Shown: positions 1 to 42,269 of the stretch, one piece after another
How the letters are laid out: each line of letters starts with the position of its first letter
How positions within the stretch are numbered: the stretch's first letter is position 1
NCBI GenBank assembly: GCA_017656335.1
Contig: JACDOA010000010.1
Coordinates: 1 to 42,269 of the forward strand
DNA from: Thermosipho sp. (in: thermotogales)
GTDB taxonomy: Bacteria; Thermotogota; Thermotogae; Thermotogales; Fervidobacteriaceae
Direction of reading: 5' to 3'
DNA length: 42,269 bases
The notes under the pieces: model-generated
What the model was told of the DNA's origin: nothing
The model's input: the letters and a program-made list of their open reading frames with translations, nothing else
The model's database searches: none
Program-made: the position numbers and the translations under genes

Positions 1-2
1 CA

Positions 3-110
3 TTTCCAAAAGAACTTTTAGAACATTGGATTAATGAAAAGTATAAGGAACTTAGGGAAATAAATTCTGTACCACATCCTAAGGAATTTGAAAATTATTT
101 TGATGTATAA
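3..110 (+). CDS. 3' end of an unidentified gene (partial)
   Basis: An open frame enters from the left edge and ends at TAA 108-110. The visible 35 residues are hydrophilic and end in ...EFENYFDV. They are too short to assign a family. The broken sugar ABC permease that follows on the same strand suggests this was part of a carbohydrate uptake or utilisation cluster, but that is inference from position only. Confidence 0.45.
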   Translation, partial: FPKELLEHWINEKYKELREINSVPHPKEFENYFDV

Positions 111-189
111 ATGAGATATAATTATTTTGCATTTTAATAAAGTGTTTCTATGAATTCTAGCTAATTTTCATTGTCAAAGCTATGAGATG

Positions 190-851
190 GCTTTGGAAGT
201 TAGTGATAGAAAGTTTCCATTTGAAGAACTATAATTAATTCCTTTAAAGTTGCTTCATTAACAACCGTTGGGACGGTATTTTTAAGTTCTTTGTTATTGT
301 ATAGACTTGGAAATTTAGGTTTAAGAGAATAATGCTTGTTTTGATACTTATATTAAGTATTATGATGATACCTTTTGAAGCAATAATGCTCTGTCTTTGT
401 TTTTAATCGTGGACAAAATAGGATTGCAAGATTCATATGCAGTCTTATAGTTCCACTTTTGATGAATGCTTTTGGTATTTTTATGATGAGACAATATTTA
501 ATAACATTTCCAGAAGAATTACTTGATGCTGCTAGAATTGATGGAGCAACTGAATTTGGTATATTTTGGAAAGTTATTTTTCCAAACAGTTTACCGGCAA
601 TTACAACATTAGCCATTTTAACTTTCAGGGCGCAATGGGATAATTTAATTTGGCCTTTGCTTGTTGTCCAAACTCCGGAGAAAAAAACCATACCCTTATT
701 TATAATACAATTTGCATCAGAAAAATATACTGATGAAGGTGCTTTGATGGCTGCTGCTGTAATTGCTAGTATACCAATGTTAATTTTATTTTTTAAGCTT
801 TCAAAGTATTTCTTATCAGGTGCCGAACTTTTTGCGGCACGAAAAGATTAA
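190..851 (+). pseudogene. Sugar ABC transporter permease (MalG type), frameshifted
   Basis: This is a decayed inner-membrane permease of the binding-protein-dependent sugar ABC family (MalG/UgpE-like). The intact 3' part, from about 447, carries the EAA loop that docks the ATPase (EELLDAARIDGA...PNSLPA) and ends with the typical C-terminal helix. Upstream pieces lie in successive frames: SLTTVGTVFLSSLLLY from 255, FRFKRIMLVLILILS from 314, and SLFLIVDKIGLQDSYAVL from 394, before the final frame at 447. At least three frameshifts are therefore needed, and the N-terminus is not recognisable before about 190. No intact partner permease, binding protein or ATPase lies nearby. The downstream TTG/ATG at 459/462 would give only the C-terminal half, which is unlikely to work. 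Confidence 0.85.
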
Positions 852-857
852 AATATT

Positions 858-1097
858 CTACGTTTTCAACAGTTTTTTTGCTTCATCTAAACTAGGAATT
901 TTACCTGACAAAACAATTTTTCCATTAATTGCAACTGCTGGTGTTGAAATAACACCTCTTTCAATTATTTCATTAATATCTTCAACCTTTACAATATCAG
1001 CCTCAATTCCAAGTTCTTTTGACGCAATTTCCATAATTTTGGCTGTTTGTTTACATCTTGCGCATCCACTTCCCAATATTTCTACTTTTATTGCCAT
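858..1097 (-). CDS. Thioredoxin/glutaredoxin-like small protein with CARC motif
   Basis: A 79-aa thioredoxin-fold protein with a Cys-X-X-Cys redox motif (GSGCARCKQ, near residue 12) and the cis-proline segment STPAVAINGKI. This matches the MTH895-like small thioredoxin family ('thioredoxin family protein', about 77 aa). I chose ATG 1097 because AAGGAGGTG sits about 6 nt upstream; the longer GTG at 1106 lies inside that ribosome-binding site. It is the third gene of an arsR / permease / thioredoxin operon, starting 14 nt after the permease stop. The likely role is thiol redox support for the permease or its substrate, but the substrate is not known from sequence. Confidence 0.85.
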   Translation of the reverse strand: MAIKVEILGSGCARCKQTAKIMEIASKELGIEADIVKVEDINEIIERGVISTPAVAINGKIVLSGKIPSLDEAKKLLKT

Positions 1098-1110
1098 GAA
1101 AAACACCTCC

Positions 1111-2196
1111 TTATATTTTTCCGTATATTAAACCAAATATTGCTGAAAAAATTACTACTAAAGAAAAATATGTAAAAGCTTTCTTTTTACCAAATAGTTT
1201 GGTAATAACTATCATACTCGGAAGACTCAGAGAATTTCCAGCCATTAATAACGCAAGTGTAGGCCCTTTTCCCATTCCAAGTTCGGTTAGAGCCTGAACT
1301 ATTGGAACTTCGGTAAGAGTTGCGAAATACATAAACATACCTATAATTGAAGCAAAAAAAGTAGAAAGAAGGTTATTTTTGCCAAGCAAAGAAGTTACAA
1401 TATTTTCAGGTAGAAGTTTAGTAAGTATTCCAGCAAAAAAAACTCCTATAAACAAATAAGGAAGAATTTTCTTCGAAAAATCCCAGGTCTCTTCTAACCA
1501 GGATTTTGTTTCGTCTTTTTTAAATGCAAATAATGCCATAAGTGTAATGATTATACCAAGCGAGACCATTGAAAAAGTTTTAACTTTAGTGTTGATTTTT
1601 AAACCACCAATTATTAAAAAAGAAAGTTGCAATAAAAAGAAAATAATTCCTTTTGTAGAATTTGAATTATTGTCGAAATTAATAAAATCTCCACTTCCCT
1701 TTTCTTGATATAAAAATTCCATAATTAAACCAATTAAAATTGCAGCAGTAATTGTAGCAATTAATCTAGCAAGTCCTATATTCCATCCTAGAACTCTTGC
1801 AGTTAGAAAAATTGCTGCAATGTTTATAGCTGGACCGCTGAATAAAAAAGTTGATGCAGGGCCAATTCCAGCACCTTTTTTGTAAATGCCACCAAATAAT
1901 GGAAGTATTGTACATGAGCATACTGCTAAAATTCCACCACTAATTGCTGCAACTGGATAAGAAATTATTCGTTTCGCATTAGGTCCCAAAAGTTTTAAAA
2001 TTGCTTCTTTTTTTAACATTACGGTTATTGTTCCAGCTATGAAAAATGCTGGAACTAAACAAAGCAAAACATGTTGTCGTGCGTACTCCTGAAGCATATA
2101 AAAACCATTCAAAATACTTTGACTTATCGTTTCTGATTGGAAAGGAACGAAATAAAAAATAAGGAAAATAAGTAATATAGTGATGAATTCTTTCAT
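1111..2196 (-). CDS. ArsP/DUF318-family membrane permease
   Basis: A 361-aa polytopic membrane protein of the permease family PF03773 (ArsP_1, formerly DUF318). It has eight or more hydrophobic segments in two halves separated by a charged linker (about residues 165-180). The family-typical cysteine motif AVCSCTILPLFGG lies near residue 92, followed by GPASTFLFSGPAINI; the second half has TEVPIVQALTELGMGKGP and AGNSLSLPSMIV. Members export organoarsenicals or other thiol-reactive solutes, but many are uncharacterised. The ATG overlaps the arsR stop by 4 nt (ATGA), indicating translational coupling, and the thioredoxin-like gene follows 14 nt downstream. Export of a metalloid or thiol-reactive compound under ArsR control is likely; the specific substrate is inference. 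Confidence 0.85.
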   Translation of the reverse strand: MKEFITILLIFLIFYFVPFQSETISQSILNGFYMLQEYARQHVLLCLVPAFFIAGTITVMLKKEAILKLLGPNAKRIISYPVAAISGGILAVCSCTILPLFGGIYKKGAGIGPASTFLFSGPAINIAAIFLTARVLGWNIGLARLIATITAAILIGLIMEFLYQEKGSGDFINFDNNSNSTKGIIFFLLQLSFLIIGGLKINTKVKTFSMVSLGIIITLMALFAFKKDETKSWLEETWDFSKKILPYLFIGVFFAGILTKLLPENIVTSLLGKNNLLSTFFASIIGMFMYFATLTEVPIVQALTELGMGKGPTLALLMAGNSLSLPSMIVITKLFGKKKAFTYFSLVVIFSAIFGLIYGKI

Positions 2197-2498
2197 TTAA
2201 CTTCTTCCTCCTTTTCTAAAGACAAAAAGTTTAAAATTATTTCTATAACTGGAGTCTTGATTAAGTGATAGAAAACCATATTACCTTTTTTTTCATCCTT
2301 TATAAAACCAGTATTTCTTAAAATTGCAAGATGTTGGGAGAGATTAGGCTGACTAACATTAATTTTCTCAAGTAATTTACAAACACAATGTGGTTTTTCT
2401 GAAAGATATTTTAAAATTTTCAAACGTGTTGGATGTGCTAGAATCTTTAAAATATCAGTGAATTCTTCTGGTGATAGTTTAAAAGAGTTTTCAAACAA
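2193..2498 (-). CDS. ArsR/SmtB-family metalloregulator
   Basis: A 101-aa winged-helix repressor. It shows the family signature LAHPTRLKILKYLSEKPHCVCKLLEKINVSQPNLSQHLAILRNTGFI split over residues 20-66, with a Cys-Val-Cys pair (CVC, about residues 38-40) just before the recognition helix. That is the position of the As(III)/Sb(III) site in classical ArsR. The wing (KKGNMVFYHL) is intact. The start is TTG 2498, set by AGGAGGGA 7 nt upstream. It is the first gene of the operon and overlaps the permease start by 4 nt. A perfect 12-bp palindrome inside its promoter spacer suggests autorepression relieved by a thiophilic ligand. Confidence 0.9.
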   Translation of the reverse strand: MFENSFKLSPEEFTDILKILAHPTRLKILKYLSEKPHCVCKLLEKINVSQPNLSQHLAILRNTGFIKDEKKGNMVFYHLIKTPVIEIILNFLSLEKEEEVK

Positions 2499-2531
2499 GA
2501 TATCCCTCCTTTGTGAAATATTTCATTTATA

Positions 2532-2560
2532 ATTATATAAAAATATTCGAATATCGTCAA
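2532..2560 (-). promoter_or_regulatory. Promoter of the arsR operon with a palindromic operator
   Basis: On the minus strand TTGACG (2560-2555) is separated by exactly 17 nt from TATAAT (2537-2532). A perfect 12-bp palindrome, ATATTCGAATAT, occupies 2543-2554 inside the spacer. That placement would let a bound dimer block RNA polymerase, as expected for ArsR-type self-repression. The promoter match is direct; the operator role is inference. Confidence 0.8.
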
Positions 2561-2610
2561 TAGAAGTATAAAATTTAAAATGTTTTTAATAAAAATATTT
2601 ACATTACTTT

Positions 2611-3306
2611 CTAAAAAATACCTTTTAAAATTCTTTTTCTTTCATCATTATCGAATTTTTCGATAGCGTATCTTATTGTAGTTCTGGATAGATTATTATA
2701 GTGTTTTTTTAAAAAATCAATTAGTAATTTTTTATTTTTCTTTCCTATTTCTCTTAATGTCCAACCAACTGCTTTGTTTATTAAATCATGTCTTTTTTTT
2801 GAAATTAAAATTTCTGCTATTTTTATTGCATCGGAAAAATCACCTTTTTTAATATAGTAGAATGTTGTTAAAATTGATATTCTTTGTTTCCAAATATTTT
2901 CTGAATTTGCAAATTCATATAATAATGACTTATCCTTGTTTTTTAGATAAGGACCTAAAATTTCTGGAGCAGAACCATCAACTAAATCCCAATTGTTGAC
3001 TTTATGAATATTTTTTAAATATATTTGTACGCATTTTTCTAGGTCTGTTTTTGATTTTATAGATAAAATTAAAAGTGCTAGAACTCTTTCTTCATGAAAT
3101 TTAGAATTTAAAAGTTCTTCAATTTCTTCAAAAGAGATGTTTGAATATTTTTTTGCTAGTTTTCTTAAAACTGGCATATTTATTCCAAGAAATTCATCTC
3201 CTTCTCCATATCCCCCAGGAAAAGCTTTAAAGTATTTTTTGGCAAATTTAGCTTTTTCTTTATTTTCAAGTTTTTTAATTTCCTTTTTAATATCTATAAG
3301 TGTCAA
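2611..3306 (-). CDS. AlkD-like DNA alkylation repair protein
   Basis: About 231 aa of HEAT-like helical repeats, matching the DNA alkylation repair family (COG4912, AlkD; alkylpurine glycosylase fold). Family signposts are KKYFKAFPGGYGEGDEFLGI near the N-terminus, where AlkD members have a 'K.Y.K..Y.FLGV' segment, then NNWDLVDGSAPEILG at about residue 108 (conserved W-D dyad) and NKAVGWTLREIGK at about 184. The SD AAAGGAG is only 2 nt from ATG 3312, so TTG 3306 (spacing 8 nt) looks like the better start; the difference is two residues. It is monocistronic and divergent from the esterase remnant. Function as a repair glycosylase is a family-based call. Confidence 0.85.
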   Translation of the reverse strand: MTLIDIKKEIKKLENKEKAKFAKKYFKAFPGGYGEGDEFLGINMPVLRKLAKKYSNISFEEIEELLNSKFHEERVLALLILSIKSKTDLEKCVQIYLKNIHKVNNWDLVDGSAPEILGPYLKNKDKSLLYEFANSENIWKQRISILTTFYYIKKGDFSDAIKIAEILISKKRHDLINKAVGWTLREIGKKNKKLLIDFLKKHYNNLSRTTIRYAIEKFDNDERKRILKGIF

Positions 3307-3385
3307 ATTCATCACTCCTTTTGATAGATTAATTAATATTTTTTAAGTAAATGTGATAAAATTTGATATAAAAGAGGTGGTTAAT

Positions 3386-4112
3386 TTGAATTATTTAGAA
3401 TTATTTAAAGCTTTTGAATATAAAGATGAATTTATAACTCTTCCTTATAGATTATACACTCCCAATTTTGATAAAAGCAAAAAATACCCATTGGTTGTAT
3501 TTCTACATGGCGCTGGTGAACGTGGTAAAGATAATGAAAAACAAATTACTGCAAATAAAGGTGCTGTTATTTGGGCAACCCCAGAAGTTCAATTAAAAAA
3601 TCCTTGTTTTATCGCCTCAATGTCCTGAAAATGGATGGTGGGGCAGATGTAATAAGAATGAGCTTATTTTTGAAGCTAATTCACTTTTATATACTGTTAT
3701 GTTGTTGATTAACAAAATAAAAGATGAATATCCAATAGATCCTAATAGAATTTACATTACTGGTCTTTCTATGGATGGGCTTGGGACTTTGACATTACTC
3801 TCTGAATTTCCCGAAAAAATTGCTGCGGATGTGGTTGTGTGTGGTGGAGGCGACTTGAATAAAGTTTCAAAATATAAAGATATTCCTCTATGGTTGTTTC
3901 ATGCTGAAGATGATCCGGTGGTTCCTGTAGATTTTTCAAGGAATATTTTTAAAAAAATTAAAAGTTTTGGTGGAGATGTTAAATATACAGAATAACCAAA
4001 TGAGCTACTTCTATCAAGAAAATTAAATCCTCATGCATCGTGGGTTTTAGCGTATGAAGATAAGGTAATGATAAATTGGCTTTTTTCACAGGTAAAAAAT
4101 CAAGAGAGGTGA
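3386..4112 (+). pseudogene. Alpha/beta-hydrolase (phospholipase/carboxylesterase family), broken
   Basis: The N-terminal part reads MNYLELFKAFEYKDEF... with the oxyanion segment FLHGAGERGKDNEKQ and hits a stop at 3628. A one-base shift near 3610 restores SPQCPENGWWGRCNKNEL and the central part with ITGLSMDGLGTLTLLSEFPE, which ends at an in-frame TAA (3993-3995). The same frame then continues with HASWVLAYEDKVMINWLFSQ to 4112. So there is one frameshift and one nonsense change. The nucleophile elbow should be G-X-S-X-G but here reads GLSMDG, losing the last Gly. The family is the secreted or cytoplasmic esterase group with HGAGERG and HNSW motifs. TTG 3386 is the likely start (GAGGTGG upstream). 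Confidence 0.85.
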
Positions 4113-4116
4113 TTTT

Positions 4117-5280
4117 ATGATAGATTCCATATTTTTAATTATATTTTTATCATTAAGTTTTTTAGTTGGGCTTTTTATAGGATACAAATTTGGTTATAAG
4201 AATGGTAAAAGTGATAAAAATACGGAAGAAATATCTTCCCAACTTTCTATAATTAACAATCTTTCAATTCAGATAGCTGAATTAAAAGCTAAATATGAGG
4301 AAATTGAAAAAGCTAGATTAGAAGCTGAAAAACAAAGAGAGAAATTAAATGAGGAAAAGGATAAAAGATTTAAAGAGTTTATAGAAAACACACACAAGCT
4401 ATTTTCTGAATTAAGTGAAAAAACCATAAAAATAGACGAGCAGAAAGATAAAAGAATAAATGAACTAGTTGAACAAATGAGAAATTTCTTTGAAGAACAG
4501 AAAAAAAGTACAGAAAAATTTTTAATTGAACAGGGAAAATCAAGAGAAGAAATTGAAAAAAGAAGAGATGCACAGATAGAAGACATGAAAAGAATGATCT
4601 CTATGTTTACAAAAACAGTTTCTGGAACCAAAACCCGTGGTATGACTGGTGAGGTTCTTTTAAAAAATGCACTTAAAGAATCAATAAAAGTAGGATTAAT
4701 TAAAACAAATTTAAAAACTGAGAATGGAGAAGTAGAATTTGCCTGGGATCTTGGTGACGGAAAATATATTCCAATTGATTCCAAACTTCCAGATGTTTTT
4801 GAGCTTTTACGTAGATATAATGAAAAAGAAGATATAAACGAAAGAGAAAAGCTCAAAAAAGAAATTATAAATAAAGTAAAAAAAGAAATTCAAAGGGTTC
4901 AAAAATATCAAAATCTTTTGAATACCATAGATAGCTGCATTTTAGTAGTACCGGAAGCCATTTTAGAGGTTGCGCCAGAATTAGTTGGTTTGGGTCGCGA
5001 AAACAATGTGTTTGTATGCAGTTACAAAGATGTCTTTGTCATAGCTCATACATTGCAGGATAAATATATAAGGCTTAAAGAAGAGGGAGATATTGGAAAA
5101 TATAAGCAAATAGTTTCTTCTTTGTTCCAAATTCTTGAAAAAATTAACAAAAAAACATCTGCTATCGATAGAGCATTAGCAACTATTCGAAATGCAAATG
5201 ATGATATTAAGGAAAATATTATGAAAGCTAGAAGTATTGAATTGAAGAAGATAGAAAGTCAAGAAGAAAAAATTGAGTAA
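4117..5280 (+). CDS. rmuC: RmuC-family DNA recombination protein
   Basis: A 387-aa protein with an N-terminal membrane helix (residues 4-24), a long coiled coil (about 35-155) and a C-terminal RmuC domain. The domain shows GTKTRGMTGEVLLKNAL near 170, GKYIPIDSKLPDVFELLRRY near 212 and LVVPEAILEVAPEL. RmuC is thought to be a PD-(D/E)XK-type nuclease-like factor that limits inversions between short repeats; its biochemistry is poorly known. The ATG has GAGAGGTGATTTT upstream, and the SD overlaps the stop of the dead esterase frame. The EEP-fold gene follows 18 nt later, so the two probably share a transcript. The length is normal for the family. Confidence 0.92.
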   Translation: MIDSIFLIIFLSLSFLVGLFIGYKFGYKNGKSDKNTEEISSQLSIINNLSIQIAELKAKYEEIEKARLEAEKQREKLNEEKDKRFKEFIENTHKLFSELSEKTIKIDEQKDKRINELVEQMRNFFEEQKKSTEKFLIEQGKSREEIEKRRDAQIEDMKRMISMFTKTVSGTKTRGMTGEVLLKNALKESIKVGLIKTNLKTENGEVEFAWDLGDGKYIPIDSKLPDVFELLRRYNEKEDINEREKLKKEIINKVKKEIQRVQKYQNLLNTIDSCILVVPEAILEVAPELVGLGRENNVFVCSYKDVFVIAHTLQDKYIRLKEEGDIGKYKQIVSSLFQILEKINKKTSAIDRALATIRNANDDIKENIMKARSIELKKIESQEEKIE

Positions 5281-5298
5281 AATAAAAGGGGTGAATTT

Positions 5299-6384
5299 AT
5301 GGGGAAAAGAATTAGTAAAAAAAGAAGCGCTTTGAAAACTTTTGTATTTTATTTTTTAATAATTTTGGGAATATTTTTAACTTATTTGATTGGAGTTATA
5401 TTGTTAGGAACTTTCACTGATTACAAACCTAAAAGTGTTGAAAATTTAGATGTAAAAAATGTTTCTAATATTACTTTAGATTCTTCATCTCTAGTAATAT
5501 TTGATTGGAATATTGGATATGCGGGACTTGGTAAAGAAATGGATTTTTTTATGGATGGAGGTAAAACTTCAGTTCCACCTAAAAAATATGTAGAAAAATA
5601 TTTAGCAGGAATAGCAAATACAATTTTAAGAAATAAAGCGGATATCTACTTATTACAGGAGATTGATAGAAATAGTAAAAGATCATATTATATTGACGAA
5701 CTTGAATATCTAATAGATAATATTTTTGATGATCAATACAATGTTGTGTTTGCTTATAATTATAAAGTTTCTTTTGTTCCAGTTCCATTGTTTAAACCAA
5801 TGGGAAAAGTAAGCTCTGGACTTTCCACTATCTCAAAATATGTGATTCTTGAAGCAAAGAGAATTTCTTTACCTGGAGAATATTCATGGCCTACTAAGTT
5901 ATTTCAGCTGGATAGATGTTTGTTGCTTACTCGCTTTGCTACGTATAATGGGAAAAATTTAGTTGTTTTGAATATTCATCCCAGTGCATATGATTCTGGT
6001 GGAAAGTTGAGAAAACAACAACTTGATTATATTTTGAAGGTTGCAAGTGATGAATATGAAAAAGGAAATTATGTAATTATTGGAGGAGATTGGAATAGTG
6101 AATTAGTTGAAGATAGTAATTTTGAATATACAGAAACAAAACCAGAATTCTATGTTGAATTGCCTGAATTTTTAAAACTTCAAGGTTGGAAATGGGCTTT
6201 TGATAAAACTGTTCCGACAAATAGATCAGTTAGTGCTCCATACGAAGAAAACAAAACATTTGTTACAGTAATTGATGGTTTTTATGTATCTCCAAATATA
6301 GATGTAGAATGGGTTAAAAATTTAGATTTACAATTTGAAAATTCTGATCACAACCCAGTTGTGATGAAAGTTATTTTAAAGTAA
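5299..6384 (+). CDS. Membrane-anchored endonuclease/exonuclease/phosphatase-fold protein
   Basis: A 361-aa protein with a basic N-terminus, one membrane helix (about residues 14-36) and an extracytoplasmic EEP domain (the DNase I / inositol phosphatase / sphingomyelinase fold). Catalytic signposts are visible: FDWNIGYAG (Asn), LLQEIDRN (metal-ligand Glu), NIHPSAYDSGG (His), GGDWNSE (Asp-X-Asn) and NSDHNPV (Asp-His dyad). The active site therefore looks complete. The substrate may be nucleic acid or a phosphodiester of a lipid or sugar; sequence alone does not decide. It follows rmuC by 18 nt with AAAGGGGTGA as SD. Confidence 0.85.
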   Translation: MGKRISKKRSALKTFVFYFLIILGIFLTYLIGVILLGTFTDYKPKSVENLDVKNVSNITLDSSSLVIFDWNIGYAGLGKEMDFFMDGGKTSVPPKKYVEKYLAGIANTILRNKADIYLLQEIDRNSKRSYYIDELEYLIDNIFDDQYNVVFAYNYKVSFVPVPLFKPMGKVSSGLSTISKYVILEAKRISLPGEYSWPTKLFQLDRCLLLTRFATYNGKNLVVLNIHPSAYDSGGKLRKQQLDYILKVASDEYEKGNYVIIGGDWNSELVEDSNFEYTETKPEFYVELPEFLKLQGWKWAFDKTVPTNRSVSAPYEENKTFVTVIDGFYVSPNIDVEWVKNLDLQFENSDHNPVVMKVILK

Positions 6385-6453
6385 GATTTTACCAAAAATA
6401 AAGTATGAGCCATTTGATTTGAAAAATTCAACTATGAAAAAGGGGGGATTTTT

Positions 6454-6612
6454 ATGGCAAAAAGTGGATTAATTGTAGGAGCAACAACTTTAATAGGATT
6501 GGGAGTAGGTTTTATTTTATTACCCAAATCTGGATTGTACTTTGTAGCTTCTTTGTTTATTGGAATAGGAGTGGGTCTTTTGATTGAGTATATTCTAACA
6601 CTAAAAAAATAA
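6454..6612 (+). CDS. Small two-helix membrane protein, 52 aa
   Basis: A short open frame with an excellent ribosome-binding site (AAGGGGGGA, 6 nt before the ATG). The product has two hydrophobic segments (about residues 5-23 and 29-47) separated by LPKSG, and ends in KK. Glycines are regularly spaced in both helices (GLGVG, GIGVG), suggesting tight helix packing. It lies 69 nt after the EEP gene on the same strand. I do not recognise a family. The strong SD and coherent hydrophobic design argue that it is real. Confidence 0.7.
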   Translation: MAKSGLIVGATTLIGLGVGFILLPKSGLYFVASLFIGIGVGLLIEYILTLKK

Positions 6613-6953
6613 AGATTTTTTATGACTAAATTTAATTCAAAATGTAGAAAAGGTTTGGGATAAGGTTATTATAGGTCAAGGATGTTGTTATTAATAAATG
6701 AATAAAAATTAACAAATAAAAATTATCCGAAGTTTTATGATGAGAAAGAACGAATAAATGTGATGAAAACTAAAGAATTTTTTGTTAAAAACCTTTTAGT
6801 TAGTAAATCGAAAAAATATCTATAAAAAGACAATATCCTTGTTGTAGAAAAAAGAGAAATGTAAGAAATCAAATACTAAAGAATAGTTTAAAAAATCATT
6901 GAGGCAAGAATAATGTAAATGGTAAAATACGAAAAAAAAAGAGGAAAATAAAG
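6613..6953. other. Intergenic, AT-rich, no intact gene
   Basis: About 340 nt without a supported gene. Short open pieces on the plus strand (for example FYDEKERINVMKTKEFF at about 6740) are interrupted by stops and match nothing I recognise. It borders the insertion-sequence remnant to the right. Confidence 0.5.
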
Positions 6954-6975
6954 ATGTACAAAATTGTACATTAAT

Positions 6976-7004
6976 GGTATCCTTCTTTTGGAAGGAGGGA
7001 TACC
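6976..7004 (+). promoter_or_regulatory. Hairpin sequestering the istA ribosome-binding site
   Basis: GGTATCC (6976-6982) pairs perfectly with GGATACC (6998-7004). The region between holds GAAGGAGG, the SD for the GTG start at 7009. Inner TTC/GAA pairing can extend the stem. Hiding the SD in a hairpin is a known way for insertion sequences to avoid expression from read-through transcripts. Confidence 0.55.
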
Positions 7005-7008
7005 AAAA

Positions 7009-7350
7009 GTGGAAAAAATCAAACAACATTTGCAAATGTTAAGAGAGATGGATTTGAAACCTAACTTTTCTGAACTAGCCAGAATATATGGAATTGATAG
7101 AAGGACAGTAAAGAAATATTGGAACGGTTATCAGGGAAAACCTAAAACTAGAAACAAACCCAGTAAACTGGATAAGTATTTTGAAAAAATAGCAACGTTA
7201 ATTTCAATTAAAGGATTCACAATTAGAGCGGCATATGAAAGGTTGAAAGATGAAGAAGGGGGTGTGATTGGGACATATTCAAATTTTAGAAAATATGTAA
7301 AAAGGAAGGTATTGAGACCAGGAAAAGGTTCTAAAGTTCATCAAAAATAA
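7009..7350 (+). pseudogene. istA: IS21 transposase IstA, N-terminal fragment
   Basis: The frame from GTG 7009 (SD GGAAGGAGGG) encodes about 113 aa. It opens with the IstA-type helix-turn-helix: MLREMDLKPNFSELARIYG, then IDRRTVKKYWNGYQGKPKTR. It continues to SIKGFTIRAAYERLKDEEGG, the region before the catalytic domain. A full IstA is about 400-500 aa with a DDE core; this one stops at 7350, so the catalytic part is missing. The frame also opens upstream from 6964, but the SD supports GTG 7009. Confidence 0.75.
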
Positions 7351-7572
7351 TACTACTTTTTTATCTTGATTTTTATACCCAACACAGGTTTACTTGGAAG
7401 AAATTGTCTGATATCTTGCTTTAATAATATGCAAAAAAAAGCATAAACAATGAAAAACTTACCACTATAGTAGATCATTCATATAAATCTCATTAAAAAC
7501 AAAATGTAAAAAAAGTGAATGTTTGGGTCTAAGTTAAAGCTTAAATAAGCATAATATTTAGTTGGATGTTAT

Positions 7573-7601
7573 GGATGTGAGACGTACATCCGTATTTTTT
7601 T
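7573..7601 (+). terminator. Possible intrinsic terminator
   Basis: GGATGT (7573-7578) and ACATCC (7586-7591) form a 6-bp stem with a 7-nt loop, followed by a T-run at 7595-7601. It would serve plus-strand transcripts leaving the IS remnant. The stem is short, so the call is weak. Confidence 0.4.
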
Positions 7602-7615
7602 ACTTTGTAACAGTG

Positions 7616-8368
7616 TTAAAAACAATCTCGTATCTTCTTGCTCACAATCATGATCTCCATTTCATCCATTTTAAGTTCTTCACGATTCCATGATCCAGCT
7701 GTTCCTCCCCAGATGTTTTCAACCAAAAATCCCATGGTTTTTAACATGTGAATCAGCTCGGTAGGAACGAACCCCTTTTCCCTAAGTATAAGATCTTCAG
7801 GTGCATCCTTAATGTAATCAGACATAGGATGGTTTTCAACAATATTGATAGGATCAAAAACACCATTTTTCACATCTTCATCATTGTAAATTCTTATCAT
7901 TCTAAGACCATTCAGAGCTGTTAATAGAAACTTTGCACCTGGCTTTAAAGCTTGATTTATATTTCTGAGAATCTTCATATCTCTTTCTAATGGATCTTCT
8001 CCTTCAGATAAGAGTCCAAAAGCTCCTTCACAAAGACAAATACAAGCATCATATAATTCCTCAACCTTGAAATCGGTGGCATCTGACTGTTTGAAATTTA
8101 CAGAAACTGCTTCCTCTCTGCATCTTTTTTTAGCTTCTTTTAACATTTCTTCAGAGATGTCTATGCCTGTTACTTTATATCCTCTCTTTGCAAGTTCAAT
8201 GGCATGTCGCCCTGTACCACATCCAACATCGAGTATGAGTGAACCCTTAGGTAGATTTAATTCTTCTTCAATGAAATCCACCTCTTTTTTGGTGTTTTTT
8301 GTGAAAACTTCATCCATATAATTTGGAGCATGTCGATTGAAAAAAATCTTCCAGGAATTTTCTTTCAT
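7616..8368 (-). CDS. Class I SAM-dependent methyltransferase
   Basis: 250 aa with a Rossmann methyltransferase fold. Motif I is LILDVGCGTGRHAIELAKRGY at about residues 45-65, the acidic ribose-binding residue sits in VTGIDISEEML, and motif II/III follows at QSDATDF and YDACICL. The gene ends with MEIMIVSKK, a typical last beta strand. The start is ATG 8368, set by AAAGGAGGT 7 nt upstream; the longer frame to 8407 lacks an SD. Substrate unknown. It stands alone between an IS remnant and decayed sequence, and its codons look somewhat richer in G+C than the neighbours, which hints at horizontal acquisition. Confidence 0.88.
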   Translation of the reverse strand: MKENSWKIFFNRHAPNYMDEVFTKNTKKEVDFIEEELNLPKGSLILDVGCGTGRHAIELAKRGYKVTGIDISEEMLKEAKKRCREEAVSVNFKQSDATDFKVEELYDACICLCEGAFGLLSEGEDPLERDMKILRNINQALKPGAKFLLTALNGLRMIRIYNDEDVKNGVFDPINIVENHPMSDYIKDAPEDLILREKGFVPTELIHMLKTMGFLVENIWGGTAGSWNREELKMDEMEIMIVSKKIRDCF

Positions 8369-8407
8369 AGTTAGAACCTCCTTTTTGTTGGTAAAATTAA
8401 AACGCAT

Positions 8408-9398
8408 AATACCACTATTAATAAATAACGATTATCTTATAACCAAAAAATCATCTAAATCTTTTTGTTTGTATTTTAGTTTTGTTTTAATTAAAAAACC
8501 TATTGAAAAAGCCAATAATCCCATCTTAACTAAGTACCCCTAGCTGAGCTATGTGAGTAATATATTCCACCTTTTCCTTTAAGAAGAGTTTGATTTTTTC
8601 CACTTTTTACATTAAAGTACTTTACTTTATATACTTCAGCATCAGCTCTAACGATTCTTGACTATCTGATAGGTACTGTTAGATAAGCTTAAGTGATTCA
8701 TAGAATTTAGGAATCATTTTACACACTCTCTTTTTATCTGAGAAGTATCTTTTAAATTTTCGGGATGAATAATTGTTTATTATCAAAAATAAAATGGATC
8801 TTTTAAAATCATATTTTTTCTTGTTTTGTACCTTTTAAAAAACATGGTATTATATTCTTCAAATAAAAAATTACTATTTCTCATTACATACTTCAACTAA
8901 TATTTTATCATTTTTTGCCAGTCAATTCTCTTTAACTTTTCCTTTTGTAACTAAAACACCGTAATGTAATAGGATAATCTGTTGAATTTGAAGTTTTTTG
9001 AGATTGTTATGGTTTTTTTAACTTCTCTATGGTGTTTTACAAAGATGAAAACTCTGATGAGAAATTTGATCTTCTTAACAAGTAATTTAATCTCAATTTC
9101 CTCAAGCTCAAAGGAATCTTTTATACTTTCCAAATCCATCTCTGCAAACTGATTGCCAGCGTATTATGTTAAGAATGCATTTTCTTTGGATATGATCTTG
9201 CATTTTTTATCAAGCATTGCAAGGTGTTTTATCTGTCGGTGTAATTGTAGTGTTCATAGCTTATGAATATAAAAGCTTTATCGAGATTGGTGTGTTTTTT
9301 ACGAAGTATAACCCTTGTCCTGAGTAAAAAAGAGTTTGAAGCTTATCAATACAGAGGATGATCAAGTGTATTAAATTAACGGCAATATTTGCTAAAGA
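8408..9398. other. About 1 kb of degenerate sequence
   Basis: No intact gene is supported. The minus strand holds two coding-like remnants. One ends ...VKYFNVKSGKNQTLLKGKGG...SSARGT near 8540-8630. The other is a 62-codon frame at 8951-9139 starting MDLESIKDSFELEE, without a convincing SD. On the plus strand a hydrophobic stretch (GVLSVGVIVVFIAYEYKSFI, about 9216-9275) stops shortly afterwards. These look like fragments of dead genes or transposases, but I cannot name the parents. Confidence 0.5.
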
Positions 9399-10538
9399 AT
9401 GCTAAGAATAGTGGAAGAAAATTCGTATAATAAAAAATCAAGCAAAAAGAAAAATGATATAAGCTGTTTTTTAGCTTGGATTTCTGTTTTTTTATCTATT
9501 TATGTTAAAATTACTTCGAAATATGCTAATTTTGGGTGGGATAATATGTTATCATCTCTCATTGGTGCTTTATTTTTAACCGCTAAAGTGACTATTTTAT
9601 TTTTTGTAACCATATTTGAAGCTTTAGCTTCGCATGGTTTAAATTTAATTCTTTTTGTGTTCATGGTATTGTTTATAATGCTTTTGTTAGGCAGTATCAA
9701 AGAAATAAAACGTTTTTTAAGTAAGAAGAATTTGCCTGGTAAATCAAGTAAAATAGAAACAAAAGGAGTAACAGACACTAGGCATTCTAGGTGGTATATC
9801 AACCTTATAAACTTCTTAGGCCTTTTAATTGGAGCGATTACTACATACGGTTTAAATCATGAGGTTGGATTTGGAGCTGTTTTGGCTGCCGGGCTTGTTG
9901 GAATTTTTGGCGCATTGTTTTTCCCTGCTTATGGTGCAGCAATATACTGTGGTGCATTTATTGGAATGAGCTCAAGTGAGATATTTCATGGTTATGTACA
10001 TGTTATTGTGGCAGCCCTTATTGCTGCAATTGTATATCTAACAACTAAGTATGTATTTACTGGATTTGGTGGAAAACTTGGAACAATTGCTTTAATTGGT
10101 GTTGCAATCTCTGTAGTACTAACTGAAAAAGAATTTCTGAAAGTGCAGAGACCTGGTTGGGATATTGCACCGCTCATAATAATATTCTCCGTTTTGGGTG
10201 CAGTGGTTACGTACATTTTAAATGTTCGACTGCAACGCGATCCCGTTATGAGTTCTGCAGCTGTAGGAATAAGTGCTGGATTATTGCTTCCACAGATTTA
10301 TTCAGAATTTGGCGAACTTTTTGCAACAATAGTTATTTGTGCTTCGTTTGCAGGTATGTCGAGCAAAGAACGGATACCAAATGAATTTTACATGATTCTT
10401 GCAGGGATAATCTGTGCAATAACGTTTATCTATACATTCTCATATCTTGGAGGAGCAGGAGGAAAACTTGGAACGATAGCTTTTGGGTCTGTTATTGTTG
10501 TTTCATTATTACAAAGGGTTTGGAGAAGACAACTCTAA
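9399..10538 (+). CDS. Polytopic membrane protein with an internal direct duplication
   Basis: 379 aa; I do not recognise a family. The N-terminus (1-130) holds two or three membrane helices and a basic linker. The rest consists of two similar halves, about residues 135-241 and 258-370. Both contain a GLL/VLGA-I/VVTY helix, a FIGMSS or FAGMSS motif (residues 187-192 and 317-322) and the identical octapeptide GGKLGTIA (224-231 and 354-361), 130 residues apart. This indicates an ancient duplication of a three- to four-helix unit, as in many transporters. The ATG is preceded at once by an in-frame stop and has no clear SD, so the 5' end may have been altered by the decayed region upstream. Transport is a guess. 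Confidence 0.7.
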   Translation: MLRIVEENSYNKKSSKKKNDISCFLAWISVFLSIYVKITSKYANFGWDNMLSSLIGALFLTAKVTILFFVTIFEALASHGLNLILFVFMVLFIMLLLGSIKEIKRFLSKKNLPGKSSKIETKGVTDTRHSRWYINLINFLGLLIGAITTYGLNHEVGFGAVLAAGLVGIFGALFFPAYGAAIYCGAFIGMSSSEIFHGYVHVIVAALIAAIVYLTTKYVFTGFGGKLGTIALIGVAISVVLTEKEFLKVQRPGWDIAPLIIIFSVLGAVVTYILNVRLQRDPVMSSAAVGISAGLLLPQIYSEFGELFATIVICASFAGMSSKERIPNEFYMILAGIICAITFIYTFSYLGGAGGKLGTIAFGSVIVVSLLQRVWRRQL

Positions 10539-10717
10539 GAAATGATCTAAACATTTACTATTTTCAAAATTCAAAGTCATCTTGTGTAAGTTTGTCTTAT
10601 TATATCTATAAATTTGAAAAGTAGGAGAGTTTTTACACAATATTTTGTACTTACCTACCTGTTTTAGAACAATTATTTTGAAAAAAGAATAATTTATATC
10701 AGTTAGAAGGTGAGAAA

Positions 10718-11860
10718 ATGAAAAGATTGATTATAATAATTTGTGTTTTAATTTTTTCAGTATTAACTTTTTCTATTCGATTTGAGTTAAAAATTCCAGA
10801 GTTTGATAAAGAAAACGCCGTTTTAGATATTTATACATTTGAACATGAAAGCAAAATAGAAATAACAGTTGTATTCTGGGATGAGGATTATCCCAATCCT
10901 TTCATAGATTTTATTTATGATATTTATAGATTGTTTAAATGGGGGCGACTATATGATATAGAAACATTTTTTGTTACTGATAGTAGTGCGATTTTTGAAG
11001 ATGACTATGCTAATTCTTCTTCATACTTTCAAACGGAAAATTTGCATAATTACAAAGAAATTCCATTTGATGATTTTCAAAAAGATGGAGATAATATAGT
11101 AATTTATGTTAGTACTTGGAACCATATGTTTTCAAATAAACCATTACCAAATACCGAATATATTAGTTATCTTTCTAATAACTCAACCGGGACAAGAAAT
11201 GAAGTTGAAAAAATCTATAGCTGGAAGAAAAATAAAAACCTTAAATTCGCTTTTTATTTTTCCTTGTTAGTAGTTTTATTGGGAATCTTGACAATTTTTT
11301 TAAAATTAAAGAATAAAAATGCAGTTATCTTAAAAGCTTTAACTACATTTGCGTGTTTGTTGATTGCTTTGTTTAATACAACTGGCTTTGAGTTTTTAAT
11401 TGTTGGTGGTTTATTTTTTGGAATGTTAGGAGATATATTTTTAGAATTTAAAGAAAAATTTTTATATGGAATGCTCTCTTTTTTAATTGGACATATTTTT
11501 TATTCTATTGGATTTGCATTAAAGTTTGGAATTCCAAATATATTAGTGTTTTTTACTGTTTATGCTTTTTTGATAATTCTTTATTTTGGAATTTTGTTTA
11601 AAAATACTGGTGATTTAAAAATTTCTATTTTAGTATATGTAATTGCAATTGGAACGATGTTTTCCTTTTCATTTTCACCTGTGTTTAAAGAAATATATTA
11701 TTTAAGATTACTTCTACCACTAGCTGGAGGATTATTTGTGTTTTCGGATTTCCTATTAGCAATTCAGAAGTTTGTAAAAAATTTTAGATATTCTGAAATA
11801 GTTATTCTTGGAAGCTACTTTGCTTCACAGCTTATAATAGCATTATCAACTATTTTTTAA
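10718..11860 (+). CDS. Signal peptide + extracytoplasmic domain fused to a YhhN membrane domain
   Basis: 380 aa. A signal sequence or anchor (residues 1-19) leads into an acidic, aromatic-rich outer domain (about 20-170) that I do not recognise. It is followed by seven or eight membrane helices matching the YhhN/TMEM86 family (PF07947). Family-like landmarks are FFGMLGDIFLEFKEKFLYG near 238, LIGHIFYSIGFALKF near 255 and GLFVFSDFLLAIQKF near 340; the aspartates in GD and SD are the conserved acidic residues. Eukaryotic TMEM86B is a lysoplasmalogenase; bacterial members are mostly uncharacterised. AGAAGGTGAGAAA precedes the ATG. A free YhhN protein is about 210 aa, so the 170-residue front domain is an extra. 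Confidence 0.75.
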   Translation: MKRLIIIICVLIFSVLTFSIRFELKIPEFDKENAVLDIYTFEHESKIEITVVFWDEDYPNPFIDFIYDIYRLFKWGRLYDIETFFVTDSSAIFEDDYANSSSYFQTENLHNYKEIPFDDFQKDGDNIVIYVSTWNHMFSNKPLPNTEYISYLSNNSTGTRNEVEKIYSWKKNKNLKFAFYFSLLVVLLGILTIFLKLKNKNAVILKALTTFACLLIALFNTTGFEFLIVGGLFFGMLGDIFLEFKEKFLYGMLSFLIGHIFYSIGFALKFGIPNILVFFTVYAFLIILYFGILFKNTGDLKISILVYVIAIGTMFSFSFSPVFKEIYYLRLLLPLAGGLFVFSDFLLAIQKFVKNFRYSEIVILGSYFASQLIIALSTIF

Positions 11861-11886
11861 AAATAAATTAAAATGGAGGTATTTTT

Positions 11887-13017
11887 ATGTGTGATACTAT
11901 GGTTGCTTTGAAAAATTCAACGGTTGATAATTCAGTTATTTTTGCTAAAAATAGCGATCGAGAACCTTCAGAACCTCATATAGGGATTTTCGTAAAAAGA
12001 AAGAATCACAAAGAGAAAAAAGTAAAGTGCACATATATTGAAATTGATCAGGTACCAGAGACGTATGCATGCATATTATTCAAACCCTCTTGGATTTGGG
12101 GAGCAGAAATGGGAGTTAATGAATATGGAGTTATTATAGGAAATGAGGCAGTATTTACAAAATTAATTTCAAAAGAAAAATCATTGATTGGTATGGATTA
12201 TATAAGACTTGCACTTGAAAGATCAAAAAGTGCAAAAGAAGCAATTAATGTAATTATTGAAATTTTAGAAAAATACGGACAAGGTGGAAAGTGTGGATAT
12301 ACAAAAAATTTATTTTACGATAATTCATACCTTATAGCTGATTTTGAAGAAGCTTATGTTCTTGAAACCGCTGGAAAAGACTGGGCATACAAAAAAGTTG
12401 AAGATATTTATTCTATTTCAAATTCAATAACTTTAAGAGATAATTATGATGAGTCATCGTTTGAAAAAGGTATTGATTTTAAAAAAACATTTGAAAAAAA
12501 GCTTTTTGCAAAAATTTCTTCGGGTGATTTTAGACGTAATATTACTTATTCAAAACTTAAAAGTTTGCAAGGAAAAATTGATATAAAAAATATGATTGAC
12601 ATTTTGAGGATTCATACCGATTCTAAAAACTTTATAAATGGTTCTTTGAAAAGTATTTGTATGCATTCCTGGAGTCTAATATCAAGCGAAACAACAGGAA
12701 GTTTTGTAGTAAAATTAAAAGATGGAGAAATTAAAATATATGCAACATTAAGTCCCAGATCTTGTTCTTCAATATTTAAACCTATAGCATTTAATGAATT
12801 TTTATACAGCGAAGATGAAGTAAGTAGTGCAGAAAATTACTGGAATAAAAGAAGAAATCTGGTGCAAAAAATTTCTAAAGATGAGGAGTTAAAAAGAAAA
12901 TTTGAAATTGCAAGAGATGAACTTGAAAAAGAAATCTTAAATGCAGAGTTTGAAAAAGAAATTCTAATGAATTTATGGGACAAGGAAGATAATTTAATTA
13001 ATGAATTTTTAATTTAA
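11887..13017 (+). CDS. Secernin / C69-type dipeptidase-like Ntn hydrolase
   Basis: 376 aa. The sequence starts Met-Cys-Asp-Thr (MCDTMVALKNSTVDNSVIFAKNSDRE). This is the hallmark of the secernin / peptidase C69 family, in which Met removal exposes Cys2 as N-terminal nucleophile. KNSDR and, further on, ILFKPSWIWGAEMGVNEYGV and GNEAVF match the conserved Ntn-fold strands. The length fits secernins (about 400 aa). It probably hydrolyses an amide or peptide bond in the cytoplasm, as no signal peptide is present. The SD AAAATGGAGGTA is 6 nt upstream. The MFS transporter starts within a few nt of its stop, which suggests co-transcription and possibly transport of a related substrate or product. Confidence 0.85.
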   Translation: MCDTMVALKNSTVDNSVIFAKNSDREPSEPHIGIFVKRKNHKEKKVKCTYIEIDQVPETYACILFKPSWIWGAEMGVNEYGVIIGNEAVFTKLISKEKSLIGMDYIRLALERSKSAKEAINVIIEILEKYGQGGKCGYTKNLFYDNSYLIADFEEAYVLETAGKDWAYKKVEDIYSISNSITLRDNYDESSFEKGIDFKKTFEKKLFAKISSGDFRRNITYSKLKSLQGKIDIKNMIDILRIHTDSKNFINGSLKSICMHSWSLISSETTGSFVVKLKDGEIKIYATLSPRSCSSIFKPIAFNEFLYSEDEVSSAENYWNKRRNLVQKISKDEELKRKFEIARDELEKEILNAEFEKEILMNLWDKEDNLINEFLI

Positions 13018-13029
13018 TTAATGGAGAAA

Positions 13030-14217
13030 ATGGCGAAAACTTATATTTTAAAACTTAAAAAGAATATTATTAAGGAATATATATATACATTCCTAAATAG
13101 TTTTAATCCTATCGCAACTGTATGGATGCTTTATTTAGCTTTTAAAGGAATGAGTTTAACTCAAATAGGTATTCTTGAAGCAATTTTTCATATTGCTTCT
13201 TTTTTAATGGAAGTACCTACTGGAGCAATAGCTGATATTTATGGCAGAAAAGCAAGTAGAATCTTAGGAAGATTAATGTGGGTTTTATCTAATATATCTA
13301 TGTTATTTGGAAATAATTTCTACCAATTTGCTTTTGCAATGGCTTTAATGGCACTTTCATATAATCTTGAATCTGGAGCAGGTCAGGCATTGTTATATGA
13401 TTCATTAAAAGAAATAAAAAAAGATAAGGAATATATGAAAATTGCTGGAAAAATAGAAGTTCTTACACAGATAGGGATGATATCTGGATACATTTTTGGA
13501 GGTTATCTGGCAAAAATAAAGTATGAATTAGCATTTATTAATGCTTGTATTTTAGGATTAGCAGCACTTTTTCATTCAATGACTTTTGTTGAACCAAAGA
13601 TAAAAGAAGAGCATCAAATAAAAACTTTTAAAGCAGTTTTTAAAAATGCATATGAAAGTTTATTATATTTGAAAAACAAAGTTGATGTCTTGTATTTGAT
13701 ATTTTTTGTAGAAGGCATATTTGTTTTTGGAACTGTATTGTTTTTTTATCTTCAAAATTATTTTTTCTTTATTGGATTTAACCAATTTGAAATAGGTATT
13801 ATTATGGCAGTTTCTGGTTTGTTTGGGGCCTTTTTTTCATACTTGACACACAAGATTGAAAGAAAATTTGGCATCAGAAAAATTTTAATTGTCTTACCAT
13901 TAATATATGCACTATTTTCTTTTGGGCTTGCAACTAAATTCCCATATATTTTTAATATTCTCATGAGTGGAATTACGGGTATTCTTTTAATTGTTTACTA
14001 TGATTTTGTTAATAAAAATATTGAAAGTGATAAAAGAGCTACTATATTATCCATGTGTTCGATGGTTTATAGCTTTTATATGATAATCTTATTTCCATTA
14101 TTTGGAAAAATGGCAGATTTAATTGGTTTTAAAGTTACATTTTTATTGTTATCCTTTATTATTTCATTATTTGGTATTTTTAATGTGTTTATAAATTTGA
14201 AAAAAATTAAGTTTTAG
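13030..14217 (+). CDS. Major facilitator superfamily transporter
   Basis: About 395 aa with 12 predicted membrane helices. The MFS loop 2-3 signature is clear: FLMEVPTGAIADIYGRKASRILG (about residues 55-77, split here by the helix end). Loop 8-9 also has a weaker copy (YLTHKIERKFGIRK). The family includes drug and metabolite exporters. ATG 13021 has no SD of its own, whereas ATG 13030 has GGAG four nt upstream, so the start is uncertain by three residues. It begins just after the secernin-like gene and is followed 10 nt later by pgeF, forming a tight cluster. Confidence 0.88.
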   Translation: MAKTYILKLKKNIIKEYIYTFLNSFNPIATVWMLYLAFKGMSLTQIGILEAIFHIASFLMEVPTGAIADIYGRKASRILGRLMWVLSNISMLFGNNFYQFAFAMALMALSYNLESGAGQALLYDSLKEIKKDKEYMKIAGKIEVLTQIGMISGYIFGGYLAKIKYELAFINACILGLAALFHSMTFVEPKIKEEHQIKTFKAVFKNAYESLLYLKNKVDVLYLIFFVEGIFVFGTVLFFYLQNYFFFIGFNQFEIGIIMAVSGLFGAFFSYLTHKIERKFGIRKILIVLPLIYALFSFGLATKFPYIFNILMSGITGILLIVYYDFVNKNIESDKRATILSMCSMVYSFYMIILFPLFGKMADLIGFKVTFLLLSFIISLFGIFNVFINLKKIKF

Positions 14218-14227
14218 GAGGTAATCT

Positions 14228-15019
14228 ATGCAAATAGGTAATTATATTTGCAAAGAAATAAATGGATTATTTTTATGTAAATCTAGGCTTTTACTTCAAT
14301 TTAAAAACCTTTTTCATATAATTACGACAAGGAAAGTAAATAATGAAATTTATAATATACAAGATTTGGATTTATCATTTAAAAATCCAGATTTTATGAA
14401 ACATTATAAGATTTTGTCAAATAATCTGGGGATTGATTTGGAAAATTTCATATTCACTGATCAGATTCATAGTAATAATTTAGTATATGTTAATAAAGAA
14501 GACCTTCAAGGAGAATTTTTTGAAAATGAGGTTAGTAAAACTGATGGACTTGTTACCGATGATAAAGAGGTTTTTTTAACTACAAAATATGCTGATTGTA
14601 TGCCGATAATTGCATACGATCCTATTAAAAATGTTGTAGGTGTTGCTCATTCAGGTTGGCGAGGCACATTAATAGATATGCCAAAATTCCTGATAATAAA
14701 GATGATTAATCAATTTGGGAGTAGACCAGAAAATATTTTTGTAAGTATTGGTCCTTCAATTGGTCCAGAAAGTTTTGAGGTTGGCATTGATGTAGCTGAA
14801 AAATTCTATATCAAGTTTGGAGGAAAATTTATAATTCAAAAAGGAGAAAAGTTTTTAATTAACTTATGGAGTATAGCCGAAGAACAAATATATGAAACTG
14901 GAGTAAGAAACATTGAAATTTCAATGATAGATACATACAAATATTCTGAATATTTTTATTCATATAGAAAAGAAAAAACAAGTAAAAGATTTGCTGTTAT
15001 TACAGGGTTAACTGATTGA
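14228..15019 (+). CDS. pgeF: PgeF/YfiH-family (laccase-domain) purine nucleoside enzyme
   Basis: 263 aa of the 'polyphenol oxidase' / multicopper-like DUF152 family. All active-site landmarks are present: His81 in DQIHSNN, Cys124 in YADCMPIIAYDP and His141 in VAHSGWRGTL, followed by SIGPSIGPESFEVG. Members bind zinc and phosphorolyse or deaminate adenosine; E. coli YfiH (PgeF) has also been linked to peptidoglycan editing. TTAGGAGGTAATCT gives a near-perfect SD before the ATG. Last gene of the plus-strand cluster; it converges with the LVIVD gene 45 nt away. Confidence 0.92.
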   Translation: MQIGNYICKEINGLFLCKSRLLLQFKNLFHIITTRKVNNEIYNIQDLDLSFKNPDFMKHYKILSNNLGIDLENFIFTDQIHSNNLVYVNKEDLQGEFFENEVSKTDGLVTDDKEVFLTTKYADCMPIIAYDPIKNVVGVAHSGWRGTLIDMPKFLIIKMINQFGSRPENIFVSIGPSIGPESFEVGIDVAEKFYIKFGGKFIIQKGEKFLINLWSIAEEQIYETGVRNIEISMIDTYKYSEYFYSYRKEKTSKRFAVITGLTD

Positions 15020-15064
15020 GTTTTTTAGACAAATCTAAGTTATAATTTACAAAATTTTTCTTTC

Positions 15065-16996
15065 TTAATCATTCTCATTATTAATTTTTATTGTTATTAT
15101 TTCAGGTTTTTTAGTTAAGCCGGAGATGTCATAAGACTTAATTCCATTATTTCCAGAAGTAAAAAGATAACTATTTTTAGTTTTTAGATCATATTCGTAA
15201 TCTAATTTTTCATCAAATGATGCAATAAGCTTTGGATCTTCTAAGTTGCTAATTTCAAAAACTAAGATAGTATAAGGAATAATTGGCAAGTACAAATAAT
15301 TGTCTTCTATAATAGCTGAATAAGTGCCTCCTCCAAGACTTGAATGTACTTTGATTACTGATTGCTTGAAGTTTTTGATATCATTTAAAATTATTTTAAA
15401 ATCTTCTGTTAAAAGAAGAGTTTTTTCTTCATCTAGATTTTTAAATTCCTCATTAGAAACATCTTCAATAATTTTAGGTTTTGATGGCTTTTTAATATCA
15501 ACTTTTAAAAATTTATCTCCCAAAATATATAAATAATCTTCTTTTTTAATTAAACTACTAAAATATTTAATATCCAAGCTAATTCTTTTTTCAGGAAGAG
15601 CGTAGTTGTTAGGATATTTTCTTTTTTTATACCAAAGTTTAAGTTTATCAATGAAATTTGGTATAATGAAACTACTTAAATCAAGTAAGAAAACATTATC
15701 ATCCTGGTCTTTTACAATCGCAAAATTTTCTGATACTTTTATATCAAAAATTCTTTTGTGGGGAAATCTTCCGATAGTTTGTGGGGAAGCAGGATTACTA
15801 ATATCAACAATTTCAAGACCATAATCTCCTACAGTATATGCGTAACTACCTTCAATTTCGAAATTAAGTGGGTTAGAAATAAAGTTTAATTTATAGCTGA
15901 TAATCTTATTTATATTTTCATTGCTTATATCGAAAACATCCAAGGAATCTTTTTTCATCGAAATAGTGAATAAAAAATCTTCTTTAATTACCATATCAGA
16001 AAATTTTGCGTTTTCTTTATATTCGTTTTTTAGATTTACAAAATGAATATTTTCTAAATTAATTATTTTTAACTCATTGTTATCTGTTGAAACATACAGA
16101 TAATTATCTTTAGCACCGACATTGATAATATTTCTGCTTATTGGAATATATCTGGCATTGGATGAAGAAAAATCATTGTATACTGCAATACCATAACCTT
16201 TAAGTATTTCAATTATGTAATTATTGATGAAAAATAAATCCTGTTGTGAAAATATAAAAGGTTTATTGTTGAAATAAATCTTGAGATACTTATTTATGAG
16301 AACACTTTTTTCCCAAACTGGTACTTTGTTTTTTATATCATATACTAAAAAATCAATGGAATTATCCCCATTAAGAATCAATTTATCGTTATATATTTTT
16401 AGATATTTATACGTTGTATCATTTTCATGCCAGGTTTTAATCACGTAAGGTTTTGAAAGATTACTTAAGTCCATTAAATAAAAATATGCAACGTTTTTAT
16501 CAAAATTGTTTAAGGCTAAATATGCATACCCATCTTTTACCTCAATATCACACAATTCTTTGTTAAGGTAAGCATCCCACTTGCCTATTAACTTGGCTTC
16601 TATTGGGTTTTTGATATTAAAAATAAACAATCCATTTTTTTTACAAGCAACAAATAAAAAATCTTTATCAATAGAAATATCGCTAATATAATCTTCAAAT
16701 TCAAGTGTTGAAATTAATGTAGGAGATAAAGGTTTTTTTAAATCTAAAATATGTAGTTTGTCAGAAATAATAAATATTAGGTTTTCTTTAGTATAAATTT
16801 TTCTAATATTTTTTATTGGAAAATCAGAAATTTTTTGCGGAGAAGTAGGATTAGAAATGTCATAGAAGATTATTGAGTTGTTAGAATAAACTGGTAAAAT
16901 GTTTTTATTTACAATATTAAGTTCAAAATTATCAGCAGCTAAAAAAATAGGAATAAAAACTATGATTAAGAAGATTAGAATTTTAAATTGCTTCAT
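15065..16996 (-). CDS. Secreted LVIVD-repeat beta-propeller protein
   Basis: 643 aa with a signal peptide (MKQFKILIFLIIVFIPIFLAA). The mature part is a chain of LVIVD-type repeats (PF08309): strand patterns such as LFIFNIKNPIEAKLIGKW, LEIVDISNPASPQTIGRF and LVFEISNLEDPKLIASF recur, each with a 'DI-NP-P-G' turn. This family folds as beta-propellers on the cell surface or in the periplasm and probably acts in binding. ATG 16996 is chosen because GGGGGGTG lies 5 nt upstream; the longer frame to 17011 covers that SD. It is alone on the minus strand. Ligand unknown. Confidence 0.85.
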   Translation of the reverse strand: MKQFKILIFLIIVFIPIFLAADNFELNIVNKNILPVYSNNSIIFYDISNPTSPQKISDFPIKNIRKIYTKENLIFIISDKLHILDLKKPLSPTLISTLEFEDYISDISIDKDFLFVACKKNGLFIFNIKNPIEAKLIGKWDAYLNKELCDIEVKDGYAYLALNNFDKNVAYFYLMDLSNLSKPYVIKTWHENDTTYKYLKIYNDKLILNGDNSIDFLVYDIKNKVPVWEKSVLINKYLKIYFNNKPFIFSQQDLFFINNYIIEILKGYGIAVYNDFSSSNARYIPISRNIINVGAKDNYLYVSTDNNELKIINLENIHFVNLKNEYKENAKFSDMVIKEDFLFTISMKKDSLDVFDISNENINKIISYKLNFISNPLNFEIEGSYAYTVGDYGLEIVDISNPASPQTIGRFPHKRIFDIKVSENFAIVKDQDDNVFLLDLSSFIIPNFIDKLKLWYKKRKYPNNYALPEKRISLDIKYFSSLIKKEDYLYILGDKFLKVDIKKPSKPKIIEDVSNEEFKNLDEEKTLLLTEDFKIILNDIKNFKQSVIKVHSSLGGGTYSAIIEDNYLYLPIIPYTILVFEISNLEDPKLIASFDEKLDYEYDLKTKNSYLFTSGNNGIKSYDISGLTKKPEIITIKINNEND

Positions 16997-17173
16997 TTTT
17001 ACACCCCCCAAGAGTATTTCTCATAAGGGTAAATAAGAAATATCTCATCTGATATAATTATAACATAAAAAATTTACTTAATTTTTATTATATTATTTTA
17101 AAGTAGAATTCGGGAAATATATTAAAATGGAAATATTGAAAGAATTTTATTTTATTGGTGTTTGGAGGGAATG

Positions 17174-18064
17174 ATGAGATACAGTCATGAAAAATGGATA
17201 AAAATATTTCAAGACAAAAAATATTTTAGAGATCTTATTAAAAAAGCATTTGAAAAAATAGGTTTAAAAGTTGAATCAATTGAAAATACATTTCCCGGAA
17301 CTCATGCCGTATTTGTTATTAATGGAAAATATGTTATAAAAATTTATTGGGAGCTGTTTTTGGAAGACTTTTTTGTTGAAGAAGAAATATTAAGATCTTT
17401 AAATAAAAATATTTATTCCGGAAAATTAGAAAATTTTTATTATCTAATTTTTGAATATACACCTGGAGTTCCGTTAAGACAGTTGTATAAAAAAGGAACG
17501 AAAATTTCTAAAAAAATTATTAAAGATTTAGCTTTTGACATAAAAAGAGTTCATCAGATAGATTTAAAAAGATTAAAACGTATAAATTCAAGAAATTGGG
17601 AAAGTTATTTTGAAACTAAAAAAGAAAATTTACTAAAAAAAATTGAACAATATGACTTTTTATCCGATAAATTAAAAACTTATTTGATGTTAGTTTTTTC
17701 AAATCTCAGACCTGAAAAATATAAAGAAATAAGGCTTATACATGCAGATTTAACTGAAGATCACATTTTGATAGATGATTTTAACAACTATAAAGGAATA
17801 ATAGACTTTGGGGATAGCATGATTGCTCCTGTTGAATATGAATGGGTAGCATTATATTTAAGTGGTTTGAATAAAAATTATAAATATTTCCAGTATTTTT
17901 TAAGTTGTTATGGCATAAATAGTTTTTCTAAAGACAATTTTATTGTGTTTTTGTTTTTACATAAATTTAGTGATGATATTTTAAAGGAGATAATAGGGGA
18001 AGGGTATATAAAAAATTACAATGAATTAAAATCATTTTTGTTTAATTATAAAAATGAGGAGTGA
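17174..18064 (+). CDS. Aminoglycoside phosphotransferase (APH)-like kinase
   Basis: About 296 aa with the APH/choline-kinase fold. Visible are the N-lobe lysine in KYVIKIYWE, the hinge region YYLIFEYTPGVPL, the catalytic loop LIHADLTEDHILID (Asp base; the usual Asn replaced by His, as seen in many uncharacterised members) and the metal-binding GIIDFGDS. It is likely a small-molecule kinase; resistance to aminoglycosides cannot be claimed. Tandem ATGs at 17171/17174 follow GGAGGG; the second has the better spacing. Its stop overlaps the SD of the next gene, so the two form an operon. Confidence 0.85.
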   Translation: MRYSHEKWIKIFQDKKYFRDLIKKAFEKIGLKVESIENTFPGTHAVFVINGKYVIKIYWELFLEDFFVEEEILRSLNKNIYSGKLENFYYLIFEYTPGVPLRQLYKKGTKISKKIIKDLAFDIKRVHQIDLKRLKRINSRNWESYFETKKENLLKKIEQYDFLSDKLKTYLMLVFSNLRPEKYKEIRLIHADLTEDHILIDDFNNYKGIIDFGDSMIAPVEYEWVALYLSGLNKNYKYFQYFLSCYGINSFSKDNFIVFLFLHKFSDDILKEIIGEGYIKNYNELKSFLFNYKNEE

Positions 18065-18069
18065 ATTCT

Positions 18070-18354
18070 ATGAAAAATGTAGATGAGAATTTTAATTATA
18101 TCAATTATTTTTTCTTTGTATTATTTGCGGTAATTGGAGTTTTAAATAGTTTTTTTGTTGGCATTATTCCAGGAATTTTTTATATCTTGCTTTCATTAAT
18201 ATATTTTCCTTATTTTGATAGGAAAATTAAGAAAAAGATTAATTTTAAATTTTATAACTTGTTCAAAATCATTCTTGCCTTATTTGTTCTTTGGGGGACA
18301 TTGGCTGTTGGGGAATTAATGGAACTTTTTGAAACAAACATCTTGAATAAATAA
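18070..18354 (+). CDS. Small membrane protein, 94 aa
   Basis: Unrecognised. About three hydrophobic segments (residues 10-30, 33-50 and 65-85) with a basic loop (DRKIKKKINFK) between the second and third. The start at ATG 18070 is set by GAGGAG 8 nt upstream; that SD lies over the stop of the kinase gene, so the two are translationally linked. A GTG at 18061 is inside the SD and unlikely. A membrane partner of the kinase is possible but not shown. Confidence 0.75.
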   Translation: MKNVDENFNYINYFFFVLFAVIGVLNSFFVGIIPGIFYILLSLIYFPYFDRKIKKKINFKFYNLFKIILALFVLWGTLAVGELMELFETNILNK

Positions 18355-18445
18355 AAATATTAGAGTTTCGAAAATAATTCTACCAATTTTTGCATCCACC
18401 TATTTGGAGTAAATAAACACATTAAAAGTTAAAATAGTAGGAATA

Positions 18446-18478
18446 ATAAAAAACCTCCTCAGAATTTTCCTGAGGAGG
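18446..18478 (-). terminator. Intrinsic terminator of the hydrogenase operon
   Basis: A perfect 9-bp stem, CCTCCTCAG (18454-18462) with CTGAGGAGG (18470-18478), and a 7-nt loop. Read on the minus strand it is followed by a T-rich run at 18453-18446. It lies 24 nt past the rex stop and ends the operon. Confidence 0.9.
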
Positions 18479-18501
18479 TACGAGGTTGGCCATGTTGGAT
18501 G

Positions 18502-21106
<2,605 letters not shown>

Positions 21107-22987
21107 TTAAACCAATTCTATTGCGTTGAATTTACATTTTTCAAAACAAATACCGCATTTAACACATTTTTCCTGGTCAATAACATACGGTTTTCCTCTT
21201 TCTCCACTTATAGCTCCTTGTGGACATGACCTTGCACAAAGACTACAACTTTTACAAAGCTCCGGATTAATAATGTATTTTTTAAGAGCTGTACAGGTTC
21301 CACTTGGACACTTTCCATTTATATGTTCGATATACTCATCTTTAAAATGTTTTAGGGTACTTAATATAGGATTGGGAGCAGTTTTTCCAAGACCACAAAG
21401 TGAAGCGGTTTTTATTATTTTTGAAAGATATTCAAGATTTTCTAAATCTTCTTTTTTTGCTTTTCCTTGAGTGAATTTTTCTAAGATAGTGTATGCCTGC
21501 ATTGTTCCTTCTCTACAGGGAATGCATTTTCCACATGATTCTCTTTTTGTAAAATCAAGAAAGAACCTTGCAACTTCTACCATACATCTATCTTCAGTAA
21601 TAGCAACAATACCTCCAGAACCGACCATTGCATCAACAGATTTCAATGTGTCGTAGTCAAGTGGAAGATCAAAATATTTTTCAGGTAAACATGCACCAGA
21701 TGGTCCGCCAATTTGTATTGCTTTAAGTTTTTTTCCATCTGTTGTTCCTCCGCAAATATTTTCAAGAACGTATCGTATCGTTGTTCCAAATTCAATTTCT
21801 ATAATCCCAGTTAGTTTTAATGGACCTGTTACTGAAAACATTTTAGTTCCAGGTGATTTTTCAACACCACGTTTTCTATAATTTTCAACTCCATCCCTGA
21901 TTATTTTTGGTACATTTGCATATGTTTCAACGTTATTTATGAGTGTTGGGTAACCCCAAAGTCCTCTTTGAGCTGGAAATGGAGGTCTTGGTCTAGGAAC
22001 ACCTCTTTTTCCTTCGATTGAAGCAAGTAGTGCAGTTTCTTCACCACATACAAATGCACCGGCTCCTTCTTTAACTTCGACATCAAAGGAAAATCCTGTT
22101 CCAAGTATATTTTCTCCTAAAAGCCCCATTTTTTTTGCATCATTAATGGCTTTGTTAAACATTTCAACTGCAATTGGATATTCAGCGCGAATGTATGCAT
22201 ATCCTTTTTGTGCGCCAACTGTGAATCCTGCAATTATCATTCCTTCAAGTACTGAATGTGGATCTCTTTCAAGAAGAGTTCTATTCATAAAAGCGCCCGG
22301 ATCTCCTTCATCTGCATTACAAACAACAAACTTCTTTTTTCCCTCTGCTTTGTATGTAAATTCCCATTTTAATCCAGTTGGAAATCCTCCACCACCTCTA
22401 CCTCTAAGTCCAGAAGCTTTAATTGTTTCAATAACTTCTTCTGGTTTCATTGACGATAAAACTTTTATTAAGGATTTATAACCACTTCGTCCCATATAAT
22501 CTTCAATTTTTTCACATTCACTCGTACCAATGCCTTCCATTATGTAGAATGTTTGATTTTTGAAAAACGTTGCATCTTCCAGTCTTGAAACCTTTTGCCC
22601 AGTTACTGAATCAGTTAAGAGAAGTCTTTCAATGATTTCATCGTTTTCTATTGTTTTTTCAATAATTTCTTCTACATCATCGATTTTTACGTGTGAATAT
22701 GTGATTCCATTTGGCATAATTTTTACAAGTGGGCCAAGTGAACAGAGTCCACAACATCCTGTTTTTCTGACCATGGGGCTTTCATCTTTTTCGTCCATTG
22801 TTTCTACGTTCACATCTAATCCTTTTTCTTTAATAACTTCAACAAATTTTTTATATACTTTTCTTGAACCATTTGCTGTGCAACCGGTTCCTACACAAAC
22901 GTATATAGATTTTTCATTTAATCTTTCTTTTCTTAATTTTTCTTGTTTTTCAATATATGTTATTGCATCTTGAATTGTTTTAAACAT
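21107..22987 (-). CDS. hydB: Bifurcating hydrogenase flavoprotein subunit HydB (NuoF-like)
   Basis: About 626 aa. Domain order: a thioredoxin-like [2Fe-2S] domain (YVCVGTGCTANG ... TGCCGLCSLGP), an FMN/NADH-binding NuoF core (ASGLRGRGGGGFPTGLKW, CNADEGDPGAF, GAGAFVCGEETALLASIEG), a [4Fe-4S] site (ESCGKCIPCREG) and a C-terminal pair of [4Fe-4S] ferredoxin motifs (CKSCSLCARSCPQ; CVKCGICFEKC). It takes electrons from NADH and, with HydA and HydC, couples them to ferredoxin. The start is chosen at ATG 22987 because the SD AAGGAGATGAT covers the earlier in-frame ATG at 22999; the difference is four residues. It directly abuts the hydC stop. Confidence 0.96.
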   Translation of the reverse strand: MFKTIQDAITYIEKQEKLRKERLNEKSIYVCVGTGCTANGSRKVYKKFVEVIKEKGLDVNVETMDEKDESPMVRKTGCCGLCSLGPLVKIMPNGITYSHVKIDDVEEIIEKTIENDEIIERLLLTDSVTGQKVSRLEDATFFKNQTFYIMEGIGTSECEKIEDYMGRSGYKSLIKVLSSMKPEEVIETIKASGLRGRGGGGFPTGLKWEFTYKAEGKKKFVVCNADEGDPGAFMNRTLLERDPHSVLEGMIIAGFTVGAQKGYAYIRAEYPIAVEMFNKAINDAKKMGLLGENILGTGFSFDVEVKEGAGAFVCGEETALLASIEGKRGVPRPRPPFPAQRGLWGYPTLINNVETYANVPKIIRDGVENYRKRGVEKSPGTKMFSVTGPLKLTGIIEIEFGTTIRYVLENICGGTTDGKKLKAIQIGGPSGACLPEKYFDLPLDYDTLKSVDAMVGSGGIVAITEDRCMVEVARFFLDFTKRESCGKCIPCREGTMQAYTILEKFTQGKAKKEDLENLEYLSKIIKTASLCGLGKTAPNPILSTLKHFKDEYIEHINGKCPSGTCTALKKYIINPELCKSCSLCARSCPQGAISGERGKPYVIDQEKCVKCGICFEKCKFNAIELV

Positions 22988-22988
22988 A

Positions 22989-24613
<1,625 letters not shown>

Positions 24614-24614
24614 T

Positions 24615-26204
24615 TTAATCCTCCATATAGTTTTTAAATTCAACAAAGTGAGATTTTGTTTCTGCAATTGATTCTCCAAGAAGTCCAGCTATTTCCTGTG
24701 CAAGTAGCATTTGTTTATTTAGAACTTCTTCAATTTTTTCAATTGTTTGTTTTTTTAAATTTCTCATTTTTGTTTCCTGTTCCATTTCTTTTGAAACGTC
24801 TGTTAATATAAATACTTCACCACTATCTTCTGGTAACGTGAATCTTTTTACAATGAACTTGTAATTTTTGTTATTTATAGTTATTTCTTTTAAATCATTT
24901 GTTTTTATATCTTTTATTTTTTCAAATAATTCTGAATTTGAAATACTCATAAATGTAACTCTGGCTATTTTATTTTTATATGTAATTTTTCCATCCTGAA
25001 CAATTAAAATTAGATTTGGAGTTTCTTCAACAACCATGTTACTTACACTAGAAACTTTATCAATCAAATATGTTATACACATTTCTTTTTCTGCCTTTTT
25101 TTCAAGAACAGCTATTGCTTTTTCTCTACAAGTATCATATCCACATGCACTACAGTTCAATTCTTTTGTTTTATCAGTTTTTCCAATTGAGATAAGAACT
25201 TTTTCGATTGCGTCTTCTGTGAATTCTTTTGTTTTCTTTTTATTTTTAAATTCTTTTTTCAAGTTTAATTCAACGTTTTGAATTGTTTTTCCATTAGGAA
25301 GTTTATTTATATTTTTAATTAACCTTAGTCTTTTTTCAATTAAACTAATATCTTTTCTTGATGCTGGACCTTCAATACATCCTCCATTACAAGCAGACAT
25401 TTCAATAAAAAAATTCCCTTCAAAAGTTTCAAATCTCTTAAAAAACTCTTTTATATTTTGAATACCTTCAATATGTAATAAATTTTCAAAAGTTCCATTG
25501 AGAGTATTTAAGATTCCACCGGAAACTGGATAATACCTAGCTTTTTGAGGATATGGTTCATCTGGAAATTCATCATCAAATTTATCAATATCTATATTTT
25601 CAATTTCAAAGAATTTTTCTATTTCTTCAAAAGTCAGTGTTAAATCAAATTCCTCTTCAAGTTCTCGTTTTTTTGCTATACAAGGTCCTATAAAAACGAT
25701 TGGAAGATTTCCAAAATGTTTTTTTAAGAACTTTGCATGAGCTATAGCTGGAGAAACAACTGGTGCTAAAAATTCAATTTTTTCTGGGAAATATTTTTCA
25801 ATCAAATCTACTACAACAGGGCAAGCGGTACTGATTGTAAAATTTTTTAGATTTTTGTATTCATTTGAAACAAGTTCAGCACCAATAGAAGTTTCACTAA
25901 CAATTGCACCTTGATTTTTAAAAAATGATATTACTTTAAAGGGAAGATCAAAGTGCGAATAAAAGGAAGGAGCTATTGAAATAATAAATTTACTACCGAA
26001 AAAATTTTTAAGATTTTCAAATTCTTGTATGTAATTTTTGGCATTTTGTGGACAAATTTCGATACATTTTCCACATAATATACAATCTTCATCAATAACT
26101 TTAGATTTACTATTTGAAAAAGAAATAGCTTTTACAGGACAATTTCTTAAACATTTGTAGCAATATTTACAATTAGCTTCGTTTGAAATAATAAATTTCT
26201 CCAT
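24615..26204 (-). CDS. hydS: Putative sensory [FeFe] hydrogenase HydS with PAS domain
   Basis: 529 aa. Two [4Fe-4S] ferredoxin motifs (Cys12-22, Cys41-51) lead into a hydrogenase core with all four H-cluster cysteines: Cys128 (STACPVV), Cys175 (GPCIAKK), Cys272 and Cys276 (MSACNGGCIEG). The proton-relay Cys of catalytic enzymes is Ala127 here, and the GGGQP tail is absent, as in group C sensory hydrogenases. A further Fe-S motif (Cys351, 354, 359, 376) and a PAS domain (about 393-470) follow, then a helical tail. It probably senses H2 or the reduction state rather than producing H2 in bulk. It sits between the [2Fe-2S] ferredoxin gene and the phosphatase, with one nt between neighbours, consistent with a signalling cascade. 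Confidence 0.92.
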   Translation of the reverse strand: MEKFIISNEANCKYCYKCLRNCPVKAISFSNSKSKVIDEDCILCGKCIEICPQNAKNYIQEFENLKNFFGSKFIISIAPSFYSHFDLPFKVISFFKNQGAIVSETSIGAELVSNEYKNLKNFTISTACPVVVDLIEKYFPEKIEFLAPVVSPAIAHAKFLKKHFGNLPIVFIGPCIAKKRELEEEFDLTLTFEEIEKFFEIENIDIDKFDDEFPDEPYPQKARYYPVSGGILNTLNGTFENLLHIEGIQNIKEFFKRFETFEGNFFIEMSACNGGCIEGPASRKDISLIEKRLRLIKNINKLPNGKTIQNVELNLKKEFKNKKKTKEFTEDAIEKVLISIGKTDKTKELNCSACGYDTCREKAIAVLEKKAEKEMCITYLIDKVSSVSNMVVEETPNLILIVQDGKITYKNKIARVTFMSISNSELFEKIKDIKTNDLKEITINNKNYKFIVKRFTLPEDSGEVFILTDVSKEMEQETKMRNLKKQTIEKIEEVLNKQMLLAQEIAGLLGESIAETKSHFVEFKNYMED

Positions 26205-26205
26205 T

Positions 26206-26433
26206 TTATACGCCTTCTTCTAAAAATTTTTTAATTTTCTCCTGAACATTCTCTGGAGAGACATTTGAAATAATATTTCCATTTATTTCTAAATTAATTC
26301 CATCACTACACTTTCCAAAGCAAAGAGAACCAACTAATTTTAAGTTTTTAATGTTCATTTCTTTGATTTTTTCTATTATTTCGTATGATCCTTTTAAATG
26401 GCAGGAACTTCCCATACATATTTTTATAGTCAT
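26206..26433 (-). CDS. Thioredoxin-like [2Fe-2S] ferredoxin
   Basis: 75 aa with the same fold as the C-terminal domain of HydA. Ligand cysteines are Cys6 and Cys11 (CMGSSCHLKGS) and a second pair in SLCFGKCSDG. First gene of the hydrogenase operon; SD AGAGGTG precedes the ATG. It may pass electrons to or from HydS, or exchange with the HydA tail. The hydS ATG lies one nt beyond its stop. Confidence 0.92.
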   Translation of the reverse strand: MTIKICMGSSCHLKGSYEIIEKIKEMNIKNLKLVGSLCFGKCSDGINLEINGNIISNVSPENVQEKIKKFLEEGV

Positions 26434-26463
26434 TTTTACACCTCTTTTATTGTGAAAAAAATA

Positions 26464-26512
26464 ACGTGATTATTTTCACGAATATTTTAACTTGATTTTT
26501 ATTGAAAGTCAA
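26464..26512 (-). promoter_or_regulatory. Hydrogenase operon promoter with Rex-like operator
   Basis: On the minus strand TTGACT (26512-26507) and TAAAAT (26489-26484) are 17 nt apart. Just downstream, 26464-26481 reads ACGTGATTATTTTCACGA: the inner GTGA-N6-TCAC arms and spacing fit the Rex consensus TTGTGAA-N4-TTCACAA, with changes in the outer bases. The site would cover the transcription start, a classical repressor position. Confidence 0.8.
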
Positions 26513-26720
26513 TACTTTTTCATGATTTTGGTAAATTTAAATTTTTTAGAAAATAAAACGTAAAAAAGATATTGAGTGAAAAGTTTTGTATCCATCTATT
26601 TACATTTTCACTTCAAAAATTAAACCCGAAAAACTGAGAAATAAATAGTATAATAAAAAAAGAAGATTCAAATAAGGAAAAATATATAAAAATATAATGA
26701 TGAATTAAAGAGGTGAAATA

Positions 26721-27599
26721 TTGCATTACTTTGCTGCTATTATTTCTGCGTTTTCTTCGTCAGTAACTTCTATCTTTGGAAAAGTCTCATTAAATTTGGG
26801 AGCTTCAGCTTTACAAATTTTGCTTATACGGTTTTTGTTTTCACTTTTAATTTCTTTTATCTTCTTTTTATTATTAAAAAGAAAATTTGATTTAAAAAAA
26901 TTTATATTATTTGGATTTTTAGGAATATTAAATTATGGATTAGCATCTTATTTATTTTTTTCAGGTCTTAAATTTTTAAATCCTGCTTATGCTACTGTTT
27001 TATTTTTTACAAATCCAATTTTTGTTTTGTTATTTCAAACGATTATATATAAGAATAAAATGAACATATTGAATATATTAGCTGTTATACTTTCATTTGT
27101 TGGTGTGTTTTTTTCTAATGTTGGTGAACAAAAATTTTCTAATTTAGATAGTTTGATTGTAGGTACATTTTTAGTCATTTTAGCATCACTTTTAAACGGA
27201 CTTTTTATAGCAATAACTGGCGAGAAATTTAAAAAGTTTTCTTTAGACCCTTTTGAGATAGTTTTTTATACATTTTTAGCTGTTAGTATAATGTATCTAG
27301 TTGTTTCTGTTTTTACAAGAGATATATTTACTTTAAGGGTAGATTACATAGGTTATGGTTTATTATTAGCTATTTTTTCAACATTTATACCTCTTACTTT
27401 AAACTTTTTTTCGTTGAAAAAGTTGAGTTCACATACTGTTGCAATAATAATGCCTCTTGAAGTTGTTTTTGCTAGTATTCTTTCATTTATTATTTTTGGA
27501 GAAAGTTTTAATCTCATTAAGATTATAGGTTTTGTTCTTGTTGGATTTGCTCCAGTAGTTGAAAATTTAAAATATGTTTTTAAATATTTTAATAAGTGA
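26721..27599 (+). CDS. EamA/DMT-family transporter
   Basis: 292 aa with ten hydrophobic helices in two EamA halves (about 1-130 and 145-285). The typical LNPAYATVLFFTNPIFVLL (TM3-4) is matched in the second half by LSSHTVAIIMPLEVVFASI, and FGESFNLIKIIGFVLV ends it. Members export amino acids, nucleosides or other metabolites; the substrate here is open. The start is TTG 26721, fixed by AGAGGTGAAATA. It is divergent from the hydrogenase operon across 287 nt. Confidence 0.88.
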   Translation: MHYFAAIISAFSSSVTSIFGKVSLNLGASALQILLIRFLFSLLISFIFFLLLKRKFDLKKFILFGFLGILNYGLASYLFFSGLKFLNPAYATVLFFTNPIFVLLFQTIIYKNKMNILNILAVILSFVGVFFSNVGEQKFSNLDSLIVGTFLVILASLLNGLFIAITGEKFKKFSLDPFEIVFYTFLAVSIMYLVVSVFTRDIFTLRVDYIGYGLLLAIFSTFIPLTLNFFSLKKLSSHTVAIIMPLEVVFASILSFIIFGESFNLIKIIGFVLVGFAPVVENLKYVFKYFNK

Positions 27600-28106
27600 A
27601 TTAAACATGATGAATATTGTGAATTTATAATCAGATAAATTGTTTTGAGTTTACAAATAAAAGCTATTTAGTTTTATAAAGTTCATAATATTGTGAATTT
27701 TTAAAAATTTCAATTGTAAAATTATGTACTTGAATGATAGATAATGCCTCTGTATATAGGTAATTTCAGAGGTATTTTTAATTATTCCGGAGCTTGAGGA
27801 ACTTGGTAAATAAAAAATAAAAATTTAGAATCTTTGTAAAAACTTTATCAAAGATAAGAGCTGCCATGGAAAGATAAAAATGGAGTTATAAAAAACAATT
27901 GATATGTGGAACTGAACCTACAAAAATTATTTAAATTTGATGCAATTACTATAACTCTAAAAAATGTTTTTAATACACTCGATTTAAGGTATGTACTTTA
28001 TGTTATAATTTTTACTGTGAGCAAGGATTGTTAAATTTTTTACATTTGATTGTATTATAATATTAATAAATATTTGAAGTATTATTTATTTTTGGGGTGA
28101 TAATTA
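27600..28106. other. Intergenic, 507 nt, no intact gene
   Basis: Apart from a terminator at 27743-27779 nothing is supported. A TATAAT-like hexamer lies at 28004-28009, about 100 nt before the response regulator, but without a good -35. Stop-ridden pieces near 27790-27900 (such as ELEELGK and HGKIKME) could be a worn gene fragment. Confidence 0.5.
27743..27779 (+). terminator. Intrinsic terminator downstream of the EamA gene
   Basis: AATGCCTCTG (27743-27752) pairs with CAGAGGTATT (27767-27776), one G-T wobble in ten pairs, 14-nt loop, followed by further Ts. It lies about 140 nt past the gene. Confidence 0.6.
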
Positions 28107-29141
28107 ATGAAGATATTGGTAGTTGATGATGATGAAGAAATAAGAAAGTCTCTATCTGATTATTTACATAGTAAAAATTATGAAGTTTACAAAGCTTCAA
28201 ATGGTGAAAAAGCTTGTGAATTGTTAAGCCAAAATTCTTTTGATTTGGTATTTATGGACATAAAAATGACCGGAATGAATGGAATAGAAACTATAAAATT
28301 GTTAAGAGAAAGGCAAATTCCAGTCATAGTAATTGCATTAACAGATTTTAATGAAGTAAGGATTGAAAAAATTGCAGAAGCTGGTTTCGATGATTTTGTT
28401 GAGAAGCCAATTAATTTTAAAGAAATTAATTTAAAACTCGAATTGATAAAAAAATATTTTCATTTTTATAAATCTAAATATAAATACTATTCAGAGTACG
28501 CTAAAAGTTTAACTGAATTAACGAAAAAAATAAAGGATTATGAAAAAACTAAAGATGACTTGATTATAGAAGCAATCCAATTGTTATACAATATATCTGA
28601 ATATAGAGATTATGAAACACATGACCACACAATGAGAATTGGGTGGCTCAGTGGAAAATTAGCTCAGAAAATTGGTTTATCTCATTCGTTTGTAAGTGAA
28701 ATTCAGTTTGCGGCTCCTTTACATGATATTGGTAAAATTGGTATTCCAGATGCAATACTATTGAAACCTGATAAACTTACAAGTGATGAATGGGAGATAA
28801 TGAAACAACATACGATAATAGGTTATAAAATATTAAAAAATGCGAAGAACCCAATTCTAAAATTGGCTGCAGAAATAGCTTTAACACATCATGAAAGATG
28901 GAATGGAAAAGGTTATCCTAGAGGATTGAAGGAAAATGAAATACCAATTTCAGGCCAAATAGTGGCCATTGCAGATAGTTTTGATGCTATTGTTTCAAAC
29001 CGACCATATAAAAATAAGCAACCATATATAGAAGGATTTTATGAGATTGAAAAAAATGCTGGAATACTTTATAACCCTGAGCTAGTAGAAAAGTTTTTAG
29101 AAATGAGGCATGAAATAGAAAATTATTATGAGCAAAAATGA
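28107..29141 (+). CDS. Response regulator with HD-GYP output domain
   Basis: 344 aa. The receiver domain (1-120) has the acidic pocket Asp7-Asp9, phospho-acceptor Asp51 (FMDIKMTG) and the Lys of EKPINF. After a helical linker (about 125-165) comes an HD-GYP domain with HDHTMRIGWLS, the HD pair in PLHDIGKIGIPD, HHERWNGKGYPRGL (the GYP motif) and IADSFDAIVSNRPYK. This architecture (RpfG-like) hydrolyses cyclic di-GMP on phosphorylation; the catalytic residues look complete. No histidine kinase gene is adjacent, so it is an orphan. The SD is GGGGTGATAAT. Confidence 0.92.
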   Translation: MKILVVDDDEEIRKSLSDYLHSKNYEVYKASNGEKACELLSQNSFDLVFMDIKMTGMNGIETIKLLRERQIPVIVIALTDFNEVRIEKIAEAGFDDFVEKPINFKEINLKLELIKKYFHFYKSKYKYYSEYAKSLTELTKKIKDYEKTKDDLIIEAIQLLYNISEYRDYETHDHTMRIGWLSGKLAQKIGLSHSFVSEIQFAAPLHDIGKIGIPDAILLKPDKLTSDEWEIMKQHTIIGYKILKNAKNPILKLAAEIALTHHERWNGKGYPRGLKENEIPISGQIVAIADSFDAIVSNRPYKNKQPYIEGFYEIEKNAGILYNPELVEKFLEMRHEIENYYEQK

Positions 29142-29384
29142 GTGTAAAAAATGCTTTTATTGAATATTTTAAGTTATTGGTAATAAATTGTATTGTTTTC
29201 TTATTTATATATAATTATAAAAATTATATTCAAACTTTCTAGGCAAATCTTCTCAAAGAATTGAGTATATTTCTCATTTTTGCCCAATATAACCCCTTCT
29301 AAAGATTTTGAATTTAAAGATTGAATAATATACAAAAAACTTATCCTAAATTCATTTAAAGTATATCAAAAATCCCAAAGAAAA

Positions 29385-29430
29385 AGATAAAAATCTCCCA
29401 AACGAAGATGATACTTTCATTTGGGAGATT
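29385..29430 (-). terminator. Intrinsic terminator of the heterodimeric ABC exporter operon
   Basis: A perfect 11-bp stem AATCTCCCAAA (29392-29402) / TTTGGGAGATT (29420-29430). On the minus strand it is followed by TTTTTATC. It lies 19 nt past the stop of the second ABC gene. Confidence 0.88.
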
Positions 29431-29448
29431 AATAAGAAAAAAGATTTT

Positions 29449-31242
29449 TTAAATTTCATATTCTTCAAGAAGTTGTTTTCCTTTTTCTTCTACAAATTGT
29501 TTTATATAGAGATTGTAATAATAGTCTCTCTTTTTCATCAGATTTTCGTGATTTCCTTCCTCTAAAATTTTTCCATCTTTTATCACCAGAATTCTATGTG
29601 CATTTCTTATAGTCGATAGTCTATGGGCAATTACAAAACTTGTTCTTCCATACAAAACTTTCATTATTGCATCTTGAATTAAATGCTCTGTGTATGCATC
29701 AACAGAAGATGTTGCTTCATCAAGAATGAAAATTTTTGGATCGGCAATTACAGCTCTTGCAAGAGAAATTAACTGTCTTTGACCAGTTGATAGTTTTGAA
29801 CCGCCTTCTCCTACATCTGTATTGTATCCATTTTCAAGATTCATTATAAAGTCATGTGCATTAACTAGTTTTGCTGCATTTATTATTTCATCCATAGTTG
29901 CATCAAGCCTTCCGTATCTTATATTTTCAGCAACTGTTCCACTAAACAAGTGAGGAGTTTGAAGTACATATCCAAGATTTGAGCGAAGTTTTTTTAATGG
30001 TATATTTCTATAATCAATACCATCAATATATATTACTCCTTTGACAGGTTCGTAAAATCTTCCAACAAGATTGACTATTGTAGATTTTCCAGAACCTGTT
30101 TCACCTACTAAGGCAATTACTTCTCCTTTTTTGACTTTTAGATTAAAGTTTTTAAGTACATAATCACCTTCTTTGTATTTAAAAAATACGTTTTTAAATT
30201 CGATTTCTCCTTGAATTTCAATATCAACGTTTTCTTTTGCTTCATCTTTAATGTCTGATTTTGTATCAAGTAGATCAAGCACTCTTTCAGCAGCAGCTTG
30301 AGCAGAAACTAAATCAGCGATTACTCTGGCTATTTCTCTAATTGGTTCAAAAAATTGTATTGAATAATTAATAAATGCAACAAGGGTACCAAAGGAAATA
30401 AGACCAGCGTAAACCCAATTTCCGCCAAAATAGATAATTGATGCTGTAGTAATACTTCCAATACTCATAACTATAGGTGTATAAGTAGAAGATAATACAG
30501 CAGCTTTTATCGAAGATCTTTTCATTTCCTCAGTTTGAGCTTTTAATTCTTCAATATGTTGCTCTTCAACTGAAAGTATTTTTGTAGTTTTAGCTCCCAT
30601 AATCCCTTCGTTAAATGTACCTGTTATTTCAGAATTTAATTTTCTAACTTTCCTATATTGCCTGAGAATTTTATTCTGAAAATATAAACTTATTAGAAAC
30701 AAAACTGGAATAGCAAGAATAATAAAAAGACCCAGTTTCCAGTTAAGAATTAATAAGTAAATAAAAATAAATAGCATAGTTGAAAAACCCCATATAATAT
30801 CAGTTAACCCCCAGGCAAGTACATTTGTTACTTTTCTTATATCTGACATCAATCTTGCCATTAAAAAACCCGTCTGAGTTGTGTCATAAAATGATAATGA
30901 TAATTCTTGCAATTTTTCAAATCCTGCCTTTCTTATATCATGTGCAAGATACGTTTCTATTTTAACTGCAAAGAAAATTAATAAAAAGACGTTTAAAGCC
31001 TGGATGCCAATTATAGTTAGAAAAATTATTATAAATTTGTGAAATCCTTGCAAGGATTTTGGTACAACGTAATTATCAATTGCATATTTAGTTAAATACG
31101 GAAAAGTTGCATCTATTGCACCAACTATAAGCATTACTGTTATTAAACCAAGCAAATGATATCTATATGGGTAGATAAATGATATAAACTTTTTCCAGAG
31201 TCTAAAATTTATTTTTGATTTATATTCTTTTTCTTGTGCCAT
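29449..31242 (-). CDS. ABC exporter half-transporter, catalytic-site subunit (BmrD/TM288-like)
   Basis: 597 aa: six membrane helices (about 25-320) followed by a nucleotide-binding domain. Walker A is GETGSGKST, the signature is LSTGQRQ (Thr for the usual Gly), Walker B is IFILDEATSSVD with the catalytic Glu kept, and the H-loop is IAHRLST. Its partner upstream lacks that Glu but has a perfect LSGGQ. So the pair forms one normal and one degenerate ATP site, as in BmrCD, LmrCD or TM287/288. The complex is expected to export drugs or lipids at the inner membrane. SD AGGTGAAAGGAA; it starts 20 nt after the partner's stop. Confidence 0.92.
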   Translation of the reverse strand: MAQEKEYKSKINFRLWKKFISFIYPYRYHLLGLITVMLIVGAIDATFPYLTKYAIDNYVVPKSLQGFHKFIIIFLTIIGIQALNVFLLIFFAVKIETYLAHDIRKAGFEKLQELSLSFYDTTQTGFLMARLMSDIRKVTNVLAWGLTDIIWGFSTMLFIFIYLLILNWKLGLFIILAIPVLFLISLYFQNKILRQYRKVRKLNSEITGTFNEGIMGAKTTKILSVEEQHIEELKAQTEEMKRSSIKAAVLSSTYTPIVMSIGSITTASIIYFGGNWVYAGLISFGTLVAFINYSIQFFEPIREIARVIADLVSAQAAAERVLDLLDTKSDIKDEAKENVDIEIQGEIEFKNVFFKYKEGDYVLKNFNLKVKKGEVIALVGETGSGKSTIVNLVGRFYEPVKGVIYIDGIDYRNIPLKKLRSNLGYVLQTPHLFSGTVAENIRYGRLDATMDEIINAAKLVNAHDFIMNLENGYNTDVGEGGSKLSTGQRQLISLARAVIADPKIFILDEATSSVDAYTEHLIQDAIMKVLYGRTSFVIAHRLSTIRNAHRILVIKDGKILEEGNHENLMKKRDYYYNLYIKQFVEEKGKQLLEEYEI

Positions 31243-31262
31243 TTCCTTTCACCTCGCACTGT

Positions 31263-33050
31263 CTATTCAGATTCTTTTTTGATAAGCGATTGTATTTTCC
31301 ATACTTTTTTGTACAGACCATCTTGATTTATTAATTCTTTATGAGTTCCAATATTGGTGACAACACCTTTTTCAAGAACTATTATCAAATCAGCATCTTT
31401 AACACTTGAAATCCTGTGAGAAATCAATATTGTTGTTCTTTCTTTACTTTTTTCTTTAAGTTCCTGCCTTATTTTCTCTTCTGTCTCAGTATCTACAGCA
31501 CTTAAAGAATCATCAAAAATTAAAATAGGAAATTCCTTTATTATAGTTCTTGCAATAGTTAATCTTTGTCTTTGACCACCTGATAAAGTAACTCCCTTTT
31601 CACCTATAAGTGTTTCATATGAATTTTCAAATTGTGTAATGTCGTCGTGAACTGCAGCAATTTTTGCGGATTCAATTACTTCCTCATCTTTTGCTTTGAT
31701 TTTAGTGATTTTGATATTTTCTTTTACTGTTTTTGAAAAAAGAAAAGCTTCCTGTGGAACAACGCCTATATTTTTTCTCAAAGTTTTTTTGGATATGTTT
31801 TTCAATTCAATTCCATCAATTGTAATTGAACCCGCATCGTAGTCGTATAATCTTAAAAGCAATGATATAATAGTACTTTTACCAGAACCGGTAGAGCCAA
31901 AAAATGCAACTGTTTGTCCGTGTTTTATTTTAAAAGATACACCTTTTAAAATTGGCTTATCTTTTGTATATCCAAACCAGACATCTTTAAAAACAATGTC
32001 ACCCTTTAATTTAATATCGCTTAGTCCTGATTCCACATCTTCTTTTTCTTCACTTAATATCTCATTTATCCTTTTTAGTGAAACTTTCATTTTACCAAGA
32101 TCAGAAAAAATTCTTCCCAATTGTCTTATAGGCCATAGTAGCATACCTATGTAACTTGAAAATGCAACTAAAGTACCAATAGTTATCTCCTGCCTTATTG
32201 CAAAATATGAACCAATAACGATAACTATTAATATTTGAGTTAAGCTAATAAGGTCAGATAATGACCAGAATTTTGCAAAAGTCAAACCTAAATTAAAATC
32301 AAGATTCCTATATTTTCGATTTCTATTATTAAATTTTTCTTTTTCATAATCTTCCCTTGCAAAAGCTTTTACCACTCGAACTCCTGTTATATTTTCCTGC
32401 AGTACTGTCGAAAGTGCTGCTTCTGCCTCATCTGCAAGTTTAAATTGTTTTTGAACCTTTTTAAAAAAATAGTATGTAAGTAGGAATGACACTGGAATTG
32501 TAATCATTGATATTAGAGCCATTTTCAAATTCATGCTAATCATGACGTATGTAATCATTCCTGTTAAAAATATTGTCCTTCCTATTTCAACAAACTGGTT
32601 AACAACAAAATTTCTCACAGTCTCAACATCAGATGTACACCTTTGAATAACATCACCAGATTGGTATTTAGAATAAAAGTAGTAGTCTGATTTTAATATT
32701 GTGGAGTAAAGTTCATCTTTTAGTCTTTTTGAAAGAGTTTCAGATGCTTCACTTGCAAACCTTCCTCTAAGATACATGAAAACACCGTTAAAAATGCTTA
32801 GAAGAATTATAATTAAAGCGGCAATAAATAGCTTTCCAGATACAGTATCTTGGAAATGAGATAAAGAGAAAATATAATTAATCCACTTTGATTCTATTGG
32901 CTTTTGACCAATAATAGAATCAACTGTTGTTTTGATAATAAGTGGTAAGATTACTGTAATTATTGAAGATACAATAGTTGATAAAATTGCAAAAAAGTAT
33001 ATTAATCTTTTACCTTTCATATATTTACCGATTAAATAGAAATTGTTCAT
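31263..33050 (-). CDS. ABC exporter half-transporter, degenerate-site subunit (BmrC/TM287-like)
   Basis: 595 aa: membrane domain (about 10-325) plus ATPase. Walker A is GSTGSGKST and the signature LSGGQRQRLTIAR is canonical. Walker B reads ILIFDDSLSAVD, with Asp where the catalytic Glu should be, which marks the degenerate member of a heterodimeric exporter. The start is ATG 33050 (SD AAAGGGGG); the open frame continues upstream into the terminator hairpin and should be ignored. It is the first structural gene behind a leader-peptide attenuator, so its expression is probably conditional. Confidence 0.92.
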   Translation of the reverse strand: MNNFYLIGKYMKGKRLIYFFAILSTIVSSIITVILPLIIKTTVDSIIGQKPIESKWINYIFSLSHFQDTVSGKLFIAALIIILLSIFNGVFMYLRGRFASEASETLSKRLKDELYSTILKSDYYFYSKYQSGDVIQRCTSDVETVRNFVVNQFVEIGRTIFLTGMITYVMISMNLKMALISMITIPVSFLLTYYFFKKVQKQFKLADEAEAALSTVLQENITGVRVVKAFAREDYEKEKFNNRNRKYRNLDFNLGLTFAKFWSLSDLISLTQILIVIVIGSYFAIRQEITIGTLVAFSSYIGMLLWPIRQLGRIFSDLGKMKVSLKRINEILSEEKEDVESGLSDIKLKGDIVFKDVWFGYTKDKPILKGVSFKIKHGQTVAFFGSTGSGKSTIISLLLRLYDYDAGSITIDGIELKNISKKTLRKNIGVVPQEAFLFSKTVKENIKITKIKAKDEEVIESAKIAAVHDDITQFENSYETLIGEKGVTLSGGQRQRLTIARTIIKEFPILIFDDSLSAVDTETEEKIRQELKEKSKERTTILISHRISSVKDADLIIVLEKGVVTNIGTHKELINQDGLYKKVWKIQSLIKKESE

Positions 33051-33067
33051 GTGTTTACCCCCTTTAA

Positions 33068-33103
33068 ATAAAAAAACTCCACGAGTGGACAACCCGTGGA
33101 GTT
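33068..33103 (-). terminator. Attenuator terminator ahead of the heterodimeric ABC operon
   Basis: Minus-strand stem: AACTCCACG (33103-33095) with CGTGGAGTT (33083-33075), 9 bp, 11-nt loop, then seven Ts. It sits between the leader peptide and the first ABC gene, 18 nt before its ATG. The loop contains GGTTGTCC (33094-33087), complementary to a segment in the leader. A terminator this strong before the first gene means transcription must be released by some signal. Confidence 0.88.
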
Positions 33104-33128
33104 CGTTATATCAAAAATAAATTAAGAA

Positions 33129-33212
33129 CTATTTGCGTAGCATTTTAACCCCGGAAAGGTTGCCCAATAAATAGATATTTAGTTTTCTTGATTTAGATAT
33201 TCTTATTCTCAT
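33129..33212 (-). CDS. Leader peptide of ABC operon 1 (27 aa)
   Basis: A 28-codon frame from ATG 33212 to TAG 33131-33129, too short for usual gene callers. SD AGGAGGG with 8-nt spacing is as good as any in the window. The peptide begins MRIRISKSRKLN and ends KMLRK; it is very basic. Residues 2-4 are Arg-Ile-Arg, the +X+ pattern that causes macrolide-dependent stalling in ErmD-type leader peptides. The nucleotides of Gly17-Asn18-Leu19 form GGGCAACC, which can pair either with GGTTGTCC between the SD and ATG or with the same octamer in the terminator loop. A regulatory peptide, translated in cis, is the best explanation. Confidence 0.75.
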   Translation of the reverse strand: MRIRISKSRKLNIYLLGNLSGVKMLRK

Positions 33213-33253
33213 TGGACAACCCTCCTTTTCAATCAGATTTTTAAGATGGAATT

Positions 33254-33282
33254 AGTGTATCATTATTTTAAAAATGTGTCAA
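33254..33282 (-). promoter_or_regulatory. Promoter of ABC operon 1
   Basis: Minus-strand TTGACA (33282-33277) and TACACT (33259-33254) with exactly 17 nt between. The predicted start is about 35 nt before the leader peptide ATG, so the whole attenuator is transcribed. Confidence 0.8.
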
Positions 33283-33402
33283 CGATAAATTTAGTTGTAA
33301 ATAAATTGTAAAATAATCTTAAAGTTAAAAAGTTGTTTTTGATATAGTTACGCCCCTTTTCAAAAACAGTGGGTATATTAAAAAAATATAGCCATTCCTT
33401 TT

Positions 33403-33801
33403 TCAACACATATTGCGAGAAGAGTATAGCTGTTTGCACAAGTCTTTACATCTTTTTATCCACCATTTTTTATATTGGTTGTGTGAAATAATTTTTAAAT
33501 GTGATATATTACTTATTTTTTCATTTTTGCACCAGTTTATACAGATTAAATAAAGTTCCCAATCAAGTTCTTCTGTTTCCCATACTACTTTGATTTTCTT
33601 AAATCCCATTTTCCAGAGGGCAAATGCTCTTGTGTGTCCATCTGTATAGAAAATAATATTATCAATTTGTTTAACAGGTATTGGTTCGATGTTGTTAACA
33701 CCATTATTTCTTATGTATTTTATTACATTTTTAAGTTTTTCTTTTGAAATATAAAGTTGACTTGGCATTACTTTGTCAATATCAAGGTAGAAGTAATTCA
33801 T
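33403..33801 (-). CDS. ParB/sulfiredoxin-like nuclease-fold protein
   Basis: 132 aa. The N-terminal 90 residues match the ParB-N / sulfiredoxin superfamily: a strand-helix start (YLDIDKVMPSQLYISKEKL), IEPIPVKQIDNIIFYTDGHTRAFALWKMG with the characteristic DGHTRA box, then IKVVWE. No partner ParA, no DNA-binding HTH and no centromere-like repeats are seen, so this is not a chromosome-segregation ParB. Stand-alone members are uncharacterised; some ParB-like proteins have nuclease, CTPase or kinase activity. It has GGGGGC as a modest SD and lies between the two attenuator-controlled ABC operons. Function unknown. Confidence 0.75.
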   Translation of the reverse strand: MNYFYLDIDKVMPSQLYISKEKLKNVIKYIRNNGVNNIEPIPVKQIDNIIFYTDGHTRAFALWKMGFKKIKVVWETEELDWELYLICINWCKNEKISNISHLKIISHNQYKKWWIKRCKDLCKQLYSSRNMC

Positions 33802-33920
33802 ATAAATGCCCCCATGTTTATAAATATTTTTTACTAGAATTTATTTGTTTTTCATTTTTAATCATATTATATAACAACTTTTTCTTTCTTCTAAAATCTG
33901 TTGGTTGATTGTTATTTTGA

Positions 33921-34856
33921 TTATCCTACAATTTCTTCAAGTTGTCTTGCAGCAGTTATACCTGAACGTATGTTATCCCATATTCCAATTGAAGTAAATA
34001 ATTGATATCTAATTAATGTAAATAAATTTAAAAGAGCGTAGAATGTACCAGCATTACCTAAAATTATTCCACGGTATATAACAAAGAGATAGAATGCTGC
34101 AGAAATAAAATCTCTAATGGAGAAACTCAAAATAGCATCAATAAAGTATAATCTTTTTTTGTATTTCCAAAAGGAATCTGTTCTTTTTTGAAAAAGGTTT
34201 ATTTCAAAATCGTATGCTTCAAATAGTTGTATTTCTTCTTTTCCTTTAAACATATCTGCAACGTATGATTTAATTTCTAAAAATTGATCTTTTACTACTT
34301 TTGCGTGCTTATAGTAGTAATTATTTGCTACCCACAAAGAAAGTAAAATTAAGATAGCAAATAATACCATGGATAATCCTGAAATATGATCAAGCGTATA
34401 AATAGTAATCATGTAAAATGCTATTTTAAATGCAAATACAAGCCCACCTGAGTTATCGTAATCAGCTATTATGTATAATAAATTTTCAGTTGTTCTTAAA
34501 GAAACTTCAGAGTAAAACGCTGGAGTTTTTCTGGAAAAATCAACAAAATCTTTATTCATAACTTTTTTATAGCAATATTCACCAAGATATTTTAAATATC
34601 GACCTTTGGTAAAAGATACAAATCCTCCACCAAGAGTATATAAAATATGACTTGATAAAACTGCTATTACTAATATTAAACTATTTAGAAAAAATTTATT
34701 ATCCATAGAGATAGCATAGTTTATTACATTTTTACTCAAAATATTGCTATATGAGATAATTAAACTTGAAAATATTCCGAAAATGTTCATTAAAAAAACC
34801 ATGTTGACTACCTTTTTAGGGACTTTTGAAAAAAGCCATTTTATCATTTTTGTCAT
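33921..34856 (-). CDS. ABC exporter membrane subunit without ATPase domain (second of pair)
   Basis: 311 aa with about six membrane helices in the pattern of a type-IV ABC exporter domain. The coupling-helix-like segment around FKGKEEIQLFEAYDFEINLF is visible. The protein ends at ARQLEEIVG, exactly where the linker to the ATPase starts in fused exporters, so the ATPase is naturally separate. Its ATG overlaps the stop of the ATPase gene by 4 nt (ATGA). With the other membrane subunit it should form the channel. Confidence 0.82.
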   Translation of the reverse strand: MTKMIKWLFSKVPKKVVNMVFLMNIFGIFSSLIISYSNILSKNVINYAISMDNKFFLNSLILVIAVLSSHILYTLGGGFVSFTKGRYLKYLGEYCYKKVMNKDFVDFSRKTPAFYSEVSLRTTENLLYIIADYDNSGGLVFAFKIAFYMITIYTLDHISGLSMVLFAILILLSLWVANNYYYKHAKVVKDQFLEIKSYVADMFKGKEEIQLFEAYDFEINLFQKRTDSFWKYKKRLYFIDAILSFSIRDFISAAFYLFVIYRGIILGNAGTFYALLNLFTLIRYQLFTSIGIWDNIRSGITAARQLEEIVG

Positions 34857-35596
34857 AAAACATCATCCTCTCTAAATTTTTCCGTTAATTCCTGTTCTGC
34901 TCTGAAAAATTGTTTTAAAAGACTTTCATTTGAATGTTCATGATATTTTCCTTTTTCAACAATTTTTCCATTTTCAAGTACTGCAAATTCATCGGTTAAT
35001 GAAAGAATGCTAAATCTATGAGATATTAAAATAAGTGTTTTATCTTTAACAAATTCTTTTATATTTTCAATAACCTCTTTTTCTACAAGTTTGTCCACAC
35101 CTTCAAGTGGTTCATCGAGAATAATAAGTTCTGGATTTCTTAATAACAGTCTTGCAAGTGCTATTCTTGTTCGTTCACCACCTGATATATAACTTCCATC
35201 ACTTCCAAGAATGGTATCAAGTGTTCTTGTCTTTATGAACTTTTTTAGGCCAGCTTTTTCAAGAGCTTCATGCATTTCTTTATCTGTTGCTACAGGATTT
35301 GCAATAAGGAGGTTGTCTCTTAAAGATCTATTAAATATATGTGCTCTTTGACTTAAAACCCCAAGAATCTTGTACCAATTCTTAAATTCTGATAGAGGCT
35401 TTTCATTTACCATTATCTTTCCAGAATGTGGAGTTATATACTTTAAAATAAGCCTTATCAAAGTGGTTTTCCCTTCACCACTTGATCCTACTATTGCTAG
35501 TTTTTCACTGCGATTTATCTCTAAATTAAAATTATTCAGAATTTTTCTTCCTTCATATTCAAAAGTTACATTTATAAATTCAAGTTTTTCAAACAT
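34853..35596 (-). CDS. Stand-alone ABC ATPase of the split exporter
   Basis: 247 aa, a complete nucleotide-binding domain: A-loop FEYEGRKIL, Walker A GSSGEGKTT, Q-loop VLSQRAHIFN, signature ISGGERTRIALAR, Walker B LIILDEPLEGVD with catalytic Glu, and H-loop LISHRFS. The sequence is exporter-type (close to CydCD/MsbA-like domains), although it is encoded alone as in importers. The gene lies between the two membrane subunits; one ATPase presumably acts as homodimer with two different membrane proteins. SD AAGGAGGAG. Confidence 0.9.
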   Translation of the reverse strand: MFEKLEFINVTFEYEGRKILNNFNLEINRSEKLAIVGSSGEGKTTLIRLILKYITPHSGKIMVNEKPLSEFKNWYKILGVLSQRAHIFNRSLRDNLLIANPVATDKEMHEALEKAGLKKFIKTRTLDTILGSDGSYISGGERTRIALARLLLRNPELIILDEPLEGVDKLVEKEVIENIKEFVKDKTLILISHRFSILSLTDEFAVLENGKIVEKGKYHEHSNESLLKQFFRAEQELTEKFREDDVL

Positions 35597-35597
35597 A

Positions 35598-36551
35598 TTA
35601 TTTCTCCTCCTTTAAATACTCATTATACGCAACTTTTGCTCTTGCAATTGCCCATGAAATATAATCAGTATCTTGAATATATACCTTTGAGTAGTCAAGC
35701 ACTCTTTCAGTATAAACAAGAAGCATTATAGCTTTTCCAGCAGAAAGATTTCCAGAAAAGACCTGAAATCCTAGTAGAAAAGTAATAATAGGTATGGTTA
35801 AAATTGATATTAATTCATATGTGAAACCAAATCGAATTTCAACTTTTCCATATAAATCGTATGATTTTTTCAACCTGGTTAGTGCTTCTGATATCCAAGT
35901 AAAGGTGATGGGAAGTGTTTCATAACTTTTGATATCTTCGTATCCAGAGTATAAATCAGAAAATGTTTCAGAAACATCATATTCTGCTTCGTTCATTTTG
36001 TTTGCAGCTTGTTCTTCAACTTTCATTTTTTTATTACTTGATATCCACATGAAGATAAATCCCAGTATTGCAATAACTCCTGCCTCCCATTCATTGAGAA
36101 TTATCATACTAATGGAGAGAAACATCATAATTGGTACAATTAAAACGTAAAGTGTAAAATTTCTATAAAAAAATTCAAAAATGTGTTGAAAACTAAATAT
36201 TTTATCCATTTCTTTTTCTGGAATGAAATTGTTATCTTTTCTTTTTAATGCATTTGATATTGCTCTTTTAAACAAATACTTTGGTGCCTCTACCGTTGAA
36301 AAGATTCTTCTTGTCGTTCCACTTATTTGGTTTAAGATAACTCTCGCTAAATAGATAAGAGTGAAAATATAGAAAAAGTTTAAAAGTATAGGTTTACCAA
36401 AGTTATCCACAATTTTTCCTAGAAAAATAGGAAGAATAAAAGATAAAAACATAGATGTAATATAGGAAATATCGATAAAAAGTTTTTTGATAAAAAGAGA
36501 AGTTGGAAGAATCCTGTGAAATAAAATAAAATATTTGTAAAGGTCCTTCAT
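35598..36551 (-). CDS. ABC exporter membrane subunit without ATPase domain (first of pair)
   Basis: 317 aa, about six membrane helices of the ABC exporter type (LPIFLGKIVDNFGKPILLNFF near the first loop; YSGYEDIKSYETLPITF near the coupling helix; GKAIMLLVYTERVLDY near helix 6). It stops at NEYLKEEK, before any ATPase. First gene of the three-gene operon membrane-ATPase-membrane. ATG 36551 has TGGAGGGA 6 nt upstream and lies 34 nt past an attenuator terminator. Confidence 0.82.
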   Translation of the reverse strand: MKDLYKYFILFHRILPTSLFIKKLFIDISYITSMFLSFILPIFLGKIVDNFGKPILLNFFYIFTLIYLARVILNQISGTTRRIFSTVEAPKYLFKRAISNALKRKDNNFIPEKEMDKIFSFQHIFEFFYRNFTLYVLIVPIMMFLSISMIILNEWEAGVIAILGFIFMWISSNKKMKVEEQAANKMNEAEYDVSETFSDLYSGYEDIKSYETLPITFTWISEALTRLKKSYDLYGKVEIRFGFTYELISILTIPIITFLLGFQVFSGNLSAGKAIMLLVYTERVLDYSKVYIQDTDYISWAIARAKVAYNEYLKEEK

Positions 36552-36584
36552 CTAAAATCCCTCCATTTCTAGAAAAATTTGCAA

Positions 36585-36611
36585 CAAAAAAGCCCCGGCA
36601 ACCCGGGGCTT
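36585..36611 (-). terminator. Attenuator terminator ahead of the split ABC operon
   Basis: Minus-strand stem AAGCCCCGG (36611-36603) / CCGGGGCTT (36598-36590), 9 bp, GTTG loop, then a T-run to 36585. It is very GC-rich for this genome. GGTTGCCG spans the loop and both inner stem ends, and is complementary to CGGCAACC in the leader, so pairing with the leader would break the hairpin. Confidence 0.9.
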
Positions 36612-36730
36612 ATTACTTTCAACCAGAAACTGAAAAACACCTAAGCATTGTGCTTGTAAAAATAAATTATATAAAACAAACAATGGAAAAAATATTCCAT
36701 TATTTATTGGTTGCCGTAGTATGTTCAGTG

Positions 36731-36766
36731 TTAAATTGTCTCAGAAAATATCCTTATCTTTCTCAT
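36731..36766 (-). CDS. Leader peptide of ABC operon 2 (11 aa, MRKIRIFSETI)
   Basis: ATG 36766 to TAA 36733-36731, with the SD GGGAGGT spaced 7 nt. The peptide MRKIRIFSETI resembles the start of the other leader (MRIRIS): both have Arg2 and an Ile-Arg-Ile core. Lys3-Ile4-Arg5 is a +X+ motif. CGGCAACC, complementary to the terminator, lies 14 nt after the stop codon (36716-36709). Short ORFs with good SDs occur by chance, but the shared position, sequence and terminator pairing argue for a regulatory peptide. Confidence 0.7.
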   Translation of the reverse strand: MRKIRIFSETI

Positions 36767-36804
36767 CTTTTTTACCTCCCGAATATGAAATAAACATCGC
36801 GAAA

Positions 36805-36833
36805 ATAATAACATACAAAAAGATTATTGTCAA
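36805..36833 (-). promoter_or_regulatory. Promoter of ABC operon 2
   Basis: Minus-strand TTGACA (36833-36828), 17-nt spacer, TATTAT (36810-36805). Same -35 hexamer and spacing as the promoter of ABC operon 1. It places the start about 30-35 nt before the leader peptide. Confidence 0.82.
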
Positions 36834-36969
36834 TTTTAATTATTTTTTTGGAATCATTTATGAGATATTAATTTGATTAAAAGTAATAAATATAAAGGAG
36901 ACAATAAGTGAATAATTTTGTAAAGATAAATAAGGACTAATATTTTATTTTTTGTAACATGAATTGTCA

Positions 36970-37399
36970 AGGTAGTGTACAATAATTGCTGTAAAAATAC
37001 CTTACTTACTTTTTTCAATATGTTCGTTGTCTTTATTCTTTTCCTGCGTTCTGCTGGATGAGTACATTCCTTACAAAGTGTACATAACACATTTTCCAGC
37101 TATATCCCAAAAACAATCTCTTTACGGCCGCTTCTATCCCTTTTCTATGTTTACCCGATATTACATTACTCTTCTATACAGTAGCTTTCTAAGTGATATT
37201 TCTTCTTCAATAGGACTGTTTAAAGACTTTTCTACTTTCTAATCTAATTTTTTACCTACCTTTGATACAGTAGATAGAAATATTTCATCACCACTTAGTA
37301 CATTTACTAGAGGTTTTAAAGTTTCAAAGTATCGTACTTTATCTTGAGACTGCTTTTTTTGTGCTCATTCCTATATTCTTTGTTTATTGTACACTATCT
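36970..37399 (-). mobile_element. Internally deleted IS256-family element
   Basis: Inverted ends AGGTAGTGTACAATAA (36970-36985) and its complement (37384-37399, 15 of 16 matching) bracket about 430 bp. Inside, on the minus strand, are mutator-type transposase fragments. A full element is about 1.3 kb, so most of the gene is lost. No clear target duplication is seen. Confidence 0.7.
37034..37370 (-). pseudogene. IS256 (mutator) transposase fragments
   Basis: The best piece, 37157-37034 on the minus strand, reads GKHRKGIEAAVKRLFLGYSW then KMCYVHFVRNVL, the signature region of IS256 transposases (normally 'W...C..H..RN'). Upstream pieces (PLVNVLSGDEIFLSTVSKVG; SLNSPIEEEISLRKLLYRR) carry stop codons and frame changes. 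Not functional. Confidence 0.75.
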
Positions 37400-37421
37400 T
37401 TTGATTTTTAATTATACTTAA

Positions 37422-38087
37422 AGTGTCTAAAAAGTAAAAAATAAAAAAGGCACTCCTTGATTCAACGTAGAAACATTGAATTGAACCGAAAAACAATGGA
37501 AAGGAGTTCTCAATTCAATGGAATAAAAGAAGAGAGAAATCAATACTTCTTTTGTAAAAAAAGAAATCTTATTTATTTTCAATATTATAGATATTTTTTT
37601 AAAGAATCAGAATATTACTTTAGAAGAAAAAAATATACAGATAAAGCTATACTTAAAATTTTAATGTTGTTAAAAATGGCTAAGAAATTATACAGAAAAG
37701 TCTAAGAATTATTTGTTGAACATCCTAAATTTTTAAGATTAATTGGAATAGATGAAGCTCCTTCATTTCAAACAATATCCTATAGAGCAAATTGATTAAA
37801 TTTTAGAAAAATAAATAATGAATTGATTAATTGGATATATAATAATTTTCAATTGTATAAAATGCATGCAAGTATTAACGCTAATATTATAAAACCTTGT
37901 AAGGAATCCAGAATAGATATTGTTAAAACTACTTTTTATAAAAAAGAGTTTGGTTTTACATATACTACAAAGGATAAAAAATTTGGTAAAAAAACTTTAT
38001 TTATCTTTAGATGCCAGAAATGATTTTTCCTTGATTTTCCTTTAAAAAAATTTCTAATTTCTTTGGCATTAAGACTTTTTAGACACT
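37422..38087 (+). mobile_element. Dead insertion sequence with 14-bp perfect inverted ends
   Basis: AGTGTCTAAAAAGT (37422-37435) and ACTTTTTAGACACT (38074-38087) are perfect inverted repeats 666 bp apart. The interior codes for a DDE-type transposase with many lesions. It starts only 22 bp from the end of the IS256 remnant, so the two inserted side by side. Family assignment (IS5-like) is tentative. Confidence 0.75.
37457..38020 (+). pseudogene. Transposase of the dead insertion sequence
   Basis: Fragments in order are KYTDKAILKILMLLKMAKKLYRKV (split), stop at 37705; LFVEHPKFLRLIGIDEAPSF and QTISYRAN, stop; NNELINWIYNNFQLYKMHAS; IIKPCKESRIDIVK; EFGFTYTTKDKKFGKKTL. The order matches IS5/IS1182-like transposases ('FRRL.GI.E.PS..T.SYR'). 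At least three stops or frameshifts and a missing C-terminus make it inactive. Confidence 0.7.
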
Positions 38088-38179
38088 CTAATAAAAATAG
38101 GATGTATTCTCTAAATCAATTTTTTCTTTTTTTGTGTGTTATATAAATTTAATCCCTGAAAAACGGAGAATAAGCTTGT

Positions 38180-38208
38180 TGACATAAAGGGTAAATTATA
38201 TAATAATT
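38180..38208 (+). promoter_or_regulatory. Promoter-like sequence before the broken arsR
   Basis: TTGACA (38180-38185), 17-nt spacer, AATAAT (38203-38208). Downstream dyads ATGTT-N6-AACAT (38216-38231) and TTCATATGTGAA (38235-38246) look like worn ArsR/SmtB operators. Confidence 0.55.
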
Positions 38209-38268
38209 ATTATTATGTTCATATTAACATTTTTTCATATGTGAATTGATTATTTTGGAAGAGGAATT

Positions 38269-38581
38269 ATGCCTAAAAAATCAGAAATGTCAGAATTAAA
38301 GCATGATCATGATTATTGTTACGACATGGCAAAATTTTTCTCAATTTTTGCTGATCCAACCAAAATTAAAGATTTTACATACTTTGTTAGATAATGAAAA
38401 ATGTGTCAAGAATATTTGCGAAATTATTGAATTAAATCAGTCTACATGTTCTCATCAATTAAAAATATTAAGGCAGTATAAAGTTGTAAAAGCAAAAAGA
38501 GAAGGAAAATTCATACGATAGTCTTTAGATGATGAACATATTAAAGATTTAATAGAAGTTGGTGAAGAACATATATCATAG
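38269..38581 (+). pseudogene. ArsR/SmtB-family regulator, frameshifted
   Basis: From ATG 38269 (SD GAAGAGGAA) the frame gives MPKKSEMSELKHDHDYCYDM and AKFFSIFADPTKIK, then shifts. The other frame continues KILHTLLDNEKCVKNICEII, ELNQSTCSHQLKILRQYKVV and KAKREGKFIR, meets TAG at 38519-38521, and resumes SLDDEHIKDLIEVGEEHIS to 38581. So there is one frameshift and one nonsense codon. The DNA-binding helix and a CadC/CzrA-like His-rich N-terminus are recognisable. It would have controlled the TSUP gene 12 nt downstream, which may now be constitutive. Confidence 0.88.
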
Positions 38582-38593
38582 TAAGGAGTTGAT

Positions 38594-39367
38594 ATGATGA
38601 TTTTTCTCGGAATTCTTTTATTTTTTATAACCATCATTTTATCTATGTTGGGAAAAGGTGGAGGAGAATTCTTTGTTCCAATATTTCTGGCGTATGGTAT
38701 CCCTTATCATCAAGCAGCTTCAGCTTCTTTGTTTATATTAATGGTTTCAGGCTTTATAATGACGTTAATATATCATAAGAAAGCATTAATAGATTGGTAT
38801 ACAGGGATAATTATGATATTATCCGTTGCAAGTGGTTCTTTTTTAGGTGGATTTATCTCAGCAAAGGTTAGTGTTATAGTACTAAAAATTATATTTTCGA
38901 CTTTATTGTTAATATCTGCATTTTTAATTTCAAGAAAAAAGAAAAATTTAAATTTTAAATTTGGCCCCATATTAAAAAGAAAATGTTGCGATTATGAATA
39001 TGAAATCCCAATTTTAATAGTAATACCTTCTGTTTTTTTCATAGGATTTATAGCTGGAATGGTAGGAATTTCAGGTGGAGGATTAATTGTTCCACTATTA
39101 ATTATTTTAGGGAATATGCCTATGCGATTGGCTTTTGCAACAAATTCTATCATGGTTTTATTTTCAGCAACAACAGGATTTATAGGTAAAGGGTTGAGTG
39201 TAGGTATAGATTGGAAATTCAATATAACTATGGCTACATTTGCTGCCCTGGGTTCTATAATAGGTTCCCATTTTTCAACAAAAGTAAAAACAGAGAATCT
39301 TAAAAAAATATTTGTTTATGTAATTTTAATAGCAGCAATATGGATGATAATAAAGATATTTATTTAA
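38594..39367 (+). CDS. TSUP-family (TauE/SafE) membrane exporter
   Basis: 257 aa with eight hydrophobic helices and the TSUP two-fold pattern: LGKGGGEFFVPIFLAYG at about residues 18-34 and its counterpart GMVGISGGGLIVPLLIILG at about 153-171. The cytoplasmic linker (about 115-135) is basic and contains a Cys-Cys pair (KRKCCDYEYE). Members carry sulfite, sulfoacetate or other organosulfur anions. It is preceded by the broken arsR; AAGGAG serves two possible ATGs (38594, 38597). Substrate unknown; ArsR linkage suggests a sulfur- or thiol-related anion. Confidence 0.85.
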   Translation: MMIFLGILLFFITIILSMLGKGGGEFFVPIFLAYGIPYHQAASASLFILMVSGFIMTLIYHKKALIDWYTGIIMILSVASGSFLGGFISAKVSVIVLKIIFSTLLLISAFLISRKKKNLNFKFGPILKRKCCDYEYEIPILIVIPSVFFIGFIAGMVGISGGGLIVPLLIILGNMPMRLAFATNSIMVLFSATTGFIGKGLSVGIDWKFNITMATFAALGSIIGSHFSTKVKTENLKKIFVYVILIAAIWMIIKIFI

Positions 39368-39445
39368 TATGGTAATAACAAAGGCTCGAAAATTGTTTAA
39401 ATATTTGATTCGCGAAAATAAAAAATTTTTACAATCATTTTTTTA

Positions 39446-39715
39446 ATTAAAAATAAATCTAATATTTATAAGATATTTAATGGTAAAATTGATAATGTGG
39501 AAAAAGCGTATGTAACAGATTTGTTTTTAGAATCTGAAAAATATGTTTGCAATTCGAAAACCGAAGAGCATGGAAATTTTGTTATTGATAACATTCTTAT
39601 AAAAGTTGGCGGTAAAAATAAAAAAAGAAAAAATGCAGATTTTGTTTTAAGAGATGATATAGAAGTTCCAGTGAGAAATTCGATACCACTATGGTTAATT
39701 GGATTTCAATATTAA
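39446..39715 (+). pseudogene. C-terminal remnant of a DUF4143-type AAA ATPase
   Basis: The plus-strand frame ending at TAA 39713-39715 reads KAYVTDLFLESEKYVC, then ILIKVGGKNKKRKNADFVLR and DDIEVPVRNSIPLWLIGF. The string GGKNK...ADFVxRDDIExPxxNxIPLWLxGF is the usual C-terminus of ATP-binding proteins with a DUF4143-like nuclease tail. The ATPase part is missing, and the GTG at 39497 has no SD. A deletion remnant. Confidence 0.7.
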
Positions 39716-39754
39716 TGAAAATTCAATATAAAATATTTAAAAAGAGATGATTAT

Positions 39755-39782
39755 TTATCCTATGATTTAAAGGATAATTTTT
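39755..39782 (+). terminator. Intrinsic terminator
   Basis: TTATCCT (39755-39761) pairs with AGGATAA (39771-39777), 9-nt loop, followed by TTTTT. It insulates the S41 peptidase gene from upstream read-through. Confidence 0.6.
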
Positions 39783-39844
39783 CAAAAGCGAGTAAATCAT
39801 CAGTAATTTCATAATGAACTTTTCTAAAAAAGGAGGGAATTTTT

Positions 39845-41191
39845 ATGAGAAAAACTATGAAATTACTGACGATTCTTTTTTTTACCAGTGTCATTTTTGC
39901 TTCCTCGATAATATTTGCGGTTAAAATCTCACCAGATAGACTCCAAAGAGATTTTGAATTTATTATTACCCTTTTAAAAGAAGCGTACATCGATCCATAT
40001 GGGTTAGTTGAAAGCCAAGAATTTTCAAAGATCGTTGATAGCGTAAGAAAAAAACTCGATCAACCCATGGATAGCTTTGAGTTTTTTAAGGCAGTCTCTC
40101 CGATTTTTCATTACCTGAATGATTACCATTGTAGTATTGAATTTCCCATTTCAAATGATTTTCAAGTCTTTCCAATAATTCTTTATGTTGTAGATAATAA
40201 CATATACGTTGTCTTTTCACTGGTCGACGATATACCGATAAAGTCAAAAGTTTTGGCAATTGATGAAATTCCATCAGGTCAAGTAATAGAAGAGTTTGAA
40301 CAGTATACCAATACAAGAGAAAACACTTCCCTGAAAGAATATGAAATTTCCCGGTATATCAATCTGATACCGACGTTTTGGAATAAAAAAAGTGTGGAAA
40401 TAGAGTTTGAACACAACGGTTTCATAAAGAGAGAAAGGATAAACGCTGTAACGATAAGGGAATATAGAGAAAAAATTCAAGAGTCTAATAAATTGAAATT
40501 ACCGTACGAATTTGAAAGGAAAGGAAGCATAGGGATATTAAGAATAGGGAGTTTTAATTTCAAAGGAACTTTATTTACCGATTTTAAGGAGTTTCTAAAT
40601 AAGGTTTTTGAAGAAAATAAGGACATAACAAATTTGATTATAGATGTAAGAAGAAATTTCGGTGGCGATCCACAATGTGTAAGTGAGGTATTGGGACATT
40701 TTGTGAACAGGAAACTTTCTGTGGTGAGCAAAGTTAAAGTGAAAAACTCTAAGTACAATGAGAAAGTTTTAGCAGGGGTAGGGGTTCGTTATGACAAAAA
40801 CACCGATGGAAAGATAATCGATGCAATTTACCCATGGTTTATAACCCCAAGAGAACCTGTATTTAAAGGAAAGGTATGGGTACTTGTCGATAACGGCATA
40901 GCTTCTGCTGCAACGACTTTTGTTAGCATTGTTCAAAAATATGGAATAGGAAAGATAATAGGAGAAAAACCAATTTATTCGCCGAATCATACAGGTAGTG
41001 GTGTAGAACAATATCTGCCAAATATAAAGACTTATGTTTATATTCCTGGTTCGTACATATTCAACTCAGAATCAGACGAAATAATTCCGGATTACGAACT
41101 TATAATGACAACAGAAGAGAAAATTGAGTGGTTGACGGGAAGTTCCGATCCTGTTCTTGAAAAAGTGATAGAAATTATTGAGAACAACTAA
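39845..41191 (+). CDS. S41-family peptidase (exported)
   Basis: 448 aa. A signal peptide (residues about 1-27, hydrophobic core LLTILFFTSVIFASSIIFA) is followed by a helical N-domain and a tail-specific protease core. Signposts are GSIGILRIGSFNF, NLIIDVRRNFGGD (strand before the nucleophile), WVLVDNGIASAATTF with the likely catalytic Ser in ASA, and GEKPIYSPNHTGSG. Canonical C-terminal processing peptidases also have a Lys about 25 residues after the Ser; here the segment VQKYGIGKIIGEK offers candidates. A PDZ domain is not evident. Codon choice is less AT-biased than in neighbours. The SD is AAAGGAGGGA. Confidence 0.88.
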   Translation: MRKTMKLLTILFFTSVIFASSIIFAVKISPDRLQRDFEFIITLLKEAYIDPYGLVESQEFSKIVDSVRKKLDQPMDSFEFFKAVSPIFHYLNDYHCSIEFPISNDFQVFPIILYVVDNNIYVVFSLVDDIPIKSKVLAIDEIPSGQVIEEFEQYTNTRENTSLKEYEISRYINLIPTFWNKKSVEIEFEHNGFIKRERINAVTIREYREKIQESNKLKLPYEFERKGSIGILRIGSFNFKGTLFTDFKEFLNKVFEENKDITNLIIDVRRNFGGDPQCVSEVLGHFVNRKLSVVSKVKVKNSKYNEKVLAGVGVRYDKNTDGKIIDAIYPWFITPREPVFKGKVWVLVDNGIASAATTFVSIVQKYGIGKIIGEKPIYSPNHTGSGVEQYLPNIKTYVYIPGSYIFNSESDEIIPDYELIMTTEEKIEWLTGSSDPVLEKVIEIIENN

Positions 41192-41420
41192 TATTTCTTG
41201 AGTATTTTATTATTTTTAAGTTCTTTTTGAAAATGTTTTTTAATATTCCCAAACTGTAAATCCTTGATTTTCTATAATTTAACAAAAGGAAAATGTACAA
41301 ATAGTTTACAGATTGCACTTACCCAAAATTAGTGGACAGTATAAGTTCAACTAAAAAATAGTATTTTAAGTTATGTTACTTTTTTTAACATTTTCAATGT
41401 TTCTTCTTCTTTTTCTTGAG
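41192..41420. other. Intergenic with an old insertion-sequence end
   Basis: The string TTACCCAAAATTAGTGGACAG (41319-41339, minus the last base) resembles the left end of the IS3 element at 41429-41448. On the minus strand at about 41423-41373 a short frame PQEKEEETLKMLKKVT ends in a stop and looks like the tail of another transposase. Remnants only. Confidence 0.5.
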
Positions 41421-41499
41421 GTGTGGATTTACCCCGAAAAAGTGGACACCTGGAGTTAAATATTTAGGAGTATAATAGAAGAAAAGTCAGGTGATTCAC

Positions 41500-41778
41500 A
41501 TGGGGAAGCAAGGCAAAAGATTTACCAAAGAATTTAAAGAACAAATTGTTTCATTGTATAACATGGGTAAAACCGTTTCACAGTTAAGCAGCGAATATGG
41601 CGTTACCAGGGTTACTATCTACAGATGGATTAAAGAGTATAGTCCTACTCAAGATGGTGAAATAAGCAAAAAAGAATTTGAAAGGATGAAAAAAGAATTA
41701 AATGAATTAAGAATGGAGAATGAAATATTAAAAAAAGCTACAGCCATATTCGCCAAAAAACAACAAAAGAACTTGTAG
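41500..41778 (+). CDS. IS3-family OrfA (HTH protein)
   Basis: 92 aa. Helix-turn-helix FTKEFKEQIVSLYNMGKTVS, QLSSEYGVTRVTIYRWIKEY, then a leucine-zipper-like coiled coil (KKEFERMKKELNELRMENEI, LKKATAIFAKK). This is the classical OrfA of IS3 elements, which binds the ends and makes the OrfAB fusion by -1 frameshifting. The slippery run AAAAAAC lies at 41755-41761 in the right position. ATG 41500 with SD AGGTGA; a GTG 41491 is inside the SD. Confidence 0.88.
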   Translation: MGKQGKRFTKEFKEQIVSLYNMGKTVSQLSSEYGVTRVTIYRWIKEYSPTQDGEISKKEFERMKKELNELRMENEILKKATAIFAKKQQKNL

Positions 41779-41899
41779 CATTTGTAGATAGATTCAAAAA
41801 TAAATACACAGTAAAAAGAATATGTAGAGTTCTAAAGTTTCCCAGGAGTACGTATTACAAAGCTAAGAAAAGAAAGAAAAGCAAATATACTGCTCCCCT
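41758..41899 (+). pseudogene. IS3-family OrfB, N-terminal fragment
   Basis: In the -1 frame after orfA: TTKELVAFVDRFKNKYTVKR, ICRVLKFPRSTYYKAKKRKK, SKYT. The 'R.Y.V.RIC..L..S.STYY' pattern is the standard start of OrfB (about 280 aa). After about 41899 the same frame runs into an unrelated OrfA-like sequence, so the catalytic rve domain is absent. Confidence 0.8.
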
Positions 41900-41921
41900 G
41901 AAAAATTGGACAGAAGAAAAA

Positions 41922-42182
41922 ATGGCAATAATTCTGGAAGGTCTTCGTCGAGAAAAAAGTGTTTCTCAAATCTGTAGAGAACATGGGATTTCTCAAGCTC
42001 AATATTACAAATGGAGAGACAAGTTTCTTGAAGGTGCAAAAGAAGGATTGGAAAATGGAAAGAAATCCAGAGTTCAACAACTTGAAGAAAAAATTGAAGA
42101 ACTTGAAAAGGTAATTGGTAAACAAACTATAGTCATTGAGACATTAAAAAAAACAGTAATACATCCAGGAAACGGGAAATAG
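41922..42182 (+). CDS. IS3-type OrfA of the second element
   Basis: 86 aa from ATG 41922. HTH: MAIILEGLRREKSVSQICRE, HGISQAQYYKWRDKFLEGAK, then coiled coil VQQLEEKIEELEKVIGKQTI. Family members usually start about ten residues earlier with '..W(T/S)EEK', and that sequence (KNWTEEK) is present upstream in frame but without a start codon, in line with truncation at the junction. A weak SD only. A run of eight As at 42147-42154 could be the frameshift site to orfB. Confidence 0.8.
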   Translation: MAIILEGLRREKSVSQICREHGISQAQYYKWRDKFLEGAKEGLENGKKSRVQQLEEKIEELEKVIGKQTIVIETLKKTVIHPGNGK

Positions 42183-42269
42183 TATTGTTGCTTGTTAATA
42201 AAGGATTTAGTATCTCAGAAGCGTTGAAATATTTGAAAATCAGTCGAAGTACATATTACTACAAACCTA
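42155..42269 (+). CDS. IS3-type OrfB of the second element (partial, window end)
   Basis: In the -1 frame relative to orfA: REIVLLLVNKGFSISEALKY and LKISRSTYYYKP, cut by the right edge. This is the usual OrfB N-terminus ('G.S...A....SRSTYYY.P'). Whether the catalytic domain is intact cannot be seen. Confidence 0.7.

Follow-up and report, generated by a model that had tools for sequence, protein, structure and literature searches.

A conserved leader with alternative RNA pairings, a putative ribosome-mediated attenuator, upstream of a heterodimeric ABC exporter in Thermosipho and related genera

Results

Organisation of the exporter locus

The window, by which we mean the whole 42,269-nt stretch of Thermosipho sp. 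DNA that was analysed, carries two neighbouring minus-strand genes for ABC exporter subunits, preceded by a leader with its own promoter, a short open reading frame (ORF) and an intrinsic terminator (Table 1). Sequence matches of the subunit pair include TM287/288, BmrCD and TmrAB-type structures. One degenerate ATPase site is the arrangement of heterodimeric exporters, as exemplified by TM287/288, BmrCD and TmrAB. The motifs in both nucleotide-binding domains fit this arrangement, and FDDS and LSGGQ of the first subunit are invariant in eight orthologs, with the second ABC gene directly downstream in the orthologous loci. Judged by these motifs, the operon is one for a heterodimeric drug-type ABC exporter with one degenerate ATPase site, and encodes a putative drug pump.

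Table 1. Features of the leader and of the exporter operon in the window
Feature	Position	Strand	Sequence, description or basis
Promoter	33254..33282	-	TTGACA-N17-TACACT; sequence and promoter scan
Leader SD	33225-33221	-	GGAGG; sequence
Segment A	33209..33225	-	GGAGGGUUGUCCAAUGA; leader SD, octamer copy 1 and AUG; predicted 5' arm of the anti-antiterminator
Octamer, two copies	33221-33214 and 33094-33087	-	GGTTGTCC; sequence
Leader ORF	33129..33212	-	27 codons, peptide MRIRISKSRKLNIYLLGNLSGVKMLRK; open frame, strong SD
Segment B	33154..33170	-	UUAUUGGGCAACCUUUC; predicted partner of A or of C
Complement octamer	33165-33158	-	GGGCAACC; sequence
Intrinsic terminator	33070..33104 (hairpin 33104-33074)	-	13 pairs and 7-T run; –19.2 kcal/mol
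Segment C	33086..33095	-	GGGUUGUCCA; octamer copy 2, terminator apex and upper 5' stem; predicted antiterminator partner of B
SD of first ABC gene	33065-33058	-	AAAGGGGG
First ABC exporter subunit	31263..33050	-	595 aa, TMD+NBD; Pfam PF00664 and PF00005; FDDS replaces the catalytic Glu, canonical LSGGQ
Second ABC exporter subunit	29449..31242	-	597 aa, TMD+NBD; PF00664 and PF00005; LDEA with catalytic Glu, degenerate signature LSTGQ

Three minus-strand ORFs at 33921-36551 adjoin the exporter pair and resemble an ABC exporter divided into separate genes for a membrane part, the ATPase and a second membrane part. Ahead of the leader, the window has a gene (33403-33801) whose 132-aa product weakly matches the N-terminal region of SerK, an ADP-dependent serine kinase (E 4e-5, far below the cut-off); this gene was found in only 4 of 20 family genomes.

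The promoter, the SD, the 27-codon ORF, both copies of GGTTGTCC, the complement GGGCAACC and the terminator had been proposed in an initial annotation of this DNA as parts of a three-way switch, and all were recovered at their annotated positions. Their structural description needed revision in several respects. The terminator ahead of the first ABC gene, first put at 9 bp, comprises 13 pairs and closes on a loop of 5 nt (TGTCC); the second octamer copy, which had been assigned to this loop, thus extends into the upper 5' stem. Pairing of the first copy had been thought to hide the edge of the SD; the SD is indeed hidden, but in a predicted 17-bp helix between A and B (33225-33209 with 33170-33154, –25.1 kcal/mol) that buries it entirely, along with the AUG. 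The alternative helix between B and C measures 10 bp (–16.2 kcal/mol) in the window. In these predicted pairings, B is shared by A:B and B:C, and C is common to B:C and the terminator. The computations establish the elements and, at the level of predicted pairing, their mutual exclusivity. The leader RNA is more stable than dinucleotide shuffles, with a folding z-score of –3.6, and a scan of positions 28000-36000 returned this terminator as the only terminator-like site.

Conservation across three genera

Orthologs of the first ABC gene are present in 9 of 20 family genomes, representing 3 of 5 genera. Eight loci were compared, the window (L001) and seven orthologs with protein identities of 83 to 49%, from three Fervidobacteriaceae genera; Thermosipho and Fervidobacterium are both placed in this family (NCBI taxonomy). 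The ortholog in genome G018 was left out of the leader comparison, as its contig ends before the upstream DNA.

The A-B-C layout is found in all eight loci, even though the sequences separating the motifs do not align; conservation of the layout itself is thereby established. Segment A consists of an SD running into GGTTGYCC and then ATG (GGTTTGCCC in L002, GGTTGCTC in L008). Segment B has the consensus GGRCARCC, starts 47–60 nt past the leader ATG and lies either inside the leader ORF or directly after its stop. Segment C, GGTTG(T/C).., follows at a distance of 43–141 nt from B within the apex of the terminator, which itself is conserved with covarying stem pairs and has energies of –15.1 to –21.3 kcal/mol. 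The apex begins 34–89 nt 3' of the leader stop. A TTGAC-type promoter with a spacer of 16–18 lies 17–50 nt upstream of segment A in every locus (8/8). The complementary octamers, whose absence from close relatives would, by the initial annotation, have spoken against its model, are therefore conserved in 8/8 orthologs, and dual pairing of the GGGCAACC equivalent with either octamer copy was computed in each of them.

The leader peptide behaves differently from what had been anticipated. An ORF of 16–39 codons with a strong SD occupies the same place in all eight loci, but its product is not conserved in sequence, an outcome that the initial annotation had listed among those able to refute its model: the peptides start with MRIR, MRRR, MDKQ, MINS, MRIS, MKMT, MVGT and MVGI and are otherwise unrelated, and the reading frame across B differs among orthologs. 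No codon run, the hallmark of amino-acid attenuators, is shared by the eight leaders. In genus g2 (L007 and L008), the leader stop TAG lies one base before B, where a terminating ribosome would cover B. In the promoter-SD interval of the 5' UTR, L006 to L008, from two genera, have in common a near-palindrome, TTTGCAAAGC(A/G)AACTTTT, near the expected transcription start.

Pairing strength and coordinated change

Across the eight loci, B pairs with A at –14.8 to –27.0 kcal/mol and with C at –14.7 to –23.8 kcal/mol. In the motif alignment, standard pairs fill 91% of the A:B cells and 97% of the B:C cells; sliding the register by 1–3 columns reduces these values to 26–52%. When A and C were kept constant, none of 600 dinucleotide shuffles of the intervening DNA in the window matched B in dual-pairing strength, and the same energy test gave 0–6 of 600 per locus for the eight orthologs, B always being the best dual-pairing site. 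A statistic based on contiguous pair runs was reached by 16 of 2000 shuffles for the window and was non-significant in several orthologs. This run-length test is crude, given the frequency of G-U runs and a mismatch in one ortholog; the energy-based test was used in its place, and both are reported.

The coordinated octamer change that the initial annotation had hoped to see in other leaders occurs in genus g2, where U is replaced by C at the sixth octamer base in both A and C, and A by G in B. The window and L004 represent G-U intermediates. Coordinated change of all three segments is thus established. In column-shuffle controls on the eight related sequences, covariation was not significant for A:B and suggestive for B:C (6/500 for two measures). 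We regard the covariation seen in this alignment as supporting, not decisive, since eight sequences from three genera hold few independent events. Because column-shuffle controls are weak with eight sequences, the case rests on how strongly the segments pair, on their conservation and on the slid-register controls.

Predicted dependence on ribosome position

To mimic the co-transcriptional state, we folded nascent RNA that ended with C and still lacked the terminator's 3' arm. Without a ribosome, A:B formed in six of the eight leaders. When the start was masked by a ribosome, as had been suggested for checking the model, B:C formed in 8/8 nascent leaders, with probabilities of 0.76–1.0 at 37 °C. 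Sliding a 31-nt ribosome footprint along the ORF yielded B:C as long as the P-site stood at codons 1 to about 5; past about codon 5, either A:B returned or B was covered, and once the ribosome had passed B, A:B was restored in most of the longer ORFs. Pairing is less strict in L002 and L008, where A:B is weak and B:C prevails even without a ribosome, as well as after a stall anywhere ahead of B. The weakest B:C is that of L004 (0.42 at 65 °C). The proposed three-way logic is thus kept in every ortholog tested and behaves as expected under constrained folding, which establishes a predicted dependence on ribosome position.

In the complete leader at equilibrium and with a ribosome parked, the terminator outcompetes B:C in seven of eight loci. 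Capture of C by B would hence have to be kinetic, a non-equilibrium event in which B:C forms first. The predicted signal is a ribosome held at initiation or on the first five or so codons, whatever the peptide sequence. That the peptide is unconserved while ORF and strong SD are always there likewise points to an early-stall sensor that is indifferent to sequence.

Discussion

A putative ribosome-mediated attenuator

We propose that the leader is a ribosome-mediated transcription attenuator of the anti-antiterminator/antiterminator/terminator type, a reading to which we assign a probability of roughly 0.77 and whose ribosome and drug steps draw on analogy and on predicted RNA behaviour. By default, before translation or once a ribosome has run through the short ORF, B would pair with A. 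The A:B helix would bury the leader SD and the start codon and leave C free, the terminator would form, and transcription would end before the pump genes. If a ribosome came to rest at the start codon or within roughly the first five codons, it would cover A and leave B bare; initiation-arresting and early-elongation antibiotics hold ribosomes in this way, and bacteria are known to sense ribosome-blocking antibiotics by stalls early in a short leader ORF. With the 3' arm of the terminator still to be transcribed, B could then capture C on the nascent RNA, and the polymerase would read on into the heterodimeric exporter. By analogy with characterised leaders, we infer translation of the ORF, read-through, and induction by a ribosome-targeting drug that the pump itself would export.

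The leader peptide could instead be the sensor, stalling drug-specifically with macrolides as ErmDL or MefAL (MRLR) do. The window peptide begins with MRIR and that of L002 with MRRR, an R/K-X-R/K motif falls within the first 11 codons in four of the eight leaders, and MRLR leaders are known macrolide sensors (PMC10314930). Nevertheless, we consider such an arrest peptide unlikely. The other four leaders are without the motif, the frame over B differs, and what is conserved is the RNA pairing, not the peptide. A conserved arrest motif of the ErmDL/MefAL type (+X+) was not found across the eight leaders, and with the motif in only four of them and the peptides unrelated, conservation of an arrest peptide was rejected. 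If the ORF is incidental, a factor other than the ribosome, be it a protein or a ligand, might occupy A or free B, and conservation of A, B and C alongside a varying peptide would be compatible with such an RNA switch. This is very unlikely, however, as A combines SD and ATG in 8/8 loci and an ORF of 16 codons or more starts from every copy; moreover, an Rfam covariance-model search of the window gave no family at gathering score, and no additional conserved, aptamer-like domain was seen in the leader alignment of the eight loci.

Two further explanations would do away with the switch at the RNA level. Two direct copies and one inverted copy of the octamer GGTTGTCC inside about 135 bp could be a DNA operator to which a regulator protein binds, in which case the pairing would be incidental. 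The spacing, however, varies without helical phase (A to B 47–60 nt, B to C 43–141 nt), variants maintain RNA pairing via G-U, and without exception copy 1 lies right next to the leader ATG and copy 2 at the terminator apex, all of which makes an operator highly improbable. Lastly, an SD-sequestering hairpin and an ordinary terminator might share an octamer by accident, and both hairpins do coexist without B:C in the full leader at equilibrium. We give hardly any credence to this explanation: all eight loci contain the common octamer and a complement able to pair with both copies, with coordinated changes and at strengths that few shuffles reach (0–6/600 per locus), and the promoter lies upstream of the leader, which therefore places the terminator inside the pump operon's own transcript. 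Taken together, ribosome-mediated attenuation is the reading that we retain; the leader appears to be a real, conserved three-way attenuator, in the model a variant on known attenuation logic.

Relation to known attenuators

The closest known mechanism is the vmlR leader of B. subtilis rather than bmrB. In vmlR, which encodes an ABCF resistance factor, the uORF is buried in an anti-antiterminator and is accompanied by an alternative antiterminator and an intrinsic terminator; most uORF sequence variants are tolerated, and drugs that stall initiating ribosomes induce (PMC9226507). The leaders described here share these traits: an intrinsic terminator lies between promoter and regulated gene in 8/8 loci, an SD-bearing uORF is part of the predicted anti-antiterminator, the predicted antiterminator overlaps both other structures, an early (initiation) stall is the predicted signal and the uORF sequence seems largely unimportant. 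The differences are equally clear. The phylum is another one, a membrane exporter takes the place of the ABCF gene, the ORF has 16–39 codons instead of 3, and here the complement is common to two octamer copies, at the SD and at the terminator apex. The resemblance to vmlR is one of logic, and we claim no homology.

The bmrB-bmrCD system of B. subtilis, which the initial annotation had offered as functional parallel, remains the nearest with regard to the regulated gene, whereas the mechanism is closer to that of vmlR. As in our model of the present locus, bmrB-bmrCD combines a leader ORF with three alternative structures, and ribosome-mediated attenuation governs a heterodimeric ABC exporter (PMC4191407), and the exporter downstream of our leader likewise has one degenerate ATPase site (FDDS in subunit 1, LSTGQ in subunit 2). 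In B. subtilis, however, the terminator is located within the 53-codon ORF and the anti-antiterminator has an uncertain role (PMC4191407), whereas here the terminator lies outside the leader coding sequence, its apex well past the leader stop, and the predicted anti-antiterminator covers SD and AUG.

The mefA/msrD and ermD leaders also place a short leader peptide 5' of a resistance gene, and their MRLR resembles the MRIR of the window, but these are drug-specific arrest peptides in contrast to the unconserved peptides found here, and in msrD it is the stalled ribosome that masks the terminator arm (PMC10314930). With the amino-acid attenuators of trp and his, the leader shares mutually exclusive RNA hairpins read by ribosome position; unlike these, it has no conserved regulatory codons and its downstream gene is not biosynthetic.

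We lean towards the view that these Thermotogota leaders form a so far undescribed class of antibiotic-sensing attenuator. A single complement would choose between two octamer copies, at the leader start codon and at the terminator apex, and the leader would read only a ribosome stuck on the first five or so codons of any peptide. Such a device would be a general detector of initiation and early-elongation inhibitors in control of a multidrug exporter. No description of such a leader in Thermotogota was found in the open-access literature, most subscription papers lying outside this coverage. If the model holds, attenuation-based, ribosome-mediated drug sensing, for which the best evidence comes from Bacillota, would extend to a deep-branching phylum of thermophiles, and natural ribosome inhibitors would seem to matter to these bacteria. 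The wiring would be compact and would need no conserved peptide, the rule being that a stall at codons 1–5 turns the pump on. An SD-proximal sequence repeated in a terminator apex could then serve as a recognition mark for similar switches.

Distribution of the putative switch

A pattern search of 103 Thermotogota genomes, a set that may omit near relatives of the window genome, gave seven matches, all seven ahead of transporter orthologs. A covariance model recovered the eight true loci at E<1e-13, followed by a gap to 6e-4, and neither method found further copies of the element elsewhere in the 103 genomes. An exact-pattern scan of GTDB r220 contigs returned 64 matches, of which one is true; it belongs to Fervidobacterium sp. 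UBA5837 and lies on the same contig as one of the orthologs. In the remaining 63, no octamer C was seen in a terminator apex, and we attribute them to chance. Those of the other terminator-motif pattern matches in the family that were inspected are without a hairpin.

Elsewhere in Thermotogota, the model gave weak matches (E 6e-4 to 1) that resemble ordinary terminators, with the exception of one relic in genome G007 (L110:1573-1612, contig C4). This is a lone attenuator terminator, ACTCCATGGGTTGTCCAACTCATGGAGT, without A, B or transporter, and it lies directly downstream of an ortholog of the gene at 33403-33801, the one found ahead of the leader in the window. It is probably the scar of an operon loss.

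Follow-up and report, generated by a model that had tools for sequence, protein, structure and literature searches.

Ribosome-responsive leaders in other bacteria

The closest described systems are short leaders in which the position of a ribosome governs the fate of a transcript. At vmlR in Bacillus subtilis, whose upstream reading frame (uORF) encodes MIN, an antiterminator is freed once a ribosome is held at the beginning of that frame, and the natural uORF variants MDN and MDK are functional, MRK being less so (PMC9226507). In Listeria, attenuation of transcription at Rli53/lmo0919 results from ribosomes that lincomycin stalls on an ORF of three codons, which overlaps an anti-antiterminator (PMC8079631), and Rli59/lmo1652 controls an exporter stated to be BmrCD-like (PMC7828314). 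The bmrBCD operon of B. subtilis is induced by chloramphenicol, erythromycin and lincomycin (PMC4191407). For Thermotogota, we found no case of leader attenuation in the open-access literature, including the available parts of PMC2965389, PMC4833913 and PMC8632094, and this is weak evidence of absence.

Here we analysed a 42,269-nucleotide stretch of a Thermosipho sp. contig (hereafter the window), from an organism that we infer, as the original prediction did, to be a thermophile. Two exporter operons on its minus strand each follow a leader ORF with an early Arg/Lys-X-Arg triplet and its own terminator, as predicted, and the two leader peptides do share Arg2 and Ile-Arg-Ile. No Rfam family matched the window at gathering scores, the region giving only three sub-threshold, chance-like matches, and this search found no sequence relation between vmlR and the window's leaders. 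A contig scan for relatives likewise returned none near among the 80 loci listed, the best segments having 30–37% identity and coming mostly from clostridial or other unrelated genomes.

Leader 1 and its three-way repeat

The first leader and its operon comprise the following features:

33254..33282, minus strand: promoter-like site of operon 1, TTGACA-17-TACACT with TG before the -10 element (consensus match only)
33214..33225, minus strand: leader 1 Shine-Dalgarno region, GGAGG at 33225..33221, overlapping region 1 (kept in 8/8 orthologous leaders)
33221..33214, minus strand: region 1, GGTTGTCC, reaching the start codon; putative 5' strand of the anti-antiterminator, from its pairing with region 2 (1:2)
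33129..33212, minus strand: leader 1 ORF, 27 codons, MRIRISKSRKLNIYLLGNLSGVKMLRK and a stop (ORF at the same place in 8/8 orthologs, peptides unrelated)
33158..33165, minus strand: region 2, GGGCAACC, partner of region 1 or, by 2:3 pairing and folding, of region 3
33074..33104, minus strand: intrinsic-terminator-like hairpin between leader 1 and the exporter gene
33094..33087, minus strand: region 3, GGTTGTCC, in the loop and upper stem of the terminator
31263..33050, minus strand: ABC exporter half-transporter 1, TMD and NBD, Walker B FDDS
29449..31242, minus strand: ABC exporter half-transporter 2, TMD and NBD, Walker B LDEA

Heterodimeric ABC multidrug exporters of the TM287/288 and BmrCD class have one degenerate site, in which the Walker B Glu is missing. 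The adjacent half-transporters of operon 1 fit this class, as Asp replaces the usual catalytic Glu in the first (FDDS vs LDEA in the second), and TM_0288 is among their many PDB matches (E 8.8e-96 and 1.6e-113); transport itself is predicted.

A leader ORF, a Shine-Dalgarno sequence, the three-way repeat and an intrinsic terminator precede all eight exporter orthologs having upstream sequence; a ninth (L010), cut off by a contig end, was left out of the leader 1 counts. In each of the eight genomes an 8-base word, GGTTGTCC in the window, is kept both at the Shine-Dalgarno/start region of the leader and within the loop of the terminator, with its complement once between them, 48–61 nt on. Standard pairs fill 62/64 core cells of the 1:2 pairing and the same number (62/64) of the 2:3 pairing. 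Regions 2 and 3 change together in G008 and G004 (GGACAA/TTGTCC to GGGCAA/TTGCCC), region 1 following in G008 and forming a G-U pair instead in G004, so that an antiterminator exclusive with the terminator is backed by two-sided changes. The leader ORFs read region 2 in frames 2, 0, 1, 0, 0 and 0, and in two members it falls outside the ORF; it is therefore kept as RNA. When the two-part pattern of regions 1 and 2 was searched in 103 genomes of the class, it occurred at 11 places vs 5 with a reversed control; exactly six of the 11 were upstream of exporter 1, all with a third copy in the terminator, which the other five lacked.

Folding of the leaders with a masked ribosome pointed to a switch. 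In silico, the 1:2 pairing had a probability of 0.98–1.00 without a ribosome in six of eight members and fell to 0 once a ribosome was placed on codon 4; it was low from the outset in G003 (0.07) and G004 (0.00), where the anti-antiterminator is imperfect, so that an anti-antiterminator blockable by the leader ribosome is predicted for leader 1 and is weak in these two. The 2:3 pairing was at most 0.02 in 6/8 members without a ribosome and 0.83–1.00 in 7/8 with one at codon 4, the weak antiterminator of G009 reaching only 0.22. In most members the antiterminator formed with the ribosome masked on codons 1–5 and was gone by about codon 6–8; several had a second, smaller switching window near codons 12–16, and the pattern was similar at 65 °C. 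With 25 nt of extra 5' sequence, G003 switched only at codons 1–2 and partly at 6–7. Shuffled sequences matched the observed switch in 0, 3, 0, 3, 2, 2, 5 and 15 cases per 100 for the eight members, the switch of G000 being better than 100/100 shuffles. Region 3 lies mostly in the terminator loop, and antitermination thus depends on a kinetic race, beyond equilibrium folding.

Taken with the described systems, these sequence and folding results suggest, with a probability of roughly three in four, that leader 1 belongs with vmlR, Rli53 and bmrBCD among the ribosome-mediated transcription attenuators, sensing stalls at initiation or on the first codons and being largely blind to the peptide. 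With ribosomes passing freely or absent, region 2 would pair back with the Shine-Dalgarno region or sit under the ribosome and, being tied up or covered, would leave the terminator to halt transcription before the exporter. A ribosome stopped on the start codon or anywhere in the first five or so codons would instead cover the Shine-Dalgarno region and free region 2, which could then pair with the loop of the terminator ahead of hairpin nucleation, and the exporter would be transcribed. The trigger would be the position of the ribosome and not the peptide made, and the expected inducers would therefore be those that hold ribosomes at initiation or in very early elongation.

The vmlR, Rli53 and bmrBCD leaders are precedents with nearly identical logic. 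The vmlR leader has the same parts as leader 1 (a short leader ORF, an anti-antiterminator over the leader, an antiterminator and an intrinsic terminator), but it has three codons against 16–39 in the leader 1 family, its Shine-Dalgarno sequence is said to lie single-stranded ahead of the hairpin, that of leader 1 being part of the anti-antiterminator, and its target is an ABC-F ribosome protector rather than an exporter. Rli53 resembles leader 1 in attenuation of transcription by stalled ribosomes and Rli59 in its exporter target; both differ in their Listeria host, in the tiny ORF and, as far as searched, in having no sequence relation. The leader of bmrBCD encodes the 54-residue BmrB and has its terminator within the coding region, whereas the window's terminator lies 3' of the leader ORF. 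As proposed for leader 1, the multipurpose toiL uORF of Escherichia coli is described as sensing several classes of ribosome inhibitor by ribosome position, but it acts through translation repression and Rho and responds along the whole uORF, as opposed to an early window (PMC12121999). Should our reading of leader 1 hold, attenuation of multidrug exporters through ribosomes, a mechanism described in Firmicutes, would extend to a probable Thermotogota lineage with independently built RNA; leader 1 would offer a clean natural example of an unconstrained peptide, with ribosome position alone decisive; and the finding would point to selection by ribosome inhibitors in the habitats concerned.

Leader 2: a conserved peptide and antiterminator

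The second leader and its operon comprise:

36805..36833, minus strand: promoter-like site of operon 2, TTGACA-17-TATTAT (consensus match only)
36780..36775, minus strand: leader 2 Shine-Dalgarno sequence GGGAGG, serving the ATG at 36766
36731..36766, minus strand: leader 2 ORF, 11 codons, MRKIRIFSETI and a stop (counterparts in 6 other genomes)
36709..36716, minus strand: leader 2 region 2, CGGCAACC, +51 from the start codon (56/56 core cells pair with region 3)
36590..36611, minus strand: intrinsic-terminator-like hairpin between leader 2 and the exporter gene
36603..36596, minus strand: leader 2 region 3, GGTTGCCG, in the loop and upper stem of the terminator
35598..36551, minus strand: first gene, ABC-exporter-like membrane subunit (PF00664, 28.7 bits, cut-off 28)
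34853..35596, minus strand: second gene, ABC ATPase subunit (PF00005)
33921..34856, minus strand: third gene, probably a second membrane subunit (weakly MsbA-like, E 1.8e-4; no match in a Pfam search)

A mechanical ORF caller starts the leader 2 ORF further upstream than the ATG at 36766.

A covariance model of leader 2 (R1), built from six sequences, recovered these six and one new leader, in G076 (E 2.9e-6); five further loci (E 6e-4 to 0.02, full-length model matches) were inspected and contained no leader. All seven peptides, of 9–11 codons, read M-R-(K/R)-x-(K/R) or M-R-R-R and end in (T/S)-I-stop, encoded by ACA/TCA-ATT-TAA. The antiterminator is kept as well: all 56 core cells of the 2:3 pairing are paired and G010 and/or G076 carry two-sided changes at two columns, again backing a structure exclusive with the terminator.

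The leaders might of course be untranslated, their hairpins being ordinary terminators or mRNA-stability elements, as the unconserved leader 1 peptides would allow. This we consider very unlikely: Shine-Dalgarno sequence, start codon and ORF are at a fixed place in 8/8 and 7/7 leaders, and of the 68 terminator-like sites found across 437 kb of the genome, only two had a perfect 8-nt upstream complement of the loop, leader 2 being one of them.

Leader 2 showed no comparable ribosome-dependent switch. The 2:3 pairing was predicted at 0.95–0.99 in six of the seven members whether or not a ribosome sat on codon 4, and at 0 in G006, and neither mask folding nor a search for competing stems revealed an anti-antiterminator that a ribosome could block in the seven members. 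A long-range stem around the stop codon, which single folds suggested as an anti-antiterminator, was rejected because it failed to outdo shuffled sequences (z -0.95 to +0.84).

The conserved peptide nevertheless suggests a sequence-dependent stall, and arrest specific to the peptide is possible because its basic residues are kept in 7/7 members. Phenicol arrest prefers Ala, Ser or Thr at the penultimate position. Leader 2 alone might accordingly be an arrest peptide whose Thr/Ser-Ile-stop C-terminus stalls the ribosome at the stop codon on a small molecule, beside the antiterminator segment, an idea in keeping with the conserved 3' end and with the start-to-region 2 spacing of +49 to +51 in all seven. 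We put it forward tentatively, since a ribosome masked at the stop left the predicted 2:3 pairing unchanged in most members, no conserved competing stem was found, and the stop of G076 is displaced 6 nt upstream relative to the other six. The conservation could, moreover, be at the nucleotide level, Lys3 being AAG in 6/6 Lys-bearing rows vs 16% of the genome's Lys codons. Leader 2 poses a concrete problem for cell-free work, namely a conserved peptide with no visible switch.

A broader and more doubtful proposal is that Thermotogota-like bacteria use the two leaders as a two-channel sensor of ribosome trouble, tuning two exporters to different natural ribosome inhibitors of hot habitats: leader 1 would report holds at initiation or on the first five codons, blind to the peptide, and leader 2 would be a sequence-specific arrest peptide (M-R-K/R-x-K/R...T/S-I-stop) with a constitutively available antiterminator, acting by a route unlike the anti-antiterminator logic known so far.

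Basic-X-basic triplets and macrolide sensing

The original prediction took both leaders to be macrolide or ketolide sensors, in which ribosomes carrying the drug stall on the early triplet (codon 3 or 4 in the P site) and thereby switch on both exporters. The triplets are indeed present in both, as in ErmDL and other +X+ macrolide leaders, ketolide arrest at +X+ is documented in PMC8298421, a ribosome at codon 3 would fall within the trigger window of leader 1, and leader 2 keeps its triplet in 7/7 rows (two with identical peptides). Leader 1, however, keeps its RNA without the triplet: in relatives with the same structure Arg is replaced in six of the eight members, an outcome named beforehand as refuting the original prediction, and an early triplet (residues 2–6) is found in only 2/8 orthologs, both from the window's genus. 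In leader 2 the basic residues persist, but the triplet is Lys-X-Lys in 4/7 rows, a motif weaker than Arg-X-Arg according to the same source, which also describes erythromycin arrest on ErmDL as little dependent on the motif. The output of ErmDL-type leaders there is an rRNA methylase, whereas the window's leaders precede exporters and would act by transcription termination. As leader 2 also showed no ribosome-dependent switch in mask folding, we regard macrolide sensing by both leaders as unlikely. What stands of the predicted induction of two exporters is attenuation by a leader peptide, and not sensing through R-X-R at leader 1.

Under our preferred reading of leader 1 as a peptide-blind attenuator, R-X-R arrest at codon 3 would trip the switch, but so would a ribosome on any of codons 1–5. 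The most that the R-X-R found in the window's genus could contribute is added sensitivity to some macrolides, and what drives leader 1 is probably something other than its resemblance to leaders that sense these drugs.

The original prediction had also offered an alternative, general slowing of translation or a shortage of Arg or Ile. Its first half agrees with the RNA geometry of leader 1, which favours stalling. The second, an attenuator sensing amino-acid supply, draws on the early clusters of Arg and Ile codons in both window leaders and seems to us most improbable: the eight orthologous leader 1 peptides have no common codon run, the targets are exporters rather than biosynthetic genes, and neither codon is rare in the genome, AGA making up 71% of Arg codons and ATA 32% of Ile codons. 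Attenuation of the trp/his type was rejected for want of a conserved regulatory codon run.

We estimated chance occurrence of the triplet from 284 non-overlapping ORFs with a Shine-Dalgarno-preceded start (starts being guessed), taken from 437 kb of the window's genome. Of these, 28 (9.9%) have a basic-X-basic triplet starting at residues 2–4, 6 (2.1%) have the stricter K/R-X-R starting at residues 2–3, and 97 have K/R at residue 2. A triplet in both leaders is thus unusual, but it was chosen post hoc and early basic residues are frequent in this genome, which also speaks against macrolide sensing; an early R-X-R by itself is a poor basis for inferring drug specificity. Two of the leader 1 peptides, those of G008 and G004, have a basic-X-basic triplet later, at residues 8–11.

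Short ORFs ahead of two exporter operons

Both minus-strand operons have the same order: a promoter-like site, a strong Shine-Dalgarno sequence, a short ORF, an intrinsic terminator and then exporter genes. The leader peptides and coordinates that had been predicted for them were correct:

33212..33129 (-), leader 1, short ORF before operon 1
36766..36731 (-), leader 2, short ORF encoding MRKIRIFSETI, before operon 2

Operon 1 encodes two ABC half-transporters whose Walker B motifs read FDDS in one and LDEA in the other, the kind of difference between halves known from heterodimeric ABC exporters with one degenerate site; PDB entries for TM_0288 (Thermotoga maritima) were among their many matches. 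Operon 2 encodes an ABC ATPase flanked by two membrane subunits, the second recognised weakly. S41-peptidase-like ORFs lie close to operon 2 in the window (39845-41191) and directly upstream of it in the relative G003 (stretch L183, 12852-14195 and 9074-10390), a hint that operon 2 may handle peptides. Between the operons lies a 132-aa ORF (33403-33801, -) with weak family matches (SerK-like, E 4.4e-5, NCBIfam; zf-RING_14, E 0.0058, Pfam), and ORFs at 6964-7350 and 41491-42182 resemble, by eye, insertion-sequence transposase fragments.

The original prediction held that both peptides sense macrolides through an early Arg/Lys-X-Arg and thereby induce the exporters. Among 284 ORFs of the same genome (1.79 Mb, 33 contigs; probably from a Thermosipho-like thermophile of the Thermotogota), with start codons guessed from Shine-Dalgarno sequences, a basic-X-basic triplet begins at residues 2-4 in 28, K/R-X-R begins at residues 2-3 in 6, and residue 2 is Lys or Arg in 97. 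The motif in both leaders is thus uncommon, yet it was spotted post hoc and is compatible with ordinary early-codon usage.

Leader 1: conserved RNA elements and a variable peptide

Using the first operon 1 exporter protein as query against 101 genomes, we found clear orthologs in 9 (49-100% identity, own genome included), 8 of which have upstream sequence. All eight carry a leader ORF and terminator before the exporter, and in all eight one 8-base word is used three ways: in the Shine-Dalgarno/start segment (region 1), as its complement (region 2, at +48 to +61) and a second time within the loop of the terminator (region 3). The peptides, which begin MRIRISKS, MRRRVAIS, MDKQVNKK, MINSLRIS, MRISSLSF, MKMTKQAL, MVGTGLIK and MVGIRLVK, share neither a common start nor a common length (16-39 codons). 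A suggested check was whether relatives keep R-I-R as the rest of the peptide drifts; the early basic-X-basic triplet occurs in only two of the eight, both from the window's genus, though the RNA elements occur in all, which makes macrolide-specific sensing by leader 1 the weaker reading. Each of the three frames is used for region 2 by one member or another, and two species have it outside their ORF; selection therefore acts on the RNA. Regions 2 and 3 change in coordination in the relatives G008 and G004, with region 1 following in G008.

We next computed pairing probabilities on transcripts ending at region 3, masking the ribosome footprint codon by codon. Without a ribosome, the predicted anti-antiterminator (1:2) reached 0.98-1.00 in six of the eight (G003 0.07, G004 0.00), and the antiterminator (2:3), which competes with the terminator, stayed at ≤0.02 in six (G003 0.36, G004 0.14). 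With the ribosome at codon 4, predicted 1:2 was 0 in all eight and 2:3 was 0.83-1.00 in seven (G009 0.22). In the window's leader 1, predicted 2:3 stood at 0.99 for codons 1-5, falling to 0.04 once the ribosome was at codon 6. In most members the predicted switch survived both a temperature of 65 C and a reduced footprint. Lengthening the 5' end left G003 largely without it (0.01 at codon 4, 37 C), and G009 remained low (0.08). No shuffle out of 100 matched the window's switch, and the corresponding counts per 100 were 0 (G015), 2 (G011, G013), 3 (G003, G009), 5 (G008) and 15 (G004). These are equilibrium values, beyond whose scope lies the kinetic race between loop-directed antiterminator and hairpin.

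Leader 1 is thus probably an attenuator of already-described logic, the same as that of vmlR (PMC9226507), Rli53/lmo0919 (PMC8079631) and bmrBCD (PMC4191407). For vmlR, initiation on a three-codon uORF is described as decisive and natural sequence variants as still functional (PMC9226507); a three-stem attenuator of this type is also predicted for PatAB (PMC4319486). Leader 1 differs in that its anti-antiterminator uses the Shine-Dalgarno and start segment of the leader itself, and in its lineage, which lies far from the Firmicutes if the taxonomic placement is right.

Leader 2: a peptide conserved at both ends

Orthologs of the first operon 2 gene are present in 9 of 103 genomes, and 7 of the 9 have leader 2; G007 and G012 (stretches L036 and L037) lack both leader and terminator. 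In these two, a strong Shine-Dalgarno sequence followed by the four-codon ORF GTG ATT ATC AAT TAA stands in its stead. In G014 (L042, L039), stops and a frame change disrupt the first gene, and the leader ORF and terminator are still there. A TTTC(A/G)CG-like stretch just 3' of the -10 occurs in 5 of 6 genomes, with TTTTTACG in G006:

about 36800 in the window, also L033-L035, L038 and L042; TTTC(A/G)CG-like stretch, candidate initial transcribed region or operator

The peptides are MRKIRIFSETI, MRKIRTFSETI, MRKNKNFFRTI, MRKSKFVFGTI (two genomes) and GTG-RKIKTYSKTI, with MRRREILSI in another family. All seven have an early basic-X-basic triplet, and the N- and C-terminal ends are both conserved; macrolide-specific sensing is a possible reading for leader 2. 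Pairing between the antiterminator word and the loop of the terminator is complete (56 of 56 core cells), and G010 and G076 show two-sided changes. Ribosome-mask folding and a competing-stem search found no anti-antiterminator: in six of seven members 2:3 is predicted to form whether or not a ribosome is present, in G006 under neither condition, and candidate competing stems were no better than shuffles. The conserved ends therefore reflect either a ribosome stall beyond the reach of simple masking or conservation at the nucleotide level; the latter is suggested by Lys3, which is AAG in 6/6 rows although AAG makes up 16% of Lys codons.

Specificity of the three-way repeat

A loose region 1 plus region 2 pattern occurred at 11 places in 103 genomes of the class (reversed control, 5). 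Six lie upstream of the operon 1 exporter, and each of these has a third copy in a terminator, whereas the other five lack one. The loose pattern does not catch G003 and G004, which do carry the element. Among 68 terminator-like sites in 437 kb from this genome, two had a perfect 8-nt upstream complement of the loop, one being leader 2; leader 1 is left out of this count because of one G-U pair. On contig C2 of this genome (about 172.6 kb), at L181 12640-12700, the loop of a terminator, AAGGTGGCGGGAGGGCCACCTT, is complementary to a segment upstream, CCCTCCCGC. This terminator immediately precedes an ORF that by eye is isoleucyl-tRNA synthetase-like, and is possibly an attenuator or an alternative terminator.
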